A stretch of 64,000 nt of DNA from Streptacidiphilus jeojiense (GTDB taxonomy: Bacteria; Actinomycetota; Actinomycetes; Streptomycetales; Streptomycetaceae): positions 1 through 64,000 of the forward strand of contig NZ_JOEH01000008.1 in assembly GCF_000719095.1 (NCBI RefSeq). Direction: 5' to 3'. The position numbers and the translations under genes were made by a program. The notes under the pieces were generated by a model. It was not told the DNA's origin. It did no database searches and saw only the letters and a program-made list of their open reading frames with translations. Of this stretch, positions 1 to 64,000 are shown one piece after another (positions within the stretch are counted from its first letter, which is position 1; each line of letters opens with the position of its first letter).

Positions 1-149
1 CATCGAGTGCAACCGACTGAAAGCCATACCCGGCGTCTCTGGGCCTCTGGACCTTACGACAGCCCGTTCAACCCATGCCAACAACGTAGGACCGACTGAC
101 CGTCACCGCTCCCTGGTGTGCCATGTGAAAGCATGTTAGGAATCTTCGA

Positions 150-1040
150 ATGTCACCTGAGGAGATTCTTGCCGACCGGCTTCGTGAAGCGGGCTACGCC
201 CCGAGGGAGGTGCAGAAGGCCGTCGGCGGAGTGGTCGCGGTCGCAGGCCTGGTCACCCTCCAGGACGGGACCGAACTGTTCGCCAAGACCCTGCTCGGAC
301 CCGACCGGGACGTGTTCCCGGTCGAGTCCGTCGGCCTGTCCGAACTGCGCGCTCTCGGCGGCGCCCCCACACCGGAGGTGCTGTACGCGTCCTCGCGCCT
401 GCTCGTCCTGGAGCGGATGCGGCCGCGCCGGGACGACGGACAGTTCTGGGAGCAGCTGGCCCGGACGGTCGCCGCACTGCACCTGGCCACCGTCTCCGAC
501 CGGTTCGGCTGGCACCGTGACGGCTGGCTGGGCCGGCTGCGCCAGGACAACACCTGGGCGACCGACGGCCACAGCTTCTTCGCGGAACGGCGCATCCTGC
601 GCTGGCTCCCGGAACCGCTGGTCGAGGCCGCCTTCGACCGCGAGGAGCGCCGAGCCCTGGAGCGGCTCTGCGCGGCCCTGCCGGAGCTGGTTCCGGCCCA
701 GCCGCCGTGCCTGACCCACGGCGACCTGTGGTCGGAGAACATCGTCGCCACCGGCGCGGGCGCCCCCGTGCTCATCGACCCCGCCGTGTCCTACACCTGG
801 CCCGAGGTCGACCTCAGCATGCTGTGGTGCTCGCCGCGCCCGGACGCCGCCGAGCGCTTCTTCGCCGTCTACCGTGAGGCCGCCCCGCTCCAGGACGGCT
901 GGGAGGAACGGATGCCGCTGCTGCACCTGCGCGAACTGCTCAGCGTCATCGCCCACGACGACGACCACTGGGGCGCAGCCGAGGCCGTCCGGAAGATCAT
1001 CGCCCCGTTCCGGAACGGCACCCGGCAGCGCAAGCCCTGA
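150..1040 (+). CDS. Fructosamine kinase family / phosphotransferase-like kinase
   Basis: Probable cytosolic small-molecule kinase of the fructosamine-3-kinase branch of the aminoglycoside phosphotransferase fold; family members phosphorylate glycated amines so that they decompose, and the substrate here is not known. The 296-residue length matches the family. The catalytic loop LTHGDLWSENIV (H190, D192, N197) is followed by the metal-binding VLIDPAVSY (D210), with likely ATP-binding K46 in LFAKTLL and E65 in the first helix. The ATG at 150 has a modest AGGA about ten bases upstream. The next gene is convergent, 13 bases away. The 149 bases before the start hold no gene that I can support. Kinase fold is firm; deglycation role is inferred from family. 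Confidence 0.82.
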   Translation: MSPEEILADRLREAGYAPREVQKAVGGVVAVAGLVTLQDGTELFAKTLLGPDRDVFPVESVGLSELRALGGAPTPEVLYASSRLLVLERMRPRRDDGQFWEQLARTVAALHLATVSDRFGWHRDGWLGRLRQDNTWATDGHSFFAERRILRWLPEPLVEAAFDREERRALERLCAALPELVPAQPPCLTHGDLWSENIVATGAGAPVLIDPAVSYTWPEVDLSMLWCSPRPDAAERFFAVYREAAPLQDGWEERMPLLHLRELLSVIAHDDDHWGAAEAVRKIIAPFRNGTRQRKP

Positions 1041-1053
1041 CCGGGCCGACCGT

Positions 1054-1461
1054 TCAGCGCACCTGGACCACGTCCGTGCCGGAGGTGCGGTCCAGCACCC
1101 GGTGGTGGGCGTTGAAGACGGCGATCAGCTGGGAACGGAACTGCAGCTCGCCGCGGTGCGGGGCGCGAATGTTCAGAGCCAGGTTGTACTTGTTGGTACA
1201 GGCGAGCTGCTTCCACGCGCCCGAGCCGACCTTCTCGTCGATGCACAGCTGTATCGGCGTGGCGCCGAAGTCGTCGCTGCTGCCCGAGGCGCTGACCCGG
1301 ACGATGTGACCGACCGCGACGGTGCGGGCACTGACGCCGACGGAGATGGCCGACTTCGCCGAGGCGGACCCCGCACCGACCGCCAGCCCGCCGGCGGCGA
1401 GGGCGGCGACGACCGCCGCCGAACCGGCCCGGCGAATGAAGATCGACTTGGCAGTGTTCAT
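1054..1461 (-). CDS. Small secreted Ig-like protein of unknown function
   Basis: A 135-residue exported protein. The start chosen (MNTAKSIF) has a strong GGAGGA ribosome binding site; a longer upstream frame exists but lacks one. Residues 1-35 form a Sec-type signal peptide (positively charged IRR, alanine/valine-rich core, SASA-like cleavage region). The mature part of about 100 residues is beta-rich, with two cysteines (in QLCID and QLACTN) that could form a disulfide, and resembles small extracytoplasmic immunoglobulin-like domains common in actinomycetes. I do not recognise a specific family. It stands alone between the kinase gene (convergent) and the response regulator gene, which lies upstream on the same strand; 131 bases separate it from the latter. 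Confidence 0.6.
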   Translation of the reverse strand: MNTAKSIFIRRAGSAAVVAALAAGGLAVGAGSASAKSAISVGVSARTVAVGHIVRVSASGSSDDFGATPIQLCIDEKVGSGAWKQLACTNKYNLALNIRAPHRGELQFRSQLIAVFNAHHRVLDRTSGTDVVQVR

Positions 1462-1592
1462 GGGAATCCTCCTGCTACCAGAGTGGCACGTGTACCGATC
1501 ATCTGTTCGTCGTATTGGACGTCGGCCACCCCGCACGGGTTGCATCCCGAAGGTGAGACTTCTCAGGGTTCTTTCAGGCAACTCCCAGCCGG

Positions 1593-2249
1593 TCATGACC
1601 CCAGGTATCTGAGCGCGGCGACGACGCGGCGGTTGACGCCGGTGGAGGGGGCCAGGCCCAGCTTGGCGAAGATGGCGGCGACGTGCTTCTCCACCACCCC
1701 GGGGGTGATGGTGAGCAGCTCGGCGATGGCGGCGTTGGAGTGGCCCTGGGCGATCAGGGCCAGCACCTCCCGCTCGCGCGGGGTGAGGGTGGACAGGGCG
1801 TCGGCGCGGCGGGCGGCCCCGAGCAGGTGGCGGACCACCTCGGGGTCCAGTACGGTGCCGCCGCGCGCCACCCGGGAGACGGCCTCGACGAACTCGCCGA
1901 CGTCGGCGACCCGGTCCTTGAGCAGGTAGCCGACCCCGCCGGCCTGCTCGGCGAACAGCTCGGTGGCCGAACGGGTCTCGATGTACTGGGAGAAGACCAG
2001 CACCGCGACCCCGGGCAGGTCGCGGTGGATCTCCCGGGCGGCCCGCATCCCCTCGTCGGTGTGGCTCGGCGGCATCCGCACGTCGATGATGGCGACGTCG
2101 GGCCGGTGCTCCTCGACGGCCAGCCGCAGCGCCTGCGCGTCCGCGACCGCGGCGACCACGTCCAGTCCGCGGCGGGTCAGGGTCTGGGTGAGTCCCTCCC
2201 GCATGATCGCGGCGTCCTCGGCTATCACCACCCGCAGTCGGCCGTCCAT
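1593..2249 (-). CDS. NarL/LuxR-family response regulator
   Basis: DNA-binding response regulator, 218 residues. Receiver domain at about 5-120: acidic pocket E11/D12, phosphoacceptor D56 in VAIIDVRMPP and conserved K111 in GYLLKD. A GerE/LuxR helix-turn-helix occupies about 150-215 (LTPREREVLALIAQGHSNAAIAELL, here split for length: LTPREREVLAL then the helix NAAIAELL). Its ATG overlaps the TGA of the kinase gene by one base (TGATG), so the two are translationally coupled and form a cognate pair. Part of a lipoprotein-kinase-regulator operon reading leftward; the 24-bp palindrome at 4355-4378 is the natural candidate target. Signal and regulon unknown. Confidence 0.9.
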   Translation of the reverse strand: MDGRLRVVIAEDAAIMREGLTQTLTRRGLDVVAAVADAQALRLAVEEHRPDVAIIDVRMPPSHTDEGMRAAREIHRDLPGVAVLVFSQYIETRSATELFAEQAGGVGYLLKDRVADVGEFVEAVSRVARGGTVLDPEVVRHLLGAARRADALSTLTPREREVLALIAQGHSNAAIAELLTITPGVVEKHVAAIFAKLGLAPSTGVNRRVVAALRYLGS

Positions 2250-3580
2250 CAGGCGTGCCTGGGCAGTTCGACGGTGACGGCGGTGGGGCCGCCGGGCGGG
2301 CTGGTGACGTCGAGGCGGCCGTCCACGCTCTGCACCCGCTCCCGCAGCCCAGCCAGTCCGCTGCCGCGCGCGGGGTCCGGCCGGGCGCCCCCGTTCCCGT
2401 CGTCGGTCACCGTCATCAGCAGCCTGCCCTCCTGCTCGTGCACATCGATGGTGATCCGGGCCGCGCCGCTGTGCTTGGCCGCGTTGGCGACCAGCTCGGC
2501 CGCGCAGAAGTAGGCGATGGCCTCGATCGCCGGCGAGGGCCGCTCGCCCGCGCCGACACCGAGGCCGGCTCCGACTCCGGCGCCGACGGCCAGGTCGACC
2601 GGGATCGGGCTGGTCTCGGCCAGCAGCGACAGTGCCGCGCCCAGGCCCCGGTCCAGTACCGCCGGGTGGATGCCCCGGGCCAGGTCGCGCAGCTCGGCCA
2701 GGGTCTCCTTGGCGTTGCGGTGCGCCGCGCCGAGCAGCGCCAGGGTGTGCTCGCCGTCCAGGTCCTGCTCCAGGTTCTCCTTGATCTCGCCGAGGGACAT
2801 GGCCAGCGCGGTCAGCCGGACCTGGGCGCCGTCGTGCAGGTCGCGCTCGATCCGGCGCAGCCGGGCCGCCGACTCGTCGACCACTCTGGCGCGCTTCTCC
2901 TGCAGCTCCCGGGCCCGCTCGGCGGCGGCGGCGATCCGGGCCTGGGCGTCGCGCTCGGCCTCCAGCCGGGCGGCGCGCTCCTGCAGTGAGGCGTACTGGA
3001 TCCGACGGTGCCGGTAGGCCACCGAGTCCCCCAGCACCCAGGCGACCAGCGCCGAGCCGCCCAGCGCGACGGCGGCGGCCAGCAGCGGGATCCCCGGGTA
3101 CGCCCGGTGGGCCGGCGCCCACTGGGACACCGCCACCGCGGCACCGATCAGACAGACCGTCAGCCCGGCCACCGAGATCCGTCGCGGCCGGTGCGCGGCC
3201 AGGGTGTAGAGCAGGACCGGAATCGCCAGATCGGTCATGCTGGGCTGCAGGGCCGGGACCGGGGGGATGCTGCCGGGCTGCTGGCCCAGGGTGATCTGCA
3301 GGGCCCCGAACGCCGCCGCCGTGGCGAACGCCGCCACCGGGAACCGCCGGCGCGGGATCACGGTGGCGGCGATCAGGGCGTTGACGCAGATCAGCGCCAG
3401 GGCGGTGCCGGCCGGTCCGCGCGGCACCTCGTCGAGGCTCAGCGCGAACAGCAGCAGCGCCAGTGCGGTGTCGGCCCGCCAGGGATGGCGCCGCACCCAT
3501 GAGTTCCCCCTCAGCAGCACCTCCCCAGGGTAGGGGTCCGGCTGCGCGGCGCACCCGCTGCGCAGGATCTCCTCGTCCAT
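2249..3580 (-). CDS. DesK/NarX-type sensor histidine kinase
   Basis: Membrane sensor kinase of 443 residues. The N-terminal half (about 38-185) has several hydrophobic spans and little extracellular loop, suggesting sensing within or at the membrane. A coiled-coil region (195-240) leads to a HisKA_3 dimerisation domain with H249 in RDLHDGAQVRL, then a HATPase_c domain with N box ELVANAAKHS and G boxes DDGNGG and GSGLAGLRERV near the C-terminus. It belongs with the adjacent NarL-type regulator, overlapping it by one base, and follows the lipoprotein gene by 25 bases. The ATG at 3580 is upstream of an alternative start near the first membrane span; the ribosome binding site is not decisive. Confidence 0.88.
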   Translation of the reverse strand: MDEEILRSGCAAQPDPYPGEVLLRGNSWVRRHPWRADTALALLLFALSLDEVPRGPAGTALALICVNALIAATVIPRRRFPVAAFATAAAFGALQITLGQQPGSIPPVPALQPSMTDLAIPVLLYTLAAHRPRRISVAGLTVCLIGAAVAVSQWAPAHRAYPGIPLLAAAVALGGSALVAWVLGDSVAYRHRRIQYASLQERAARLEAERDAQARIAAAAERARELQEKRARVVDESAARLRRIERDLHDGAQVRLTALAMSLGEIKENLEQDLDGEHTLALLGAAHRNAKETLAELRDLARGIHPAVLDRGLGAALSLLAETSPIPVDLAVGAGVGAGLGVGAGERPSPAIEAIAYFCAAELVANAAKHSGAARITIDVHEQEGRLLMTVTDDGNGGARPDPARGSGLAGLRERVQSVDGRLDVTSPPGGPTAVTVELPRHA

Positions 3581-3605
3581 CTCTTCCCCGGCCGCTCCGC
3601 CCCGG

Positions 3606-4220
3606 TCAGTGCAGGGCGACGTGCCCGTTGCCGGTGAGCAGGATGATCTGGGAGAGGAAGCCGCTGGTGCCGTCGCAGGCCGGCACGGTGGTGTCGACCT
3701 CGTCGATGGTGACGGTCAGGTCGAAGGTCCCGCTGATCCCCCGGTACGAACCGGTGCCGGAGCCCGGGACCACCGGGGTCGGCACGGTGAAGCTGATGCT
3801 GCCCGAGCAGGTGGCCGCGTTGTGCGGCCAGGGGTCGTAGGCCTTGATGATCTTCTTGTCCAGCTGGGCGATGTCCAGCCGGAACGAGCCGTGGCGGAGC
3901 CCCAGTTGCATCTGGCTGGTGTGGTCCGGGTCGACCGTGCCGTCCGGGTGGACGGTCACCGCCTGCCCATAGTCGCCGATCGCCCCGGTCAGCAGGACCG
4001 AGGACTTGGGGCCGTCGCTGTCGACGCTGTAGTCGATCAGGTGCACCGCGCCGCCGTGGGCCGCCGCCGGAGCCGGGGTCGTCCTGGCCGCCTGGGCGGC
4101 CGGGGTCGCCCTGGCAGCCGGGGTCGCCGGGGCCGCGGCCGCTGCCGCGCATCCCCCCACCAGCAGGGCTCCGCCAGACACCGCGGCGATGATCGTGGGC
4201 ATGGCCCGCATCTTGAACAT
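3606..4220 (-). CDS. Putative secreted lipoprotein in two-component operon
   Basis: A 204-residue exported protein. MFKMRAMP is chosen as start because GAGGAG lies 6-12 bases upstream. A signal peptide ends in a lipobox-like LVGGC, so lipid anchoring is likely. Then come Ala/Pro/Thr repeats (APATPAARATPAAQAARTTP), a typical wall-spanning linker, and a globular domain of about 140 residues with paired cysteines (ATCSGS and PACDGT). I do not recognise the globular domain. Position is informative: first gene of a leftward operon with the DesK-type kinase and NarL-type regulator, so it may be an accessory sensor or an output of that system. That role is inference. Confidence 0.65.
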   Translation of the reverse strand: MFKMRAMPTIIAAVSGGALLVGGCAAAAAAPATPAARATPAAQAARTTPAPAAAHGGAVHLIDYSVDSDGPKSSVLLTGAIGDYGQAVTVHPDGTVDPDHTSQMQLGLRHGSFRLDIAQLDKKIIKAYDPWPHNAATCSGSISFTVPTPVVPGSGTGSYRGISGTFDLTVTIDEVDTTVPACDGTSGFLSQIILLTGNGHVALH

Positions 4221-4354
4221 GTCGAACTCCTCGTGCGAGTAAGCGATTTGACGGATGGTCGGGCCACTGCCGGCCGCTCCGGAGGGCGTCTTCCGCCTCG
4301 TCGACAACGCTACGGACGGGCCTTGGCCGCAGGCAGCCGGGCAGCGTCCATCCT

Positions 4355-4378
4355 GGGCTGGGGGATATCCCCCAGCCC
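4355..4378. promoter_or_regulatory. Perfect 24-bp palindrome upstream of lipoprotein/two-component operon
   Basis: The arm GGGCTGGGGGAT is followed directly by its exact reverse complement ATCCCCCAGCCC with no spacer. It lies 135 bases upstream of the lipoprotein start and about 190 bases upstream of the gene at 4569, inside the 348-base divergent gap 4221-4568. Such short-armed, spacerless G-run/C-run dyads suit a dimeric NarL-type regulator, and one is encoded in this operon, so autoregulation is the simplest reading. The rest of the gap shows only ribosome binding sites and no other gene. Confidence 0.5.
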
Positions 4379-4568
4379 GCCGCCGACGGGTCGCCAGCGG
4401 GTCGCCGACGGGCCCGGGCGCGATGCCGTACAGTGATCGGGCAGGCGTTCAGGGCGCCTCCGGGTCCGCGGGAAGGGCAGAGCCCACCTGGTTCACGCGA
4501 GCGTGTCAGCGTGCCCTACCGTCCTTCGGCCGGCGTGGCGGACCACCGGTTCACCGAAGGAGGCCCCT

Positions 4569-5930
4569 GTGTCGACGGCACCGCGAACCATGCCCCTGCC
4601 CGAGCGTCCCAGTCCGCAGCAGCTCAAGAAGCGGGCGAAGGACCTGCAGCGGGCGGTTCGGGCCCAGTCCCCCACCGCGCTGGCGCTGGTCGCCCGGCAT
4701 GCGCCCGGAAGGGCCGAGGATCCGGCCGGATTCACCCTCGACGCCGCCCAGTTGGTGATCGCCCGGCTCTACGGCTTCCCGAGCTGGCCGCGCCTGCGTG
4801 AGCATCTCGCCGCGCACCCCGAACCCTCCGCCGACCGGCCCCGCAGCGGTATGCGCACGGTGGAGGACTTCTTCCGGCTGCGGACCGGCTGGGCCGACGC
4901 CTCGGACCTGCGCCGCTGCGCCGCGGCCGCGACCCCGGCGCACCCCGATCCGGCGCAGTGGCAGCCGCTGCTCACCGTGCACCGCAACGGCGTCAAGGTG
5001 ATCGCCCTCGACTCTCCGGCCGGGGTGCTGTTCGCCGAACTCACCCCCAAGCGAATCACCCTGTCTCTAGCTGTTTCTGACGTGCCGTCGGGTAAGGCGG
5101 TGGCGGTCTGCTTCCGCAGTGCCTTCGGCACGATCGCCGGGGTCGTCGGACCGGATGTCACCGGTCTGATGGTGGAACCGGTCGCGGACCGTCGCCCGCT
5201 GGGCTGGGCGCTGGTGGCCGGCGGCGTGTTCGTCGCGCCCAACGCCTTCCAGGTCGGACCGGCAGGCCTGGTCCTGCGGACCAACGGCAGTGCGCGCGGC
5301 GAGGTCGTACCGCTGACGGCCCTGCCACCGCTCTCGGCCGCCGTCGTGGACCGGCCCGCACCGGCAGTCGAGGCCGTCCCGGCCGCCGGCACCGACTCCG
5401 TCCCGGATCTGACGACGGTCCTCGCCGCGGCCGACGCGCCCCCGATCGTCGATCCGGAGCAGTGGCGCCCCGGCGTCCGGGCCGACCTCACGCCGACCGA
5501 GCAGCTGCGGCTCGCCCGCTACGGCAGGCTGCTGGTCTGGCAGCGGACCGGTGGGCCCGAGGAGGACGCCGAGGATCCCTTCGTCTTCGACTTCACCCCG
5601 CAACCGGGCCCAGTCCGGGACTTCGCCGTGGTCGGCAGGAGCATCTCCTTCACCCGGATGTACTACGGCTTCCACGACGGGGCCGGCGGCACCGTCGCCG
5701 TCCTGGGCCTGGTCGACGACGCCGAGGTCGCCTCGGTGACGCTGCGCCGCGACGGCATGCCCGACCTGGCGGCCCGCATCGCCGGCAGGACGTTCCTGGT
5801 CGCGGGGGTCGACCTCGACCAGCTCCCCGAGCGCGGCCCGGTCACCGCCGTCCTGGTGGCCCGGGACCGCGCGGGGCATGTGTGCGAGGAACTCCCCTAC
5901 CAGGAACAGGACTTCAGCCGACGGACCTGA
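4569..5930 (+). CDS. Hypothetical protein with ankyrin-associated N-terminal helical module
   Basis: 453 residues from a GTG start preceded by GAAGGAGG; an upstream in-frame ATG at 4503 lacks such a site. Residues about 10-85 show the helical motif often placed before ankyrin repeats in bacteria (PSPQQLKKRAKDLQRAV, then AQLVIARLYGFPSW), but no ankyrin repeats follow. The remainder is a soluble protein with two apparently related halves: a segment starting near residue 110 (TVEDFFRLRTGWADASDL) and a C-terminal segment with acidic patches and FTRMYYGFHDGAGG. No signal peptide or membrane segment. Function unknown. Ends 24 bases from the convergent Ppx/GppA gene. Confidence 0.7.
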   Translation: MSTAPRTMPLPERPSPQQLKKRAKDLQRAVRAQSPTALALVARHAPGRAEDPAGFTLDAAQLVIARLYGFPSWPRLREHLAAHPEPSADRPRSGMRTVEDFFRLRTGWADASDLRRCAAAATPAHPDPAQWQPLLTVHRNGVKVIALDSPAGVLFAELTPKRITLSLAVSDVPSGKAVAVCFRSAFGTIAGVVGPDVTGLMVEPVADRRPLGWALVAGGVFVAPNAFQVGPAGLVLRTNGSARGEVVPLTALPPLSAAVVDRPAPAVEAVPAAGTDSVPDLTTVLAAADAPPIVDPEQWRPGVRADLTPTEQLRLARYGRLLVWQRTGGPEEDAEDPFVFDFTPQPGPVRDFAVVGRSISFTRMYYGFHDGAGGTVAVLGLVDDAEVASVTLRRDGMPDLAARIAGRTFLVAGVDLDQLPERGPVTAVLVARDRAGHVCEELPYQEQDFSRRT

Positions 5931-5954
5931 GCTGCCGTGCTCGCAGCGGACCGC

Positions 5955-6899
5955 TCATGCCCCGGCCGCCGTCATCCCGAGGTGTTCCAGCAGCAGTCCC
6001 TCACGGGTGGACCAGGGGCAGATGGTCACGGTGTCGGCTCCGCAGGCCTCCATCAGGGTCTCGGCGACCAGGGCTCCGGCCAGCGACTGCTCGGCCCGGT
6101 GCGGGGCGATGCCCGGCAGTGTGCCGCGGCGCGGCACGCTCACGGCGGCCAGCAGCGGGATGACCGCGCGGAGGTCACGCAGCGTCAACTCGTCGGCGCT
6201 GCGCGGCCTCCGGCGCTGCGGCACGCCCCTGACGGCGGCGAGCCGGGCGAGTTGGGTGAAGGTCTTGGAGGAGGCCAGCACCCGGACGCCCGGTTCGGCC
6301 TGCGGCAGCCCGGGGGCCGCCGCAAGGGCCCGGCGCAGCTGCTGCCGCGCCCGGTCCAGCCGCCGTTCGGAGGCGGGGGTGCTGCCGGGCAGCAGCTCGC
6401 GGGTGACCCGGCGCGCGCCCAGCGGCAGCGACAGCACGCCGCCGGGCCGGGCCGCGTCGCCCCAGGCCAGCTCCACGGTGCCGCCGCCGATGTCCAGGAC
6501 CAGCAGCGGGCCGGCCTCGGGGCCCGCCCAGTGCCGGGCGGCCACATAGGCCAGTCGGGCCTCCTCCTCGCCGGGCAGCACCAGCAGCCGTACCCCGGTG
6601 GTCCGGGCGACCCGGGCGATGACCTCGTCCCGGTTGGGCGCGTCACGGATGACCGAGGTGGCGAAGGCGAACACCTCGGGCAGCAGCACCCGCGGGTCCG
6701 CGTCCACCGCCTCGCCCACGGCCTGCTCCACGCTCCGCACCGCCCTGCCGCGCAACCGCCCGTCCGGGCCCAGGGCCTGATGCAGCCTCAGCCGCACCTT
6801 GTGCGAGAGCACGGGCTCGATCGCCCCGCTCTTGCGCCGCTGCACCACGGTCAACAGGGCGCTGTGGCACCCCACGTCCAGGACCCCCGCCTGCCGCAT
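5955..6899 (-). CDS. Ppx/GppA family phosphatase
   Basis: Member of the exopolyphosphatase/guanosine pentaphosphate phosphohydrolase family, 314 residues, the short actinobacterial form without a C-terminal HD domain. The ASKHA fold is visible: phosphate-1 loop LDVGCHSALL near residue 6, AFATSVIRDAPNRDEV near residues 85-100, GEEEARLAY, and phosphate-2 loop LLVLDIGGGTVELAWG. The usual first loop is DxGSN(S/T); here it reads DVGCHS, a change at the substrate-facing loop worth noting. Acts on polyphosphate or (p)ppGpp-type substrates in the cytosol. Start MRQAG follows a purine-rich stretch; 144 bases downstream of the phosphoketolase start region on the same strand. Confidence 0.82.
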   Translation of the reverse strand: MRQAGVLDVGCHSALLTVVQRRKSGAIEPVLSHKVRLRLHQALGPDGRLRGRAVRSVEQAVGEAVDADPRVLLPEVFAFATSVIRDAPNRDEVIARVARTTGVRLLVLPGEEEARLAYVAARHWAGPEAGPLLVLDIGGGTVELAWGDAARPGGVLSLPLGARRVTRELLPGSTPASERRLDRARQQLRRALAAAPGLPQAEPGVRVLASSKTFTQLARLAAVRGVPQRRRPRSADELTLRDLRAVIPLLAAVSVPRRGTLPGIAPHRAEQSLAGALVAETLMEACGADTVTICPWSTREGLLLEHLGMTAAGA

Positions 6900-7043
6900 C
6901 TCCCGACACCCCTCTCCCCCGGAGGCGTGCGCGATGCGGTCCGTACGTCGGACCAGGCACCGGCGCCCACCAGCACGCTGCCTGACCGGATAACGGTCCA
7001 CCTTACAACGACCGCCTTCGCTCCTCGTCGGGCCGTCGGTCGG

Positions 7044-9407
7044 TCAGCCGTTCCAGGTCCAGTCGGCGACCTCGGGCAGGTCGGTGCCGTGGGCGCGGAT
7101 CCAGTCGTGGTGGCGGGCGCGGACGTCGGCCATCTGCTGGCGCACCCCGGCGGCGCGCACCGACAGCCCGGGCACCCGGTCGATCACGTCCATGACCAGG
7201 CGGTAGCGGTCCAGGTCGTTGCGCACCACCATGTCGAAGGGGGTGGTGGTGGTCCCGGACTCCTTGTAGCCGCGTACGTGCAGCTGGTCGTGGTTGGTGC
7301 GGCGGTAGGCCAGCCGGTGGATCAGCCAGGGGTAGCCGTGGTAGGCGAAGATCACCGGCTTGTCCGGGGTGAACAGCGAGTCGAACTCCTTGTCCTTCAT
7401 CCCGTGCGGGTGCTCGTCGGCGGGCATCAGCCGGGCCAGGTCGACCACGTTGATCACCCGCACCGCCAGCTGCGGCAGCAGCTCGCGCAGCAGCTGGGCG
7501 GCGGCCATCACCTCCATGGTCGGCACGTCCCCGGCGCAGGCCAGCACCACGTCCGGGTCCCGGCTGCCGTCCTCGGTGCCGGCCCACTCCCAGATCCCGG
7601 CGCCGCGCGCACAGTGCACCCGGGCCTGGTCCAGCGAGAGCCAGTCGAAGCACGGCTGCTTGCCGGCCACCACCACGTTCACGTAGTCACGGCTGCGCAG
7701 GACGTGCTCACCCACGCTGAGCAGGGTGTTGGCGTCCGGCGGCAGGTAGACCCGGACCACCTCGGGGCTCTTGTTCAGGACGTGGTCCACGAAGCCGGGG
7801 TCCTGGTGCGAGAACCCGTTGTGGTCCTGCCGCCACACGTGCGAGGTCAGCAGGTAGTTGAGCGAGGCGATCGGGGCCCGCCAGGGGATCTGACGGGTCG
7901 TCCGCAGCCACTTGATGTGCTGGTTGACCATCGAGTCGACGATGTGGACGAACGCCTCGTAGCAGGAGAACAGGCCGTGACGGCCGGTCAGCAGGTAGCC
8001 CTCCAGCCACCCCTGGCACAGGTGCTCGGACAGCACCTCCACCACCCGGCCGTCGCGGGCCAGGTTCTCGTCCACCGGCAGCACCTGCGCCTGCCAGGCC
8101 TTGCCGGTGGCCTGGTAGACCGCCTGCAACCGGTTGGAGGCGGTCTCGTCCGGGCCCACCAGCCTAAAGTCGCGCCGGCCCGCGGTGTCGGCCATCACCT
8201 GCTCCAGCAGCTCGCCCAGGATCCGGGTCGGCTCGTGCATCGTCGCGCCGGGCTTGTCGACCGGTACCGCGAAGCGCTCCAGCTCGCGCACCGGCAGCTC
8301 GCGCAACAGCAGCCCGCCGTTGGCGTGCGGGTTGGCACCCAGCCGCCGCTCGCCCTCGGGGACGTGCACCAGCACCTCGGCGCGCGGCCGGCCGCTCTCG
8401 TCGAACAGCTCCTCGGGACGGTACGAGCGCAGCCAGGCCTCCAACTGCGCCAGGTGCTCGGGGTTGGTGTGGATCCCGTCCAACGGCACCTGGTGCGCCC
8501 GCCAGGTCCCCTCCACCTGCAGCCCGTCGACCTTGTCCGGCCCGGTCCAGCCCTTGGGGGTGCGCAGCACGATCATCGGCCAGCGCGGGCGCTCGACCGC
8601 GCCCTCCTCACGGGCCGCGCGCTGGGCGGCGGTGATCCGGTCCACCGCCTGGTCCATAGCGGCGGCCATCGCCCGGTGCACGGCGACCGGGTCGTCGCCG
8701 GTGACGTGGATCGGCTCGTGGCCGTAGCCGCGCAGCAGCTGGTCCAGCTCGTCCTCCGGGATACGGGAGAGCACCGTGGGGTTGGCGATCTTGTATCCGT
8801 TCAGGTGCAGGATCGGCAGCACCGCGCCGTCGTGCACCGGGTCCAGGAACTTGTTGGCGTGCCAGGAGCCGGCCAGCGGGCCCGTCTCGGCCTCGCCGTC
8901 ACCGATCACGCAGGCCACCAGCAGGCCGGGGTTGTCGAAGGCCGCGCCGTAGGCGTGGGCCAGCGAGTAGCCCAGCTCGCCGCCCTCGTGGATCGAGCCC
9001 GGCGTCTCCGGCGCCACATGGCTGGGCACCCCGCCGGGGAAGGAGAACTGGCGGAACAGCTTCCGCATGCCCTCCTCGTCGCGGGTGATGTCCGGGTAGG
9101 CGGCGCTGTAGCTGCCCTCCAGCCAGGAGTTGGCCAGCACCGCCGGGCCGCCGTGTCCGGGGCCCCAGATGCAGATCGCGTCCAGGTCGCGGGCCCGGAT
9201 CAGCCGGTTCAGATGGGTGTGCACCAGGTTCAGGCCCGGCGAGGTCCCCCAGTGGCCCAGCAGCCGGGGCTTGACGTGCTCGGCCCGCAGCGGCTCGCGC
9301 AGCAGCGGGTTGTCCAGCAGGTAGATCTGACCCACGGCCAGGTAGTTGGCCGCACGCCAGTGCACGTCCAGGGTCTGGACCTCGGCGTCGGTGAGGGACT
9401 GGTTCAT
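7044..9407 (-). CDS. xfp: Xylulose-5-phosphate/fructose-6-phosphate phosphoketolase
   Basis: Thiamine-diphosphate enzyme cleaving xylulose 5-phosphate (and often fructose 6-phosphate) with phosphate to acetyl phosphate plus glyceraldehyde 3-phosphate (or erythrose 4-phosphate). The 787 residues match the full-length family. Visible motifs: [10 protein letters not shown] (51-60), GPGHGGPA (82-89), thiamine-diphosphate/Mg signature GDGEAETGP (169-177), SHQDPGF and the C-terminal [12 protein letters not shown]. The start [10 protein letters not shown] has a purine-rich site upstream. No acetate kinase gene is adjacent; the enzyme would give an acetyl-phosphate shunt under carbon excess or oxygen limitation. 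It lies downstream of a 299-base divergent gap that contains a GGGCC/GGCCC dyad. Confidence 0.95.
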
Positions 9408-9515
9408 CGCGGGGCGCTCCTTGGGCTGGGGGCTGGCGGGCTAACGGGCGGGCTGGCGAGTCCGGGTGGTGCGGCTCCGACAACCACACTCCCCCGGCCG
9501 ACCTACCCGGTCACA

Positions 9516-9530
9516 GGGCCAAACGGGCCC
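9516..9530. promoter_or_regulatory. Candidate operator GGGCC-N5-GGCCC upstream of phosphoketolase
   Basis: GGGCCAAACGGGCCC is an exact inverted repeat with 5-bp arms, 109 bases upstream of the phosphoketolase start and within the 299-base gap 9408-9706 that also serves the divergent gene at 9707. GGGCC/GGCCC dyads are the type of site bound by DevR/OsdR-like hypoxia and dormancy regulators in streptomycetes, whose targets include central-metabolism genes; assignment here is inference, and short G/C dyads arise easily at this base composition. Nothing else in the gap looks like a gene. Confidence 0.3.
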
Positions 9531-9706
9531 ACTTCCGCGGTACGCCCCGCGGTCGCGCGCCGTTCGGCCCGCCGACCCCGCCCGTTCGGCCCATCCGCTG
9601 CCGCCGCCCTGCCGGCCCGTAGGGCCACCGGTGCCGCTGTCGGTGCCGGCCGATAGCGTTCCCTGTCATTGCCCGTGGTGGACGAGGACGCGAGGGAGGC
9701 CTTCTG

Positions 9707-11212
9707 ATGGACAGGCAGGAGCATGGTGATGTCGGTGCGGTCCTCGCGGCCGCCGCGGCGGTGCCCGTCACGGATGCGGAGCGTCGGCGCGAGACGGGCG
9801 AGCTCCTGGTGCACATGCTGGGCCATGGTCGCGGTGGCCAGCGGGTGGCGGTCGCCCGGGCCATCGTCGATCTCGCTCCGGAGCAGCGTGCGGCGGCGGT
9901 AGCAGGTCTGCTCGGGTTCGTCGCCGAGCCCGCGTCGGATCCACTGGTCGTGGCCAACGCCGCGGTCTGGTCGCAGGTCCCCGGCTGGGTCGGGTTGAGC
10001 AGCCGGATCGCGCTGGCGGTGCTGGACCCGGCGCAGGCAGGCTCTGCCCGCGCCGCCGCCCGGGCCTGCGACATCGTCTCCCTCGGCCAGCTGGCCGAGG
10101 AGTTCGCCGGGCTCGGCCCCGAGGAGTGCGATCTGGTGGGGAAGCGCCTGGCCGACGCGGTTGCGGGCGGGACGAATCCGGGCTGTCTGGCAGCCTGTCT
10201 GCTGTCGCTCGGGCCCACCCAGCACCGGCGCACCAGGGAGGCGCTGGACGGCGTGATCGCCCGGGGCACACCCATCGGCCTGCTCGCGCGGCCGCTCACG
10301 GACCTGCACCCGGATTTCGTGCCCCACGCGGTGGAGCTGGCCCTCGCGTCGCTGCCGTTGGACCCGAAGCAGTACCTCGCCCGGCAGCAGGACCCGGACC
10401 CGCAGGACATCGCCTCCGCGGTGCTCGCCGCCGGCGAGGAGTACCGGGACCAGGTGGGCAGCGCTCTGTGGCGGCTGGTACGGGATCCGTCGGCCAAACC
10501 CTCCTACCGCCGGCAGGCCGCCGGGCGGCTCGAACTGGTCGACAGGGCCGCCCGGGAACAGGCCGAGCGGTTCCTGCGGGACGCCGTGGTCAGCGACCCG
10601 GCAGCGGGCGATCCGCACCCGGTGCCGACCCCGCAGCGGGCGGCGGAGATCCGTGCCGCCGTCGCCGACGCATGGCGGCGCATCGACGGCTGGCTGCATG
10701 AGCATGCCCCCGCGGTCTCCGCCGGGCTCGGCGGCCCGGCGAGCCCGGACGAGATCACCGCCGTCGAACGAGACCTCGGCCTCGCCCTGCCCGTGGACTT
10801 CGCGGCCTCCTGCGCGGTCCACCGCAGCGTGGAAGTCAGCGGTGTGTTCTCCTACGTCTGCCACGGCGACATCGGCGAGTTGGCGAAGTGGCGTGACGAG
10901 TTGGCGGAGGAGGGAAGCAGCGGGTCGACCGACCCGGACGACGAGATCCGACGGGACCAGGAGTGGCGGCGCGGCTGGGTCCCCCTGGACCACGAGCCCG
11001 ACGGCTCCAGCGTCATCCTCGATCTGGACCCGGGCCCCGAGGGTGACGTGGGCCAGCTCATCTACGCCGACCAGGGCAGCATCGACGACGTCCGCGCGCG
11101 GAGCTGGCTCGATGTCCTGCTGGACTTCGCCGGGGAGTTGGACGCGGACCGCTACACCTATGACCCGGCCGAGTCCGCACTGCGCTACCGGGCCGGCCAC
11201 CGGACCAGGTGA
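9707..11212 (+). CDS. Helical-repeat protein with C-terminal SUKH (SMI1/KNR4) domain
   Basis: A 501-residue cytosolic protein preceded by GGGAGGCC. The first 300 or so residues are alpha-helical and alanine-rich, resembling HEAT/ARM-like repeats (for example RETGELLVHMLGHG, AAAVAGLLGFVAEP). The C-terminus (about 335-490) has the SMI1/KNR4 signature: ASPDEITAVERDLGLALPVDF, shown in part as AVERDLGLALP, then WVPLDHEPDGSSVILDLDPGPEG-type segments around WVPLDHEPDGS and VILDLDPGP, and GQLIYADQ. SUKH domains often act as immunity proteins against polymorphic toxins or as regulatory scaffolds. No toxin gene is adjacent, so an immunity role is only a possibility. Confidence 0.72.
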   Translation: MDRQEHGDVGAVLAAAAAVPVTDAERRRETGELLVHMLGHGRGGQRVAVARAIVDLAPEQRAAAVAGLLGFVAEPASDPLVVANAAVWSQVPGWVGLSSRIALAVLDPAQAGSARAAARACDIVSLGQLAEEFAGLGPEECDLVGKRLADAVAGGTNPGCLAACLLSLGPTQHRRTREALDGVIARGTPIGLLARPLTDLHPDFVPHAVELALASLPLDPKQYLARQQDPDPQDIASAVLAAGEEYRDQVGSALWRLVRDPSAKPSYRRQAAGRLELVDRAAREQAERFLRDAVVSDPAAGDPHPVPTPQRAAEIRAAVADAWRRIDGWLHEHAPAVSAGLGGPASPDEITAVERDLGLALPVDFAASCAVHRSVEVSGVFSYVCHGDIGELAKWRDELAEEGSSGSTDPDDEIRRDQEWRRGWVPLDHEPDGSSVILDLDPGPEGDVGQLIYADQGSIDDVRARSWLDVLLDFAGELDADRYTYDPAESALRYRAGHRTR

Positions 11213-11253
11213 CCGCACGTCACGACACGCCTGGCGGGACGGCCCCGGGAACC

Positions 11254-11286
11254 GCCGCGGCGGCGCAGAGGTTGCGCCGCCGCGGC
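11254..11286. terminator. Bidirectional terminator hairpin
   Basis: A perfect 14-bp stem, GCCGCGGCGGCGCA pairing with TGCGCCGCCGCGGC around the loop GAGGT, sits between the convergent genes ending at 11212 and 11311. There is no long T-run on either strand, as is usual for actinomycete terminators. Confidence 0.75.
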
Positions 11287-11310
11287 TCCCCGAGGGGTGG
11301 GACCGGGCCG

Positions 11311-12069
11311 CTATGACGCGGCGCTGCCCAGGTGCCTGGCGAGGAACCGGGCGGCGCTGTCGGCCTCGAAGCGGGGAAGTTCCTTGTGGCGGCCGGAGTT
11401 GGCGTGCAGGGACTTCTCCTTGGAGGCGAAGGCGTCGAAGAGGGCCAGCGCCTCCTCGCGGGTGATGTGCTCGTCGTCCCACTGCATGGCGAACTCGACC
11501 GGGACGGTGATCCTCGCGGCGTGCTCAGCCAGGACGTCGGGCCAGTGCTGCCCGAAGACCGCGGCGGTGATGCGCGGCTCGGAGGCTACGAACGGGATGC
11601 CGATCGCCGTCCCCATGTTGATGCCGAAGTAGCCGACCGGCCCGCCGGTGCCGATCTCCGGGAGCTCCTGGAGGGCGTCCAGGGTCGCTCGGTACTCGGG
11701 CACGGCGAGCTCCGCCAGGTGGGCGTTGTAGCGGACCACGATCGGGCCCTCCGGCTCGCCCGCCGCCCTGGCCCGGAACAGCTCGGCGACCTCGGCCTCG
11801 TCGTGCGCCGTACGCGGCCGGTCGCCGTGGCCGGGCGCGTCGAGGACGGCGACGTGGAAGCCGCAGCCGCTCACCAGCAGCTGTGCCCGGCCCGACATCG
11901 CCGGATGCTTCTTGTGGTTGCCTCCGCCGTGTCCCATCAGGACCAGCGGCGCACGGTCGGCCGCGCCGGAGGCAGGCGACCAGAGGACACCGGGGACCCC
12001 GTCCACGGTGAAGTCGCGCTCGACCATGCCGTTGAACGTGGATTCAGAAGTGATCGTCAGAGAGTACAT
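11311..12069 (-). CDS. Alpha/beta hydrolase-fold protein with Asn at nucleophile position
   Basis: 252 residues with the alpha/beta hydrolase layout: oxyanion region LVLMGHGGGNHKKHP (43-57), strand FHVAVLDAPGHGD (71-83), nucleophile elbow YFGINMGTA (147-155), acid segment MQWDDEHI, and final histidine in NSGRHKE. The elbow reads G-I-N151-M-G where active family members have G-x-S-x-G; the codon is AAC, one base from AGC. Other triad elements look kept, so the protein may use a different chemistry, bind without hydrolysing, or belong to a branch with a fixed Asn. Ribosome binding site GAAAGG precedes the ATG. A 17-codon reading frame with a better ribosome binding site lies 56 bases upstream. 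Confidence 0.78.
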   Translation of the reverse strand: MYSLTITSESTFNGMVERDFTVDGVPGVLWSPASGAADRAPLVLMGHGGGNHKKHPAMSGRAQLLVSGCGFHVAVLDAPGHGDRPRTAHDEAEVAELFRARAAGEPEGPIVVRYNAHLAELAVPEYRATLDALQELPEIGTGGPVGYFGINMGTAIGIPFVASEPRITAAVFGQHWPDVLAEHAARITVPVEFAMQWDDEHITREEALALFDAFASKEKSLHANSGRHKELPRFEADSAARFLARHLGSAAS

Positions 12070-12125
12070 GGGTGTTGCCTTTCGAGAGTGCCCGTGTTGT
12101 CAAGGCGCTCCCGGCGACACCTACG

Positions 12126-12179
12126 TCAGTGGCCGACCGTGACGGCAAGGGGGAGCACCCACAGCGATACAGCGTTCAT
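12126..12179 (-). CDS. Possible 17-residue leader peptide
   Basis: The frame MNAVSLWVLPLAVTVGH stops 56 bases before the hydrolase start and is preceded by a near-ideal CAGGAGGTGAGACCC site, better than that of the hydrolase itself. It is hydrophobic and too short to judge by codon use. It could be a translated upstream leader controlling the hydrolase, or a chance frame. No run of a single amino acid suggests classical attenuation. Confidence 0.3.
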   Translation of the reverse strand: MNAVSLWVLPLAVTVGH

Positions 12180-12375
12180 GGGTCTCACCTCCTGAGGCGG
12201 TGTCACGGTCAAGAGGAAGCTACCAGTCGAAGATCGTCCCGCCAACCCCTTTCCGCACGCGGACCGGCGACCGTCCACACCGTCGGCCTGGCAGAATCGG
12301 TCCCGTCGAGGTGATGGGGCAGCGCACGCTGCGGACCGTATCGAGGAGAACTCTGTGCCGCTGACCTAGGAGCCG

Positions 12376-13398
12376 TTGCGCCAGCTCGGATTCCTCACCA
12401 TCGGACTGTTCGACGGGAACGACCCCGGCCCGGGGCACGAGTCGACCCTGGAGATCATCCGGTTGGGCGAGCAACTGGGCTTCGACAGCGCCTGGGTGCG
12501 CCACCGTCACCTGCAGTACGGCATCTCCTCGCCGGTCGCCGTGCTGGCGGCGGCCTCCCAGCGCACCAGCCGCATCGAACTCGGCACCGCGGTGATCCCG
12601 CTGGGGTGGGAGAACCCGCTGCGGCTGGCCGAGGACCTGGCGACGGTCGACATCCTGTCAGGAGGCCGCCTCAACCCGGGTCTCAGCGTCGGCCCGCCCA
12701 GGCGACTGGACCAGGTGCAGGACGCGCTCTACCCCGGCACCGCCGATGCCGAGGACTTCGGCTACGACCGGATGCAGCGGCTGCTGGACTGCGTGCGCGG
12801 CGTGCCGGTCACCGGCTTCAGCGGTGTCGAGGGCTTCGAGGTGTTCTCCGACCGGGTCCAGCCGCACTCCCCCGGCCTGGGCCGGCGGATGTGGTACGGG
12901 GGCGCGAGCTCGCGCTCCGCCCGGTGGGCCGGTGAGCACGGGATGAACTTCCTGACCAGCAGCGTGGTCAAGGCGGAGTCGCCGGAGGCGCAGGAGGCGG
13001 GGACGGCGCCGGACTTCGCCGCGATCCAGCAGTCCCTCATCCGCACCTTCCGCGCGCACCACCCGGACGGCGACCGGGCCCGGGTCTCGCAGGGCCTGGT
13101 GGTCATCCCCGTCGACTCCGCCTCGGCGGAGCAGCGCGCAAAGTACCGGGCCTTAGCCGACAAGCGGATGCCACGGACCACGACCCCGCAGGGGCCTGGG
13201 CAACTGCTGTTCGCACCGGACCTGGTCGGCACCTCCGCCCAGATCGCCGAACAGCTCTACGCCCACGCCGCCTTCCGCGAGATCGACGAGGTCGCCTTCG
13301 CGCTCCCGTTCACCTTCGAGCACGAGGACTACGTCCAGATCCTCACCGACATCGCCACCCACCTCGGCCCGGCCCTCGGCTGGCGGCCCGGCGGCTGA
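12376..13398 (+). CDS. LLM-class flavin-dependent oxidoreductase
   Basis: Bacterial luciferase-like (F420- or FMN-dependent) oxidoreductase, 340 residues from TTG. Family features: N-terminal strand QLGFLTIGLFDGND, EIIRLGEQLGFDSAWVRHRHLQ (quoted in part: GEQLGFDSAWVRHRH), RIELGTAVIPLGWENPLRLAEDLATVD region with ELGTAVIPLGWENP, and LSGGRLNPGLSVGP. The start is unusual. The best ribosome binding site (GAGGAGA) serves a GTG at 12355, but codon 5 of that frame is TAG; the family-like sequence resumes right after it, and TTG at 12376 has AGGAG only three bases away. The protein may be made by reinitiation, or the TAG may be a mutation or base error. Substrate unknown. Confidence 0.82.
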   Translation: MRQLGFLTIGLFDGNDPGPGHESTLEIIRLGEQLGFDSAWVRHRHLQYGISSPVAVLAAASQRTSRIELGTAVIPLGWENPLRLAEDLATVDILSGGRLNPGLSVGPPRRLDQVQDALYPGTADAEDFGYDRMQRLLDCVRGVPVTGFSGVEGFEVFSDRVQPHSPGLGRRMWYGGASSRSARWAGEHGMNFLTSSVVKAESPEAQEAGTAPDFAAIQQSLIRTFRAHHPDGDRARVSQGLVVIPVDSASAEQRAKYRALADKRMPRTTTPQGPGQLLFAPDLVGTSAQIAEQLYAHAAFREIDEVAFALPFTFEHEDYVQILTDIATHLGPALGWRPGG

Positions 13399-13482
13399 CC
13401 CGTACACCGCGGCCCGTCAGGGCGAGGCGCACGGGTTCGGCCAACAGGGTGTTCCTGAGCACGGCAGCGCTCCACGTACCCG

Positions 13483-15420
13483 GTGGCGCACCTGCCGGGC
13501 CGGATCATCGCGTCCATGGAAACCCTTCCGTACTCCCCACCGGACCAGGACGTCCTGGCCGTGCTGCCGCCGAGCGACGCACTGGCGCGGGCGCACGCCG
13601 AGGCCGTCCGGCTCCGGGTGCCGCTGGCGGAGCAGCTGGCGGCCGAGGGTGCGGTCGGCCAGGAGGAGCTGGACCGGTTGCTCGCCGGGCACTGGGAGGT
13701 GCCGTACATCACTCTGCGGGAGTCGACGGCCGACCCGGTCCTGGTGAACGCGCAGCCCGCAGCCCGGCTGTGGCGGGAGGGCTGGATCCCGCTGTGGCGG
13801 TCCGCGGACGGCGGCGCGGTACGGGTCGGCTTCGTCGGCAGACCGGACCAGGAGCGTGTGCAGCAGGTGGCGCAGGTCGTGGGCGCCCCGGTGGAAGCAG
13901 CCGTGGTCAGTCAGGACGCCTTTCGTGAGGCCCTGCTGCGGTGCCACCGTGAAGAGTTGGTGGAGCTGGCGGTGTCCGGCCTGGCCCTCCGGGCCCCGCT
14001 CCAGTCGGCACAGCGGGTGCTGACCCGGGCTCAGCAGCTGCTGGCCGCAGGGCTGGTGGTGCTGATCGTGCTCGGTTTCCTCGCCGACTGGCGCTCGGCG
14101 CTGGCCACCGTCTTCGCGGTGGTCAACGTCGCCTTCCTGTTCAGCGTCGGGTTCAAGTTCCTGGTCTGCATGCGCGGTGCCGAGCGGGAGCGAGAGGAGC
14201 CGATCAGCGCCGCCGACCTGGACGCCCTGGACGAGGGCTCGCTGCCGGGCTTCACCGTACTGGTCCCGGTTTACCGAGAGGCCGGGATCGTCGGCCAACT
14301 GCTGTTGAATCTTGGGGAGTTGGATTGGCCTCGGGCCAAGCTCGAAGTGCTGGTGCTGCTGGAGGAGGACGACAGCGAAACCGTCGCAGCCGCCCGGGCC
14401 GCCCAACCACCCGCCTGGATGAAGCTGGTCGTGGTCCCGCAGTGCGAGCCCAGGACCAAGCCCAAGGCGTGCAACGTCGGTCTGTTCTTCGCCCGCGGCG
14501 ACTACCTGGTCATCTACGACGCCGAGGACCAGCCCGATCCGGACCAGCTGAAGAAGGCGCACCTGGCCTTCACCCGCGCCGACGGCGACACCGTCTGCGT
14601 CCAGGCCGCGCTCAACTACTGGAACGCCGAGGAGAACGCCCTCACCAGAATGTTCACCCTGGAGTACTCCTTCTGGTTCGACTACATGCTCCCCGGCTTG
14701 GACGACCTGCGGCTGCCCATCCCGCTGGGCGGAACCTCCAACCACTTCCGCACCGACGCGCTGCGCCGACTCGGCGGCTGGGACCCGTTCAACGTCACCG
14801 AGGACGCCGACCTGGGCGTCCGGGCGGCGGCCGAGGGCTGGCGGGTGAGCGTGGTGGGCTCCACCACCTACGAGGAGGCCAACCGGGCCTACGGCAACTG
14901 GATCCGGCAGCGCTCCCGCTGGGTGAAGGGCTACCTGCAGACGCTGCTGGTGCATCTGCGCGCACCGGTGCGGCTGACCCGGACCATCGGCCTGGGGCAG
15001 ACCCTGGCCTTCGTGCTGCTGATCGGCGGAACCCCGGCCGGCTTCCTGGCCGCACCGCCCCTGCTGCTGCTGTTCGTGTGCTCGCTGCTGGTGCCGACCA
15101 ATCGACTCATCGAGGTCCTTCCGGCCTGGCTGCTGGCGGTCTCGATGATCGACCTGGTCATCGGCAACACCGCGATGATCTACGTCGGAATGATGGGCGC
15201 CTTCCGCCGCCGACGCTACCGGCTGGTGCCCTGGGCCCTGCTCACCCCCCTGTACTGGTTGCTCCACTGCGCCGCGGCGTACAAGGCGCTGTGGCAACTG
15301 ATCACCCGTCCGCACTACTGGGAGAAGACCACCCATGGCCTCAGCACCGTCAGCCACCCCGGTCAGGGCCCGGACCTGGTCCCCGGGCCGCAGCCGGCAG
15401 TGGGCCTGGACCGGGGCTGA
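13483..15420 (+). CDS. Membrane GT2 glycosyltransferase with MshEN-like N-terminal domain
   Basis: A 645-residue polysaccharide-synthase-like enzyme. Residues about 30-165 resemble the N-terminal domain of type II secretion ATPases (MshEN/GspE-N): PLAEQLAAEGAVGQEELDRL, GHWEVPYITL, GWIPLWRSADGGAVRVGFV; members of that family can bind cyclic di-GMP. Two spans (about 185-230) precede a cytosolic GT2 domain with VLVPVYREAG, DAEDQPDPDQL (donor/metal Asp), TEDADLG (base) and QRSRWVKG (QxxRW), then four or so C-terminal spans. This is the cellulose/hyaluronan synthase layout. Alternative start ATG at 13516. The next gene overlaps by 86 bases. Product polymer unknown. Confidence 0.88.
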   Translation: MAHLPGRIIASMETLPYSPPDQDVLAVLPPSDALARAHAEAVRLRVPLAEQLAAEGAVGQEELDRLLAGHWEVPYITLRESTADPVLVNAQPAARLWREGWIPLWRSADGGAVRVGFVGRPDQERVQQVAQVVGAPVEAAVVSQDAFREALLRCHREELVELAVSGLALRAPLQSAQRVLTRAQQLLAAGLVVLIVLGFLADWRSALATVFAVVNVAFLFSVGFKFLVCMRGAEREREEPISAADLDALDEGSLPGFTVLVPVYREAGIVGQLLLNLGELDWPRAKLEVLVLLEEDDSETVAAARAAQPPAWMKLVVVPQCEPRTKPKACNVGLFFARGDYLVIYDAEDQPDPDQLKKAHLAFTRADGDTVCVQAALNYWNAEENALTRMFTLEYSFWFDYMLPGLDDLRLPIPLGGTSNHFRTDALRRLGGWDPFNVTEDADLGVRAAAEGWRVSVVGSTTYEEANRAYGNWIRQRSRWVKGYLQTLLVHLRAPVRLTRTIGLGQTLAFVLLIGGTPAGFLAAPPLLLLFVCSLLVPTNRLIEVLPAWLLAVSMIDLVIGNTAMIYVGMMGAFRRRRYRLVPWALLTPLYWLLHCAAAYKALWQLITRPHYWEKTTHGLSTVSHPGQGPDLVPGPQPAVGLDRG

Positions 15421-16534
15421 CTGGCCGTCAACCGCCGTCCGCCGCTGGGCACTGCGACTGGCGCTGGCGCTGCCGTTCGTTCTGTTCGCCTACTGGGTGC
15501 TGCACCTCGGCTACACCAGCAACCCGCGCGCCCTGCTCGAACAGCACGCCGCCGCGGTCCGCGCCGGCTGGCACGACCTCTCGGCGGCCCGGGTGGCCTA
15601 TCCGCCGCTCCTGACCGGACCGCTCGCGGTCCTCCCCGCCGGCTGGCGCCCGGCGGCGCAGAGCATCGTCGGCGCCCTCGCCGCGGGGACACTGCTCTCG
15701 GTCTACCTCGCCCGCCTGGTCGTGGCACAGCTCCCGATCACGCTGATCGTGCTGCTGTGCGCGGCTCTGCTCTGCAACACCTCGCTCTGGTACCTGGGCA
15801 CCCAGGACCTCTCGGGCATCACCTCGCTGCTCTTCCTCACCCTCGCCCTCGGCGGCTTCCTGCGCTTCGCCGCCTTCGCCGAGACCGAAGGCGGCTTCCA
15901 GGCCGGACTGTTCCTCGCCGTGGCCTTCGGCTGCGGGTCCATCGCCCTGGCCTACGCCCTCTCGCTGGTGATCGGCGCGCCGCTGCTCGCTGTCCGGCGC
16001 TTCCGGGCCGAGCCCGCGGCGATCCTCGCAACCGCGCTCGTGCTGGGCTTCCCGATCGCTGCGGCGGCACTGGGCTGGACCTTCACCGTGTGGCGCCTCG
16101 CCGGCCATCCGTTCGCCTGGCTGAGCAACAGCGGGAACGGCACCCCGTTCCACGTCCGTAGCGGCTCCAGCGTCGCTCTGCGCGACGCCGCCGCGTCCGT
16201 CCTCCACGCCCCGCTCTACCTGCTGGTCGCCGCCTGCATCCTGACCGGCGCGATCGGCACCGGGCACCGGCTGTTCGTCCGCGCGATGATCACCCTCGGC
16301 TTCTTCGTCCCGATCATCGTCCTCTTCCTCGGCGACTGGCTCGGCTTCATCTACTCCCCCATGACCAGCTTCCTGCTGCTCACCCTCCTCCCGGCCGCCA
16401 CCATCCCGGCCCGCCCGAGCCGCCCCCTGTGCCTGCTCCTCGGCACCGCCGCCGTCCTCCAGCCGATCATCGCGATCGTATGGCCGGTCGCGGGAGCAGC
16501 GACTGTCGACAACTGGATCCGGGCGATCTTCTGA
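15335..16534 (+). CDS. Polytopic membrane protein coupled to GT2 synthase
   Basis: 399 residues with about nine to ten hydrophobic spans from residue 40 onward (for example ALRLALALPFVLFAYWVL, ITLIVLLCAALLCN, AAVLQPIIAIVWPVAG), charged short loops and a 38-residue basic N-terminus. The ATG has GGAGAAG 8-14 bases upstream, inside the GT2 reading frame; the 86-base overlap implies tight translational coupling. The layout resembles glycosyltransferase-C-like or O-antigen-type membrane proteins, but I see no catalytic motif. Likely partner of the synthase in making or exporting a cell-surface glycan; this is inferred from overlap only. Confidence 0.75.
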   Translation: MASAPSATPVRARTWSPGRSRQWAWTGADWPSTAVRRWALRLALALPFVLFAYWVLHLGYTSNPRALLEQHAAAVRAGWHDLSAARVAYPPLLTGPLAVLPAGWRPAAQSIVGALAAGTLLSVYLARLVVAQLPITLIVLLCAALLCNTSLWYLGTQDLSGITSLLFLTLALGGFLRFAAFAETEGGFQAGLFLAVAFGCGSIALAYALSLVIGAPLLAVRRFRAEPAAILATALVLGFPIAAAALGWTFTVWRLAGHPFAWLSNSGNGTPFHVRSGSSVALRDAAASVLHAPLYLLVAACILTGAIGTGHRLFVRAMITLGFFVPIIVLFLGDWLGFIYSPMTSFLLLTLLPAATIPARPSRPLCLLLGTAAVLQPIIAIVWPVAGAATVDNWIRAIF

Positions 16535-16565
16535 CCCGCCCCGATCTGCCCCCCGTCTGCTCCGT

Positions 16566-18044
16566 TCATTCACCTGCGTAGAGTCGATGCAGGTCGATCA
16601 ATCGGACTCCGGGGTCCCGCTCGGCGAGGTTCAGTAGTTCCGGGGTGAAGCCGGCCCCGCTGAAACACAGGAGACGGGTCTGCTCGGCGTCCACGTTGAC
16701 ACGTGAGCGCAGCAGAGCCCGGATGTGCTCGAGCCGCTGAAGATGATTCAGGCCCATGGTCTCGTTCCACTTCGCCTCCCCGATGGCCAGGAGTACCTCG
16801 CGGCCGTCGGCACGGCGACCGAAGACAACCACGTCGACTTCGTGGCCTGTCTTGGCGACCGGGTCGGGGACGATTCCGGATTCGACGCGGGTTCGCTGTC
16901 CGCCGAGGGTGTCGGCGGAGGCGTACCAGCGCGTCCAGGTGCGGCAGACCTGCTCGAAATGCGGACCGATGATCTGGCTGCGAAAGGTGGGCTGCGCCCG
17001 TTCCCATACGGCGGTGGCCTGATCGGGGCGTTCCAGGTCGCTCCACTGCGGGCGCATCAAGGCGTAGTAGAACGTCAGGATCGGTTCCGCGATGCGGTAG
17101 GCGGAGCGCTTGCCGTGGAAGGCGTCCGGCTCCCGTACGATCATTCCGGTGTCTTCCAGGACCGTCAGGGCATGGCCCAGATCGGTGGACTTGCGTTCCA
17201 GGAAGCCGGCGATGCCGCCGCGGGTGTGGTTTCCCTGCGCGATAGCGGCGAGCACGCTGTGGTAGAGGGCGGTGTCCCGCAGGTCGGGTTCCTCCGCGAG
17301 CAGGAAGCGGGCCTCGCGGAACAGCGGGCGTCCGGGGTTGAGCACATTGCGCAGCACCCAGGGACCGAAGTCGTCCACGTCCGAGGGCGCGTCGCCGAGC
17401 ACGAACTCGCGCCGGTACGCAGGGGTGCCGCCGACCACCGAGTTGACCAGCAGGGCCAGACGCGGATCCGCAGTCAGCCCCCAGAAGTCGGCGGCCAGAC
17501 GGAAGTCCAAGGTGGGCACGACCAGTTCGAGACTGGCGCGCCCGCGCAGCGGGGCCGTGCCCGACAGCAGGCCACCCATGAAGGACAGCGCGGAGCCGCA
17601 CAGCAGTAGTCGCACCGGCCCCCCCTCATGCCTGGACTGCGGCCCGAGCGCCCGCTGCAGCAACGAGGGCAGCTCCGGCGAGGCCTTCGCCAGGAACGGG
17701 AACTCGTCCAGCACCACGACCCGCGGCGCGCCGCCCTGCACGGCCAGGCCCATCAGTTCCGCGACCGCCTCCTCCCAGTGGGCGAAGCGGTACGGCGTGC
17801 GACGCCCCTCGAAGCGCGCCAGCGCCCCTCCGAACTGCCGCAGCGACTCCGCCTCGGTCGCTTCGCTGGCGGAGAAGAAGAACCCATCGGTCACCCGGCA
17901 GAGTCCGTCCAACAGGAACGTCTTGCCCTGCCGACGACGCCCCGACACCACCCCCAGCGTCGCCTCCGCCCCCTCGTACGAGGCGAAACGCACCAGTTCG
18001 CTCCATTCGAAATCACGGTCGAACATCCCCGTCGGCTTGTCCAT
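16566..18044 (-). CDS. Archaeal-type ATPase with DUF234/PD-(D/E)XK-like C-terminus
   Basis: 492 residues from MDKPTG, chosen for AAGGGCGC just upstream; longer frames start at 18059 and beyond. N-terminal ARCHAEA-type AAA ATPase: Walker A VVSGRRRQGKT (32-42), Walker B VVVLDEFPFLAK, sensor-like LLLCGSALSFM. A winged-helix stretch follows (GNHTRGGIAGFLERKS, ALTVLEDTGMI). The C-terminus contains EVDVVVFGRR then LLAIGEAKW, matching the E/D...ExK core of a PD-(D/E)XK nuclease fold. Such proteins are mostly archaeal and patchy in bacteria, and their role is unknown; DNA handling or toxin-like activity has been suggested. A TATAAT promoter in a local AT-rich patch fits recent acquisition. Confidence 0.85.
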   Translation of the reverse strand: MDKPTGMFDRDFEWSELVRFASYEGAEATLGVVSGRRRQGKTFLLDGLCRVTDGFFFSASEATEAESLRQFGGALARFEGRRTPYRFAHWEEAVAELMGLAVQGGAPRVVVLDEFPFLAKASPELPSLLQRALGPQSRHEGGPVRLLLCGSALSFMGGLLSGTAPLRGRASLELVVPTLDFRLAADFWGLTADPRLALLVNSVVGGTPAYRREFVLGDAPSDVDDFGPWVLRNVLNPGRPLFREARFLLAEEPDLRDTALYHSVLAAIAQGNHTRGGIAGFLERKSTDLGHALTVLEDTGMIVREPDAFHGKRSAYRIAEPILTFYYALMRPQWSDLERPDQATAVWERAQPTFRSQIIGPHFEQVCRTWTRWYASADTLGGQRTRVESGIVPDPVAKTGHEVDVVVFGRRADGREVLLAIGEAKWNETMGLNHLQRLEHIRALLRSRVNVDAEQTRLLCFSGAGFTPELLNLAERDPGVRLIDLHRLYAGE

Positions 18045-18087
18045 GCGCCCTTCACCCATCACCAGGCAATCAATAAGCACTACAGCT

Positions 18088-18093
18088 ATTATA
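18088..18093 (-). promoter_or_regulatory. Candidate -10 box (TATAAT) for archaeal-type ATPase gene
   Basis: On the minus strand an exact TATAAT lies 44 bases upstream of the ATPase start, in an AT-rich island (about 18062-18110) that contrasts with its surroundings. No clear -35 hexamer is seen at 17 bases. The rest of the 230-base divergent gap up to 18274 shows nothing further. Confidence 0.5.
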
Positions 18094-18274
18094 CATACGT
18101 GCATCATTAGGAGCGGGCCGCCGAGCGCACACCCGGCGCACAGACCTGACGCGGCAGCGCCACGCCGCGTACCGCACACTCGCCCGCCACGACACGGCCT
18201 GCTTTGCCGACGCCCGGACCACCGTGATGCAAGCTGGCAGTCGGAAGACCGACAGCCCCGGGGATTGAGGCGTA

Positions 18275-19111
18275 ATGGCGAACGTGGTCACGCTTGTCTC
18301 GGCGAACCTGCTGACCGGCGGGCTCGGCGGCTCGCGGACCGAGGGCCGGTTCGATGCCCTGATGCACGCGGCCGGGCGCCAGCAGGCCGATGTCGTGTGC
18401 TTCCAGGAGTGCATGTGGTTCGCCGACGACGACCGGCGGCTGTTCTACCGGGCCGAGCGGATCCTGGGGATGCGCGGGGTCCTCGGTCGGGTCAGGACCG
18501 GGCTGCACGTGGCCGTGTTCGTCAGGGCACCGCTGGCCGTCACGGCCAGTAGGATCCTGAGTGGCGGGCTCTGGCACCACGGTGCGCTGCGCGTGGACCT
18601 CACCCTCCCCGGTCCCGGAGGTTCGGAGACCGAACTGACCGTCGTCTCCGCGCACCTGAGCCCGCGCAGCCCGGCCCAGCGGCTGCTGGAGGCCGAGCAG
18701 CTGATCGAGCACGTCCCGGCCAAGGGCCTGGTCCTGCTCGGCATGGACGCCAACACCGCCGACGCGGACACCGACCTGTCCGGCATCTCGCCCCGGCTGC
18801 GCGCCGGCCTGGCCCTTCCCGGCAGCACCGTCCCGGACCTGCGCCCGGTCCAGCGGCTGGCCGACGCGGGCTTCTCCGACGTCGCCGAGCTCCTCGACAG
18901 CCGAAAGCCGACGACCGGCCACTGGCCCGGCCACGAGCTGGTCAACCGCCCCGACCGGATCCTGGCCAGCCCGCAGGCAGCGCAGGCGATCGAGTCGATC
19001 GAGGTCGTCGAGGAGGTCGCCACGATCACCGACCACCTGTGGCTGCGTACCCGCCTGCGCACCGAACCCGGCATCAGACTGCGGGGGTCGGACCGCATCC
19101 AGGCGAGCTGA
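18275..19111 (+). CDS. Endonuclease/exonuclease/phosphatase family protein
   Basis: 278-residue metal-dependent phosphohydrolase of the EEP (DNase I-like) fold. Ordered motifs: VSANLL (metal/catalytic Asn, residue 10 region), VVCFQEC (metal-binding Glu), VVSAHLSP (catalytic His), LLGMDANT (Asp/Asn pair), NRPDRILA and the final ITDHLWL (Asp-His). All main catalytic residues appear present. No signal peptide is evident, so it probably acts in the cytosol on phosphodiester or phosphomonoester substrates; the family ranges from nucleases to sphingomyelinases and inositol phosphatases, and the substrate cannot be chosen here. Begins with ATGGCG after GAGGCGTA; monocistronic by position. Confidence 0.85.
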   Translation: MANVVTLVSANLLTGGLGGSRTEGRFDALMHAAGRQQADVVCFQECMWFADDDRRLFYRAERILGMRGVLGRVRTGLHVAVFVRAPLAVTASRILSGGLWHHGALRVDLTLPGPGGSETELTVVSAHLSPRSPAQRLLEAEQLIEHVPAKGLVLLGMDANTADADTDLSGISPRLRAGLALPGSTVPDLRPVQRLADAGFSDVAELLDSRKPTTGHWPGHELVNRPDRILASPQAAQAIESIEVVEEVATITDHLWLRTRLRTEPGIRLRGSDRIQAS

Positions 19112-19313
19112 CCCCGCATACGGACATACCGGTCGGCCCGCACGTCCGCGAGGACTTCCAACCGCCCGGTTTCGGTCACAGAGGCCGCAGCAGGGTTCGT
19201 TCCGGCGGCAGCGGGGGAGCACTTCTGCATGCTCCTGTGCTGTGCTGATCGGTTTCTGACATCTCTTCGTTAGCGTCCGGACCATGCTGGAACCAAGTCA
19301 TGGAGCTGCGGGC

Positions 19314-20714
19314 ATGGATGACGCAGGGTCTGTCGAAGCGGGCGGCGGGGGCCGGCGCGTCGGTCGTAGGAAGGCGCTGAAGATCCTTTCGTTGTCCGCT
19401 GCCGGCATCCTGGTCCTGGGGGCCGCCGGTGCCGGGTACCTCTACGAGCACCTGAACGGGAACATCAGGACCGCCTCGCTCTACACCGACACTCCGGGCG
19501 GTACCCAGGCCGACGCCGGGCACCGGAGCAGCGGGCTGGGCGTCGAGAAACCGGACGCCTTCGGTCACACCCCGCTCAACATCCTGCTCATCGGCTCGGA
19601 CACCCGCGACAGCGCCGCCGACTGCCAGATCGGCGGCGACTGCGGGCCCGGCGCCAACGCCGATGTGGAGATGCTGGTGCACCTGTCGGCGGACCGCAGC
19701 AACGCCACGGTGATGAGCATCCCGCGCGACACCATGATGGACCTGCCGGCCTGTACCGACCCCACCACCGGGGACCACACCTCCGGCTCCTACGACCAGA
19801 TCAACAGCGCCCTGCAGTACGGCCCGGCCTGCTCGGTGGCGGCGGTGCACAAGCTGACCGGGATACCCATCGACCACTTCGTGATGATCGACTTCAGTGG
19901 CGTCGTGAGTATGTCCGACGCTGTGGGCGGGGTGAACGTCTGCGTCGACAACAACGTCTACGACCCGTACTCGGGCCTCAAGCTCAGCAAGGGCACCCAC
20001 ACTCTGAAGGGGACGGCGGCGCTGGAGTTCCTCCGCACCCGGCACGGCTTCGACGACGGCAGCGACCTCGGCCGCACCTACGCCCAGCACGTGTTCATCA
20101 CGCAGATGGTCGACAAGGTCAAGACCGCGGGGACGCTCAGCGATCCGGCCGCGCTGTGGCGGCTGGCGAACTCCGCGACCAAGGCGCTGACCGTCGACAC
20201 CGGTCTGGGCAGTCTGGCCAAGCTGATCGGTCTGGGCGAGGACCTGGGCAAGGTACCCGCGGACCGGATCACCCTCACCACCATGCAGACCCACGCCGAC
20301 CCGCAGGACTCCAACCGGGTCGTCGTCGACGCCAAGGCACAGCAGCTGTTCGACGCGATCATCAACGACCGTTCCCTGACGGCAGCAGCGGCGAAGCCCA
20401 CCCCCTCCCCCTCGGCCTCCGCCGATCCCTCCGCCTCCGCCGGTGCCATGGCCTCGACGACCCCCACCACGACGGCCGCCGAGGCAGCAGCGGCCAAGGC
20501 CGCGGCAGCCAAATCGGCCGCGCCGAACCCGTCCCGCGCGAGCCGGTCCACCGGCGCCGGTGCGGCTCTGGACGGTGCGCATGCCCAGACCGGCGACCAG
20601 GTCAACTCCTGTGCCCAGGTCGGCGATCTGTACACCGTCCAGGTCAACGGCGTCGGGATGACCCCGATCCAGGCGTACGCCGCGAGTCCGGGGGTCCCGG
20701 ACAGCGCACCCTGA
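19314..20714 (+). CDS. LytR-CpsA-Psr (LCP) family cell-wall glycopolymer ligase
   Basis: 466-residue membrane-anchored extracytoplasmic protein. ATG 19314 is preferred because GGAG lies eight bases upstream; ATG 19284 (30 bases earlier) lacks a site. Basic N-terminus RRVGRRKALK, one membrane span (about 20-42), then an LCP domain: LNILLIGSDTRD, SNATVMSIPRDTMMDLP (pyrophosphate-binding Arg), INSALQYGP, DFSGVVSMSDAVGGV and FLRTRHGFDDGSDLGR. LCP enzymes transfer undecaprenyl-linked polymers such as wall teichoic acid or arabinogalactan to peptidoglycan. The C-terminus (about 370-435) is Ala/Ser/Pro/Thr low complexity, followed by a short tail with one Cys. A response regulator gene begins 95 bases downstream. 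Confidence 0.9.
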   Translation: MDDAGSVEAGGGGRRVGRRKALKILSLSAAGILVLGAAGAGYLYEHLNGNIRTASLYTDTPGGTQADAGHRSSGLGVEKPDAFGHTPLNILLIGSDTRDSAADCQIGGDCGPGANADVEMLVHLSADRSNATVMSIPRDTMMDLPACTDPTTGDHTSGSYDQINSALQYGPACSVAAVHKLTGIPIDHFVMIDFSGVVSMSDAVGGVNVCVDNNVYDPYSGLKLSKGTHTLKGTAALEFLRTRHGFDDGSDLGRTYAQHVFITQMVDKVKTAGTLSDPAALWRLANSATKALTVDTGLGSLAKLIGLGEDLGKVPADRITLTTMQTHADPQDSNRVVVDAKAQQLFDAIINDRSLTAAAAKPTPSPSASADPSASAGAMASTTPTTTAAEAAAAKAAAAKSAAPNPSRASRSTGAGAALDGAHAQTGDQVNSCAQVGDLYTVQVNGVGMTPIQAYAASPGVPDSAP

Positions 20715-20729
20715 CCTGGGGACGAAGAG

Positions 20730-20751
20730 GTTGTCAGATAGTTGTCAGATT
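20730..20751 (+). promoter_or_regulatory. 11-bp tandem direct repeat, candidate OmpR-type regulator site
   Basis: GTTGTCAGATA is followed at once by GTTGTCAGATT. Two direct 11-bp half-sites one helical turn apart are the typical arrangement bound by OmpR/PhoB-type regulators, and such a regulator starts 59 bases downstream at 20810. Autoregulation is the simple reading; the LCP gene ends 16 bases upstream. Confidence 0.6.
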
Positions 20752-20809
20752 CCGGTTCCGGCTCCCCCGCCCGGTGATTTCCAGGATCGGGCTGCCTAGG
20801 ATCACGCCC

Positions 20810-21520
20810 ATGGGTACATGTGTCCTGGTGGCCGAGGACGACAAGATGCAGGCCGAACTCGTCCGGCGCTATCTGGAGCACGAGGGCCTGACCGCCCTCG
20901 TCGCCCACGACGGGCTCGCCGCGCTGGAGCAGGCCCGCCGCAGGCACCCCGATCTGATCATCCTCGACGTGATGATGCCCGGCATGGACGGCCTGGAGCT
21001 GTGCCGGACACTGCGCCGGGAGAGCGAGGTGCCGGTGCTGATGCTCACCGCCCGCACCAGCGAGGACGACCTGCTGCTCGGGCTCGGCCTGGGCGCCGAC
21101 GACTACATGACCAAGCCCTACAGCCCCCGCGAGCTGATGGCCCGGGTCCGCACCCTGCTGCGCCGCAACCGGGACGGCAGCCCGTGGGGTGACGGGGCCC
21201 TGCACGTGGGCGACCTCGGCGTCGATCCGGGCGGCCGCCGGGTGTGGATCGGCGCGGCGCCGGTGGAGTGCACCCGCGGGGAGTTCGAGATCCTGGCGGC
21301 CATGGCGGCCCAGCCGGACCGGGTCTTCAGCCGCGCCCAACTGCTGCAGGAGATCCACGGCCTGGACCTCGGCACCACCGAGCGCACCATCGACATGCAC
21401 GTGATGAACCTGCGCAAGAAGATCGAGGCCGACCCGCGCCGTCCGGTCCGCCTGGTCACGGTGTTCGGCGTGGGCTACAAGCTCACCGACGGAACGGGCG
21501 GTCGGCGCCGTGCCCCGTAG
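20810..21520 (+). CDS. OmpR/PhoB-family response regulator
   Basis: 236 residues, ATG start with AGGATC upstream. Receiver domain: acidic pair E9/D10/D11, phosphoacceptor D53 in LIILDVMMPGMDG, T80 region MLTART and K102 in DDYMTKPYSPREL. Winged-helix output domain from about 130: CTRGEFEILAAMAAQPDRVF (part), TERTIDMHVMNLRKKIE and VFGVGYKL. It overlaps the downstream kinase gene by 11 bases, forming a cognate pair. The tandem 11-bp repeat at 20730-20751 probably provides autoregulation. Proximity to the LCP gene suggests cell-envelope control, an inference from position. Confidence 0.92.
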   Translation: MGTCVLVAEDDKMQAELVRRYLEHEGLTALVAHDGLAALEQARRRHPDLIILDVMMPGMDGLELCRTLRRESEVPVLMLTARTSEDDLLLGLGLGADDYMTKPYSPRELMARVRTLLRRNRDGSPWGDGALHVGDLGVDPGGRRVWIGAAPVECTRGEFEILAAMAAQPDRVFSRAQLLQEIHGLDLGTTERTIDMHVMNLRKKIEADPRRPVRLVTVFGVGYKLTDGTGGRRRAP

Positions 21521-23321
21521 CGTCCCGCTGCGCCGGAGTCTGGTGGTGCGGCTGCTGGCAACCTCGGTGCTGGTCGCGGTCTGCTCGATCGCCGCGACCG
21601 CCTGGCTGGCGGTGAAGTCCACCTCCCGCGCCATCGAGCAGCAGCAGAGCCAGGCCCTGTCCCAGGACGCCAGCATCTACAGCACCCTGCTGGACTTCGC
21701 CGCCACCCACCACAACTGGGACGGCGTCGGGCCGACCGTCAGCGCTCTGGCCCGCAGCACCGGCCGCCGGATCGCCCTCACCACCTCCGCGCGCGCCTCC
21801 ATAGCCGACTCCCAACCCGCGGGCAGCCCCGCGCCCGCATCCACCCCGACGGCTGCCGCACCGCTCCCGGCCCAGGCCTCGGCGGTCGTGGACCCGCTCA
21901 ATCTGGACCCCTCCCTGGCCCTCGGCTCCGGGGCGAGCCGGATCGCTCCCCAGGCCACCGGTCCCTTCCAGCTCAGCAGCAAGGAGCAGGCGGAGCTGCG
22001 CGACGCAGCGGACGAGACGGTCGGCTGCCTGGAGGATCTGGGGCTGACCGCCCAGATCAGCACCAGTCCCGCCGGCCGGCCCAGCGTCGTCACCAACAGC
22101 GGCTACGCCGGGCTGATGATGATGGACAAGTGCAACGCCAAGCCGCTGCTCTTCCCCACCCAGAGCGAGCAGACGGCGCTGGAGCAGCTCGACGCCCTGG
22201 TCAACCCCTGTCTCGCACGGCAGGGGATTCCGCCGGTCCAGGTCGACCTGAACTTCTCCTGGACCGGACGCCCGGCCAGCTCCACCAAGGCCGCCCAGTC
22301 CATCGCGACCTGCATCGAGTCCGGACGCCGGGAGCAGCTGGCCCCCTACGTCGCCCCGGCCGCGCTGCTCTTCGTCACCAGCCCGGCCCGGACCCCCGGT
22401 TCGGTGTTCGACCTGTCCCGGGCCAACACGATCCGGATCGTGGAGGTGACCGCGCTGGTCCTGGCGGTGACCGTGGCGGTCACCGTGCTGGTGGCCACCC
22501 GGCTGGTGCGCCCGCTGCGGGCGCTGGCCGAGGCGGCGCAGCGGCCCAACGAGCCGCACGCCCGGGTGCCGGTCCGGGGCCGGAACGAGATCGGCTACCT
22601 GGCGGCCGCGCTGAACGACCTCTCGCAGCGCCGCGAACGCATCGAGCAGCAGCGCGAGGCGATGGTCAGCGATGTGGCCCATGAGTTGCGCACTCCGCTG
22701 AGCAACATCCGCGGCTGGCTGGAGGCGGTCCAGGACGGCGTGGCAGTCCCCGATCCTGAGCTGGTGTCAGCTCTGCTGCAGGAGGCCCTGCTGCTGCAGC
22801 ACATCATCGACGACCTGCGCGACCTGGCGGCCGCCGACGCGGACACCTTCCGGCTGCACCCCGAGCCGGTCCGGCTGCGCGAGGTGCTGCAACAGGTGGC
22901 GGCAGCGCACCAGGACGCCGCCCGGGCGGCCGGCGTCACCCTGGAGACCCGTACCGAGGGCGACCCCGGGCTGGTGGCCGATCCGTTGCGGCTGCGCCAG
23001 GCGGTCGGCAACCTGGTGTCCAACGGGATCCGGCACACCCCCGCCGGCGGCAGCGTGACCGTCGGCGCCCGGCGGGACGGACCGGAGGCGCTGATCGAGG
23101 TCGGCGACACCGGTGACGGCATCAGCCCCGAGAACCTGCCGCACGTCTTCGAGCGCTTCTGGCGCGCGGAGAAGTCCCGCAGCCGGCAGACCGGCGGCAG
23201 CGGCCTGGGGCTGGCGATCGTGCGCCAGCTGGTCCGGGCCCATGGCGGGACGGTCTCCGTGGACAGCACCGTGGGCAAGGGCTCGGTGTTCACCCTGCGC
23301 CTGCCCGCCCAGAAGGACTGA
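21510..23321 (+). CDS. HisKA/HAMP sensor histidine kinase with cysteine-containing sensor domain
   Basis: 603 residues. Span 1 at about 12-35, an extracytoplasmic domain of about 260 residues, span 2 near 308-332, HAMP, HisKA with H391 in SDVAHELRTPLSN, then HATPase_c (NLVSNGIRHTP, VGDTGDGISPENLPHVFERF, GGSGLGLAIVRQL). The extracytoplasmic part has an Ala/Pro/Thr-rich stretch and four cysteines (TVGCLED, DKCNAK, NPCLARQ, ATCIESG) after residue 165, suggesting a disulfide-stabilised or redox-sensitive sensor. The start overlaps the regulator gene by 11 bases. The stop codon lies within a short tandem repeat array (23316-23381). Confidence 0.9.
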   Translation: MPRSVPLRRSLVVRLLATSVLVAVCSIAATAWLAVKSTSRAIEQQQSQALSQDASIYSTLLDFAATHHNWDGVGPTVSALARSTGRRIALTTSARASIADSQPAGSPAPASTPTAAAPLPAQASAVVDPLNLDPSLALGSGASRIAPQATGPFQLSSKEQAELRDAADETVGCLEDLGLTAQISTSPAGRPSVVTNSGYAGLMMMDKCNAKPLLFPTQSEQTALEQLDALVNPCLARQGIPPVQVDLNFSWTGRPASSTKAAQSIATCIESGRREQLAPYVAPAALLFVTSPARTPGSVFDLSRANTIRIVEVTALVLAVTVAVTVLVATRLVRPLRALAEAAQRPNEPHARVPVRGRNEIGYLAAALNDLSQRRERIEQQREAMVSDVAHELRTPLSNIRGWLEAVQDGVAVPDPELVSALLQEALLLQHIIDDLRDLAAADADTFRLHPEPVRLREVLQQVAAAHQDAARAAGVTLETRTEGDPGLVADPLRLRQAVGNLVSNGIRHTPAGGSVTVGARRDGPEALIEVGDTGDGISPENLPHVFERFWRAEKSRSRQTGGSGLGLAIVRQLVRAHGGTVSVDSTVGKGSVFTLRLPAQKD

Positions 23322-23381
23322 GGCCCAGCACGACTGAGGTCCCAGCCCGACTGAGCCCCCAGCAGGACCGAGGCCCAGCAC
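23316..23381. repeat. Four imperfect 16-17-bp tandem repeats
   Basis: Units are GACTGAGGCCCAGCAC (23316), GACTGAGGTCCCAGCCC (23332), GACTGAGCCCCCAGCAG (23349) and GACCGAGGCCCAGCAC (23366). The array begins at the last sense codon of the kinase gene, each unit carrying a TGA/CGA triplet, and fills the convergent gap before the ABC gene end at 23389. It looks like slippage duplication around a stop codon. No terminator stem is evident. Confidence 0.8.
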
Positions 23382-23388
23382 GCCCGAG

Positions 23389-26253
23389 TCAGCGGATCTG
23401 ACGGCGGACCAGTTCGTGGAACGGGCTGCCTGCGTCGGCGAGCAGCTCGGCCGGCGGTCCCTGCTGGACCACCCGGCCCTCCGACATCACCAGCACCCGG
23501 TCGGCGTCCAGCACCGTGGACAGCCGGTGGGCGATCACCACCCGGGTGGCGCGCAGTGCGCGGGTGCTCTCCGTCACCACCCGCTGGGTCCGGTTGTCCA
23601 GGGCGCTGGTGGCCTCGTCGAAGAAGAGGATGCGCGGACGGCGGATCAGCGCCTGAGCGATCATCAGCCGCTGTCGCTGCCCGCCGGAGACGGTGCCGCC
23701 GCCGTCGGAGAGCACGGTGTGCATGCCCATCGGCATCCGCTTGATGTCCTCGGCCAGGCCTGCCATCTCGGCGGCCTCCCAGGCCTCCTCCAGTGAGAAG
23801 GTCTCGGCGCCGCAGATGCAGTCCAGGATCGAGCCGGTGAACGGCTGGGCGTTCTGCAGCACCACCCCGCACTGACGCCGCACCGCGGTGCGGTCCAGGG
23901 CGGCCAGTTCCTGGCCGTCGTAGCGCACGCTGCCGGAGGTCGGCCGGTCGAAGCCGATGAGCAGCCGCAGCAGGGTCGACTTGCCGCAGCCGCTGGCCCC
24001 CACAATCGCCACGAACTCGCCCGGCTGCACCTGGAAGGAGACGTCGTCGAGCACCAGCGGCCCGTCCTCGGAGTAGCGGAACGACAGCTGGGCGACCTCG
24101 ATCGCGCCGGACAGCACGCCGGGCGCGATGCTCCCGCCGCCCACCTCGGGGACCTCGTCCAGCACCGGCCTGATCTGCTCGTACAGCGGCAGCACCGAGG
24201 CGGCGGACAGCAGCACGCCGGTGAGCTGGGTGACCGAGGTCAGCGCCATGGTCACGGCGGTGCTGAAGGTGAGGAAGCTGCTCGCCGAGAGGGTCCCCCG
24301 GGCCGGGCCCGCGAGCAGCATGTACATCACCAGCGTGCACAGCGGCAGGTAGAGCGCATTGAGGACGGTGATCAGGTTCTTGATCCGGCCCACCCGGCGC
24401 TGCAGTTCGCGGCTGCGGGCGAACCGGCCCGCCCAGGCGGCGTAGGCGAACTCCTCGGCTGCGGCAACGCGCAGTTTGGGCAGGCCGCGCAGAGTCTGGA
24501 AGGCCTGGTTGTTGAGCTTGTTGTTGACCGCCACCAACCGCCGCTGCCACCGCAGTTGCCACAACCCCAGGACCAGGAACACGGTGCCGATGACGGCCAC
24601 CATGGCCAGGGCCGCCAGCGCCAGCGGGACGCTGTAGTACAGCAGCAGGCCCAGGTTCACCGCGCTGACCGTGCCGGCCTGCACCGCCACCGAGCTGATG
24701 CCCGACAGCACCCGGCGGATGGCGCTGACGCCCATCGCCGCGGTGGCCAGCTCCCCGGTGGAGCGCTCCGCGAAGAAGCGGGTCGGCAGGCGCAGCAGCC
24801 GGTCCCAGACGGCCGGTTGCAGCGTGGCCTCGATGCGTCCCTCCATCCGCAGGATGGAGACGTTCTCCAGCAGCATGAAGGCGGCGGAGACCACGGTGGT
24901 GGCCACGATCGCCAGCGAGGTCTGGACGATGAGGCTCTTCTCGGCGTTCGGGACGTAGCTGCCGAGGACCTGTCCGGTCGCGATCGGCACCAGCGCCCCG
25001 AGCAGCACCGCCACCAGTCCGCCGAGGACCAGGTTCCGCAGGTCGGTCCGGGTTCCGCGCAGGCTGAAGCGGAGCAGCCGCCAGGCGGGCAGCGGCTGTT
25101 CCGGCAGCGGGCGGTAGAACATGACCGCGCGGTCCTCGAACTCCGCCGCATTCGCGGCGCCGACCCTGGTCGTCCGTCCGGTGCCGGGATGCACCACCCG
25201 GTAGCCGCCGCGCCGCCACAGCAGTGCGACCGGGGCCCCGGTACTGACCCGGTGGCCTACCAGGGGACCGGCGTTCTCGCGCCACCAGCGCCCGGTGAGC
25301 CTGACCGTGCGGGTGCGGAACCGGGAACTGAGCGCGATGCGTTCGACCGGACCGAGCCGGTCGGGCGGCGCGCCGCTCTGCCCGGGCCCGGGCGGCGTCG
25401 GGGCCAGGGCCGGGGGCGGGGCGACGGTGATTCCGGCAGCGGCCGCGACGGTGCGGCAGACGGCGAGGGCGGCCTCGTCGGATCCTGCGGCCGGTCGTCC
25501 CGTGGCCCGCCCCGAGGCGTCGGAGGTGTCGATCGAGTCCAGCAGCGCCCGGTCGGCCTGCGCCCTGACCGTCCGTCCGGCCTTCATCCCGGCCGCCGCC
25601 CGGTCCTCGTGCGCCCGCTCCAGCTGTTCGATCCGGCGGTCCACCGCGGACATCAGCCGGGTCTGCTGGTCGACCAGCCGCTGCCACAGCGCCCCGTCGA
25701 CCAGCAGGTCCCTGGCCATCTCCGCGCTGTAGGCCGCGCCGTACTGCACGCTGCCCGGGTCCACCGGCGTCCACAGGATGCCGTCGTCGGAGGACTCGTC
25801 GGGCCCCGCCGGCACCGCGCCGTCCGGTGCCGCCCCGTCCACGGTCGTCTCGAACACCGCGCGCAGGCTCCGCCCCAGCCCCCGGGCGAACGCGTCCTCC
25901 AGCGGGCTGAGTACCTGTTCGACGTAGTAGTACTGGTCGGGGCGCAGCAGTTCACGGAGCTGGATCCGCTGCAGCACACAGCCCTGCAGCGGCCTGCCGA
26001 CCAGCGTGTGCCGGGGTCCCTCGACCGGGCCGAGCAGCAGGGCCCCGGTGTCGAGCCGGCCGAGGAAGTGCCAGCGGCCCTGCTCGGCGGCGTCGACGGC
26101 GAACAGGTCCATGCCGCCGGCCGCCACCAGCCAGAGCACGTCGGGCCGCTCCAGCGACAGGCTGCGCAGGTTGGCGCAGTCGACCGGATCGCCGAGCCCG
26201 CCCAGGGCGCCGACCACCAGGTCGCCGGGCAGGGTCAGCTCCCCGGGGATCAA
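23389..26253 (-). CDS. NHLM-type bacteriocin exporter, ABC protein without peptidase domain (ABC2)
   Basis: 954-residue membrane ABC protein of the NHLM bacteriocin-system type (second ABC subunit). The N-terminal 390 residues form a cytosolic domain: LWLVAAGGMDLFAV and GRWHFLGRLDTGALLL resemble a cyclic-nucleotide-binding-like barrel, followed by a helical, basic/Ala-rich linker. Six spans lie within about 405-690. The ATPase domain (about 710-950) has Walker A VGASGCGKST, Q-loop VLQNAQPF, signature VSGGQRQRL, Walker B ILFFDEATSALD and switch His in IAHRLST. Start is TTG, overlapping the TGA of ABC1 by four bases (TTGA). It probably forms a heterodimer with ABC1 to export the processed peptide. 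Confidence 0.88.
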   Translation of the reverse strand: MIPGELTLPGDLVVGALGGLGDPVDCANLRSLSLERPDVLWLVAAGGMDLFAVDAAEQGRWHFLGRLDTGALLLGPVEGPRHTLVGRPLQGCVLQRIQLRELLRPDQYYYVEQVLSPLEDAFARGLGRSLRAVFETTVDGAAPDGAVPAGPDESSDDGILWTPVDPGSVQYGAAYSAEMARDLLVDGALWQRLVDQQTRLMSAVDRRIEQLERAHEDRAAAGMKAGRTVRAQADRALLDSIDTSDASGRATGRPAAGSDEAALAVCRTVAAAAGITVAPPPALAPTPPGPGQSGAPPDRLGPVERIALSSRFRTRTVRLTGRWWRENAGPLVGHRVSTGAPVALLWRRGGYRVVHPGTGRTTRVGAANAAEFEDRAVMFYRPLPEQPLPAWRLLRFSLRGTRTDLRNLVLGGLVAVLLGALVPIATGQVLGSYVPNAEKSLIVQTSLAIVATTVVSAAFMLLENVSILRMEGRIEATLQPAVWDRLLRLPTRFFAERSTGELATAAMGVSAIRRVLSGISSVAVQAGTVSAVNLGLLLYYSVPLALAALAMVAVIGTVFLVLGLWQLRWQRRLVAVNNKLNNQAFQTLRGLPKLRVAAAEEFAYAAWAGRFARSRELQRRVGRIKNLITVLNALYLPLCTLVMYMLLAGPARGTLSASSFLTFSTAVTMALTSVTQLTGVLLSAASVLPLYEQIRPVLDEVPEVGGGSIAPGVLSGAIEVAQLSFRYSEDGPLVLDDVSFQVQPGEFVAIVGASGCGKSTLLRLLIGFDRPTSGSVRYDGQELAALDRTAVRRQCGVVLQNAQPFTGSILDCICGAETFSLEEAWEAAEMAGLAEDIKRMPMGMHTVLSDGGGTVSGGQRQRLMIAQALIRRPRILFFDEATSALDNRTQRVVTESTRALRATRVVIAHRLSTVLDADRVLVMSEGRVVQQGPPAELLADAGSPFHELVRRQIR

Positions 26254-28532
26254 TGCTCACGCACCAGTTCGGCGTACCGCCCCGCAGCGGCGACCAGTTC
26301 CTCGTGGCGCCCGCGTTCGACCACGGTCCCGTGGTCCAGGACGACGATCTCGTCGCTGTCGCGCACCGTGCTCAGCCGGTGCGCGATCACCACGCAGGCG
26401 CAGCCGCGCCGCCGGATGTTGTCGATGATCACCCGCTCGGTCTCCGCGTCCAGGGCGCTGGTCACCTCGTCCAGGACCAGCACGCTGGGCCCGCGCACCA
26501 GGGCCCGGGCGATCTCCAGCCGTTGCCGCTGGCCGCCGGAGAAGTTGCGGCCGTCCTGCTCCACCCGGCCGTGGATGCCGCCCGGTCGCCTGGACACGGT
26601 GTCGTGGACCGCGGCGTCCCGGAGCGCGGCGAAGACCGCCTGGTCCGACACCGACGGGTCCCACAGCGCCACATTGTCGCGGACCGTGCCCTCGAAGAGG
26701 AACACGTCCTGGTCGACGAAGGAGACCGAGGCGGACAGCGAGCCGCGCGGGATCTCCGCCAACCGCCGCCCGTCGATCCGGATCTCGCCCTCCCAGGGCC
26801 GGTAGAGGCCGGAGATCAGCCGGGACACGGTCGACTTGCCACTGCCGGACCCGCCGACCAGGGCGACCTGCCGGCCGGGGCCCACCGACAGCGAGAAGTC
26901 GGTGAGCAGCGGCTTGTCGAGCGGGCTGTAGCCGAAGGTGACCCGGTCCAGCTCCACGTGCCCGCTGAGCCTGCGGGTGCTCGCGGCCGGTTCGGGCCGG
27001 GCGAACAGCGGGTCCACCGGGAAGCTCTCCACGTCCCTGAGCCTGGCCATGTCCGCCGCGAAGTCCTGGACCCGGCCGGCGACGCCGTTCAGCCGGGTGA
27101 CCGGCCCGGTGAAACTGGTCACCAGCGCCTGGAAGGCCACCAGCAGCCCGATCGAGATACCGCCGTCCGCAGCCCGCTGACCGCCGATCAGCAGGATCAG
27201 CGCGCTGTTGAGGGCTGCCAGCGCGGGGGCGACCACGGCCAGCGCCGCACTCGGCACGCCGAGCCGCTGCTGCCCGTCCAGGGTGAGCGCGTGCTGGCCG
27301 GCCCAGCGGCGGAAGTAGCCGTTCTCGCCGCCGGTGGCCTTCATCGTCTCGATCAGCTGCAGACCGCTGTAGGAGGTGTTGGTCAGCCGGGCGCCGTCCG
27401 CGCGCAGCTTCTGCACACCGGTGCCGCGGATGCGCACCACCACCCGCAGCGCCACCACGTTGAGCAGCGCGATCAGCACCCCGAGCACCGTCAGCTGCGG
27501 ATCGTAGGTCCACAGCAGCAGCGCGTAGAGGACCACGACCACGGCGTCCACCCCGGTGGCGGCGAGGTCCCTGGCCAGGGTCTCGGCCACGGTGTCGTTG
27601 GACTGCAGCCGCTGGACCAGCTCGGCCGGGTTGCGCTGGCTGAAGAAGGTGACCGGCAGCCTGAGCAGGTGCCGCAGGAACCGCGCGCTGCTCAGCGTGG
27701 ACGAGATCATGCGCCCGCGCAGCAGGTTGGCCTGCTGCAGCGCGGTCAGCCCGGCGGTCAGCGCCACCATGGCCGCCATCGCGGCGAAGAGCACCGGCAG
27801 CAGCGAGGTCTGATCACCGATCAGGAACAGGTCGATGTAGGTGCGGCTCAGGGCCGGGAGCACCGCGCCGACGACCACCAGCAGGAAGCTGGCGAGCAGG
27901 GCGGCCAGCATGGTGCCCGAGGTGCCGCGCAGCCGGGCCGGCAGGGCGCGGAGCAGGCCGGGGCGGCGACCGGCCCGACGGAAGCCCGCGCCGGGCTCGA
28001 AGGTCAGCACCACACCCGTGAAGCTGGAGTCGAAGTCCTCCGGCGTGACGAAGCGACGGCCCCGGGCCGGATCGTTGATGCGAACGCCGCGGCGGCCCAG
28101 GCGACGCACCGTGCCGTCGTAGACGACGAAATGGTTGAACTCCCAGAACAGCACCGCCGGGGCCTGCACCTGCGCCAGCGCGGTCGGTTCCATCTGCATG
28201 CCCTTGGCCGCCAGGCCGTAGCCACGCGCCGCCTTGAGCACGCTGCTGGCCCGGGAGCCGTCGCGGGACACCCCGCAGGCGATCCGCAGTTCCTCCAGCG
28301 GCACATGCCGACCGTGGTGGCCGAGCACCATCGCCAGCGCCGCGGCGCCGCACTCCACGGCCTCCATCTGCAGGACGGTGGGGCTGCGCACCGCCCTCGG
28401 CCTGCGGCCCCGGGGCTGGCGCCGGCCCCGCCCCGCGCCCCGGTTCTGGTTCTGGTCGGGGCGGTGTCTCCCGCGCTCGCGCTCGCGGAGCGGCATCGGC
28501 TCCGTCGCGGCCGGGTCGTGGTGCGCGGTCAC
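26250..28532 (-). CDS. NHLM-type bacteriocin exporter with C39 peptidase domain (ABC1)
   Basis: 760 residues from a GTG start. After a very basic 45-residue tail comes a C39 double-glycine peptidase: Q55 and catalytic C61 in TVLQMEAVECGAAALAM, H134 in FNHFVVYDG and D154 in RINDPARG. Spans follow (about 195-470), then an ATPase domain with Walker A VGGSGSGKST, signature FSGGQRQRL, Walker B VLVLDEVTSALD and H in IAHRLST. All peptidase and ATPase residues look intact. Its GTG overlaps the HlyD stop (GTGA) and its TGA overlaps the ABC2 start, so the three export genes form one coupled unit. It should cleave the peptide encoded at 29525-29746 after GG. Confidence 0.92.
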   Translation of the reverse strand: MTAHHDPAATEPMPLRERERGRHRPDQNQNRGAGRGRRQPRGRRPRAVRSPTVLQMEAVECGAAALAMVLGHHGRHVPLEELRIACGVSRDGSRASSVLKAARGYGLAAKGMQMEPTALAQVQAPAVLFWEFNHFVVYDGTVRRLGRRGVRINDPARGRRFVTPEDFDSSFTGVVLTFEPGAGFRRAGRRPGLLRALPARLRGTSGTMLAALLASFLLVVVGAVLPALSRTYIDLFLIGDQTSLLPVLFAAMAAMVALTAGLTALQQANLLRGRMISSTLSSARFLRHLLRLPVTFFSQRNPAELVQRLQSNDTVAETLARDLAATGVDAVVVVLYALLLWTYDPQLTVLGVLIALLNVVALRVVVRIRGTGVQKLRADGARLTNTSYSGLQLIETMKATGGENGYFRRWAGQHALTLDGQQRLGVPSAALAVVAPALAALNSALILLIGGQRAADGGISIGLLVAFQALVTSFTGPVTRLNGVAGRVQDFAADMARLRDVESFPVDPLFARPEPAASTRRLSGHVELDRVTFGYSPLDKPLLTDFSLSVGPGRQVALVGGSGSGKSTVSRLISGLYRPWEGEIRIDGRRLAEIPRGSLSASVSFVDQDVFLFEGTVRDNVALWDPSVSDQAVFAALRDAAVHDTVSRRPGGIHGRVEQDGRNFSGGQRQRLEIARALVRGPSVLVLDEVTSALDAETERVIIDNIRRRGCACVVIAHRLSTVRDSDEIVVLDHGTVVERGRHEELVAAAGRYAELVREH

Positions 28533-29335
28533 GGAAGGACCCAATCGATCGGATGCTGGGCGGCCAGCTGGATGGAGCCGCCGACCAGGGTGGTGGACTC
28601 GACCGCGTACGGGGGGCCCTGCGCCGAGGACCAGGCGTACCCGGACTTCGTCCCCGTGGAGCGGTCCAACTGGACCATGACGGCCACCGGTTGGCCCTGG
28701 GCCGAGAACTGCGCGCCCAGTTGGCCGTCGCCGAGGAAGGCACTGATCTGCTGCTGGGTCTGCGGCACCCGGCCGACCGCCAGCACGCGTCCGCGCAGCG
28801 TGCCGTAGCGCTGCGCGGGCACCGACTGCAGCGTCAGTTCGACGGCGGCGCCCACCGGGATCGTCGACGCCCCGCCGCTGGACGCGTACAGCACCGCCAC
28901 CAGCGGGTCCTCGGGGCTGTTGATCCGCTCCAGGGTGGCCAGGTCCGCCCCCACGGCGACGACGGCGCCGATTCCCGCCGCCAGGGCCGTCACCCGGCCC
29001 GCGGCCACCGTGCGCACCGTCTGGACCTTCGCGTCGGTGCGCAGGCTCAGCAACGGCGCCCCGGCGGCCAGCGTGTCCCCCTGGGCGGCGAACACGGCGG
29101 TGACCTGTCCCGCGAACGGGCTCTGCAGGGTGTAACTCCCCTGTGCGAACGTCAGAATTCCGGGCGCAGCTATTTTGGACGAGACCGAACCGGTGACGGC
29201 CCAGAACCCGGCCACCGCCATAACCAGCACGGTGACCGTCAGAACCAGCCTGCCCTGCGGCCGCGCCAAATGCACAGGTACGTCGAGCTCCTCGGGCGAC
29301 TGCAGCTTCGAAAGCGCCTTCTGGCGGAATTGCAC
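28529..29335 (-). CDS. NHLM-type HlyD-family secretion protein
   Basis: Membrane-fusion/periplasmic-adaptor-like component of the peptide exporter, 268 residues from GTG 29335 (VQFRQKAL), chosen because AAGGA sits 9-13 bases upstream; a GTG at 29356 would add seven residues without such a site. N-terminal QKALSKLQSPEELD is typical for this NHLM family, followed by one span (LVLTVTVLVMAVAGFWAV) and a biotinyl-lipoyl-like barrel (SPFAGQVTAVFAAQGDTLAAG, quoted in part: SPFAGQVTAVFAAQGD). In a Gram-positive envelope it would act as an accessory of the ABC pair. The stop overlaps the ABC1 start by four bases; 189 bases separate it from the peptide gene. Confidence 0.85.
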   Translation of the reverse strand: MQFRQKALSKLQSPEELDVPVHLARPQGRLVLTVTVLVMAVAGFWAVTGSVSSKIAAPGILTFAQGSYTLQSPFAGQVTAVFAAQGDTLAAGAPLLSLRTDAKVQTVRTVAAGRVTALAAGIGAVVAVGADLATLERINSPEDPLVAVLYASSGGASTIPVGAAVELTLQSVPAQRYGTLRGRVLAVGRVPQTQQQISAFLGDGQLGAQFSAQGQPVAVMVQLDRSTGTKSGYAWSSAQGPPYAVESTTLVGGSIQLAAQHPIDWVLP

Positions 29336-29418
29336 AAACCATTCCTTTGAATGCACCGGTAGCGGTCGGGCATTTTTGCACCCGACCGCACCACACGATG
29401 TCCATCACTTCTGTCGAA

Positions 29419-29461
29419 CGGCGACGGGCCCCGGCCCGAGGAATCCCGGGGCCCGTCGCCG
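29419..29461 (-). terminator. Strong hairpin between precursor peptide and exporter genes
   Basis: A perfect 16-bp stem: CGGCGACGGGCCCCGG pairs with CCGGGGCCCGTCGCCG around an 11-base loop. It starts 64 bases after the peptide stop codon and lies 84 bases before the HlyD start. No T-run follows. The likely role is partial termination or 3-prime-end protection, giving more peptide mRNA than exporter mRNA, as in many bacteriocin operons. Confidence 0.8.
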
Positions 29462-29524
29462 CTCATGTGCTCCGGACCGTGAAGTCCGGGGCGACCCCCG
29501 ACGTCGGAGACTGGCTGCCGACGG

Positions 29525-29746
29525 TCAGAGGCCCGCGAGCCCGGTGACCTGACCCGGGACCAGGCTGGTGACCTGCGAGAGCGTCTGGCCGACGCCGCTC
29601 GGCAGCAGGGACTCGGTGGCACCGAGGACGGGCGAGGTGACGCCGGAGACGTCGAGCCCGAGGATGCCGACGCCGCCGGAGACGCTGTCCAGGTCGCTGT
29701 CGGAGATCTCGCGGGTCTCGACCTGCGGCGTGAAGTCCTTACGCAT
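29525..29746 (-). CDS. Double-glycine leader bacteriocin-type precursor peptide, Cys-free core
   Basis: 73-residue precursor. The leader (1-25) ends EISDSDLDSVSGG, the classic double-glycine motif recognised by C39 peptidases, with conserved EISDxDLD spacing of type-A2-lantipeptide-like leaders. Cleavage after G25 releases a 48-residue core starting VGILGLDVSG and ending QVTGLAGL. The core has no cysteine, no lysine or arginine and no aromatic residue; it is rich in Gly, Val, Leu, Ser and Thr with net charge about -2. GAAGGGAAA precedes the ATG. The exporter with peptidase follows immediately on the same strand. Without Cys a lanthionine product is impossible, and no modifying enzyme is nearby. 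Unmodified hydrophobic peptide, self-assembling peptide or signal are all possible. Confidence 0.85.
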   Translation of the reverse strand: MRKDFTPQVETREISDSDLDSVSGGVGILGLDVSGVTSPVLGATESLLPSGVGQTLSQVTSLVPGQVTGLAGL

Positions 29747-29880
29747 GGCTTTTGTTTCCCTTCACTGCTGTGGGTACTGCCGAATTGTTTCGGCCGGATC
29801 TGGAGGACGCCAGGCCGGCCGCTTCAACGGTTGCCTGGACCCCGAATATCGGGGGCCAGTCCTTGCGACTTCCGCCGATG

Positions 29881-29893
29881 GATTGATCCAATC
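29881..29893. promoter_or_regulatory. Inverted repeat in precursor peptide promoter region
   Basis: GATTG-ATC-CAATC is an exact dyad 135 bases upstream of the peptide start, within the 293-base gap 29747-30039, which is less GC-rich than its flanks. It is a candidate operator or activator site for the peptide operon. A leftward frame at 29762-30007 shows no coding signature and I do not call it. Confidence 0.35.
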
Positions 29894-30039
29894 ATGACAA
29901 AGGATGGTTCGTCCAGTCAGCCTGTCGGATATTCCGTGAACATTTCCGGACCCGACAGCAATACCGTCCACTATTCCCCACGGAATTGTGACGGCATCTT
30001 CACACATTTCCGGTAACCCGCTCCGGCACCGATCACGGG

Positions 30040-30807
30040 TCAGCTCCCGGTGGCGATCTGGTCGAGCCGGTCCACCCGGCCCTGGGCGTCCCGGCCGATG
30101 CCGAACAGCTGCTCGGGGTGGAGCACCAGACCGGCCGCCAGGCCCGTGAGCGTGTTCACCGACGAACCGGTGCCCGCGCTCAGCGGGGCCGTGGTGGTGA
30201 CCACCGCGTCCGGGAGCACCTGGAGCAACTGCACCGCCCCGCTCGGTACCAGCTGTCCGCGCACGCAGTCGACCGGAACCGCGTACAGCAGTGCGTCCAC
30301 GCCCGGGGTGAGACCGGCCGGCAGCTGGAGCGACTGCACCCGCTCCAGGGTCTCCCCGGTCCGGGCCACCGCGCAGCCCAGCACCTGGCCGGGGTCCGAC
30401 GACGCCGAGGTGGCGGCGGTCGAGGGTCCGCTCGGCCTGATCGGGGCGGCGGCGGTGGAGGCGGCCACGTCCGGGGCGCTGCTCGGGGTCGGCGACGGCC
30501 TCGACTCCGCCGGCCCGGTGGTCCGCGGCGCGGCGGGTGCCGTCCCCGGTGCGGACGTGGTCGGGATCACGGCGGACACCGTGGGAACCCGCTGCGGGCC
30601 GGAGCCGAGGGCTCCGGAGATCGCGAAAGCCGTGCCGCCGACCAGCAGCCCCGACAGCGCCAGGGCCGGCGCGCCCAGCACCCAGGGCCGCCGGCGCCGC
30701 TCCGCCCGGCGGCGCAACTCGGCCCCACTCAGCGGCGGTTCACCTGCGGCGGTCGCCGCGAGGCCGCGCAGCGACTCCCGGAGGCGCTCATTGCGTTCGC
30801 TCATCAC
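30040..30807 (-). CDS. Single-span membrane protein, putative anti-sigma partner
   Basis: 255 residues. A cytosolic, arginine-rich N-terminus of about 42 residues (MSERNERLRESLRGL, GAELRRRAERRRRPW) precedes one span (APALALSGLLVGGTAFAISG). Then comes an Ala/Pro/Ser/Thr linker of roughly 80 residues and an extracytoplasmic domain with two cysteines (VLGCAVAR and VDCVRGQ). There is no zinc-binding HxxxCxxC motif. The start (GTG 30807 or ATG 30804) overlaps the sigma-factor stop codon, so the two are coupled, and topology fits a membrane-tethered anti-sigma or accessory regulator. Possible alternative: an unrelated secreted-domain protein controlled with the sigma gene. Confidence 0.65.
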   Translation of the reverse strand: MMSERNERLRESLRGLAATAAGEPPLSGAELRRRAERRRRPWVLGAPALALSGLLVGGTAFAISGALGSGPQRVPTVSAVIPTTSAPGTAPAAPRTTGPAESRPSPTPSSAPDVAASTAAAPIRPSGPSTAATSASSDPGQVLGCAVARTGETLERVQSLQLPAGLTPGVDALLYAVPVDCVRGQLVPSGAVQLLQVLPDAVVTTTAPLSAGTGSSVNTLTGLAAGLVLHPEQLFGIGRDAQGRVDRLDQIATGS

Positions 30808-31352
30808 GCTGACATTTCCATCAGGTCATCGGACAGATGCTTGGCCAGAGCCGCCCTGGCCCGTGACAGCCGGACCTTCACGGTGCCCTCCGGCGCCCCG
30901 GTCTCCCGGGCGACCTCGGCCACCGGCAGATCGCACAGGTAGTGCAGGACAACCACTCGACGCTGCTCCTCCGATATCTTGCGCAGCGCTGCCACCAGCG
31001 CTGCGTACTCCGGTCCCGGGCCCGGGGCGTCCGGCAGGGCGCCGTGCCGGAACACCGCCAGCAGCGAGCTGCGGGCCCGCCGCCATCTGCTCACCGCCAG
31101 CCGCCAGGCCACCGTTCGCACCCAGGCCTCCGGCGCCTGCGCCCCGGACAGCTCCTCGCGCCCGCGCCAGGCCCGGACGAAGGCCTCCTGGACCACGTCC
31201 TGCGCCTCGGCCAGGTTCCCGGTCATCGCGTACAGCTGACCGACCAGCCGCGACCAGCTGCCGGCGTAGAACTCGTCGAACTCGTCAGGCGACAAGCGGC
31301 TCCCGCTCCCTGCTCCGGCGGCATCCGGCCCTTCCCGCCGTACGCGGGACAC
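30804..31352 (-). CDS. ECF-like (SigE-family) RNA polymerase sigma factor
   Basis: 182 residues. Region 2 is visible at about 25-95 (DEFDEFYAGSWSRLVGQLYA, shown in part as FDEFYAGSWSRLVGQ; AEAQDVVQEAFVRAWRG; WVRTVAWRLAVSRWRR) and region 4 at about 120-175 (ISEEQRRVVVLHYLCDLPVAEVA in part; GAPEGTVKVRLSRARAAL, the recognition helix). GTG start with a weak site; a later start is possible. It is followed with a 4-base overlap by the membrane protein, and then, 293 bases on, by the peptide export operon on the same strand. Control of the peptide operon or of its own surface-stress regulon are both possible. Confidence 0.88.
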   Translation of the reverse strand: MSRVRREGPDAAGAGSGSRLSPDEFDEFYAGSWSRLVGQLYAMTGNLAEAQDVVQEAFVRAWRGREELSGAQAPEAWVRTVAWRLAVSRWRRARSSLLAVFRHGALPDAPGPGPEYAALVAALRKISEEQRRVVVLHYLCDLPVAEVARETGAPEGTVKVRLSRARAALAKHLSDDLMEMSA

Positions 31353-31362
31353 CGACTACCGG

Positions 31363-31383
31363 GCGCAGCCACACCGGCTGCGC
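31363..31383. other. Hairpin in the sigma-factor leader region
   Basis: GCGCAGCC-ACACC-GGCTGCGC forms a perfect 8-bp stem 11 bases upstream of the sigma-factor start in the 249-base gap 31353-31601. It could fold in the mRNA leader and hide the start region, or be a chance GC-rich dyad. Nothing else in the gap is recognisable. Confidence 0.4.
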
Positions 31384-31601
31384 ACTGCTTCCACCACGTC
31401 CTCGCTCCCCCGGGCCGCGATCCGAACATCCTGCCGGACCGAGGCACGATCCAAGCCCTCTACGCAGCCCGACACCGCCCCGGTTACATGCCCCGCCCCG
31501 ATTTCTTGGTGACCTGGGTCACACGACCAGCGCAGCGACCCCTGAAGCACGACCAGGCCGACGAGGGCCGCTATCGCCGGGGGCAAGTCGATATCGACCG
31601 G

Positions 31602-33551
31602 TCAGTCCGGGGTGACGATGGCGAAGTTCTGGTTCGGGGTGTCCAGCAGTGCGAAGAGCCGGGCGATCAGGGTGGAGTCGCCGGTCATGGTGATTCCGGT
31701 GCTGCCCTTGCCGGCCAGCAGGGCCAGCAGTTGGACCTTGGTCATCGTCATGGTCAGCCCGGCGTCCGGGTTCGCGGTGGTGTCGGTGGTCCAGGTGAGC
31801 ACGCCGTGGGCGAGGCGCAGGTGCCAGAAGACGCCGGCGACCAGCCAGTCGATCTGCAGCGCCGCGTCCCAGGCCCTGGGGCCGTTCAGCCGGACCGCGA
31901 TGCCGTCGATCAACTGGCCGACGGTGAGCGAGAGGTACATGTCGGGGCCGATGGTGGAGCCGGTGGCGGTCCTGATCCCGGCGGTCAGCTCCTGCGCGCC
32001 GGCCAGGTAGAAGTTGCGCCAGACCGCGTTCTCGGTGGCCTGACCCAGTCGGGTGTAGAGCTCGGCGAGTTGGGTCTTGGCCCGGGTGTCGCTCGGGTCG
32101 GCGAAGACCGCCTTGTTCAGCAGCGTGACCGCGAAGCGCAGGTCTCCCTTCCTGGCGTACTCGCCCGCCCGGCGCCGCACCGCGGCATTGCCGCCCAGGC
32201 AGTCCACCCAGCGCTTGGCGTCCTCGACCGGCGGGTGCTCCCACAGGTGCGCCGGATTGCCGTCGAACCAGCCCATGTAGCGCTGGTAGATGCCCTTGAC
32301 GTTGTGGTTCAGCGAGCCGTAGTAGCCGCGGTTGGCCCAGATCCGGTCCAGGGCCGGGGGCAGCTGCAGTGTCTCGGCGATCTCGGTGCCGGTCCAGCCC
32401 TGGTTGATCAGGCGCACCGTCTGGTCGTGCATGTAGGCGTACAGGTCGCGCTGGTGGGTCAGCAGTCCGACGATGCTGTCGTTGCCCCAGGTGGGCCAGT
32501 GGTGCGAGGCGAAGGCCACATCGGCCTTGCCGGTGTACAGGCCGATGGACTCGGTGAGGTAGCCGGCCCAGGCATGGGCGTCGCGGACCTCGGCGCCGCG
32601 CAGGGTGATGATGTTGTGCATGGTGTGGGTGGCGTTCTCGGCCATGCACACGGCCTTGAGGTCGGGGAAGAGGAAGTTCATCTCCTCCTGGCACTCGGTC
32701 CCCGGGGTCATCTGGAACTGGATCCGTACCCCGTCCAGGGTCACCTCCTGCCCGGTGGCCGAGATGTACTGGGTCGGCGCGATCAGTCCCACCGTGCCCA
32801 GCGAGACGGTCAGTCCCAGGCCGCAACCGATCTGCGCGGCGGCGCCGGTGGGCAGTTGGGCGCCGTACATGTAGGCGGCCCGGCGCGACATGGCGGTGCC
32901 GACGTAGATGTTCTCGGTGACCGCATGGTCCATGAACCCGGCGGGGGCCAGGATCGGCACGCTGCCCGCGCCGCCCGGGAGCACGCCGCGGCAGCCGCCG
33001 AAGTGGTCGATGTGCGGGTGGGTGTAGATCATCGCGGTGACCTGCCGGTCGCCGCGGTTCGCCCGGTAGAGCGCCAGGGCCGCCGCCGCGGTCTCGGCCG
33101 AGATCAGCGGGTCGATGACGATGATGCCCGTGTCGCCCTCGACGATGGTCATATTGGACAGGTCCAGGCCGCGGACCTGGTAGATCCGGTCGGTGACCTG
33201 GTAGAGACCCTGCCGGGAGAGCAGCTTGGCCTGCCGCCACAGGCTCGGGTCGGCGCCGGCCGGGGCCGTCCCGGTGAGGAAGGCGTAGGCGCCCGGGTCC
33301 CAGACCGTCCGGCCGGTGCTGTCGGTGATCTTGCCGGCCGGTACGGCCGCGATGAAGCCCCGGTCCGCGTCGGCGAAGTCGCTGGTGTCGCCGTAGGGCA
33401 GACCGCTGGTGTCGGTGGCGGACTCGGCGGGGCCGCCGGTGCCCGGTCCGGCTTGGGCCAGGGCCTGGGCGGTCTGCGGGTTGAGCGCGACGGCGGCAGC
33501 GGCCGCGCCCGCGGCGGCCGTGACGAAGCCGCGCCGGTTGATCGGAGTCAT
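31602..33551 (-). CDS. Secreted alkylsulfatase, metallo-beta-lactamase fold (SdsA1-like)
   Basis: 649-residue exported zinc hydrolase that should cleave alkyl sulfate esters such as dodecyl sulfate to alcohol and sulfate. N-terminus MTPINRRGFVTAAAG carries a Tat-type twin-arginine signal. The zinc motif is THPHIDHFGG (H178, H180, D182, H183), with further ligands expected in FLFPDLKAVCMAENATHTMHN (in part: CMAENATHTMHN). After it come the alkylsulfatase dimerisation region (DRIWANRGYYGSLNHNVK, MGWFDGNPAHLWEHPP) and a C-terminal SCP-2-like domain (GLTMTMTKVQLLALL). Length matches the family. Start has GTGAGG upstream. A perfect 9-bp-arm operator lies 70 bases upstream; its regulator is not in the window. 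Confidence 0.92.
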   Translation of the reverse strand: MTPINRRGFVTAAAGAAAAAVALNPQTAQALAQAGPGTGGPAESATDTSGLPYGDTSDFADADRGFIAAVPAGKITDSTGRTVWDPGAYAFLTGTAPAGADPSLWRQAKLLSRQGLYQVTDRIYQVRGLDLSNMTIVEGDTGIIVIDPLISAETAAAALALYRANRGDRQVTAMIYTHPHIDHFGGCRGVLPGGAGSVPILAPAGFMDHAVTENIYVGTAMSRRAAYMYGAQLPTGAAAQIGCGLGLTVSLGTVGLIAPTQYISATGQEVTLDGVRIQFQMTPGTECQEEMNFLFPDLKAVCMAENATHTMHNIITLRGAEVRDAHAWAGYLTESIGLYTGKADVAFASHHWPTWGNDSIVGLLTHQRDLYAYMHDQTVRLINQGWTGTEIAETLQLPPALDRIWANRGYYGSLNHNVKGIYQRYMGWFDGNPAHLWEHPPVEDAKRWVDCLGGNAAVRRRAGEYARKGDLRFAVTLLNKAVFADPSDTRAKTQLAELYTRLGQATENAVWRNFYLAGAQELTAGIRTATGSTIGPDMYLSLTVGQLIDGIAVRLNGPRAWDAALQIDWLVAGVFWHLRLAHGVLTWTTDTTANPDAGLTMTMTKVQLLALLAGKGSTGITMTGDSTLIARLFALLDTPNQNFAIVTPD

Positions 33552-33620
33552 GAGTGTGCGCCTCACGGAGGAGAGACGGGAGTCCCGCCGACGGCGGTGC
33601 CCCGAGTGATGGGCCCCCAC

Positions 33621-33641
33621 TATTGCAGTCGCACTGCAATA
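33621..33641. promoter_or_regulatory. Operator: 9-bp perfect inverted repeat upstream of alkylsulfatase
   Basis: TATTGCAGT and ACTGCAATA flank CGC, an exact 21-bp dyad 70 bases upstream of the alkylsulfatase start. Size and symmetry suit a TetR-family dimer. It lies at the left end of the 415-base divergent gap 33552-33966, far from the chitinase start. Confidence 0.7.
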
Positions 33642-33879
33642 CAAGTCAAGGGTTTCGGCGCGGCCGCCCACGCAGGCAGCACACACCCCACCACCGGCCC
33701 GGACCCGACCGCCACCAGCACCTTCGAGGCCGCCGGGAAGTCCACCACCCGGCTCCCGATCTGACCGCGCCTCACCTCACCTGCGCCAATCGACGCCTGG
33801 GTCCGGTGCCGCGCTCCCCGCCTTTCCAGACATCTTGACTGTACTCGTCCAGGCTGCTTCTCTAATACCTCACACGCCA

Positions 33880-33895
33880 CTTGGTCTAAACCAAT
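33880..33895. promoter_or_regulatory. DasR-responsive element (dre) upstream of chitinase
   Basis: The core TGGTCTAAACCA differs at one position from the known dre core TGGTCTAGACCA, and the flanks CT/AT keep symmetry. DasR, a GntR-type repressor released by amino-sugar phosphates, controls chitinase and N-acetylglucosamine genes in streptomycetes. The site is 72 bases upstream of the chitinase start. Confidence 0.75.
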
Positions 33896-33908
33896 GGCGA
33901 TCATCTCA

Positions 33909-33920
33909 TGAATCGATTCA
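33909..33920. promoter_or_regulatory. LacI-like operator TGAATCGATTCA (chitinase)
   Basis: A perfect 12-bp palindrome with central CG, 47 bases upstream of the chitinase start and just downstream of the dre. The TGAATCG half-site recurs upstream of the GH78-like gene (35647) and the GH76 gene (43365), which argues for one regulator. Central-CG palindromes are typical of LacI-family repressors of carbohydrate genes. Confidence 0.6.
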
Positions 33921-33966
33921 GAGCGGAGGTCGGATGCCGTCCGCCCGCATCGAAGAAAGAGGAAAG

Positions 33967-35592
33967 ATGTCCGCACGCAGAAAGTTCGTCTCCGTATTAT
34001 CAACCCTGGGGGTGATCGGGGCCGTCGCGGTCTCCGGATTCACCACCGCCGCCCCGGCGGTCGCGGCCTCGTCCCCCAACGCCTGGCCCGCCCATGTGTT
34101 CGCCCCCTTCGTGGACACCTGGTCGAACAATGTGACCCTCACCGAGGCCGCCAACACCTACGGCACCAAGTTCTTCACCATCGCCTTCGTCGACGGCACC
34201 GGCTGTCAGTGGTCGATCGGCGAGCAGAGCACCGTGCAGTCCGAGATCGACAGCCTCCGCGCCGTCGGCGGCGACGTCTCGGTGTCCTTCGGCGGCTACA
34301 CCACCGACAACAACCTGACCGAGCTGGGCGACTCCTGCTCCTCCCCCGAGGCGGCGGCGGCCCAGATCGAGTCGGTGGTCACCACCTTCAACCTGTCCCA
34401 CCTCGACTTCGACATCGAGGCGACCTCGCTGACCAACTCAACCGGCATCGACCGCCGCGACAAGGCCCTGGCCGAGGTCCGCTCCTGGGCGAGCTCCAAC
34501 GGCCGCTCGCTGTCGATCTCCTTCACCGTGCCGGCCACCTCCGGCGGCCTCAGCGGCGACGGGGTCAGCCTGCTCAACAACGCGCACGCCGACGGCTTCA
34601 CGCCCGACGTCGTCAACCTGATGACGATGGACTACGGAGCCTCCGGCGTCGAGATGGGCAACGCCGCCAACTCGGCCGTGGACGCCGCGGCCGGCCAGGT
34701 CGCCAGCGCCTTCGGCATCTCCTCGGCCGCGGCGTACGCCAAGCTCGGAAACACCCCGATGATCGGTCAGAACGACAGCGCCGGTGAGATCTTCACCCTC
34801 GCCGACGCAGCCAGCGTCGAGAGCTACGACGCGTCCAAGGGCATCGCCCTGCTGTCGTACTGGGACGAGAACCGCGACAACGGCGGCTGCCCCGGAACGA
34901 CCACGGCCTCGGGCACCTGCAGCGGCATCAGCCAGAGCACCGGCGACTTCGCCCGCGCCTTCCAGCCGTTCACCTCGGGCAGCAGCACCGGCGGCGGCTC
35001 CGGCTCCGGCAGCGCACTGGCCGGGACCTGGACCCAGTGCGCCTCCGAGAACGGCACCTGCGCCGTCGACGGGCACAAGACGGTGGCCTTCGGCGCCGCC
35101 GGCAAGTTCAACTACGGCACCCTGGGCAACTCCACCCCCTGCACCACCGGCGTCTTCGGCGACCCCGACCCGGGCGTGGTCAAGGCCTGCTACACCGAGA
35201 CACCCCCACCGGCCTCCAACACCTGGACCTCCTGCGCCGCCGAGAACGGCAGCTGCTCCTTCGCTGGCGTCATGACCGTGGCCTACGGAGCCAACGGCTC
35301 CTACAACTACGCCACCCTGCCCGGCGGCACCACCTGCTCCAACTCCGTCTTCGGCGACCCCGCCTCCGGCAGCGTCAAGTCCTGCTACGTGATCGCACCC
35401 CCGCCGTCCTTCACCACCTGGACCAGCTGCGCCGCCGAGAACGGCAGCTGCTCCTTCAGCGGCACCCACGAGGTCGCCTACGGAGCCAACGGCCAGTACT
35501 CCTACCAGGCCGTCACCAACGCGACCGGGTGCAGCAATTCGGTATTCGGCGACCCCATTCCGGGGACGGTCAAGAGCTGCTACGTGCAGTAG
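33967..35592 (+). CDS. Secreted GH18 chitinase with triple C-terminal repeat
   Basis: 541-residue exported chitinase. ATG 33967 follows AGAGGAAAG; signal peptide about 1-34 ends APAVAA. The GH18 barrel has SVSFGGY (105-111), the catalytic motif LDFDIEA with D147, D149 and E151 (general acid), and later VNLMTMDYG and LLSYWDENRD. It resembles the short bacterial chitinases in which the catalytic domain is about 300 residues. A Gly/Ser linker (GSSTGGGSGSGSA) leads to three tandem repeats of about 60 residues (354-541), probably carbohydrate-binding. Expression should respond to amino sugars through the dre and to a second regulator through TGAATCGATTCA. Confidence 0.9.
   Translation: MSARRKFVSVLSTLGVIGAVAVSGFTTAAPAVAASSPNAWPAHVFAPFVDTWSNNVTLTEAANTYGTKFFTIAFVDGTGCQWSIGEQSTVQSEIDSLRAVGGDVSVSFGGYTTDNNLTELGDSCSSPEAAAAQIESVVTTFNLSHLDFDIEATSLTNSTGIDRRDKALAEVRSWASSNGRSLSISFTVPATSGGLSGDGVSLLNNAHADGFTPDVVNLMTMDYGASGVEMGNAANSAVDAAAGQVASAFGISSAAAYAKLGNTPMIGQNDSAGEIFTLADAASVESYDASKGIALLSYWDENRDNGGCPGTTTASGTCSGISQSTGDFARAFQPFTSGSSTGGGSGSGSALAGTWTQCASENGTCAVDGHKTVAFGAAGKFNYGTLGNSTPCTTGVFGDPDPGVVKACYTETPPPASNTWTSCAAENGSCSFAGVMTVAYGANGSYNYATLPGGTTCSNSVFGDPASGSVKSCYVIAPPPSFTTWTSCAAENGSCSFSGTHEVAYGANGQYSYQAVTNATGCSNSVFGDPIPGTVKSCYVQ
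35026..35589 (+). repeat. Three tandem ~60-residue, four-Cys repeats (chitinase C-terminus)
   Basis: Each unit starts TWT(Q/S)CA-ENG-C, contains VA(F/Y)GA-G and ends VFGDP-G--K-CY. Four cysteines per unit suggest two disulfides. The same three units, in the same order, end the GH78-like protein (37820-38383); corresponding units across the two proteins are more alike than neighbours within one. I do not recognise the domain by name with certainty; substrate binding is the likely role. Confidence 0.8.
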
Positions 35593-35646
35593 CCCTGCAG
35601 CACATCCCACGCACAATTCCGACGGCGGCATGCAACACCCCGACAA

Positions 35647-35658
35647 TGAATCGTTACA
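35647..35658. promoter_or_regulatory. LacI-like operator TGAATCGTTACA (GH78-like gene)
   Basis: Twelve bases sharing TGAATCG with the chitinase and GH76 sites; the right half TTACA is a weaker match. It lies 71 bases upstream of the GH78-like start, in the 136-base gap after the chitinase gene, so this gene may have its own promoter. Confidence 0.5.
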
Positions 35659-35728
35659 TGTCGCCGTCGAACCCCTCTGGTGGACGGAGCCCCGCTCCGT
35701 CCACCACCCCCATGAGGAAGGCTGGACG

Positions 35729-38386
35729 ATGTCCCGAGTCCCCCTGCATCGCGCGTACCGCCTCGCGCTGACCGTCAGCGCCTGCACCGCCCTGCTCGTC
35801 GCGCCCACCCTCGGATCGCCCGACCGGGCGACCGCCGCCTCGGCGACCGATCCGGGCAGCGCCTACAACCTCTCGCCCACCTCGCGGACCCTGTCCCCGG
35901 CCTCCGTCCACAGCACCACCGGGACCGTCAGCAGCCCGTCCAACCTGCTGTCCGGCCAGTCCACCCGGCTGACCGGACAGGGCTCCGCGGTCACCCTGGA
36001 CTTCGGCAAGGAGGTCGGCGGCATCGTCACCCTGCACTTCGCCGGCTCCAGCAACAGCAGCCAGAGCGTCGGGCTGGCCTTCACCGAGTCGCCCCAGTAC
36101 ATCGGCACCAGCAGCGACAACTCCGCCGGCGGCACCGACGGCGCCATCTACGCCACCGTCTCGGGCTCAGGCAGCTACACCATGCCCACCGACAAGCTCC
36201 GCGGCGGCTTCCGCTACCTGACCCTCTTCCTCAACTCGTCCGGCTGGGTGGACCTCAACGGCGTCTCGCTCAACTTCACCGCGGCGCCGGGCGTCAGCGA
36301 CCCGGCCGCCTACCCCGACTACTTCTACTCCAACGACGACCTGCTCAACCGGATCTGGTACGCGGGCGCCTACACCGTGCAGCTGAACACCATCGACCCC
36401 ACCCAGGGCCGGGTCTACCCGCCGGTGTCCTCGGGCTGGGAGAACAACGGCACGGTCGGCTCGGGCAGCGAGGTGCTGGTGGACGGCGCCAAGCGGGACC
36501 GCTCCATCTGGTCCGGCGACCTGGGCATCTCCACCCCCACCGCCTACGTCAGCACCGGCGACACCCTCGGCACCCGCAACTCGCTGAACGCGCTCTATGC
36601 GGACCAGAAGTCGTCCGGCGAACTCCCTTGGGGCGGACCGGGGTTCAACCTCTACAGCTCCGACACCTACCACATGTGGACGCTGATCGGCACATCGAGC
36701 TACTACCTGGAGACGGCCGACAAGGGCTGGCTCGACAGCATCTGGTCGCAGTACCAGCGCGGCGTCAGCTTCATCACCGCCAAGGTCGACGGCAACGGAC
36801 TGCTCGACGTCACCGGCACCAACGACTGGGCCCGCGGCGACCAGGGCGGTGAGAACATCGAGGCCAACGCCATGCTCTACCACGTGCTGAGCACCGGCGC
36901 CTCGTTGGCGCAGGTCGAGGGCAACAGCTCGCTGGCGAGCAGCTACAGCAGCCAGGCCGCCGCCCTGCGCACCCAGATCAACGCGCGGCTCTGGGACTCG
37001 GGCACCGGGGCCTACCGGGACAACCCCAGCAGCACCCTGCACCCGCAGGACGGCAACTCACTGGCCGTCTGGTACGGCGTGGTCCCCTCCGCGACCCAGG
37101 CCACCAGCATCGCCACCTACCTGCGCGGCAACTGGAGCAGCATCGGCGCGAAGACCCCGGAGTTCAACGGCAACATCTCACCGTTCGCCGGCTCCATGGA
37201 GGTGTACGCGCACTTCACCGCCGACGACGACACCAACGCGCTGAACCTGATCCGCTCCGAGTGGGGCTACATGCTCAACTCGCCCATCGGCACCGGCAGC
37301 ACCTTCTGGGAGGGCTACGGCGCCGACGGAACCCTGTCCGCCTACCCGGGCTCGTTCACCAGCATGGCGCACGGCTGGTCCACCGGGCCGACCGGCGCCC
37401 TGACCACGGACGTGCTCGGCATCGCGCCGACCGCCGCCGCCGGCGTCGGCTACCAGGTGGTCCCGCACCCCGGCGACCTCACTCACGTCGAGGGCACGCT
37501 GACCGTCGCGACCGGAAAGTCGATCCACGTCAGCTACGACCACCCGACCGACGGCAGCTTCGCCATGCAGGTCGACAGCTCCAGCAACAGCGGGTCGACC
37601 GGAGTGATCGCCGTCCCCCGGTTCGGGCAGGACCACGTGGTGAGCGTCAACGGCGCCACCGTCTGGAACGGCAGCTCCTTCACCGCCACCACCGGCATCA
37701 CCAGCGCCGACCAGGACGCCGACTACATCTACCTGCGCGGCGTCGCACCGGGCTCCTACAGCGTCAGCTACCCGGCCACCGGCACCATCTCGCCCACCCA
37801 GTACCAGGCCCTGCCCGGCAGTTGGACCCAGTGCGCGGTCGAGAACGGCACCTGCGCGGTCGACGGGCACAAGACGGTGGCCTTCGGCGCCGCCGGCAGG
37901 TTCAACTACGCCACCCTGGGCAGCTCGACCGCCTGCACCACCGGCGTCTTCGGCGACCCCGACCCCGGCACCGCGAAGGCCTGCTACACCGAGACCCCGC
38001 CACCGGCCTCCAACACCTGGACGTCGTGTGCTGCCGAGAACGCCACCTGCTCCTTCTCCGGCGTCATGACCGTGGCCTACGGAGCCAACGGCTCCTACAA
38101 CTACGCCACCCTGCCCGGCGGCGCCTCCTGCTCCAACGCCACCTTCGGCGATCCGGCCTCCGGCAGCGTCAAGTCCTGCTACCTGACCGGCGCCCCGCCC
38201 TCCTTCACCACCTGGACCAGCTGCGCCGCCGAGAGCGGCACCTGCTCGTTCAGCGGCACCCACGAGGTCGCCTACGGGGCCAACGGACAGTACTACTACC
38301 AGTCCCTCACCGGCGGCACCGCCTGCGGCAACAGCGTGTTCGGCGACCCGATCCCGGGCACAGCCAAGCTCTGCTACGTCCAGTGA
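35729..38386 (+). CDS. Secreted GH78-like alpha-L-rhamnosidase with triple C-terminal repeat
   Basis: 885 residues; ATG 35729 has AGGAAGG upstream and a signal peptide of about 35 residues. A beta-sandwich region (about 50-185) is followed by an (alpha/alpha)6 barrel: FYSNDDLLNRIWYAGAYTVQL (in part), LVDGAKRDRSIWSGDLG, the GH78-type substrate loop in place of the usual DCPQRERxGWxGD, and FWEGYGADG, a candidate general-acid Glu. A C-terminal beta domain precedes three repeats (698-885) shared with the chitinase. It should remove terminal alpha-L-rhamnose or a related sugar outside the cell. The altered loop means the sugar specificity is uncertain. Confidence 0.83.
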   Translation: MSRVPLHRAYRLALTVSACTALLVAPTLGSPDRATAASATDPGSAYNLSPTSRTLSPASVHSTTGTVSSPSNLLSGQSTRLTGQGSAVTLDFGKEVGGIVTLHFAGSSNSSQSVGLAFTESPQYIGTSSDNSAGGTDGAIYATVSGSGSYTMPTDKLRGGFRYLTLFLNSSGWVDLNGVSLNFTAAPGVSDPAAYPDYFYSNDDLLNRIWYAGAYTVQLNTIDPTQGRVYPPVSSGWENNGTVGSGSEVLVDGAKRDRSIWSGDLGISTPTAYVSTGDTLGTRNSLNALYADQKSSGELPWGGPGFNLYSSDTYHMWTLIGTSSYYLETADKGWLDSIWSQYQRGVSFITAKVDGNGLLDVTGTNDWARGDQGGENIEANAMLYHVLSTGASLAQVEGNSSLASSYSSQAAALRTQINARLWDSGTGAYRDNPSSTLHPQDGNSLAVWYGVVPSATQATSIATYLRGNWSSIGAKTPEFNGNISPFAGSMEVYAHFTADDDTNALNLIRSEWGYMLNSPIGTGSTFWEGYGADGTLSAYPGSFTSMAHGWSTGPTGALTTDVLGIAPTAAAGVGYQVVPHPGDLTHVEGTLTVATGKSIHVSYDHPTDGSFAMQVDSSSNSGSTGVIAVPRFGQDHVVSVNGATVWNGSSFTATTGITSADQDADYIYLRGVAPGSYSVSYPATGTISPTQYQALPGSWTQCAVENGTCAVDGHKTVAFGAAGRFNYATLGSSTACTTGVFGDPDPGTAKACYTETPPPASNTWTSCAAENATCSFSGVMTVAYGANGSYNYATLPGGASCSNATFGDPASGSVKSCYLTGAPPSFTTWTSCAAESGTCSFSGTHEVAYGANGQYYYQSLTGGTACGNSVFGDPIPGTAKLCYVQ
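37820..38383 (+). repeat. Three tandem ~60-residue, four-Cys repeats (GH78-like C-terminus)
   Basis: Copy of the module at 35026-35589, unit by unit in the same order; for example the first units share CAVDGHKTVAFGAAG and CTTGVFGDPDPG. DNA similarity is also high, including silent positions, which suggests recent duplication or gene conversion. Confidence 0.8.
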
Positions 38387-38406
38387 CGCAAGGGTGACGT
38401 CCGACA

Positions 38407-38446
38407 GCGTCCGCGGCCGATTCGAACACGGGTCGGCCGCGGACGC
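38407..38446. terminator. Terminator after GH78-like gene
   Basis: A perfect 14-bp stem, GCGTCCGCGGCCGA with TCGGCCGCGGACGC, and a 12-base loop start 21 bases after the stop codon. It separates the hydrolase genes from the two-component system that begins at 38492. Confidence 0.85.
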
Positions 38447-38491
38447 GTCGGTTCCGTGCGCCGAACGGGTCCGCAGGTAGGGTGAGCCGTC

Positions 38492-39157
38492 ATGCGCGTG
38501 CTCGTGGTGGAAGACGATCCCGGACTCGGCCCCGCGATCGCGGCAGGGCTGCGCGCCGCGGGTTTCGCGGCCGACCTCGCGCAACGGCTCGACGAGGCCG
38601 ACCTCAAGGTGTCGGTCAACGCCTACGACTGCGTCGTCGCCGACCGCGGCCTGCCCGACGGCGACGCCCTGGACCTGCTCAAGGTGTGGCGGGGCGCCGG
38701 CCGGACCTTCCCGGTGCTGATGCTCACCGCCTTCGGCTCCCTCGACGACCGGGTCACCGGCTTCGAACACGGCGCCGACGACTACCTCGTCAAACCCTTC
38801 GCAATGGCCGAGCTGACCGCGCGGGTACGCGCGCTGTGCCGCCGGGACCAGCCGCCGCGCCTTCCCGAGCTCACCGTCGGCGACGTGACCATGGACCTGC
38901 CGCGCCGCCGGGTGCGCCGCGCCGGCGTGCTGCTCACCCTCACCGCCAAGGAGTTCGCCGTACTCGAGGCGCTGATGCTCAAGGCCGGGCAGGTGCTGAC
39001 CCGCAGCGAGCTGATCGAGAGCTGCTGGGACGAGCTGAGCGACCCGATGTCCAACGTGGTCGACGTGGTGATCCGCCAGCTGCGCCGCAAGCTGGGGCCG
39101 CCCGACCTGATCGAGGCCGTCCGGGGCAGCGGCTACCGCATCGGCGAGCCGGAGTGA
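38492..39157 (+). CDS. OmpR-family response regulator
   Basis: 221 residues. Receiver domain with E7/D8/D9, phosphoacceptor D51 in CVVADRGLPDGDAL, MLTAFGS and K in DDYLVKPFAMAEL; winged helix with LTAKEFAVLEALML, MSNVVDVVIRQLRRKLG and VRGSGYRI. Ribosome binding site GGTAGGGTGA. Seven bases separate it from the kinase gene, so they form one operon. It sits in the middle of the glycosidase block and is followed by the GH26-like lipoprotein gene, suggesting control of envelope or saccharide response; no direct-repeat box was found upstream. Confidence 0.9.
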   Translation: MRVLVVEDDPGLGPAIAAGLRAAGFAADLAQRLDEADLKVSVNAYDCVVADRGLPDGDALDLLKVWRGAGRTFPVLMLTAFGSLDDRVTGFEHGADDYLVKPFAMAELTARVRALCRRDQPPRLPELTVGDVTMDLPRRRVRRAGVLLTLTAKEFAVLEALMLKAGQVLTRSELIESCWDELSDPMSNVVDVVIRQLRRKLGPPDLIEAVRGSGYRIGEPE

Positions 39158-39164
39158 GCCCCGA

Positions 39165-40436
39165 GTGACCGCCGACCGCCCGGCCGTCGCCAGGCTGCAC
39201 CGGATGCGTTGGTCGATGACGCCGCTGTACGCGGCCTGCAGCGCCGCCTGCCTGATCGCACTGGTGTTCATAGCCGCCGCCATCGACACCCGCTCCCGGG
39301 CCCACAGCCTCGACTCCGAGGTGGCCGGCCACGCCGAGGCGCTGTCCCGTGCCGTCTGGATGGACCAGGGCGTGCTGCACCTGGAGCCGCTGTCGGAGGA
39401 CGAGCTGGCCGGTGCCTCCACCGTCACCGCAGTGATCCAGCGCAGCGGCGACAGCCCGGTCCGGGTCCGCTGGGTCCGCCCCTCCTCCGGCACCGCGCTG
39501 CCGGCAGCGGCGGGGCTCGACGCACTGTGGGCGGCCACGGTCCGGACGCAGACGACGTACCTGGCCACGGTGGCGGCAGCCGACGGCAGAAAGCTGCGCT
39601 GGGCCGCGGCACCGGTGTGGGACGCCGACGACATCGGCGCCGTCGTCCTCACCGCGATCGACCCCGGGCCCCGGGAACAGAGCCACCAGGAACTGCTCCG
39701 CTGGCTCGCCGCCGGCTGCGCCGCGCTGGTGCTCATCTCGGCCGGAACCGGTCACCTGCTGTCCGGACGCAGCATGCGTCCGGCGCTGCGGGCGCTGGAC
39801 CAGCAGGAACAGTTCCTGGCCGAGGCGGCCCACGAACTGCGTACCCCGCTGGCCACCCTGCGCCTGGTGTTGGAGGCCGGCAGCGCCGAACCGGACCGCT
39901 CGGCCCCGGCGACGCCTGAGGCGGTCCGGCTGGTCGACCACATGGGCCGCCTGGTGGCCGGGCTGCTGGTCCGGGCCCGGATCGAGGCGGGCAGCCGTGA
40001 ACTGGAGCTCACCCCGCTGCGGCTGGACCAGTTGGTCGAGCAGGTGGTCGACGAGCTGCCCGACGACGGCGCCGAGGTCACCGTGCGCACCGAGCCGACC
40101 GTCGTACGCGGCGATCCCGACCTGCTCGCGCAGGCGGTGCGCAACCTGATCGAGAACGCACTGCGCCACGGCGCCGCAGCCGACCGGGCGGCGTCGGTGC
40201 AGGTCGACGTCGCGGCGGGCACGGTGCGGGTCCGGGACCACGGTCCGGGCATCGCCGCCGCCGAGCGCGAGCGGATCTTCGGGGAGCGGGTCGCCGGGCG
40301 GCCCGGCGGCACCGGTATCGGCCTGGCCATCGTGCGGTGGGTCGCCGAACTCCACGGCGGAACGGCCGACGCGACCGAGGCACCCGGAGGCGGAGCCCTG
40401 CTCACCCTGGTGATCCCCGAGCACATCCCGTCCTGA
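39165..40436 (+). CDS. Sensor histidine kinase
   Basis: 423 residues from GTG. Spans at about 22-42 and 185-205 enclose an extracytoplasmic domain of about 140 residues without cysteines; HisKA has H223 in LAEAAHELRTPLATL; HATPase_c follows (NLIENALRHGAA, VRDHGPGIAAAERERIFGE, GGTGIGLAIVRWV). There is no obvious HAMP domain. Cognate to the preceding regulator. The GH26-like gene begins 44 bases after its stop and may be in the same transcript. Confidence 0.88.
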   Translation: MTADRPAVARLHRMRWSMTPLYAACSAACLIALVFIAAAIDTRSRAHSLDSEVAGHAEALSRAVWMDQGVLHLEPLSEDELAGASTVTAVIQRSGDSPVRVRWVRPSSGTALPAAAGLDALWAATVRTQTTYLATVAAADGRKLRWAAAPVWDADDIGAVVLTAIDPGPREQSHQELLRWLAAGCAALVLISAGTGHLLSGRSMRPALRALDQQEQFLAEAAHELRTPLATLRLVLEAGSAEPDRSAPATPEAVRLVDHMGRLVAGLLVRARIEAGSRELELTPLRLDQLVEQVVDELPDDGAEVTVRTEPTVVRGDPDLLAQAVRNLIENALRHGAAADRAASVQVDVAAGTVRVRDHGPGIAAAERERIFGERVAGRPGGTGIGLAIVRWVAELHGGTADATEAPGGGALLTLVIPEHIPS

Positions 40437-40480
40437 CCCACCTCATCGTCTCCTCATCAACCGGTCGCCATCCTGGGCCC

Positions 40481-41458
40481 GTGAAGATCTCCGGTACCTC
40501 ATTCCTCGGCACATCCGCCCTGCTGCTGGCGCTCACCGCGCTCACCACCGCATGCTCCGGTTCCGGGCCGGCCATCGGCCACCGGGTGCTGGACCATGCC
40601 CAGGGCGCCGATCTGACGGTGAGCAGGTCGAGGGACATCCTCGTTCCCGCCAAGGGCGCGCTCCTCGGCCACTACTACGGCGCGGGGAGCATCGCCCAGA
40701 CCGACGCCCGCATCGGCCGCAAGCCGGCCGTCCACCTCACCTACTACGGCTGGACCGACAACTGGACCAGCTCCTCAGCCACCCGCGCCGACTTCGCCGA
40801 CGGCCGCATCCCGCTGGTCAACTGGGAGCCGTTCGACGTCGACTTCGACGACATCGTCAGCGGAAAGCTGGACGCGACGATCCGGGCCCGCGCCGACGGC
40901 GCCAAGGCGCTGGGCAAGAAGTTCTTCCTGGACTTCGCGGCCGAGATGAACGAGGAGGAGGGCTGGGGCGGCCACGACCCGGCGAAGTACATCGCCGCCT
41001 ACCGCCACATCCACGACATCTTCGTCGCCCGCGGCGCCACCAACGTCGTCTGGGCCTGGTGCCCCAACGTCACCGACAGCCCCGACGCCCCCACCACGAT
41101 GAGTTACTACCCCGGCGACAGCTACGTCGACTGGACCGGGGTCGACGGCTACAACTGGGGCACCTCCGACCCGGACTTCGAGTGGCAGGGCTTCAACGAC
41201 CTCTTCGCCGACATCTACAAGAAGCTCGCCGCCAAGGGCAAGCCCATCATCATCGGCGAGATGGCCTCGGACGAGGTCGGCGGCTCCAAGGCCCAGTGGA
41301 TCGACTCGATCGTCCCGACCCTGAAGAGCAAGTTCCCGCTGATCAAGGCCCTGGTCTGGTTCGACGTCGACAAGGAACGACACTGGCAGGTCAACTCGTC
41401 CGCGTCGTCCCTCGCCGCCTACGCCCGGATGGCGAAGGACCCCTACCTCAATCCCTGA
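40481..41458 (+). CDS. GH26-like glycoside hydrolase lipoprotein
   Basis: 325 residues from GTG; the signal peptide ends LTALTTAC with C25 as probable lipid-anchored residue, so the enzyme stays on the outer membrane face. The (beta/alpha)8 clan-A barrel shows FLDFAAEMNEEEGWGG (E155, proposed acid/base), ATNVVWAWCPN, VDWTGVDGYNWG and PIIIGEMAS (E260, proposed nucleophile). This matches GH26-type beta-mannanase-like enzymes; in such short members substrates include mannans and mixed-linkage glucans, so exact activity is open. Follows the two-component system by 44 bases and ends seven bases from the convergent GH76 gene, suggesting joint attack on mannan-type polymers. Confidence 0.8.
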   Translation: MKISGTSFLGTSALLLALTALTTACSGSGPAIGHRVLDHAQGADLTVSRSRDILVPAKGALLGHYYGAGSIAQTDARIGRKPAVHLTYYGWTDNWTSSSATRADFADGRIPLVNWEPFDVDFDDIVSGKLDATIRARADGAKALGKKFFLDFAAEMNEEEGWGGHDPAKYIAAYRHIHDIFVARGATNVVWAWCPNVTDSPDAPTTMSYYPGDSYVDWTGVDGYNWGTSDPDFEWQGFNDLFADIYKKLAAKGKPIIIGEMASDEVGGSKAQWIDSIVPTLKSKFPLIKALVWFDVDKERHWQVNSSASSLAAYARMAKDPYLNP

Positions 41459-41465
41459 CGGAACG

Positions 41466-43331
41466 TCACCCCGCCGCCGCGGTGAGCGCGCCCAGGGCGC
41501 TGGCCTGGGTGCGCCAGTCGGCCGGGTCGGGGCTGGTGCCGGCCCAGCGTTCGCCGAGGACGTTGAGGGGGGTGCGGTCCTGCGCCCACAGGGTGGTCGA
41601 CTGCTGCTGGACGTAGTTCAGGTAGCTGCTGGATCCGGTGGCCCTGGCCAGGTCGGCGAAGTTCCGCATGAAGATGCCCTTGAACTGCTCCTGGTTGTCG
41701 TCGCAGCTCGCCGAGCCGGTGTCGCAGGACTCGGTGAGCACTCCGCCACTGGTCAGCGCGGTACTGCTGACGGCGGCGTCGGCCAGGGTGCGCGCGGTGG
41801 CCAGCAGCGAGCTGTCACCGGTGACCTTCCACAGCTCGGTGAAGCCGCCGATGGCCAGCCCCTGGTTGTAACTCCACACGGTGGAGCCGTTGTTGGCGCA
41901 GGACGAGGTCAGCCCGTCGTTCACCAGTCCGGCGGAGTCGATCATCCCGCTGGACCGGTACCAGGCCGCGGCGGTGGTCGCCCGCTGCAGCCACACGGTG
42001 TCGCCGGGGATGCGCTGGTGCAGCGCCGTGGCCAGCCACAGGTACTGACCGTTGATCACCGCGTTCTTGTAGGTGCGCTCGCGGTCCCACCAGATGCCGC
42101 CGCCGCAGGTGCTGTTGTCCCAGTACTGCTGGAGGTAGTTCATGATGGTGACCGCCTCGTTGAGGTAGCGGGAGTTGCCGGTGTAGTCGTAGGCGTCCAG
42201 CCAGGCGATGGCCCACCAGGCCGCGTCGTCGTTGGCCCGGCTGATGAAGTCGCCCTCGATCGCGTCCGAGCTGCGCACGCCGGCGGCGAAGACCCCCTTG
42301 TTCTGGTCGAAGGTGCGCGCGACGACCCAGTCGTAGTCGTGCGTGCCGGTGGTCCTGGCGAAGTCGATGAGGGCGGTGAGGGTGGCGGCCGAGTTCCACC
42401 AACTGCTGGGCCACCAGCCGTTGTAGGGGTCGTAGGCGGACATCAGCGCGTCCGCCGCGCCCCGGGCCGGGGTCGGTGCCGGGCGGACCCAGGCGGTGCA
42501 GCTGCCCTGCTGGTGGCTGGCCTCCCGGCCGCAGGCGCGTACCGCGCCGCCGTAGAGCAGACCGCGCGGGTCGCGGGTGGCGTACATCGCGGTGCGGGTG
42601 CCGGTGGCCCCGGACGGGGTGCTGGTGCGGCCGAGCGAGGAGCCGTCCGGCCAGGTCGCGCCGCCGTCCCAGGAGCGGTCCAGCCAGATCTCGTCACCGG
42701 CGCCGCCGGTGTCGATGCTGGCCCAGGCCATGGCGTTCTTCTGGTCGACGTGCAGCCGGATGGTGCGGCCGTACAGGGTGGTCGAGGCCACCGGTTGCAC
42801 GTCGCCGGCCGCCTGGGCCGGGTCAGTGCCGTCGCAGAGGGTGTCGCAGACGGTGGGGTAGGCCCAGTTGGTGCAGCCGACGGCGGCCGCGTCGCCGCAG
42901 GCCCGGACCAGGCCGCGCCTGTGGTTTCGGGCGTCGGTGATGTTGTACATCAGCGTCCTGGTACCGGTCCAGGTGCTGGGGATACTGGCCTTGCCCAGCA
43001 GTCCGTCCCAGCTGGCGCCGCCGTCCCAGGACCGGTCGATCCACACCGAGTCGCCGGTCACGCCGCCGTCGATGCTGGCCCAGGCCATGTCGTCGGCGTC
43101 GGAGACGTGCAGCTCGACCTGACGGCCGTTCAGGTTCAGATTAGGTACCGGAAAGCTCTCCTGCTTGGCCAGCGAGGGGTCCTGGGTGTCGCAGGCCAGC
43201 ACGCACACCGTGGTGGCGGCCCTGGCCGGCGCCGCGGCCGGGACCAGCGCGACCGCCACCACGGCGGCCACCAACAGGAACCTGAGCAGACGGGAGAAGC
43301 CGGCAACCACACCGGCGCGGGGTGAGGACAT
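41466..43331 (-). CDS. Secreted GH76 family endo-alpha-1,6-mannanase
   Basis: 621 residues with a signal peptide (about 1-39, ending APARAA). Residues 40-285 contain two copies of a cysteine-containing module (first VCVLACDTQDP, second VCDTLCDGTDP; each with MAWASID and W-DRSWDGGA), probably sugar-binding. The catalytic (alpha/alpha)6 domain follows, with the GH76 Asp pair D368/D369 in SRANDDAAWWAIAWLDAYD, GGGIWWDRERTYKNA and NQGLAIGGFTELW. These enzymes cleave alpha-1,6-mannan backbones, as found in fungal walls and mycobacterial-type lipoglycans. The TGAATCGTTTTA site is 34 bases upstream of the start on the minus strand. Confidence 0.9.
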   Translation of the reverse strand: MSSPRAGVVAGFSRLLRFLLVAAVVAVALVPAAAPARAATTVCVLACDTQDPSLAKQESFPVPNLNLNGRQVELHVSDADDMAWASIDGGVTGDSVWIDRSWDGGASWDGLLGKASIPSTWTGTRTLMYNITDARNHRRGLVRACGDAAAVGCTNWAYPTVCDTLCDGTDPAQAAGDVQPVASTTLYGRTIRLHVDQKNAMAWASIDTGGAGDEIWLDRSWDGGATWPDGSSLGRTSTPSGATGTRTAMYATRDPRGLLYGGAVRACGREASHQQGSCTAWVRPAPTPARGAADALMSAYDPYNGWWPSSWWNSAATLTALIDFARTTGTHDYDWVVARTFDQNKGVFAAGVRSSDAIEGDFISRANDDAAWWAIAWLDAYDYTGNSRYLNEAVTIMNYLQQYWDNSTCGGGIWWDRERTYKNAVINGQYLWLATALHQRIPGDTVWLQRATTAAAWYRSSGMIDSAGLVNDGLTSSCANNGSTVWSYNQGLAIGGFTELWKVTGDSSLLATARTLADAAVSSTALTSGGVLTESCDTGSASCDDNQEQFKGIFMRNFADLARATGSSSYLNYVQQQSTTLWAQDRTPLNVLGERWAGTSPDPADWRTQASALGALTAAAG

Positions 43332-43364
43332 CGGGACTCGCCTCCTTGAATGCGGTGGGGGTAT

Positions 43365-43376
43365 TAAAACGATTCA
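43365..43376 (-). promoter_or_regulatory. LacI-like operator TGAATCGTTTTA (GH76 gene)
   Basis: On the minus strand, 34-45 bases upstream of the GH76 start. It shares TGAATCG with the sites at 33909 and 35647. The surrounding AACGATTCAAGTCGTT on the plus strand adds a partial dyad. It would overlap the promoter, as expected for repression. Confidence 0.5.
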
Positions 43377-43475
43377 AGTCGTTCGAGCGGACTCACCGTA
43401 GTGTCATGCTCACGACTGCGTCAAGGCGTCGAGACCCGGGGTTCCTCCGCGTGACCGACCCGATCGGCGCTGCGT

Positions 43476-43506
43476 TTGAGGTTGCCCCGGGGCAAGGTCA
43501 TAGGTT
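43476..43506 (+). promoter_or_regulatory. MerR-type promoter with 19-bp spacer
   Basis: TTGAGG (43476-43481) and TAGGTT (43501-43506) are separated by 19 bases containing the perfect palindrome TTGCCCCGGGGCAA (43482-43495). An over-long spacer filled by a dyad is the hallmark of MerR-family promoters, where the regulator untwists DNA. The MerR gene starts six bases after the -10 box, so its mRNA is probably leaderless. Confidence 0.8.
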
Positions 43507-43512
43507 CGGGAC

Positions 43513-44364
43513 ATGGCGGACGGACCCGAACTGATCACGGTCGGTCAGCTGGCGCGCCGCGTCGGCCTGACCGCGAAGGCCCTGCGGCACTACGACCGGG
43601 TGGGGCTGCTCGCGCCGGCCGTGGTCGACCCCGACACCGGCTACCGCTTCTACGGACCCGACCAGGTCGCCGACGCCCGGCTGGTGGGACTGCTGCGCTC
43701 GGTCGACGTGCCGCTGGAGCAGGTCCGCGCGTGCCTGGCGGCACCGCAGGACCAGGCCGTGGTCCAGCAGGTGCTGCTGCAGCACCGGCGCCGGCTCCAG
43801 GCCCGCCTGGACCGGGTCCGCGGCGACCTGCACCGCACCGACCATCTCATCGAGGACGGAGTCACCACACCCATGACCGACCAGGACACCCAGCAGCAGA
43901 CCCCGCAGACCGCAGGCGACGAGCGCCGCATCGCAGTCGACCTCTTCAACGGGGTCTGGCGACTGCTGGAGCAGGAGGACCGCAGCGTCGAGGACGACGA
44001 CCGGATGCTGCACATGGTGCACGCCTCGCGCTACCACTGGGGCCAGATCGGCGCCCCGGTGAACCTCAGCCGCGGCGAGTGGCAGTGCTCACGCGTCTAC
44101 GCCGTGCTGGGCCGCTCCGAGCCCGCACTGCACCACGCGACGCGCGGCCTGGAGATCTGCCGCGCCAACGACATCGGCGACTGGGACCTGGCCTACGCCT
44201 ACGAGTCCCTGGCCCGCGCCCACGCGGTGGCCGGCGACAAGGAGCAGGCCCGGACCTGGACCGAACAGGCTCTGGCCGCCGCCGAGGACATCGCCGAGGA
44301 CGAGGACCGCGAACTGGTCCTCACCGACCTGGAATCCATCCCCGGCCAGCCGCGCTTCTGGTGA
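43513..44364 (+). CDS. MerR-family regulator with helical-repeat C-terminal domain
   Basis: 283 residues. N-terminal MerR winged helix: LITVGQLARRVGLTAKALRHYD (in part, GQLARRVGLTAKALRHYD), TGYRFYGPDQVADARL and a dimerisation coiled coil to about residue 115. The C-terminal 160 residues contain RIAVDLFNGVWRLLEQ, MLHMVHASRYHWGQIG and helical pairs resembling tetratricopeptide units (CSRVYAVLGRSEPALHHA, YAYESLARAHAVAGDKEQA). This is not a drug-binding GyrI domain; ligand unknown. It controls its own promoter by position, and no other target is adjacent since the next gene is convergent. Confidence 0.85.
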   Translation: MADGPELITVGQLARRVGLTAKALRHYDRVGLLAPAVVDPDTGYRFYGPDQVADARLVGLLRSVDVPLEQVRACLAAPQDQAVVQQVLLQHRRRLQARLDRVRGDLHRTDHLIEDGVTTPMTDQDTQQQTPQTAGDERRIAVDLFNGVWRLLEQEDRSVEDDDRMLHMVHASRYHWGQIGAPVNLSRGEWQCSRVYAVLGRSEPALHHATRGLEICRANDIGDWDLAYAYESLARAHAVAGDKEQARTWTEQALAAAEDIAEDEDRELVLTDLESIPGQPRFW

Positions 44365-44376
44365 CGCTCCGAGCGT

Positions 44377-45042
44377 TCAGCCCTGTTCGAGCATCTCCGC
44401 CAGCGCCGCGACCGCCTGCGCCCGGTGCCGGTCGAGCAGGCGCACCGCCTCGTCCGCCGCCCCGCCGCGCAGCGCGGCCAGGACCGCACGGTGCTCCTGC
44501 ACCACATGGTCGCGGTTGGCGGCCTCGACGTAGTAGAGCGAGCGGTAGGCGTCGGTGGCATCCCACAGCGTGGCGATGAGCCGGGCCAGCCGCGGCATCC
44601 CGGCCGCCTCGTACAGGGCGAAGTGGAAGCGGCGGTTGGCGGCCGTCATCGCGGACACGTCCGCCGCCCCGGCCGCCTCCTCCACCTGGGCCTGGGCCGC
44701 CTCGAGCGCTGCGAGGGCCTGCTCGTCCATCCGCCCCGCCGCCTGCCGTACGGCCTCCGCCTCCAGGATCTCGCGGATCCGGTAGACCTCGCGCAGATCG
44801 GCCAGCGAGAGCTCGGCGACGAAGTAGCCGCGGTGCACCTCGTGCACCACCAGCGCCTCGGCCTCCAGGGTCTTCAGCGCCTCGCGCAGCGGGACCCGGC
44901 TGACGCCGAGTTCCTCGGCCAGCGCCTCCTGACGGATCGGCGCCCCCGGCTTCAGCTGTCCGCTGGTGATCGCCCGGCGCAGCTCCCCCAGCACGAACTG
45001 CTGGGCGGTCGGCGGGCGCCGCCGCTGCACGGGGCTGGTCAT
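44377..45042 (-). CDS. GntR-family (FadR-type) transcriptional regulator
   Basis: 221 residues. N-terminal winged helix (LRRAITSGQLKPGAPIRQEALAEELGVSRVPLREALKTLE, quoted in part: GAPIRQEALAEELGVSRVPL) and an FCD all-helical ligand domain (YRIREILEAEAVRQAA, NRRFHFALYEAAGMPRL, EHRAVLAAL) with metal-type His residues. Start has GAGAAGAGA upstream. It follows the CoA-transferase gene on the same strand with 52 bases between, so both are probably cotranscribed, and it is the natural repressor for the divergent CoA-transferase/glutaryl-CoA dehydrogenase promoters, which contain TTGGATCCAA. Confidence 0.88.
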   Translation of the reverse strand: MTSPVQRRRPPTAQQFVLGELRRAITSGQLKPGAPIRQEALAEELGVSRVPLREALKTLEAEALVVHEVHRGYFVAELSLADLREVYRIREILEAEAVRQAAGRMDEQALAALEAAQAQVEEAAGAADVSAMTAANRRFHFALYEAAGMPRLARLIATLWDATDAYRSLYYVEAANRDHVVQEHRAVLAALRGGAADEAVRLLDRHRAQAVAALAEMLEQG

Positions 45043-45094
45043 CGCGGGTCTCTTCTCTCTCCATCGGTGCCGGGGTGGATCTTGCCGGGCGCGT

Positions 45095-46297
45095 TCATCC
45101 TAGGGGGTTCCGCTTGACGTCCTGCGGACACGGCAGGTCCAGCTCGGCCAGCACCTGCTGGGTGTGTTCGCCCAGCCGGGGCGGCGCGGTGCGGTAGGCG
45201 GCCGGGGTGGCGCCGAGACGGATCGGGTTGGCGACCTGCTCGACCGGCGTGTCACGGCCGGGGTCGTCGATGGTGACCCTGGCCGCCAGGCCCAGCCGTT
45301 CGGCCAGGGCGAACGCCGCCTCCAGGTCGTTGATCGGACCGCAGGGAACGCCCACGGCGGCGAGGGCCTCGAACCAGGCGTCCGCCGAGCGGGTACGCAG
45401 CGGGCCGTCGAGCGCCGCGAGCAGTTCCTCGCGGTGGGCCACCCGCGCCGCGTTGCCGGCGAACCGGGGATCCCGAGCGAGCTCGGGCAGCCCCAACTCA
45501 CCTGCCAGCGCTGCGAACTGACGGTCGTTGCCGACCGCGAGCGCCAGCGGGCGGTCCTTGGCGTCGACCACCTCGTACGGTGCGATCGAGGGGTGGCGGT
45601 TGCCCATGGCCCGCGGCACCACACCGCCGGCCAGATAGGCGGACGCCTGGTTGGTCAGCGCCGACAGCAGTGAGGTGAGCAGCGAGACCTCCACCCGCTG
45701 CCCCTCCCCGGTGCGCTCGCGATGGCGCAGGGCGGCGAGGACGCCCATCCCCGCGTGCAGACCGGTGATCACGTCCACCAGGGCGACGCCGGCCTTGGTG
45801 CCCGGGCCCTCCGGCTCCCCGGTCACGCTCATCAGCCCGCCCATCGCCTGCACCAGCAGGTCGTAGCCGGGCAGCGCGGCGCCGCCCGCGGTCCCGAACC
45901 CGGTCACCGAGCAGTACACCAGCCCCGGGTTGAGCGCCCGCAGTTCCTCGTAGCCGAGGCCCAGGCGCTCCATGGTGCCGGGGCGGAAGTTCTCCACCAA
46001 CACGTCCGCGCGGGCGGCGATCGCCCTGGCGGCCTGCCGGTCCTGCTCCTCGGCCAGGTCCAGGGCGACGGAGCGCTTGTTCCGGTTGACGCCGAGGTAG
46101 TAGGTCGCCTCCCCGTCCGCGAACGGCGGGCCCCAGGCGCGGGTTTCGTCGCCGCTGCCGGGGCGCTCGATCTTGACGACCTCGGCGCCGAGGTCGGCGA
46201 GCAGCATGGTCAGGTACGGGGCGGCCAGCACCCGGCCGAAGTCGGCCACCACGATCCCGGCCAGGGCCCCTTCGGGCTGCGCGCTGCGAGGCGACAT
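45095..46297 (-). CDS. CaiB/BaiF (class III) CoA-transferase, probable glutarate CoA-transferase
   Basis: 400 residues. Class III fold: GIVVADFGRVLAAPYLTMLLADLGAEVVKIE (in part, GRVLAAPYLTMLLADLGAEV), VENFRPGTMERLGLGYEEL, and the catalytic Asp in PGYDLLVQAMGGLMSVTG (D146). The enzyme swaps CoA between acyl-CoA and a free acid. Divergent neighbour glutaryl-CoA dehydrogenase suggests succinyl-CoA:glutarate transfer, as for the mammalian SUGCT enzyme and bacterial glutarate-degradation pairs; this is inference from context. The leader before the ATG contains 12-bp tandem repeats. Confidence 0.88.
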   Translation of the reverse strand: MSPRSAQPEGALAGIVVADFGRVLAAPYLTMLLADLGAEVVKIERPGSGDETRAWGPPFADGEATYYLGVNRNKRSVALDLAEEQDRQAARAIAARADVLVENFRPGTMERLGLGYEELRALNPGLVYCSVTGFGTAGGAALPGYDLLVQAMGGLMSVTGEPEGPGTKAGVALVDVITGLHAGMGVLAALRHRERTGEGQRVEVSLLTSLLSALTNQASAYLAGGVVPRAMGNRHPSIAPYEVVDAKDRPLALAVGNDRQFAALAGELGLPELARDPRFAGNAARVAHREELLAALDGPLRTRSADAWFEALAAVGVPCGPINDLEAAFALAERLGLAARVTIDDPGRDTPVEQVANPIRLGATPAAYRTAPPRLGEHTQQVLAELDLPCPQDVKRNPLG

Positions 46298-46308
46298 ACG
46301 GGCTTCCT

Positions 46309-46356
46309 CTCGTACCTTGGCTCGTACCGTGGCTCATACCTTGGCAAGTACCGGGC
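46309..46356. repeat. 12-bp tandem repeats in CoA-transferase leader
   Basis: CTCGTACCTTGG, CTCGTACCGTGG and CTCATACCTTGG run head to tail, followed by a degenerate fourth unit CAAGTACCGGGC. They begin 12 bases upstream of the CoA-transferase ATG, within the 145-base divergent gap. On the transcribed strand each unit reads CCAAGGTACGAG, so each carries an AAGG purine core. Role unknown. Confidence 0.8.
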
Positions 46357-46374
46357 ATCGGGCTACGATCCACA

Positions 46375-46384
46375 TTGGATCCAA
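46375..46384. promoter_or_regulatory. Candidate GntR operator TTGGATCCAA
   Basis: A perfect 10-bp palindrome in the divergent gap between CoA-transferase and glutaryl-CoA dehydrogenase genes. FadR-type GntR regulators bind short dyads of this size, and one is encoded in the same cluster. It would control both directions at once. Confidence 0.5.
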
Positions 46385-46442
46385 CATCCGATATCCACTC
46401 TAGCGTCGGCCGCGCGCCCTTGTCAGCAGTCGGGAGACCTCG

Positions 46443-47618
46443 ATGGCAGCCCAGCCCGTCCACCCCTTCGACCTGTTCGGGATCGACACCCTGCTCAGCG
46501 ACGAGGAGCGCGACATCCGCGACACCGTCCGCGCCATGGGCGACCGCGAACTGCGGCCCCAGGTCGCCGACTGGTTCGACCAGGGGGTGGTGCCGGCCCG
46601 TGAACTCGCGCTGAAGCTAGGCGAGTTGGGTGTCCTCGGGATGCACCTGCAGGGCTACGGCTGCGCCGGCACCAGCGCCGTCTCCTACGGCCTGGCCTGC
46701 CTGGAACTGGAGGCCGTCGACTCCGGTCTGCGCAGCCTGGTCTCGGTCCAGGGCTCGCTGGCGATGTACGCGATCTGGAAGTACGGCTCCGAGGAGCAGA
46801 AGCAGCAGTGGCTGCCCGGCATGGCGGCCGGCCGGTTCATCGGCTGCTTCGGCCTGACCGAGCCGGACGCCGGCTCCGACCCGGGCGCCATGCGCACCCA
46901 CGCCAAGCGGGACGGCACGGACTGGGTGCTCAACGGCACCAAGATGTGGATCACCAACGGCTCGGTCGCGGACGTCGCCGTGGTCTGGGCCCGCGCCGAG
47001 GACGGCGTCCGCGGCTTCCTGGTCCCCGCCGGGACGCCGGGCTTCAGCGCCTCCGACATCAAGCGCAAGGTCTCCCTGCGCGCCTCGGTGACCAGCGAGC
47101 TGGTCCTGGAGGACGTCCGGCTGCCCGCCGACGCGATGCTCCCGGGCGCCCGCGGCCTGTCCGGGCCGCTCGGCTGCCTCAACGAGGCCCGCTTCGGCAT
47201 CGTCTTCGGCGCGCTGGGCGCCGCACGCGACTGCCTGGAGACCGCCATCGCCTACGCGGCCGACCGCAGGGTCTTCGACCGCCCGCTGGCCGGTTTCCAG
47301 ATCACCCAGCAGAAGCTGGCCGACATGGCCCTGGAACTGGGCAAGGGCATGCTGCTCGCGCTGCACCTGGGACGCCTCAAGGACGCCGGACAGGCCACCC
47401 CCGAGCGGATCAGCCTGGGCAAGCTCAACAACGTCCGCGAGGCCCTGGAGATCGCCCGGCAGTGCCGCACCGTACTGGGCGCCAACGGCATCACCCTGGA
47501 GTACCCGGTGATCCGCCACGCCAACAACCTGGAGTCGGTCCTCACCTACGAGGGCACCAGCGAGGTCCACTCCCTGGTCATCGGCAACGCCCTCACCGGC
47601 CTCCCGGCATTCCGCTGA
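46443..47618 (+). CDS. gcdH: Glutaryl-CoA dehydrogenase (acyl-CoA dehydrogenase family)
   Basis: 391-residue FAD enzyme that should oxidise and decarboxylate glutaryl-CoA to crotonyl-CoA. Family signatures: IGCFGLTEPDAGSDPGAMRT (FAD/substrate), WITNGSVADVAVVWA, LNEARFGIVFGALG with the Arg typical for glutaryl-CoA binding, RVFDRPLAGFQITQQKLADM (in part), and the catalytic base E370 in LTYEGTSEVHSLVIG. Length and C-terminus match glutaryl-CoA dehydrogenases more than general acyl-CoA dehydrogenases. Expressed divergently from the CoA-transferase; followed after 21 bases by a cupin gene. Confidence 0.9.
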   Translation: MAAQPVHPFDLFGIDTLLSDEERDIRDTVRAMGDRELRPQVADWFDQGVVPARELALKLGELGVLGMHLQGYGCAGTSAVSYGLACLELEAVDSGLRSLVSVQGSLAMYAIWKYGSEEQKQQWLPGMAAGRFIGCFGLTEPDAGSDPGAMRTHAKRDGTDWVLNGTKMWITNGSVADVAVVWARAEDGVRGFLVPAGTPGFSASDIKRKVSLRASVTSELVLEDVRLPADAMLPGARGLSGPLGCLNEARFGIVFGALGAARDCLETAIAYAADRRVFDRPLAGFQITQQKLADMALELGKGMLLALHLGRLKDAGQATPERISLGKLNNVREALEIARQCRTVLGANGITLEYPVIRHANNLESVLTYEGTSEVHSLVIGNALTGLPAFR

Positions 47619-47639
47619 CCACCGGAAGGAGGCGGGCCG

Positions 47640-48005
47640 GTGTCCGACGGTCTCGACCTGAAGCGCGCCCTGGAGTTCCTCGCCGTCGAGAGCCTGCCCT
47701 GGAGCGACGCGCCGGGTTCGCCCGGAGTCTCGGAGCGCGTGCTGAGTGCGGCGCCCTCCGGCGACGGCGACGTACTGACCCGGCTGGCCCGTTGGGCCCC
47801 CGGGCTCGACACCTCGGCCGCGGGGGTGATCCGGCACCGGTACTGCGAGGAAGTCCTGATCCTGGAAGGCGAGTTGGAGGACCTCACGCTCGGCACCGTG
47901 TTCACCGCCGGCCACTACGCCTGCCGTCCTCCCGGCATGCCGCACGGCCCCTACCGCACCACCACAGGCTGCGTGATGCTGGAGATCCGCTACCGCCCGC
48001 GGTGA
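47640..48005 (+). CDS. Small ChrR-like cupin protein
   Basis: 121 residues from GTG with an ideal GGAAGGAGG site. A single cupin barrel: RHRYCEEVLILEGELEDL (in part), TAGHYACRPPGMPHGPYRT with candidate metal ligands His, Glu and His (RHRYCEE, MPHGPY). This is like the anti-sigma ChrR cupin_7 domain without its N-terminal zinc part. Function unknown; likely cotranscribed with the dehydrogenase gene 21 bases upstream, perhaps a sensor or a metal-dependent enzyme on a side product. Confidence 0.72.
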   Translation: MSDGLDLKRALEFLAVESLPWSDAPGSPGVSERVLSAAPSGDGDVLTRLARWAPGLDTSAAGVIRHRYCEEVLILEGELEDLTLGTVFTAGHYACRPPGMPHGPYRTTTGCVMLEIRYRPR

Positions 48006-48033
48006 CTCCGGCGGGCGACCGGGCGACAGCTGG

Positions 48034-48049
48034 TATCGCAATAGCGATA
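48034..48049. promoter_or_regulatory. Operator TATCGCAATAGCGATA upstream of TetR gene
   Basis: A dyad with 6-bp exact arms (TATCGC/GCGATA) and a 4-base centre, 57 bases upstream of the TetR-family start and 29 bases after the cupin gene. Likely autoregulatory site of the downstream regulator. Confidence 0.65.
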
Positions 48050-48105
48050 GAGTGAAGCTGTTGCTATGCCCTGGCGCCCGGCGCCCGCAGCGGAGGAGTA
48101 CACCC

Positions 48106-48813
48106 ATGGCGGCCCAGACCCGCAGCCCGCGCGAGCGCTACCGCGAACAGACCCGGGCCGAGATCAAGGCGATCGCTGTGCGCCAGCTCGCCGAGGGCGG
48201 CGTGGGCAGTGTGGCACTGCTGCGGATCGCCAAGGACATCGGCATGTCGGGTCCGGCCCTGTACCGCTACTTCGCCGGCCGGGACGAACTGCTGTCGGAG
48301 CTGGTCGTCGACGCCTACCAGGAGGCCGCCGACGCGATCCACGCCGTCGACACCTCGGCGGGCGGACGGACGGCGCTGCACGCGCTGGCGGCGGCCTTCC
48401 GCGAGTGGGCGGTGGCCCAGCCGCATCTGTACCTGCTGATCCAGGGCACTCCGGTGCCCGGCTTCACCGCGCCGGCCGAGACCCTGCTGCTGGCACGGGC
48501 GGTCATCGGGCCCTTCCTCGCCGTCTTCGCCCAGGGACGACCGCTACGCACGCTGGACCCGCTCATCGACGAGTTCGGACGCTGGCTCGGGGAGGAGCCC
48601 GAGGTCGCGGCCTGGGTGGGGCAGTGGACCGGACTGGACGCCGACGATCCCGCCGCCGCCGTCGCGCTGACCGGCGCCATCACCGCCTGGCCGCAGATCC
48701 ACGGCACCGTCAGCCTGGAGACGGCCGGTCAGTTCACCGGCATGGGACACCGGCCGGCCACCCTGCTCGCTGTCCAGATCGACATCCTGGCCGACGCCTT
48801 CCAGCTGGCCTGA
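48106..48813 (+). CDS. TetR/AcrR-family transcriptional regulator
   Basis: 235 residues; ATG 48106 chosen for GGAGGAG eight bases upstream. N-terminal helix-turn-helix: EIKAIAVRQLAEGGVGSVALL (in part), IAKDIGMSGPALYRYFAGRDELLSELV (in part: GMSGPALYRYFAGRDELL). The C-terminal ligand domain (about 80-235) resembles the TetR_C_13-type (FREWAVAQPHLYLLIQGTPV). Own operator probable at 48034-48049. The next gene is convergent, seven bases away, so apart from itself it may act on the upstream cupin/dehydrogenase transcript or elsewhere. Confidence 0.9.
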   Translation: MAAQTRSPRERYREQTRAEIKAIAVRQLAEGGVGSVALLRIAKDIGMSGPALYRYFAGRDELLSELVVDAYQEAADAIHAVDTSAGGRTALHALAAAFREWAVAQPHLYLLIQGTPVPGFTAPAETLLLARAVIGPFLAVFAQGRPLRTLDPLIDEFGRWLGEEPEVAAWVGQWTGLDADDPAAAVALTGAITAWPQIHGTVSLETAGQFTGMGHRPATLLAVQIDILADAFQLA

Positions 48814-48820
48814 CCCCGGG

Positions 48821-49906
48821 TCAGTCGCCGTCGGGCCCGGACGGGACCAGCACCACCTTGCCGACCACGGTGCCCGACTCGGCGAGTTCCATCGCCGCCG
48901 CGGCCTCCGCCAGCGGCACGCGCGCCGCGACCTGCGCGGTGAGCACACCCTTGGCCAGCAGCTCCAGGACCGCGGTCAGCTCCTGACGCAGCCGCGCACG
49001 GAAGGCGTCCCTGCGCCGCAGCCCGGCCCAGATGTTGAAGAACGAGGCGTGCCGACCGTTGGGCGCGAGGTTCCACAGCATCAGCCGGGCGAAGAGCTTG
49101 AGGACCGGCAGCCTGGACGAGCCCGCCGCGTCCCGGGTCGAGGCGGTGCCGTAGGAGACCAGCGAGCCGCCGGGGGCCAGCAGGCGCCAGGAGTCGACGA
49201 TGCCGGCCCCGCCGACGTGGTCGAAGACCGCGTCCACGCCTTCCGGCGCGAGCGCGCGGACCTGCTGGTAGAGGTCGGGGGCGCGGTAGTCCAGGGGCTC
49301 GGCCCCGAGCGCGCGGACCGCGTCGGCGTTGCGCGGCGAGCAGGTGCCGATCACCCGGATCCCGGCGTGCCGGGCGAGCTGCACCAGGGTGCTGCCGACA
49401 CCGCCGTTGGCGCCGAGCACCAGCACCGTCTGCCCGCGCCGGACCTTGGCCGTGCGGTGCAGCATCGCCCAGGCGGTGATCCCGTTCACCACGACCGTCT
49501 CGGCCTCGGCCGGGTCGACCCCGTCGGGCACCGGCACCAGGTCAGCGGCGTCCAGCAGGACGGCGCTGCTCCAGCCGCCGACCTTGGTCAGCGCGGCGAC
49601 CCGGCGGCCGACCAGCCCTGCGTCCACCCCTTCACCCACCGCGGTGACCACACCCACGCAGTCGTAGCCCGGGACGAACGGGAAGGGCGGCTGGTCGTAG
49701 TACTTGCCGCGCCGCATCTGCTGCTCGGCGAAGGACACCCCGCTCGCCTCCACCCGGACCCGGGCCTGACCGGGCCCGGGACGACCGAGCGCGCGCTGAC
49801 GCACGATCAGACCGGCCGGCTCCACGACACCGGGCAGCACGACCTCCGTCGCGATCTCCGTCTCCGTCGCCATCGGGTCGTCGATGCCCCTGGGTGCAGT
49901 GCTCAT
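48821..49906 (-). CDS. Zinc-independent MDR-family NAD(P)H quinone oxidoreductase
   Basis: 361 residues; AAGGAGA supports the ATG at 49906. Medium-chain dehydrogenase fold: N-terminal GroES-like domain (VRVEASGVSFAEQQMRRGKY, in part; PGYDCVGVVTAVGEGVD) and Rossmann domain with VLGANGGVGSTLVQLAR, then FDHVGGAGIVDSWRLLAPGG. The structural zinc cysteines and catalytic zinc ligands of alcohol dehydrogenases are missing, as in quinone oxidoreductase/zeta-crystallin types. Should reduce quinones or enones with NADPH in the cytosol. An imperfect dyad 38 bases upstream suggests control by a regulator not adjacent. Confidence 0.87.
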   Translation of the reverse strand: MSTAPRGIDDPMATETEIATEVVLPGVVEPAGLIVRQRALGRPGPGQARVRVEASGVSFAEQQMRRGKYYDQPPFPFVPGYDCVGVVTAVGEGVDAGLVGRRVAALTKVGGWSSAVLLDAADLVPVPDGVDPAEAETVVVNGITAWAMLHRTAKVRRGQTVLVLGANGGVGSTLVQLARHAGIRVIGTCSPRNADAVRALGAEPLDYRAPDLYQQVRALAPEGVDAVFDHVGGAGIVDSWRLLAPGGSLVSYGTASTRDAAGSSRLPVLKLFARLMLWNLAPNGRHASFFNIWAGLRRRDAFRARLRQELTAVLELLAKGVLTAQVAARVPLAEAAAAMELAESGTVVGKVVLVPSGPDGD

Positions 49907-49943
49907 GGTCGTATCTCCTTCTCAGCCACTCACCGACCGTCTC

Positions 49944-49960
49944 AGTTATAGACTGTAACT
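49944..49960. promoter_or_regulatory. Candidate TetR-type operator upstream of quinone oxidoreductase
   Basis: AGTTATA-GAC-TGTAACT is a near-perfect dyad (6 of 7 arm positions) in a local AT-rich patch 38 bases upstream of the oxidoreductase start, overlapping the expected promoter. Confidence 0.5.
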
Positions 49961-49984
49961 TATGCTACGACCCATCGCAATCGA

Positions 49985-50341
49985 TCAGATCTGGTTGTTC
50001 CACATGCGGAAGACGCTGCACCTGCCGTTCCTGGCGAAGGTGACCGTCCAGAGGTTGGCGAAGGTCCCCAGTTCCTTGTAGCGACCGGTGCCCTCGATCG
50101 CCGCGGTGTCCCCGTTGATGGCCAGGAGGGACCAGTCGAAGTCCCAGCCGCCCTCCTGCCAGCCCGCCCGGTCGATCCAGCCGTCGACGATCGCCTCACG
50201 GCCGATCCAGTCGGTCTCGTAGGGGCGCTCGTGGTATTCGGCCTGCGGGGTGAACAGCGCGGCGATGTCCTTCCTGCCGTTACTGCTCCAGGCCCGCAGA
50301 TAGCCCTCCACCCAGGCCCGCACCTGCTGCTCGGTCACCAT
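49985..50341 (-). CDS. SnoaL-like / NTF2-fold protein
   Basis: 118 residues, ribosome binding site GGAAGGAG. NTF2-like cone fold with the SnoaL-type beginning VRAWVEGYLRAWSSNGRKDIAALFTPQAEYHERPY (in part: WVEGYLRAWSSNGRKDIAAL) and the end FRMWNNQI. Such proteins are small isomerases, cyclases or ligand-binding domains; no catalytic residue can be chosen. It follows the SDR gene by 15 bases on the same strand, so they form an operon, perhaps acting on the same metabolite. Confidence 0.8.
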   Translation of the reverse strand: MVTEQQVRAWVEGYLRAWSSNGRKDIAALFTPQAEYHERPYETDWIGREAIVDGWIDRAGWQEGGWDFDWSLLAINGDTAAIEGTGRYKELGTFANLWTVTFARNGRCSVFRMWNNQI

Positions 50342-50356
50342 CGGTACTCCTTCCGC

Positions 50357-51100
50357 TCAGCCCTGGGCGGTGGGTCGGACCACCAGCTCGTTGACGTCCA
50401 CCTCGGCGGGCTGGCTGATCGCGTAGTGGACGGCCTCGCCGATCGCGGCGGCGGGGATCGCGATGCCCATCTGCGCCTCCACCGCGTCCTTGACGCCGTT
50501 GTCGGCGATGGAACCGGTCAGTTCGCTGCGGGTCAGCCCCGGGCTGATCACCGTGACCCGCAGCTCCCGGCTCTCCTGGCGCAGGCCCTCGGACAGGGCC
50601 CGGACGGCGTGCTTGGTGGCGCTGTAGACGGCCGCGGTGGGATCGACCCTCAGCCCGGAGACCGAGGCGATGTTCACGATGTGCCCGGCTCCCTGGGCCG
50701 CCATGACCGGCAGGACGGCCGCGATGCCGTGCAGCACCCCGCGCAGGTTCACGTCGATCATCTGGTTCCACTCGTCGACCCGCAGTGCGTCCAACCGCGA
50801 CAGCGGCATCACCCCGGCGTTGTTGACCAGGACGTCGACCCGCCCGTACCGGTCCTGCGCGGCGCGGACAAAGGACCGCATCGCGGCCGGGTCGGTCACG
50901 TCCAGCCGGTGCGGCAGGGCGCTGCCGCCCCGGGCCTGGATCTCCTCGGCCAGAACGGCCAGGCGGTCGGCGCGGCGGGCGCCGAGCACCACCCGGTACC
51001 CCGCGGCGGCGAGCCTTCGGGCGGTGGCCTCGCCGATCCCGCTGCCGGCCCCGGTGATCAGGACCACCTTTGGAACGGCCTCGGTGGATGGAGTGGTCAT
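50357..51100 (-). CDS. Short-chain dehydrogenase/reductase
   Basis: 247-residue classical SDR. TGxxxGIG cofactor loop in [19 protein letters not shown], basic ARRADR after strand 2 favouring NADP, NNAGV, catalytic Ser in IVNIASVSG and YxxxK in YSATKHAV. Members of this group oxidise or reduce small alcohols or ketones. Start follows GAAAGGGC. Divergent from the XRE/MmyB-like regulator at 51238 across a 137-base gap with a dyad, a common arrangement in streptomycetes in which the regulator controls the SDR. Confidence 0.92.
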
Positions 51101-51190
51101 GACCTGCCCTTTCGCAATGTCGACGGCGCGGCGCTGCGCCGGCCGGCTCCGTCAGCATGGGGCCGATCGCGCGCAGGGGGCAGGACCGGT

Positions 51191-51217
51191 CTTCCTGGGT
51201 GCACCGCTCCTAGGAAG
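51191..51217. promoter_or_regulatory. Dyad in XRE/SDR divergent promoter region
   Basis: CTTCCT and AGGAAG form exact arms 15 bases apart, 21 bases upstream of the regulator start and 91 bases upstream of the SDR start. Probable binding site of the divergent XRE-type regulator. Confidence 0.5.
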
Positions 51218-51237
51218 CCCCGGCGTACGATCACGAC

Positions 51238-52086
51238 ATGAGCGGTAACGAACTGGGGCAATTCCTCCTGGCGCGACGCTCCCGCGTCAGCCCCGCCGAC
51301 GTGGGCTTCCCCCGCTCACGGGACCGCCGGGTCAGTGGGCTGCGGCGCGAGGAGGTCGCGGTCCTGGCCGGAGTCAGCGCCGACTACTACGCCCGGCTGG
51401 AGCAGGGCCGCGAACGGCACCCCTCCGGCCAGGTGGTCGACGCGCTCGCCCGCGCCCTGCGCCTGGACACCGACGGCTGCTGGCACGCCTACCGGCTGGC
51501 CGGACTCGTACCGAAGCCCGAAGCCCCCTCCCCCGCCGCAGAGCGGGTCGCCCCGGAGCTGCTCCGGCTGATGGACGCCTTTCCGGCGGCCGTGGCCTAT
51601 GTGATCAACCGTCGCCTGGACGTGCTGGCCGCGAACGCCCTCGCCGACGCTCTGCTGTCCCCGTTGGCGGACCGGCGCGGCATGGCCCGTTCGCTGTTCT
51701 GCGACCCGGCGGCCCGGGAGCTGTTCGCCGACTGGCACTCGGTGGCCCGGGACACCGCCGCCGCCCTGCGGCTGGCCCACGGCCATGAGCCGCACGACCC
51801 CCGCACCGCCGCCCTGATCGACGGACTGCTCGCCGACAGCGAGGACTTCGCAGCGCTGTGGCAACTCCAGGACGTCGGCCGACTGGGCAGCCGGACCAAG
51901 ACCTTCAACCATCCGCAGGCCGGACGGCTGACCCTCAGCTACCAGACCTTCGAGGTCCAGCACGCCCCCGGCCAGCACCTCCTGGTCGGCACCGCCGAGC
52001 CGGGCGGCCCGGATGCCCGCGGCCTGGCGCTGCTCCGCACACACTGCCGCAGTACACCGTTCACAATCGAGCAGGAGAATGGTTGA
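51238..52086 (+). CDS. XRE-family regulator with MmyB-like ligand-binding domain
   Basis: 282 residues. Helix-turn-helix at about 30-75 (RVSGLRREEVAVLAGVSADYYARLEQGR, quoted in part: GLRREEVAVLAGVSADYYA) and a C-terminal MmyB-like/PAS-type domain (AYVINRRLDVLAANALADAL, FNHPQAGRLTLSYQTFEV), which binds fatty-acid-like ligands in known relatives. ATG follows a weak site. Pairs with the divergent SDR gene. The following DUF1684 gene begins one base after its stop and shares the AGGAGA site at 52072-52079, so the two are coupled. Confidence 0.9.
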   Translation: MSGNELGQFLLARRSRVSPADVGFPRSRDRRVSGLRREEVAVLAGVSADYYARLEQGRERHPSGQVVDALARALRLDTDGCWHAYRLAGLVPKPEAPSPAAERVAPELLRLMDAFPAAVAYVINRRLDVLAANALADALLSPLADRRGMARSLFCDPAARELFADWHSVARDTAAALRLAHGHEPHDPRTAALIDGLLADSEDFAALWQLQDVGRLGSRTKTFNHPQAGRLTLSYQTFEVQHAPGQHLLVGTAEPGGPDARGLALLRTHCRSTPFTIEQENG

Positions 52087-52087
52087 C

Positions 52088-52909
52088 ATGACGACCATTC
52101 AGGAGATCGACCCCACCGCCTTCACCCAGCAGTGGGAGGAGTGGAGCACCACCCACGCGCGGGTCCTCGCCGACCCGCACGGCTTCCTCGCCATCACCGG
52201 CCTGCACTGGCTGGACCCGCAGCCCACCCGGTTCGAGGACGCACCCGGCGCCTGGTCCACCTCCGACGAGGGGGTGGTGGTCGACCTGGACGAGGGCGAA
52301 CAACTCACCCTCGACGGCGTCACGATCACCGGACGGCACAGCTTCGGCGTCATCGCCGAGCGGGCCAGCATCTACCCCGCCACCGGCGACGCGGTGATCG
52401 AGGTCGCCAAGCGCGGTGGCCACGACATCATCCGCCCGCGCCACCCGGAGAACGCCCTGCGCACCGCGTTCACCGGCACCCCGGCCTACCGGCCCGACCC
52501 GAAGTGGGCCGTGACCGGCCACTACCTGCCGTTCGAGACGCCCAGGCCGACGACCGTGGGAGCGGCGGTCGAGGGGCTGCAGCACGTCTATGACTCCCCC
52601 GGGCAGATCGAGTTCCAGCTCGACGGGGCAGTCCACCGGCTCACCGCCTTCAACGGCCGGGAGCCCGGCAGCCTGCTGGTGCTCTTCACCGACGCCACCT
52701 CAGGCGTGACCACCTACGCCGCCAACCGCAGCCTCGCGGTGGCCGCCCCTGACGACGAGGGCACCGTACTGCTCGACTTCAACCGGGCCGCCAACCTCCC
52801 CTGCGCCTACACCGACCTGGCGACCTGCCCGCTGCCGCCGGCCGAGAACCGGCTGCCGGTGGCGATCGAGGCCGGCCAGAAGATCCCCCTGGAGCGCCTC
52901 GCCGACTGA
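52088..52909 (+). CDS. DUF1684 domain protein
   Basis: 273 residues; start MTTIQEID one base after the regulator stop, with AGGAGAATGG upstream. DUF1684 features: FLAITGLHWLDPQPTRFE, then FNGREPGSLLVLFTDATSG, AANRSL and the strongly conserved end LDFNRAANLPCAYTDLATCPLPPAENRLPV, quoted in part as LDFNRAANLPCAYTDLATC and CPLPPAENRLPV. The family is widespread in actinobacteria and without known activity. Cotranscription with the XRE regulator suggests a link to the SDR/SnoaL pathway. Confidence 0.85.
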   Translation: MTTIQEIDPTAFTQQWEEWSTTHARVLADPHGFLAITGLHWLDPQPTRFEDAPGAWSTSDEGVVVDLDEGEQLTLDGVTITGRHSFGVIAERASIYPATGDAVIEVAKRGGHDIIRPRHPENALRTAFTGTPAYRPDPKWAVTGHYLPFETPRPTTVGAAVEGLQHVYDSPGQIEFQLDGAVHRLTAFNGREPGSLLVLFTDATSGVTTYAANRSLAVAAPDDEGTVLLDFNRAANLPCAYTDLATCPLPPAENRLPVAIEAGQKIPLERLAD

Positions 52910-52923
52910 GCGCCGCCCTACTA

Positions 52924-53289
52924 CTACTCGTTCCCCGAGGTGGCGGCGTCGAGGTAGACCCACGCCGTGGTGCCCGAGCCCAGGGTGACCCGGACCCGGG
53001 CGTAGTCGTCCACCTCGTAGGCGTCGGCCGCGGCCAGTTCGGCGTCGGTGATCGCGAAGACGACCCCCTCGACCCTGTCGCCCGGGTCCTCGGAGGGCGC
53101 GACCAGCGGGTGCCGATCGGTGCCGCTGGCCGCGATCACCCCGGGGTCGGTGATCGCGATCATGGTCAACCGGTGCCCGGGCAAAGTGTCCGGCCGGCCC
53201 TCCAGGATCCTGCCGAACTGCGACAGTTGGACCTCACGGAACTGCAGCGTTCCGTAGGAGAACAACATCTGGTCGGCCTCTGCGCTCAT
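52924..53289 (-). CDS. Gamma-glutamylcyclotransferase (AIG2)-like protein
   Basis: 121 residues. The AIG2/GGCT barrel shows LFSYGTLQ (substrate loop YGTL) near residue 9 and a putative catalytic Glu in ADAYEVDDYARV, with EGVVFAITDAELAAAD before it. Such proteins cyclise gamma-glutamylamines or have related, mostly untested activities. The gene ends 14 bases from the convergent DUF1684 gene. Start MSAEADQM; ribosome binding site is weak. Confidence 0.8.
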   Translation of the reverse strand: MSAEADQMLFSYGTLQFREVQLSQFGRILEGRPDTLPGHRLTMIAITDPGVIAASGTDRHPLVAPSEDPGDRVEGVVFAITDAELAAADAYEVDDYARVRVTLGSGTTAWVYLDAATSGNE

Positions 53290-53360
53290 GGTCGGGTACG
53301 TCCTCGTGTCGGCTCGGGCGGGCGTCGGTGATCATCCGCCGCCCTCAACCTATCGAAGGG

Positions 53361-54119
53361 TCAGTGCCCGACCACCAGGCGGACGGCCCCGTGGAACTCG
53401 GGCAGGGTGCGGTGCTCCCCGTACCGCCGGTCCCAGGCGCCGGAGGCCAGGTCCGCCGCCAGGGCCCCGACGATGCGGTCCTCGACGCCCGGCTCCAGGA
53501 AGCTCCAGGCGGACTGGGAGCGACGGACCTCCGGGTCCAGCAATTCCTCGGGACGGGCGTAGAAGGCCTCGGTGAATCCGTCGACGCAGTCGATCGGGAT
53601 GGGGACCGGCACGACCTCGGTGCCGGGACCCAGCGCAGCGGTGAGCGTGTCGATGCTGGGGAAGCGTCCGGCCTCGACCTGCTGGAGTTCGGGGGCGTAG
53701 TCCATCAGCCACAGCCGTCCCAGCTCGGCCGGGTCGAAGCTCAGCACCAGCACCGGCCCGCAGGTTACCCGGCGCATCTCGCGCAGCCCGGCCACCGCGT
53801 CGGGCCACTGGTGCACGGTCACCATCGCCATGGAGGCGTCCACCGCGTCGTCGTCCAGCGGAAGGGCCTCCGCGACCGCGTCGATGGCCGGCGCCAGCTG
53901 CGGCGGACGCTGGGCCCGCATCTCGGCCGACGGCTCCACCGCCAGCACATGACGGTCCAACGGCTCGTACGACCCGGCCCCCGCCCCGACATTGAGAACC
54001 GTCCGGGCCCCGCCCAGCGCGGCGTGGACACGGGCCGCGATCCGCGGGTCGGTACGCCGCCGCCGCGCATACCCCGCGCCGATCCGCCCGTAGTCCGCAT
54101 CACCCTTGAGCTGTGCCAT
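53361..54119 (-). CDS. Class I SAM-dependent methyltransferase
   Basis: 252 residues from MAQLKGD, chosen for CAAGGGAG upstream; a frame 19 codons longer lacks a site. SAM fold: motif I VLNVGAGAGSYEP (43-55), VLAVEPSAEM, EALPLDDDAVDASMAMVTVHQW (in part: PLDDDAVDASMAMVTVHQW), REMRRVTCGPVLVLSFDP. No targeting signal. Acceptor substrate unknown. Divergent from the MFS gene over 125 bases. Confidence 0.88.
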   Translation of the reverse strand: MAQLKGDADYGRIGAGYARRRRTDPRIAARVHAALGGARTVLNVGAGAGSYEPLDRHVLAVEPSAEMRAQRPPQLAPAIDAVAEALPLDDDAVDASMAMVTVHQWPDAVAGLREMRRVTCGPVLVLSFDPAELGRLWLMDYAPELQQVEAGRFPSIDTLTAALGPGTEVVPVPIPIDCVDGFTEAFYARPEELLDPEVRRSQSAWSFLEPGVEDRIVGALAADLASGAWDRRYGEHRTLPEFHGAVRLVVGH

Positions 54120-54244
54120 CGATGGCTCCCTTGTTCGATCAGAAGGTCCATCACCATGATCCAACACCACCGACACCCCGCACCAGGTTAGGCTTCCCTG
54201 TCGCCGCTGGCGGAACTGACGGTTCCGAGGAGGGGGGCGCCGCT

Positions 54245-55561
54245 GTGCGCCGTGAGCGTTCCGCGCATGTGCTGGTGCGGTATGCCGACTTCCGCAGGCT
54301 GTTCATCGGCAACTCGGTCTCTCAGCTGGGCTCCAGCGTCACCACCGTGGCGCTGCCGCTGTCCGCGGTGGTCTACCTGCACGCCTCGCCCTTCCAGATG
54401 GGGCTGCTCGGTGCGGCAGCCCTGGCGCCGCACTTCGTCCTGGGGCTGCCGGCGGGGGTCTGGGTGGACCGGCTGCCGTACCGGCGCATCCTGGTGGGCG
54501 CGGACATCGCGCAGGCCGTGCTCATCGGAGCGGTGCCGGTGCTGGCTCTGCTCCACGCACTGAGCCTGTGGCAGCTCTATCTGGTCGTCACCCTGGCCGG
54601 CGTGGCGAGCCTGTTCGAGAACGTGACCGCGCAGTCCTTCACTCCGAGCCTGCTGCCCAGGGACCAACTGGCCTCGGCCAACAGCGCGTTGATGGCCGGC
54701 AGTGCCACCGTCAGCACCACCGGCTCCGCCGTGGGAAGCGCGCTGGTCACCCTCTTCGCGGCGCCGTTCGCGCTCGCGCTGGACGCCGTCTCCTTCGCCG
54801 TGGCCGGCGCCTGCAAGGCCCGGATCAGCTCCACGGGACCGGTTCGGCGCACCGTCGGGCGGCAGCGCCTGGGGGCCGAGATCGCGGTCGGCCTACGCGC
54901 GGTGCTCACCCGGCCCACCCTCCGAGCGGTGATGTCGGCCGCGGCACTCGGCGCGCTCGCCGGTCAGATGCAGAGTGTCATGCTGGTCCTCTTCCTCGTG
55001 CAGGGGCTGAAGCTGTCGGCGGGGTTCACCGGTCTGGCCATCACGCTCGTCGGCGTCTCGGGCGTGCTGTCCGCGGTCGCGTCCACGCGGGTGAGCCGCA
55101 GGCTGGGGCCGGGGCCGGCCTTCATCGCGGGCATGCTGGTCTCCGCGTCGGCCGGCCTCGTACTCGTCCTCGCCGCCGGCCCGCGGCCGGTCGTGCTCGC
55201 CGTGGTCGCCCTGGCCCAGGTACTGCGCGGAGCCGGACCCTCCCTCTACGGCGTCAACCAGCAGACGCTCCGTCAGACGCTGGTGCAGCCCGAACTGCTG
55301 TCGCGCACCAATGCGACCTGGCGCTTCCTGGTGTACGGGCTGCAGCCCGTGGGCGCGCTGCTCGGCGGCCTGCTCGGCTCCGTGGACCTGCGGCTGACCC
55401 TGGTGGTCAGCAGCGTCGTCATGCTGCTCGGGGCGGCCGTCGCGCTCCGCTCACCGCTGCGTTCACTGCGGGAGACACCCGCGGCTGCGACGGACCTGCG
55501 GCCCCGGTCCGGCAGACCGGCCGACCCGCCGGACCCGCACTCGCAACGCCCCGCCGCCTAG
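54245..55561 (+). CDS. MFS transporter (DHA3-like exporter)
   Basis: 438 residues from GTG 54245 with GAGGAGGGG upstream; an upstream in-frame ATG at 54113 runs into the methyltransferase start. About twelve spans: FIGNSVSQLGSSVTTVALPL is the first, GLPAGVWVDRLPYRRILVGAD gives the A-motif between spans 2 and 3, and the C-half begins near VMSAAALGALAGQ. This type exports small hydrophobic compounds such as macrolides by proton antiport. The final 40 residues are polar, Pro/Arg-rich and cytosolic. Possibly a self-protection or multidrug efflux gene. Confidence 0.9.
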   Translation: MRRERSAHVLVRYADFRRLFIGNSVSQLGSSVTTVALPLSAVVYLHASPFQMGLLGAAALAPHFVLGLPAGVWVDRLPYRRILVGADIAQAVLIGAVPVLALLHALSLWQLYLVVTLAGVASLFENVTAQSFTPSLLPRDQLASANSALMAGSATVSTTGSAVGSALVTLFAAPFALALDAVSFAVAGACKARISSTGPVRRTVGRQRLGAEIAVGLRAVLTRPTLRAVMSAAALGALAGQMQSVMLVLFLVQGLKLSAGFTGLAITLVGVSGVLSAVASTRVSRRLGPGPAFIAGMLVSASAGLVLVLAAGPRPVVLAVVALAQVLRGAGPSLYGVNQQTLRQTLVQPELLSRTNATWRFLVYGLQPVGALLGGLLGSVDLRLTLVVSSVVMLLGAAVALRSPLRSLRETPAAATDLRPRSGRPADPPDPHSQRPAA

Positions 55562-55576
55562 CGCGCGTATCGCGCC

Positions 55577-56992
55577 CTAGTGCAGGGACTCGACGAAACG
55601 AAGGACTCGTTCGCCGGCGAGGGCCTTCTCCTCTTTCGTCGGCAGCTTGACCGTGCCGAATGACGAGCTTTCTGCGGGTCCTGCCAAGTGGGTCAGCAGG
55701 CGGCGGAAGCTGTCGATCTGGCGGGTGAGGGCGTCGATGTCGACGAGGTCTCCCTCGAGTTCCGCGAGTAGGTAGAGGGGGCCGGTGACCAGCGCAACAG
55801 CAGGGATGCGTTGGTCATGGAGTGGCTCGCCCTCACCCAGGTGAACGAGTGCTCCCGGCTTCAGGGGAGTGGAGGAGTCGATGGAGACACCACTCCACGT
55901 CGCGCGGGTCAGTTCTGCCAGTTCGCCTGTCGTCGCGTAAAGTATCTCTGGCTCGAGAGTGCCATCGGGTTCGTAGCGCCCGGAAACGGGACTGATCCCG
56001 AAGTGCTTGGCGCCGAGGTGTTCGATGGCCAGTCCGGCGACGGCCGTGAGGCCGTCGGCGTCGGGGGACCAGAGCCCGGGATGGGCGTTGAGCCACGCGG
56101 TCGTTGCCTGTCCGTGCTCGGTGACAGCGGGGATGCGCAGATGCCCGGCGGTGTAGACGAAGACGATGGTCCGGTTGTGATCGGTTGTCGCTGCATCGCG
56201 CGCGAGCGCGAGGAGTCCGAGGTGTCCGTTCTCTTCGACGGCGTTGCCGCCATCGCTGTGCGTGACAACGAGGACTGCTTCGTCAGCGTCTGGCCCGGAT
56301 CCGGCAGATACCGCCCACAGGGTGTCCATGGAGGCGTCCGGGGTCTTGGCCGCGTCCAGGGTCAGGGTGGCCAGGTCACCGTGCTTGGCGGCGGTGAGAG
56401 CGATGTCGCGTTCGGATTCCGGTATCCAGACGGCGGGTATGCCCTGGTAGTCGTGGGTGAAGGGCAGGTACTGCCCCCGTGCCGCTTCATCCGCGAGCCC
56501 GTTCCAGACCGCGATGACTCCCACGACTCCGGCCTCGCGGGCTTTCGTCAGGTCGGTTCCAGCGAACTCGGATCCGACAACGGGGTTGGCCACGGTCTCG
56601 AAGGGGAGCTCGTCCGACCAGGTGTCGAACAGGAGCTCCGACGGCACGTCGAGGTTGTGCACGTCGATGACGGCAATTTTCCCAGCGGCCGCATCCCAGT
56701 TCTTCTGTAGACCGGTGACGAGTGTCAGCGGCGCTGTGACTCCCCGGGGGCCGGTCTCGCCGGAGTACGGCCAGGCCGAGGAGACGGTGATGTTCTTCTG
56801 GCCGATCCTGAGGGCACTACCGCCATCCGCGACATCCCATCGCTCGAAGGAATGGGTATCGCGTTCAACGGTGTATCCGAGCGCGGAGAGTTCACTCGCC
56901 ACGTCCTCGATCAGGGTGCGATGGGCGTCGTTTCCGGAGTATCTAGGTCCGAGCCCGCTCAGTCGTCGAATCCGGTGTGCGTAGTCAGTCAT
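55577..56992 (-). CDS. M28-like peptidase-fold protein with PA-like insert, atypical metal site
   Basis: 471 residues. The layout fits M28 aminopeptidases: RRLSGLGPRYSGNDAHRTLIEDVASELSALGY-type start (in part, LGPRYSGNDAHRTLIEDV), a protease-associated insert (about 80-210; GKIAVIDVHNLDVPS), then VLVVTHSDGGNAVEENGHLGLLALA (in part: VVTHSDGGNAVEENGHLGL) and VFVYTAGHLRIPAV. In active M28 enzymes the second part has GANDNASG and an E-E-G pair; here these read GGNAVEEN and TAGH, so the usual metal and base residues are not all present. No signal peptide. Third-position GC is visibly lower than in the neighbours, suggesting transfer. Confidence 0.7.
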   Translation of the reverse strand: MTDYAHRIRRLSGLGPRYSGNDAHRTLIEDVASELSALGYTVERDTHSFERWDVADGGSALRIGQKNITVSSAWPYSGETGPRGVTAPLTLVTGLQKNWDAAAGKIAVIDVHNLDVPSELLFDTWSDELPFETVANPVVGSEFAGTDLTKAREAGVVGVIAVWNGLADEAARGQYLPFTHDYQGIPAVWIPESERDIALTAAKHGDLATLTLDAAKTPDASMDTLWAVSAGSGPDADEAVLVVTHSDGGNAVEENGHLGLLALARDAATTDHNRTIVFVYTAGHLRIPAVTEHGQATTAWLNAHPGLWSPDADGLTAVAGLAIEHLGAKHFGISPVSGRYEPDGTLEPEILYATTGELAELTRATWSGVSIDSSTPLKPGALVHLGEGEPLHDQRIPAVALVTGPLYLLAELEGDLVDIDALTRQIDSFRRLLTHLAGPAESSSFGTVKLPTKEEKALAGERVLRFVESLH

Positions 56993-57067
56993 GATCCTCC
57001 TTCGTCGCCGACGCTCTCACGAGCGTGCTGCCCGGGCCACACGAGATGAGCCGACCGGCCGATGACG

Positions 57068-57991
57068 CTACGACGGGGTGTCCGCGTCGAGGGCTGCTGT
57101 GTGGAGGGCGGCGGCGACGCGGGTGGCTGCTTCGGTGGGTGGGGTGGGGAGGCGGGCCAGGAGCAGGCGGCGTTGTTCCTGGGGGCCGCCGCGTACCGGC
57201 AGGATGCGGACGCCGGGGGGTGCCGCGGGGGCGAGGGCTGCGGGCACGGTGGTCAGGCCGCAGCCGGCGGCGACCAGGTGCAGTTTGGCCAGCCAGTCGC
57301 GGGCGGTGTGGACGATGTCGGGCTTCTCGTCCAGGCCGGGCCAGACGCCCATCAGCCGGTCCTCGCCGGAGGGCGGGCCGGCGATCCAGCGCTGGCCGCG
57401 CAGGTCGGCGACGTCGACGAAGTCGCGGCGGGCCAGCGGATGGGTGCCGGGCACGGCGATGTGCAGGGCGCGTTCGGTCAGGATCTGCAGCACCAGCGCG
57501 GGCGATTCGGCGTCCGGGGGTCGGAACGGCGGCGCCGAACCCAGCAGGGCCAGGTCCAGGCTGCCGGTGCGCAGCGCCCGGACCAGGGCGGGGGTGCTGC
57601 CCTCGCGGCTGATCACGGTGATCTCCGGATCGGTGTCGCGCAGTGCGGCGACGGCCGCGGGCAGCAGGGCGGCCCCTGCGCTGGGGAACCAGCCGACGTG
57701 CACGGTGCCGGCCTGCGCGGGCAGGCCGGCGAGTTCGCGGGCTCCGGCGTCGATCTCGTCGAGGACCGCGGTGGCTCGGCGCAGCACCAGCCGACCCGGG
57801 GCGGTGAGGCGGACTCCGTCGTGGCGCCGCTCCAGCAGGGCGGCGCCGGTGACCCGTTCCAGGGAGGCGATCTGGCGGGAGACGGCGGACTGGGTGTAGC
57901 CGAGCTGGGTCGCTGCGGCGGTGAGCGTCCCGCGTTCGGCCACCGCGCGGAAGACCCGCAGGGCGGTCAGCGTGACATCGGTGAAGTCCAT
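57068..57991 (-). CDS. LysR-family transcriptional regulator
   Basis: 307 residues. N-terminal helix-turn-helix LTALRVFRAVAERGTLTAAATQLGYTQSAVSRQIASLE (in part: GTLTAAATQLGYTQSAVSRQ) and a periplasmic-binding-like effector domain (VHVGWFPSAGAALLPAAV, DLALLGSAPPF, VAAGCGLTTVPAAL). Divergent from two SDR genes over 71 bases, so it probably regulates them and itself. Effector unknown. Confidence 0.92.
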   Translation of the reverse strand: MDFTDVTLTALRVFRAVAERGTLTAAATQLGYTQSAVSRQIASLERVTGAALLERRHDGVRLTAPGRLVLRRATAVLDEIDAGARELAGLPAQAGTVHVGWFPSAGAALLPAAVAALRDTDPEITVISREGSTPALVRALRTGSLDLALLGSAPPFRPPDAESPALVLQILTERALHIAVPGTHPLARRDFVDVADLRGQRWIAGPPSGEDRLMGVWPGLDEKPDIVHTARDWLAKLHLVAAGCGLTTVPAALAPAAPPGVRILPVRGGPQEQRRLLLARLPTPPTEAATRVAAALHTAALDADTPS

Positions 57992-57994
57992 GAC

Positions 57995-58006
57995 GTATAC
58001 GCATAC
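57995..58006. promoter_or_regulatory. Candidate LysR-type box
   Basis: GTATACGCATAC has exact GTAT/ATAC arms and starts four bases upstream of the LysR ATG in the 71-base gap to the first SDR gene; it falls where a LysR regulator would block its own promoter. The gap is AT-richer than its flanks. Confidence 0.4.
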
Positions 58007-58062
58007 CAGGTGTGCCTAACTTTCGCTGGTCTCATGCCTGGAATGTCCCTAGCGTGGGGATC

Positions 58063-58950
58063 ATGAACACTCCACGCATTGCCCTGGTGACCGGGGCCAA
58101 CCAGGGGCTGGGCCGCGCGCTGGTCGAGGGTCTGGCCGCCCGGTCAAATCCGCAGGACCTGGTCCTGCTCACCGGCCGTGACGCCGGGCGGGTCGACCGG
58201 GCCGCCGCCGAGGTCGCCCGCGAGCCCGGCACCCGCAGCCGGGTGGAGGGGCGGGTGCTCGACGTCGCCGACGCCGAGGCGGTGGCCGCGCTGGCCGCGG
58301 AGCTGAAGCTGCGTCATGGCGGGGTCGACGTGGTGATCTCCAACGCGGTCGCCCGGCTCCTCCCGGACCGCTCGCAGGCCGCCCAGGCCGACGAGTTCAT
58401 CGACGTCGCCAACGGCGGCACCCACGCGGTGCTGCGCTCGTTCGGGCCGGTGCTGCGGCCCGGCGGCCGGCTGATCGTGGTGGCCAGCTCGCTGGGGACG
58501 CTCGGCCACCTGGACGCAAGGCTGCGTCCGCGCTTCGACGGCGCCTCCCTGGACCAGGTCGAGTACGCGGTGGAGTCCTGGCGCAGCGCCGTGCACGCCG
58601 GCACCGCGCAGGAGCAGGGCTGGCCGCTCTGGCTGAACGTGCCCTCCAAGGTGGCCCAGGTCGCAGCCGTACGCGCGGTGGCGGCCGAGCGCCGCGACCG
58701 CGATCTGGCCGCCGGGACGCTGGTCGCGGCGGTCTGCCCGGGCATGGTCGACACCGCCACCTCACGGCCCTGGTTCGCGGACTACAGCCAGGCCCGGACC
58801 CCGGCCGAGGCCGCCCGCGCCGTGCTCGACCTGGTGTTCGCCGAGGGAGCCGACCCCGAGCTGTACGGCGAACTGGTCCGCTCCGGCAAGGTCCTGCCCT
58901 GGCCCGACGGCACGCCCCCGACCGCGCAGGACCGACTGCTCGTCCCCTGA
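58063..58950 (+). CDS. Short-chain dehydrogenase/reductase, carbonyl-reductase-like
   Basis: 295 residues; ATG 58063 has GGGGA eight bases upstream. Cofactor loop ALVTGANQGLGRALVEGL (TGxNxGLG, as in carbonyl reductase 1-like enzymes), GGVDVVISNA, and a region RLIVVASSLGTLGHLD with the Ser. The usual YxxxK is not obvious; LNVPSKVAQVAAVRA has the Lys where Tyr-x-x-x-Lys is expected with Leu/Val at the Tyr position, so catalytic competence is uncertain. First gene of a two-SDR operon under the divergent LysR regulator. Confidence 0.82.
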   Translation: MNTPRIALVTGANQGLGRALVEGLAARSNPQDLVLLTGRDAGRVDRAAAEVAREPGTRSRVEGRVLDVADAEAVAALAAELKLRHGGVDVVISNAVARLLPDRSQAAQADEFIDVANGGTHAVLRSFGPVLRPGGRLIVVASSLGTLGHLDARLRPRFDGASLDQVEYAVESWRSAVHAGTAQEQGWPLWLNVPSKVAQVAAVRAVAAERRDRDLAAGTLVAAVCPGMVDTATSRPWFADYSQARTPAEAARAVLDLVFAEGADPELYGELVRSGKVLPWPDGTPPTAQDRLLVP

Positions 58951-58982
58951 ACCGTCCGTTCCACCGCAAAAAGGAGTCCCGC

Positions 58983-59930
58983 ATGACCATCGCCACCACG
59001 CCCGCCGTCACCACGCCGTTCGGCTTCGCCAGCACCGCCGCTGAGGTTGCCGCGGGCATCGACCTGACCGGCCGTCGGGCCGTGGTCACCGGCGCGTCCT
59101 CCGGCCTCGGCACCGAGACCGCCCGGGCCCTGGCGGGTACCGGCGCCGAGGTCACCCTGGCCGTCCGCGACACCGACGCGGGCGAGGCCGCGGCCAAGGA
59201 CATCGTCGCGAGCACCGGCAACCCGCACGTGCACGTCGCCCCGCTGGACCTCACCGACCCGGCGTCGGCCGCCGCGTTCGGGGCCTCCTGGCGGGGCCCG
59301 CTGCACATCCTGGTGAACAACGCCGGGGTGATGGCCAGCCCCGAGCAGTACACCCGGCAGGGCTGGGAGCTGCAGTTCGCCACCAACCACCTCGGCCACT
59401 TCGCCCTGGCCACCGCCCTGCACCCGGCCCTGGCCGCGGCGGGCGGCGGCGCCCGGATCGTGGTCGTCAGCTCCAGCGGCCACCAGATCTCCCCGGTGGT
59501 CTTCGACGACGTCAACTTCGCCTTCCGGCCCTACGACCCCTGGCTCGCCTACGGCCAGTCCAAGACCGCCGGCGTCCTGTTCGCGGTGGAGGCCACCCGC
59601 CGCTGGCAGGCCGACGGCGTCACCGCCAACGCCCTGATGCCCGGCGCCATCTACACCAACCTCCAGCGGCACACCGGCGGCCGCGGCAGCGGCAGGGTCC
59701 CCGCCGAGCTCATCAAGACCGTCGAGCAGGGCGCGGCCACCTCCGTCCTGCTGGCCACCTCGCCCCTGCTCGACGGCATCGGCGGACGCTACTTCGTCGA
59801 CTGCAACGAGGCCGCCACCGTCGACCGGCGCACCGGCAACCTCCAGGGCGTGGCCCGCTACGCCCTGGACCCGGACGGCGCCCGGCGGTTGTGGACGCTG
59901 TCCGAGGACCTGCTGGCCGCCGCGGGCTGA
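58983..59930 (+). CDS. Short-chain dehydrogenase, retinol-dehydrogenase-like
   Basis: 315 residues, ideal AAAAAGGAG site 32 bases after the previous SDR. TGASSGLGTETARAL cofactor loop, [14 protein letters not shown], Ser in IVVVSSSGHQISP and YxxxK in AYGQSKTAGVLFA. The extra 60 residues compared with minimal SDRs and FATNHLGHFALAT are typical for the WWOX/retinol-dehydrogenase-like branch, frequent in streptomycetes. Probably NADP-linked. Ends 73 bases from the convergent ABC permease gene; that gap holds two CGCGCCGTCG and two CGGCCTCG repeats. Confidence 0.9.
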   Translation: MTIATTPAVTTPFGFASTAAEVAAGIDLTGRRAVVTGASSGLGTETARALAGTGAEVTLAVRDTDAGEAAAKDIVASTGNPHVHVAPLDLTDPASAAAFGASWRGPLHILVNNAGVMASPEQYTRQGWELQFATNHLGHFALATALHPALAAAGGGARIVVVSSSGHQISPVVFDDVNFAFRPYDPWLAYGQSKTAGVLFAVEATRRWQADGVTANALMPGAIYTNLQRHTGGRGSGRVPAELIKTVEQGAATSVLLATSPLLDGIGGRYFVDCNEAATVDRRTGNLQGVARYALDPDGARRLWTLSEDLLAAAG

Positions 59931-60003
59931 ACCGCAGCCTCCCTGCCGGCACCCCCGCGCCGTCGCACCCCCGCGCCGTCGCGGCCTCGCGGCCTCGCGC
60001 CCC

Positions 60004-61002
60004 TCAGACCAGGCGCTTGCGCCCCCAGAGCAGGATGAAGGCCGCGAGGGCGGCGGTCAGCGCGAGCAGGATTCCTGCGCCGAGCCACTGCATGCCGGGC
60101 ATCTGGCTCTGGTTGAGGTAGGTGACCGCCCAGCCGACGACGTGCTTCTGGTCCAGGCAGGCGTTGGTCGCCGATGCCGTCATCTCGTGGCAGTTGCCGT
60201 AGCCGATGTAGTCGCCGGACGCGGTGAGGTAGAACTGGTCGATCATATGGGCGCTTCCGGGCAGCACCGGGAAGGAGTTGTCGGCGAGCACGCCGTTGTG
60301 GCTGGTGGCGACCTGGATGTGGCCGAGCGACATCCGCTCGTAGGCCCAGGCGATCTGGGTCGCGACGCCGAAGCCGAAGGTGACCACCATCGCCATCAGG
60401 GTCCGGCGCAGCAGCATGCCGATCGCCACCCCGCCGACCACGGTGAACAGGGTCAGCGCCACCGGCACCGGGCCGGTGTTGTCGAAGACCGTGCTGGAGT
60501 CCCAACTGGGCCCCGAGGTCAGGTGCTTGAGCGGTGCCCACCACCAGCCGAAGGCCAGCGAGAGCGCGGTGGTGCAGAGCACGGTCACCGCCACGGTGAT
60601 GCCCAGTTTGGTGACGAGCCATCGGACCCGGCTGCTGGACTGGGTGTTGACCAGTTTGGCGGTGCCGGTCTCCAGGTCGTTGGCGAGCAGCGGCGCGCCC
60701 AGGAAGACGCCGATGACCACGGGGGCCAGCCCCAGCGCGAGGCTGATCCGGTCCATCGCGCTGGTGTCGAGGTGCTGGTCCCAGCCGTCCTTGAGGTGGG
60801 GCCAACCCTGGGTGTCCAGGTAGCTCATCAACTGCGTGCGCTCGTAGGCGATCAGCAGGACGCCCGCCACGGTGGCGGCCAGCAGGGTCCAGAAGGCGGC
60901 CCGGTGCTGGCGCCAGACGAGCCAGTTCATGCCGCCGAGCCGCAGCCCGCGGGCAGGCCCGGCGGCGCCGGTCGGGGCCGGGACGCTGGTCAGGGTGCTC
61001 AT
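60004..61002 (-). CDS. ABC transporter permease (ABC2-like)
   Basis: 332 residues with about six spans: FWTLLAATVAGVLLIAYE first, a larger extracytoplasmic loop with two Cys (YGNCHEM and NACLDQK) between the last two. The ATG overlaps the TGA of the ATPase gene (ATGA). It forms the membrane part of a YtrA-controlled ABC transporter; in this group (as in ytrBCDEF-like systems) export or envelope-stress functions are known, with no defined substrate here. Confidence 0.85.
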   Translation of the reverse strand: MSTLTSVPAPTGAAGPARGLRLGGMNWLVWRQHRAAFWTLLAATVAGVLLIAYERTQLMSYLDTQGWPHLKDGWDQHLDTSAMDRISLALGLAPVVIGVFLGAPLLANDLETGTAKLVNTQSSSRVRWLVTKLGITVAVTVLCTTALSLAFGWWWAPLKHLTSGPSWDSSTVFDNTGPVPVALTLFTVVGGVAIGMLLRRTLMAMVVTFGFGVATQIAWAYERMSLGHIQVATSHNGVLADNSFPVLPGSAHMIDQFYLTASGDYIGYGNCHEMTASATNACLDQKHVVGWAVTYLNQSQMPGMQWLGAGILLALTAALAAFILLWGRKRLV

Positions 61003-61970
61003 GCCGCCACCGCCTGGACGTCGTCGATCCGGGCGCTCGGGGTGAGCAGCGGTGCGGCTTGCGGCGAGCGCAGGTAGCCGAGCAGGAGTTCCTCCAGGTT
61101 GGGGGTCTCGGCCTGCCAGGCGCCGCCGTCCAGGCCGTCCGGGCCCGGGCGCACCAGGGCGGTGAACTGCCGTCCGCTGGTGCGGGTCTCGACCACGGTG
61201 TGGTGGGCCAGGTTGGCCGGCAGCTGCCCGTCGACGTGGGCGCCGGTGAGCAGGGCGTGGGACTCCAGCAGGTCGTCGACCTCGCCGGCCAGCCGCAGTC
61301 CGCCCTCGGCGATGACCACCAGGTAGTCGCAGACGTTCTCCAGCTCGGAGAGCATGTGGGTGGACATCAGCACGGTGGTGCCGTGCTCGGTGGCCTCGGC
61401 CAGCAGGGTGCCCATCATCTCGTGGCGCACCAGCGGGTCCAGGTCGGACATCGGCTCGTCCAGGATCAGCAGGTCGGGGCGCTTGCCGAAGGCCAGCGCG
61501 AAGGCGACCCGGGTGCGCTGGCCGCCGGAGAGCGTGCCGATCCGTGCCGCCATCGGCACGTTGCCGGCACGGACGATGTCCTCGGCGGCCCGCTGGTCCC
61601 AGCCGGGGTTGAGCTCGCGGCCCAGGCGCAGGGTCTCCTCGACGGTGAAGCGGCGGAACAGCGGCTTCTCCTGGGCCAGGAACGCGGTGCGGCGGTTGGC
61701 CCCCTCGGACTCCGGGGCCTCGCCGAACACCCGCAGGGTGCCGGTCGTCGGCTCCAGCAGATTGCCGGCGATCCCCAGCAGCGTGGTCTTTCCGGCGCCG
61801 TTGGGGCCGACCAGTCCGCAGATCCGGCCGGCCGGCAGCCGGAAGGAGCAGTCCCGCAGTGCCCAACCGCGCCGGTACTTCTTTCCGATCCCGTACGCCG
61901 CTATCGCGGTGCCGTCCCCCGGTTCACCCGGTTCGCCCGGATCCCCGTAGCCCGCCCCGTTGCCGTTCAT
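60999..61970 (-). CDS. ABC transporter ATP-binding protein
   Basis: 323 residues; the ATG overlaps the regulator stop (ATGA), with AGGGGACAGGG upstream. A Gly/Glu/Pro-rich N-terminal tail of about 20 residues (DPGEPGEPGDG) is followed by Walker A GLVGPNGAGKTTLL, Q-loop FLAQEKPLFRRF, signature LSGGQRTRVAFAL, Walker B LLILDEPMSDLDP and H in MSTHMLSELE. The 80-residue C-terminal extension is typical of drug/lipid export ATPases of the CcmA type. Works with the permease encoded immediately downstream. Confidence 0.92.
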   Translation of the reverse strand: MNGNGAGYGDPGEPGEPGDGTAIAAYGIGKKYRRGWALRDCSFRLPAGRICGLVGPNGAGKTTLLGIAGNLLEPTTGTLRVFGEAPESEGANRRTAFLAQEKPLFRRFTVEETLRLGRELNPGWDQRAAEDIVRAGNVPMAARIGTLSGGQRTRVAFALAFGKRPDLLILDEPMSDLDPLVRHEMMGTLLAEATEHGTTVLMSTHMLSELENVCDYLVVIAEGGLRLAGEVDDLLESHALLTGAHVDGQLPANLAHHTVVETRTSGRQFTALVRPGPDGLDGGAWQAETPNLEELLLGYLRSPQAAPLLTPSARIDDVQAVAA

Positions 61971-62398
61971 CCCTGTCCCCTCATGTCCAGCGCCTCTCCT
62001 TGTGCGGCGGCCACCGTGGTTCCGGTGAACCGCTCCTCCAGCACCGACGCGACCAGTGCGGCCACGTCCTCCCGCTCCAGGCCGGCCTCGCGCGCCCTGG
62101 TCACCCACGCGTCCAGCTCCCCGCGCAGCGGCCCGTCGGCCGCCGCCTGGGGGCGGGCCAGCGAGCGCAGCACGAAGGTGCCCAGGCCCGGTCGCGGTTC
62201 GACCAGGCCCTCCCGCTCCAGCTCCCGGTACGCCTTGAGGGTCGTGTTCGGGTTGACCGCGCAGGTCTCGGCGACCTCCTTGGCCGTCGGCAGCCGGTCG
62301 CCCGGCAGCAGCACGCCCAGCCGCAGCGCCTGTCTGGTCTGCTGCACGATCTGCTGGTAGGCGGCGATCCCGCTCCGCCGGTCGATGCGGAACTCCAC
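61967..62398 (-). CDS. GntR-family regulator, YtrA subfamily
   Basis: 143 residues from GTG. Winged helix MEFRIDRRSGIAAYQQIVQQ, LLPGDRLPTAKEVAETCAVNPNTTLKAYRELEREGLV (in part: LPTAKEVAETCAVNPNTTLK), then a short dimerisation tail of two helices, as in YtrA regulators of ABC operons. First gene of an operon with both ABC genes, joined by ATGA overlaps, so it is very likely the repressor of that operon. A near-symmetric stretch around 62417-62431 with ACT-C-AGT lies just upstream. Confidence 0.9.
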   Translation of the reverse strand: MEFRIDRRSGIAAYQQIVQQTRQALRLGVLLPGDRLPTAKEVAETCAVNPNTTLKAYRELEREGLVEPRPGLGTFVLRSLARPQAAADGPLRGELDAWVTRAREAGLEREDVAALVASVLEERFTGTTVAAAQGEALDMRGQG

Positions 62399-62484
62399 TC
62401 GCTCATCACCACCCTTTAGCTACTCAGTTAGTGGAATGATGATGGAGGACAGGGCACAGCCCTGTCAAAGGATTCCTTCGAGCC

Positions 62485-62524
62485 GCTCAGTCGGCGGTCG
62501 GCGGTCGGCTCAGTCGGCGGTCGG
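62485..62524. repeat. 17-bp direct repeat over a stop codon
   Basis: GCTCAGTCGGCGGTCGG occurs at 62485-62501 and 62508-62524. The second copy contains the stop codon of the phosphatase gene and its last codons, so the end of the gene has been partly duplicated downstream. No functional role is evident. Confidence 0.8.
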
Positions 62525-64000
62525 CGACGCACCGGCGGGCAGCTGCTGCTCCGCCCAGATGGTCTTGCCCAGCGCGGTCTGCCGGGTGCCCCAGCCCTGG
62601 GTCAGCTGGGCGACCAGCAGCAGGCCGCGGCCGCCCTCGTCCAGGGTGCGGGCGCGGCGCAGGTGCGGGGCGGTGTTGCTGGCGTCGGAGACCTCGCAGA
62701 TCAGCGTGCGGTCGCGGATCAGCCGCAGCTGCACCGGCCCCTGGCCGTAGCGGATGGCGTTGGTGACCAGCTCGCTGACGACCAGTTCGGTGACGAAGGC
62801 CGCGTCGTCCAGGCCCCATCCGGCGAGCGTCGCCCCGGCCCACTTGCGGGCCTCGGCGACCTGCGCCGGGTCGTGCGCGACGTCCAGCGTCGCCACCTGG
62901 CCGGCGCCCAGCAGCCGGGTGCGGGCGACCAGCAGCGCCGCGTCGTCGGCGGGGTGCTCGTCGAGCAGGCCGGTGAAGATGGTGTCGCAGGTGGCGTCCA
63001 GCGAGCGAGACGGAGCCGCCAGGGCGCGGCACATCAGCTCCACGCCGGCGTCCAGGTCGCGCCGACGCGACTCGACCAGCCCGTCGGTGTACAGCGCCAG
63101 CAGGCTTCCCTCGGGCAGGTCCAGCTCGGTGGCCTCGAAGGGCAGGCCGCCGACGCCCAGCGGCGGCCCGGGCGAGATCCGGACCACCTCGGCGGTGCCG
63201 CCGGGCCTCAGCAGCACCGGCGCCGGATGCCCGGCGCTGGCCACCGTGCAGCGGCCGGAGACCGGATCGTATACCGCGTACAGGCAGGTGGCGCCGGTCA
63301 CCGCGGTCCCGCTCTGCTCCTGGCCGCCGCCGGCCTCGGTCCACGGGGAGTCCTCCTCCGCGCCGAGGTGCGCCACCAGGTCGTCCAGGTGGACCAGCAG
63401 TTCGTCGGGGGGCAGGTCGACGTCGGCCAGCGTGCGCACGGCGGTGCGCAGCCGCCCCATGGTGGCCGAGGCGTTGATCCCGTGCCCGACCACGTCCCCG
63501 ACCACCAGCGCCACCCGGGTCCCGGACAGCGCGATCACGTCGAACCAGTCGCCGCCGACCCCGGCGCTGGCGTCGGCGGGCAGGTAGCGGGAGGTGACCT
63601 CCACCGCGGCCTGCGCCGGCAGCCCGGACGGCAGCAGATTGCGCTGCAGCGCCAGCGCCGTGGCGTGCTCGCGGGTGTACCGGCGGGCGTTGTCCACGCA
63701 CAGCGCGGCACGGGTCGCCAGCTCCTCGGCCAGCAGCACCTCCTCCGCGTCGAACGGGTCGTGCGACTCGCGGCGGATGAAGACCACCACGCCGAGGGTG
63801 AGTCCGCGGGCGCGCAGCGGGACGGCCAGGAACCAGCGCAGCTTGAACCGCCGCGCCGTGGCGGAGCGGACCTCGTCCTGGGCCAGCCAGCGCTCGTGGT
63901 CCGGCTCCCCCGGCCCGCTGAGCACCGGACGGCCGCCGGCCAGCGCCCGCGCCGCCGGGGCGAACGGCGGGTAGGTGTCGACCGTGCCCAGCTCGACGAC
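62510..64000 (-). CDS. PP2C/SpoIIE-type serine phosphatase with GAF and anti-sigma-kinase-like ATPase domains (5-prime end outside window)
   Basis: Partial: 496 codons are present and the frame stays open to the right edge. In order: a GAF-type domain (WFLAVPLRARGLTLGVVVFI), a PP2C/SpoIIE domain (LPADASAGVGGDWFDVIALSG with metal Asp, VVGDVVGHGINASATM, CTVASAGHPAPVLLRPGG, LLALYTDGLVESR, ADDAALLVAR), and a C-terminal HATPase_c of the RsbW type (FVTELVVSELVTNAIRYG, GRGLLLVAQLTQGWG). This three-part layout is common in streptomycetes for partner-switching control of sigma factors or anti-sigma antagonists. No cognate sigma gene is visible. Confidence 0.9.
   Translation of the reverse strand, partial: VVELGTVDTYPPFAPAARALAGGRPVLSGPGEPDHERWLAQDEVRSATARRFKLRWFLAVPLRARGLTLGVVVFIRRESHDPFDAEEVLLAEELATRAALCVDNARRYTREHATALALQRNLLPSGLPAQAAVEVTSRYLPADASAGVGGDWFDVIALSGTRVALVVGDVVGHGINASATMGRLRTAVRTLADVDLPPDELLVHLDDLVAHLGAEEDSPWTEAGGGQEQSGTAVTGATCLYAVYDPVSGRCTVASAGHPAPVLLRPGGTAEVVRISPGPPLGVGGLPFEATELDLPEGSLLALYTDGLVESRRRDLDAGVELMCRALAAPSRSLDATCDTIFTGLLDEHPADDAALLVARTRLLGAGQVATLDVAHDPAQVAEARKWAGATLAGWGLDDAAFVTELVVSELVTNAIRYGQGPVQLRLIRDRTLICEVSDASNTAPHLRRARTLDEGGRGLLLVAQLTQGWGTRQTALGKTIWAEQQLPAGASPTAD

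Follow-up and report, generated by a model that had tools for sequence, protein, structure and literature searches.

The export cassette and its precursor peptide

The window, meaning the whole 64,000-nucleotide stretch of DNA analysed, contains an NHLM export cassette together with a double-glycine peptide, all on the minus strand, and this part of the preliminary description is confirmed. The precursor peptide ORF (29525-29746) has an ATG start and encodes 73 aa, made up of a 25-aa leader, MRKDFTPQVETREISDSDLDSVSGG, ending in EISDSDLDSVSGG (29672..29746), and a core of 48 residues plus the stop codon (29525..29671). The export genes are an HlyD-type adaptor (28529..29356), ABC1, a C39 peptidase-permease-ATPase (26250..28532, likely start GTG 28532), and ABC2, a peptidase-less permease-ATPase (23389..26253). 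All three scored above their NCBIfam cut-offs, as expected of NHLM-type export genes, with 158.0 bits against 156.2 for TIGR03794 (HlyD, a narrow pass), 988.3 against 853.3 for TIGR03796 (ABC1), and 883.8 bits against 709.4 for TIGR03797 (ABC2). The 4-base overlaps described earlier are present at the HlyD-ABC1 (GTGA) and ABC1-ABC2 (TTGA) junctions, but not between the peptide and HlyD genes, which are separated by a 168-nt gap. Upon inspection, the catalytic Cys, His, and Asp of the C39 domain are all present in ABC1, a pattern intact in 52 of 54 relatives, and this ABC1 is the single NHLM ABC1 above cut-off in its own genome.

Cys, Lys, Arg, Phe, Trp, and Tyr are all missing from the core, which has a computed net charge of -2, a calculated average mass of 4546.17, and a pI of ~4.05; as had been argued, lanthionine is impossible in a core with no Cys. 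No Pfam family matched the peptide, nor did any NCBIfam family at E 0.1, and hence no NHLP or Nif11-type precursor model. The ORF is nevertheless not a chance one, because close relatives occur across Streptomycetaceae. A search of 29300-30100 against Rfam returned 0 matches. Among other window genes, a luciferase-like monooxygenase (12376-13398) and a methyltransferase (53361-54176) both lie at least 10 kb from the cassette.

Distribution and properties of the peptide family

Searching genomes for the leader and a Cys-free core beside NHLM genes had been proposed as a check, and the pairing was found to recur across Streptomycetaceae. A peptide profile, scored on a limited set of candidates in each genome (14 where listed), matched 233 of the 394 Streptomycetaceae genomes sampled; a sample of the class gave 15 matches in 197 genomes, every one in Streptomycetaceae. 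The peptide and an NHLM C39 exporter were found together in 229 of the 394 genomes, the peptide only in 4, the exporter only in 16, and neither in 145, an association inflated by shared ancestry and based, like that for LanM below, on genome assignments transcribed by eye from search listings. Counted by eye, 91 genomes have multiple copies of the peptide. Streptomyces albidoflavus NRRL B-1271 (L070) is one of the strains that carry the cassette. In two loci (L150 and L151), a window-type exporter is present but no intact peptide accompanies it, and 20 of 109 loci were labelled orphan, with no exporter match in the stretch examined, the contig ends L007 and L061 being among them.

The 109 peptides gave 90 distinct cores after duplicates were merged, 73 of them exporter-linked and 17 not; L107, whose core is seemingly out of frame, and L109, with a broken frame, were left out of these counts. 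Cys was absent from 72 of the 73 exporter-linked cores (the exception, L058, has two) and from all 17 others. The exporter-linked cores were also net negative without exception (73/73), lacked Lys and Arg in 69 cases, conserved a Pro in 92%, and consisted of Ser or Thr at 20% of residues. Cores range from 38 to 62 aa and are hydrophobic and rich in Gly, Val, and Thr, a richness that disfavours helices in water. In the leader, columns T10, E12, I13, L18, D19, G23, and G24 (numbering of a 52-sequence alignment) were invariant.

At 75–80% exporter identity, median core identity was 0.42, compared with 0.35 for shuffled cores (41 loci). Only 6 of 274 core differences involved C, K, R, F, W, or Y, against the 15–21% expected for random changes. 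Selection on the core was moderate (pooled pN/pS 0.49, with 0.41 for the leader), and single close pairs gave pN/pS above 1 on few changes. The cores diverge fast while keeping their composition, charge, Pro, and helix-like period. The preliminary description would have been refuted by cores that had diverged to noise in relatives; we found composition, acidity, Pro, and periodicity conserved in exporter-linked cores, and rejected decaying noise since composition and periodicity are retained.

A helix-like hydrophobicity period was detected in 71 of the 73 exporter-linked cores versus 33% of shuffles, with z-scores inflated by shared ancestry, and in 15 of the 17 other cores versus 31% of shuffles. 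Hydrophobicity repeats at 105–110 degrees, strand angles are depleted, and G-G pairs are in excess at spacing 4. AlphaFold models were poor (pLDDT 58 and 60, pTM 0.19 and 0.25) and show no fold. By its sequence, the core looks like an amphipathic, membrane- or surface-active helical peptide. The earlier suggestion of an aggregating peptide is not supported in its beta form, and we rejected a beta or amyloid coat peptide on periodicity. A chaplin-like, beta-rich aggregating coat peptide would fit the hydrophobic, acidic, Val/Gly-rich composition and the restriction of class-sample matches to Streptomycetaceae, but we consider it highly improbable given the depleted strand angles and the lack of any Pfam match to the peptide, ChpA-C (PF03777) included. 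The own genome has 10 chaplin-domain matches elsewhere, and the one chaplin segment extracted from it peaks at 165–170 degrees.

Several of these features could also belong to an unmodified class II-type bacteriocin, whose amphipathic or Gly-rich helices would enter competitors' membranes, with immunity provided by the exporter or by an unlinked gene. The double-glycine leader with C39-ABC and HlyD, the helix-like core with its G-G excess, the fast core evolution, and a location on chromosome arms (at most 1.8 Mb from an end in 22 of 23 hand-picked single-contig genomes, positions by eye) all favour it. The uniformly negative charge argues against it, as does presence in 233 of 394 sampled species, which is wider than expected for a strain-level weapon.

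Partner genes and upstream elements

In line with the first description, Pfam found no LanM, YcaO, or radical-SAM domain in 50 window proteins, and no LanKC domain either. In 79 loci, each at most 20 kb long, the only genes forming large conserved clusters were those of the cassette itself, namely peptide, HlyD, and both ABC genes, the next cluster covering 6 loci; the gene caller was of limited sensitivity, finding HlyD in 38 of the 79, and tblastn finds more. No further conserved small ORF was seen among the top clusters in the 2-kb flanks of 55 complete cassettes. A linked immunity or modifying gene was therefore rejected, none being conserved in loci or flanks. Linked enzymes are detectable where present, because 12 of the 16 exporter-only loci, in which ABC1 has diverged, have a YcaO-type gene in common, with Pfam checks on 2 of them. 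These results support the pairing of a Cys-free acidic core with an NHLM-type exporter across a bacterial family, no modifying enzyme being co-located. Within the limits of that gene calling, the absence of a conserved immunity gene from the 79 loci and the 55 flanks also counts against a bacteriocin, which we regard as unlikely, though the main rival to a surfactant or surface role.

In the own genome, LanM had 0 matches (the same family matches 164 of the 394 genomes) and YcaO had 0 matches, with 5 of 14 controls matching. With no Cys in the core and no LanM in the genome, lanthipeptide identity was rejected, as was TOMM (azole RiPP) identity for want of YcaO. LanM was absent from 172 of the 233 peptide genomes, and its association with the peptide over the 394 genomes was negative, partly confounded by genus. 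These observations, and the absence of a conserved neighbour enzyme, weigh against a RiPP whose core is altered in trans by an enzyme encoded elsewhere, Ser/Thr dehydration being one example. Such a product would agree with the Ser/Thr content of the exporter-linked cores, with three LanC-like matches in the own genome, all on contigs other than that of the window, and with PMC2887384, which describes NHLM exporters together with modified peptides; overall, we find it distinctly unlikely.

Upstream of the peptide gene, also on the minus strand, we identified a probable ribosome-binding site, GAAGGGAA (29756..29763), an 8-mer present in 44 members of a less redundant set of 67 upstream regions, and a conserved promoter-like element, CTGGA-N15-CATGATTGGATC (29881..29928), with the family form TTGGC-N15-CGTGCTTTGATC. 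The matrix for the latter was trained on 39 of the 62 sites scoring above shuffles, and the window site, which was outside the training set, scores 17.4, while the best of 237 shuffles reached 3.7. Of 79 peptide genes, 62 carry the element upstream; for the subset located apart from an exporter, the figure is 13 of 18. A further upstream site, TGTGAAGATG (29995..30004, minus strand; family form TGTGAAGAAG), had at least 9 of its 10 bases matched in 35 of the 79 upstream regions, and its spacing to the promoter-like element was 107–109 (16) or 96–98 (6) in the 22 regions with both. A SigE-type sigma/anti-sigma pair upstream was rejected as a general part, both genes occurring in 3 of 109 loci by tblastn (the window, L002, and L079); L046 has a weak sigma match without anti-sigma, and the pair may be missed in the 30 loci of ~3 kb or shorter.

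An upstream element shared by several peptides, variable cores, and a histidine kinase gene beyond ABC2 in the window might point to a secreted signal, a pheromone perceived by the mycelium. We think this very unlikely, as the cores are long and hydrophobic, no conserved receptor gene was found near the cassette among the 79 loci, and the kinase had a weak match in only one other locus, L107.

Proposed function and related systems

From family knowledge, the C39 domain of ABC1 would recognise the 73-aa ribosomal precursor through its conserved leader and cut after GG, and the 48-aa acidic Cys-free core would be exported by ABC1/ABC2 and the HlyD-like adaptor. With no modifying enzyme in the system, the core would presumably stay unmodified. 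Outside the cell it may work through amphipathic helices hinged at the conserved Pro, as a peptide-surfactant-like, surface- or membrane-active peptide located at the hyphal surface. Many relatives would use a single exporter for two to four of these peptides, all under the shared promoter-like element. A surfactant or surface role is the most likely one, which we infer from composition and analogy. That the cassette is dedicated to secreting a leader-cleaved, unmodified, acidic amphipathic peptide, surface- or membrane-active rather than a killing bacteriocin, is a proposal for which we see an even chance. A broader reading is tentative and rather doubtful, namely that these peptides form a third surface-active class of Streptomycetaceae beside chaplins and SapB. 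In this reading, a single dedicated NHLM exporter would make up a regulon with between one and four acidic, Cys-free amphipathic-helix peptides that have leaders; some of the peptides would be encoded at a distance from the exporter but still be under the promoter-like element, and the system, present in more than half of the family members sampled, would be masked by the lantipeptide name.

Peptides with EISDxDLD leaders were said to be usually called lantipeptides, and 10 of 12 NCBI-named homologues are indeed "type A2 lantipeptide", the other two being "hypothetical". This name does not fit the family; it probably follows the leader alone, and as an apparent misannotation it misleads genome mining. 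PMC13047742 reports a cluster that holds both a C39 peptidase and a "type A2 lantipeptide". The leader strings occur in none of the open-licence PMC papers searched, and no description of the family was recognised in titles and abstract starts among the matches listed there. NHLM exporters can accompany Cys-free peptides even where no modifying enzyme is linked. With four genes, and further peptides that have its upstream element in common, the cassette is a compact system open to experiment, in soil bacteria where surface and developmental peptides have long attracted interest.

Compared with known systems, the cassette resembles the NHLM/NHLP bacteriocin export cassette (TIGR03794/03796/03797) in its three export genes, but differs in having no NCBIfam precursor match, no linked modifying enzyme, and a Cys-free substrate. 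Class II lanthipeptides share the EISDxDLD-type double-glycine leader and C39-ABC exporter, whereas here Cys is nearly always absent and the own genome has no LanM. Class II bacteriocins and colicin V-like microcins have an unmodified Gly-rich hydrophobic core, a GG leader, and a C39-ABC with an HlyD-like adaptor, all of which have counterparts here, in a core that looks unmodified; the differences are that no immunity gene was found and that the peptide is acidic, family-wide, and served by a two-ABC NHLM exporter. Chaplins and SapB are likewise small secreted hydrophobic peptides of Streptomyces, in the same bacterial family, and ChpF forms amyloid fibrils and has a pI of 4.2 according to PMC5618249. 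Unlike them, the window peptide has a leader and C39 export genes, no chaplin domain, a helix-like period, and no possibility of lanthionine. The phenol-soluble modulins of staphylococci are unmodified surfactants that form amphipathic helices and leave the cell through a dedicated ABC exporter; they have no cleaved leader, unlike the window peptide, and, set side by side by description, the two would share an unmodified amphipathic helix with an ABC exporter of its own.

The cassette and its surroundings

The cassette lies on the minus strand, where the gene for a 73-aa peptide (29525-29746; a 25-aa leader ending in GG and a 48-aa core) is followed by HlyD (28529-29356), the C39 peptidase-ABC gene (ABC1; 26250-28532), and a second ABC gene (23389-26253). 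All three export proteins scored above their NCBIfam NHLM cut-offs, HlyD by a small margin, which upholds the NHLM-type assignment made in the preliminary description. The 4-base overlaps it reported exist between the export genes but not between the peptide gene and HlyD, which are 168 nt apart. The C39 residue pattern is unbroken in 52 of 54 relatives. The peptide itself matched no family in Pfam (E 0.001) or NCBIfam (E 0.1). LanM, YcaO, radical-SAM, and LanKC domains were absent from the 50 window proteins scanned with Pfam (not all ORFs), in agreement with the initial reading that no modifying gene is present. Two genes at 30040-31352, for an ECF sigma factor of the SigE family and a probable anti-sigma protein, end ~290 nt upstream of the peptide on the same strand; by tblastn, the pair also occurs in locus L002 and beside the separate peptide (a family peptide with no exporter next to it) of L079, and L046 has a weak sigma match only. 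Two adjacent glycoside hydrolase genes, GH18-like (33835-35592) and rhamnosidase-like (35630-38386), both terminate in a shared Cys-containing repeat module, with about three copies apiece as read from the translations.

Distribution of the peptide, its exporter, and an upstream element

A database search returned 51 homologues of the window peptide at E <= 0.001; of 12 with NCBI names, ten are called 'type A2 lantipeptide' and two 'hypothetical'. The profile built from this search found matches in 233 of the 394 Streptomycetaceae genomes, spread over 9 of 17 genera; 91 of the 233 have 2-4 matches (counted by eye). In a class-level sample, it matched 15 of 197 genomes, all 15 within Streptomycetaceae. 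The ABC1 model TIGR03796 was found at E <= 1e-200 in 270 of the 394 genomes and above its cut-off in 245. With the latter count, peptide and exporter occur together in 229 genomes and are both absent from 145; 4 genomes have the peptide without the exporter and 16 the exporter without the peptide. The association in these numbers is inflated by shared ancestry. Three of the peptide-only genomes hold a partial exporter match, and the fourth has none at E <= 1e-150. Of the exporter-only loci, L150 and L151 carry a window-type exporter (81-83% identity to the window ABC1) with the peptide missing or truncated, and no intact family peptide was found in either.

Upstream of the peptide gene lies an element with the family form TTGGC-N15-CGTGCTTTGATC, and at least 10 of the 12 bases of the CGTGCTTTGATC block were matched in 49 of 79 upstream regions. 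With a matrix built from 39 sites, 62 of the 79 regions (the 39 training sites among them) outscored the best of 237 shuffles. Among these 62 are 13 of the 18 regions of separate peptides as well as that of the window, whose site scores 17.4 compared with 3.7 for the best shuffle; the other 17 of the 79 did not exceed theirs. Across 1.46 Mb of loci, both strands, 55 matches scored above 10, of which 54 lie upstream of a family peptide and the 55th in L109, whose peptide had earlier been dropped for its broken frame (L107 and L109 both hold family peptides with broken or odd frames). A second block, TGTGAAGAAG, was observed in 35 of the 79 regions. In the 22 regions with both blocks, they lie 107-109 apart in 16 cases and 96-98 apart in 6, two classes that differ by about one helical turn.

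Modifying enzymes and immunity genes

Clustering of called genes in 79 named loci (L031-L109) found the peptide in 57 loci, ABC proteins in 55, HlyD in 38, and the next-largest family in 6. In 2-kb flanks around 55 complete cassettes, upstream DNA is conserved in several frames of both strands, and the top small-frame clusters included no candidate for an extra gene. Neither search revealed a partner enzyme or immunity gene. Across the 394 genomes, 61 have both LanM and the peptide, 172 the peptide only, 103 LanM only, and 58 neither, a negative association that is partly a genus effect. The window's own genome (GCF_000719095.1) has no LanM or YcaO match, and its three LanC-like matches are all on other contigs.

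The 16 exporter-only loci offer a built-in control for the visibility of modifying enzymes. In 14 of them ABC1 is diverged (51-63% identity to the window ABC1, compared with 75-88% for full-length matches at named peptide loci). A YcaO-type protein is common to 12 of these 14 by BLAST clustering (two were checked with Pfam, both YcaO), and ten have a nitroreductase/ThcOx-like protein (two checked, both positive). Modifying enzymes are therefore visible beside Streptomycetaceae NHLM exporters where they exist, and they are missing beside the Cys-free peptide, unlike at these enzyme-bearing loci. L160 and L161, also with diverged ABC1, carry luciferase-like monooxygenase genes in place of the YcaO-type gene; the family peptide was not found near their NHLM exporters, which possibly belong to another NHLM product class, and L161 carries a small IGGG-type peptide ORF. 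The ends of L147, L148, and L149 carry precursor-like peptides that have a Cys-rich core behind a related leader (ETRELSEADLDSVAGG) and lie in the same 16-kb stretches as a YcaO-type gene and an NHLM exporter of the diverged kind; their leader type is that of the Cys-free family and their setting that of modified peptides.

Core properties and comparison with known peptides

After two peptides were dropped and duplicates merged, 109 loci gave 90 distinct peptides, 73 exporter-linked and 17 not. The Cys-free core noted in the window proved general, with no Cys in 72 of the 73 and in all 17 others. In the exporter-linked cores, G, V, L, T, A, and S account for 83% of residues; 69 lack Lys and Arg, 58 lack Phe, Trp, and Tyr, 46 end in AGL, and all 73 have a net charge of -1 to -5. 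Aromatic residues are present in 11 of the 17 other cores. The separate peptides of L065 and L069 have repeated HHG runs in the core, which suggests a putative metal-binding variant. Core sequence drifts quickly, with a median identity of 0.42 at exporter identities of 75-80% (shuffled cores, 0.35; 41 loci, 820 pairs in all), and constraint is only moderate (pooled pN/pS: core 0.49, leader 0.41). Among 38 nearest-neighbour core pairs, C, K, R, F, W, or Y was involved in 6 of 274 residue differences, compared with 15-21% expected from random non-synonymous changes.

Hydrophobicity in 50 non-redundant exporter-linked cores correlates positively at spacings 3, 4, 6, 7, and 10 and negatively at 1, 2, 5, 8, and 9. 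In the hydrophobic-moment spectrum, the maximum lies at 105-110 degrees for family cores and at 95 degrees for the window core alone. A peak at 85-125 degrees was observed in 71 of 73 exporter-linked cores (33% of shuffles) and 15 of 17 others (31%), although the cores are related and periodicity z-scores thus overstate their independence. As a frame control, power is 0.186 in the true frame. In the +1 and +2 frames it is 0.086 and 0.076, with peaks at 170 and 85 degrees, respectively; the reverse frames, all three with peaks at 95-110 degrees, are weaker than the true frame (0.123, 0.081, 0.084), so the opposite strand mirrors part of the periodicity signal. AlphaFold placed helices, with low confidence. 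One chaplin segment extracted from the window's own genome peaks at 165-170 degrees.

The Cys-free peptides have a leader and an upstream element in common and co-occur with the exporter, which suggests a single exporter for one or several of them. By the leader/C39 logic known for such families, these would be cut after GG and then exported. For acidic, amphipathic helix-like cores with no immunity gene seen at the loci examined, a surface-active or membrane-active role would fit better than a classical bacteriocin. The family leader strings were not found in the open-licence PMC papers searched. TMcins, as presented in PMC12328743, are helix-anchored pore bacteriocins; the main text of that paper does not mention 'Streptomyces'. 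In PMC3951391, Mycobacterium tusciae is described as having a lantibiotic-like precursor that is Cys-free, glycine-rich, and next to LanB.
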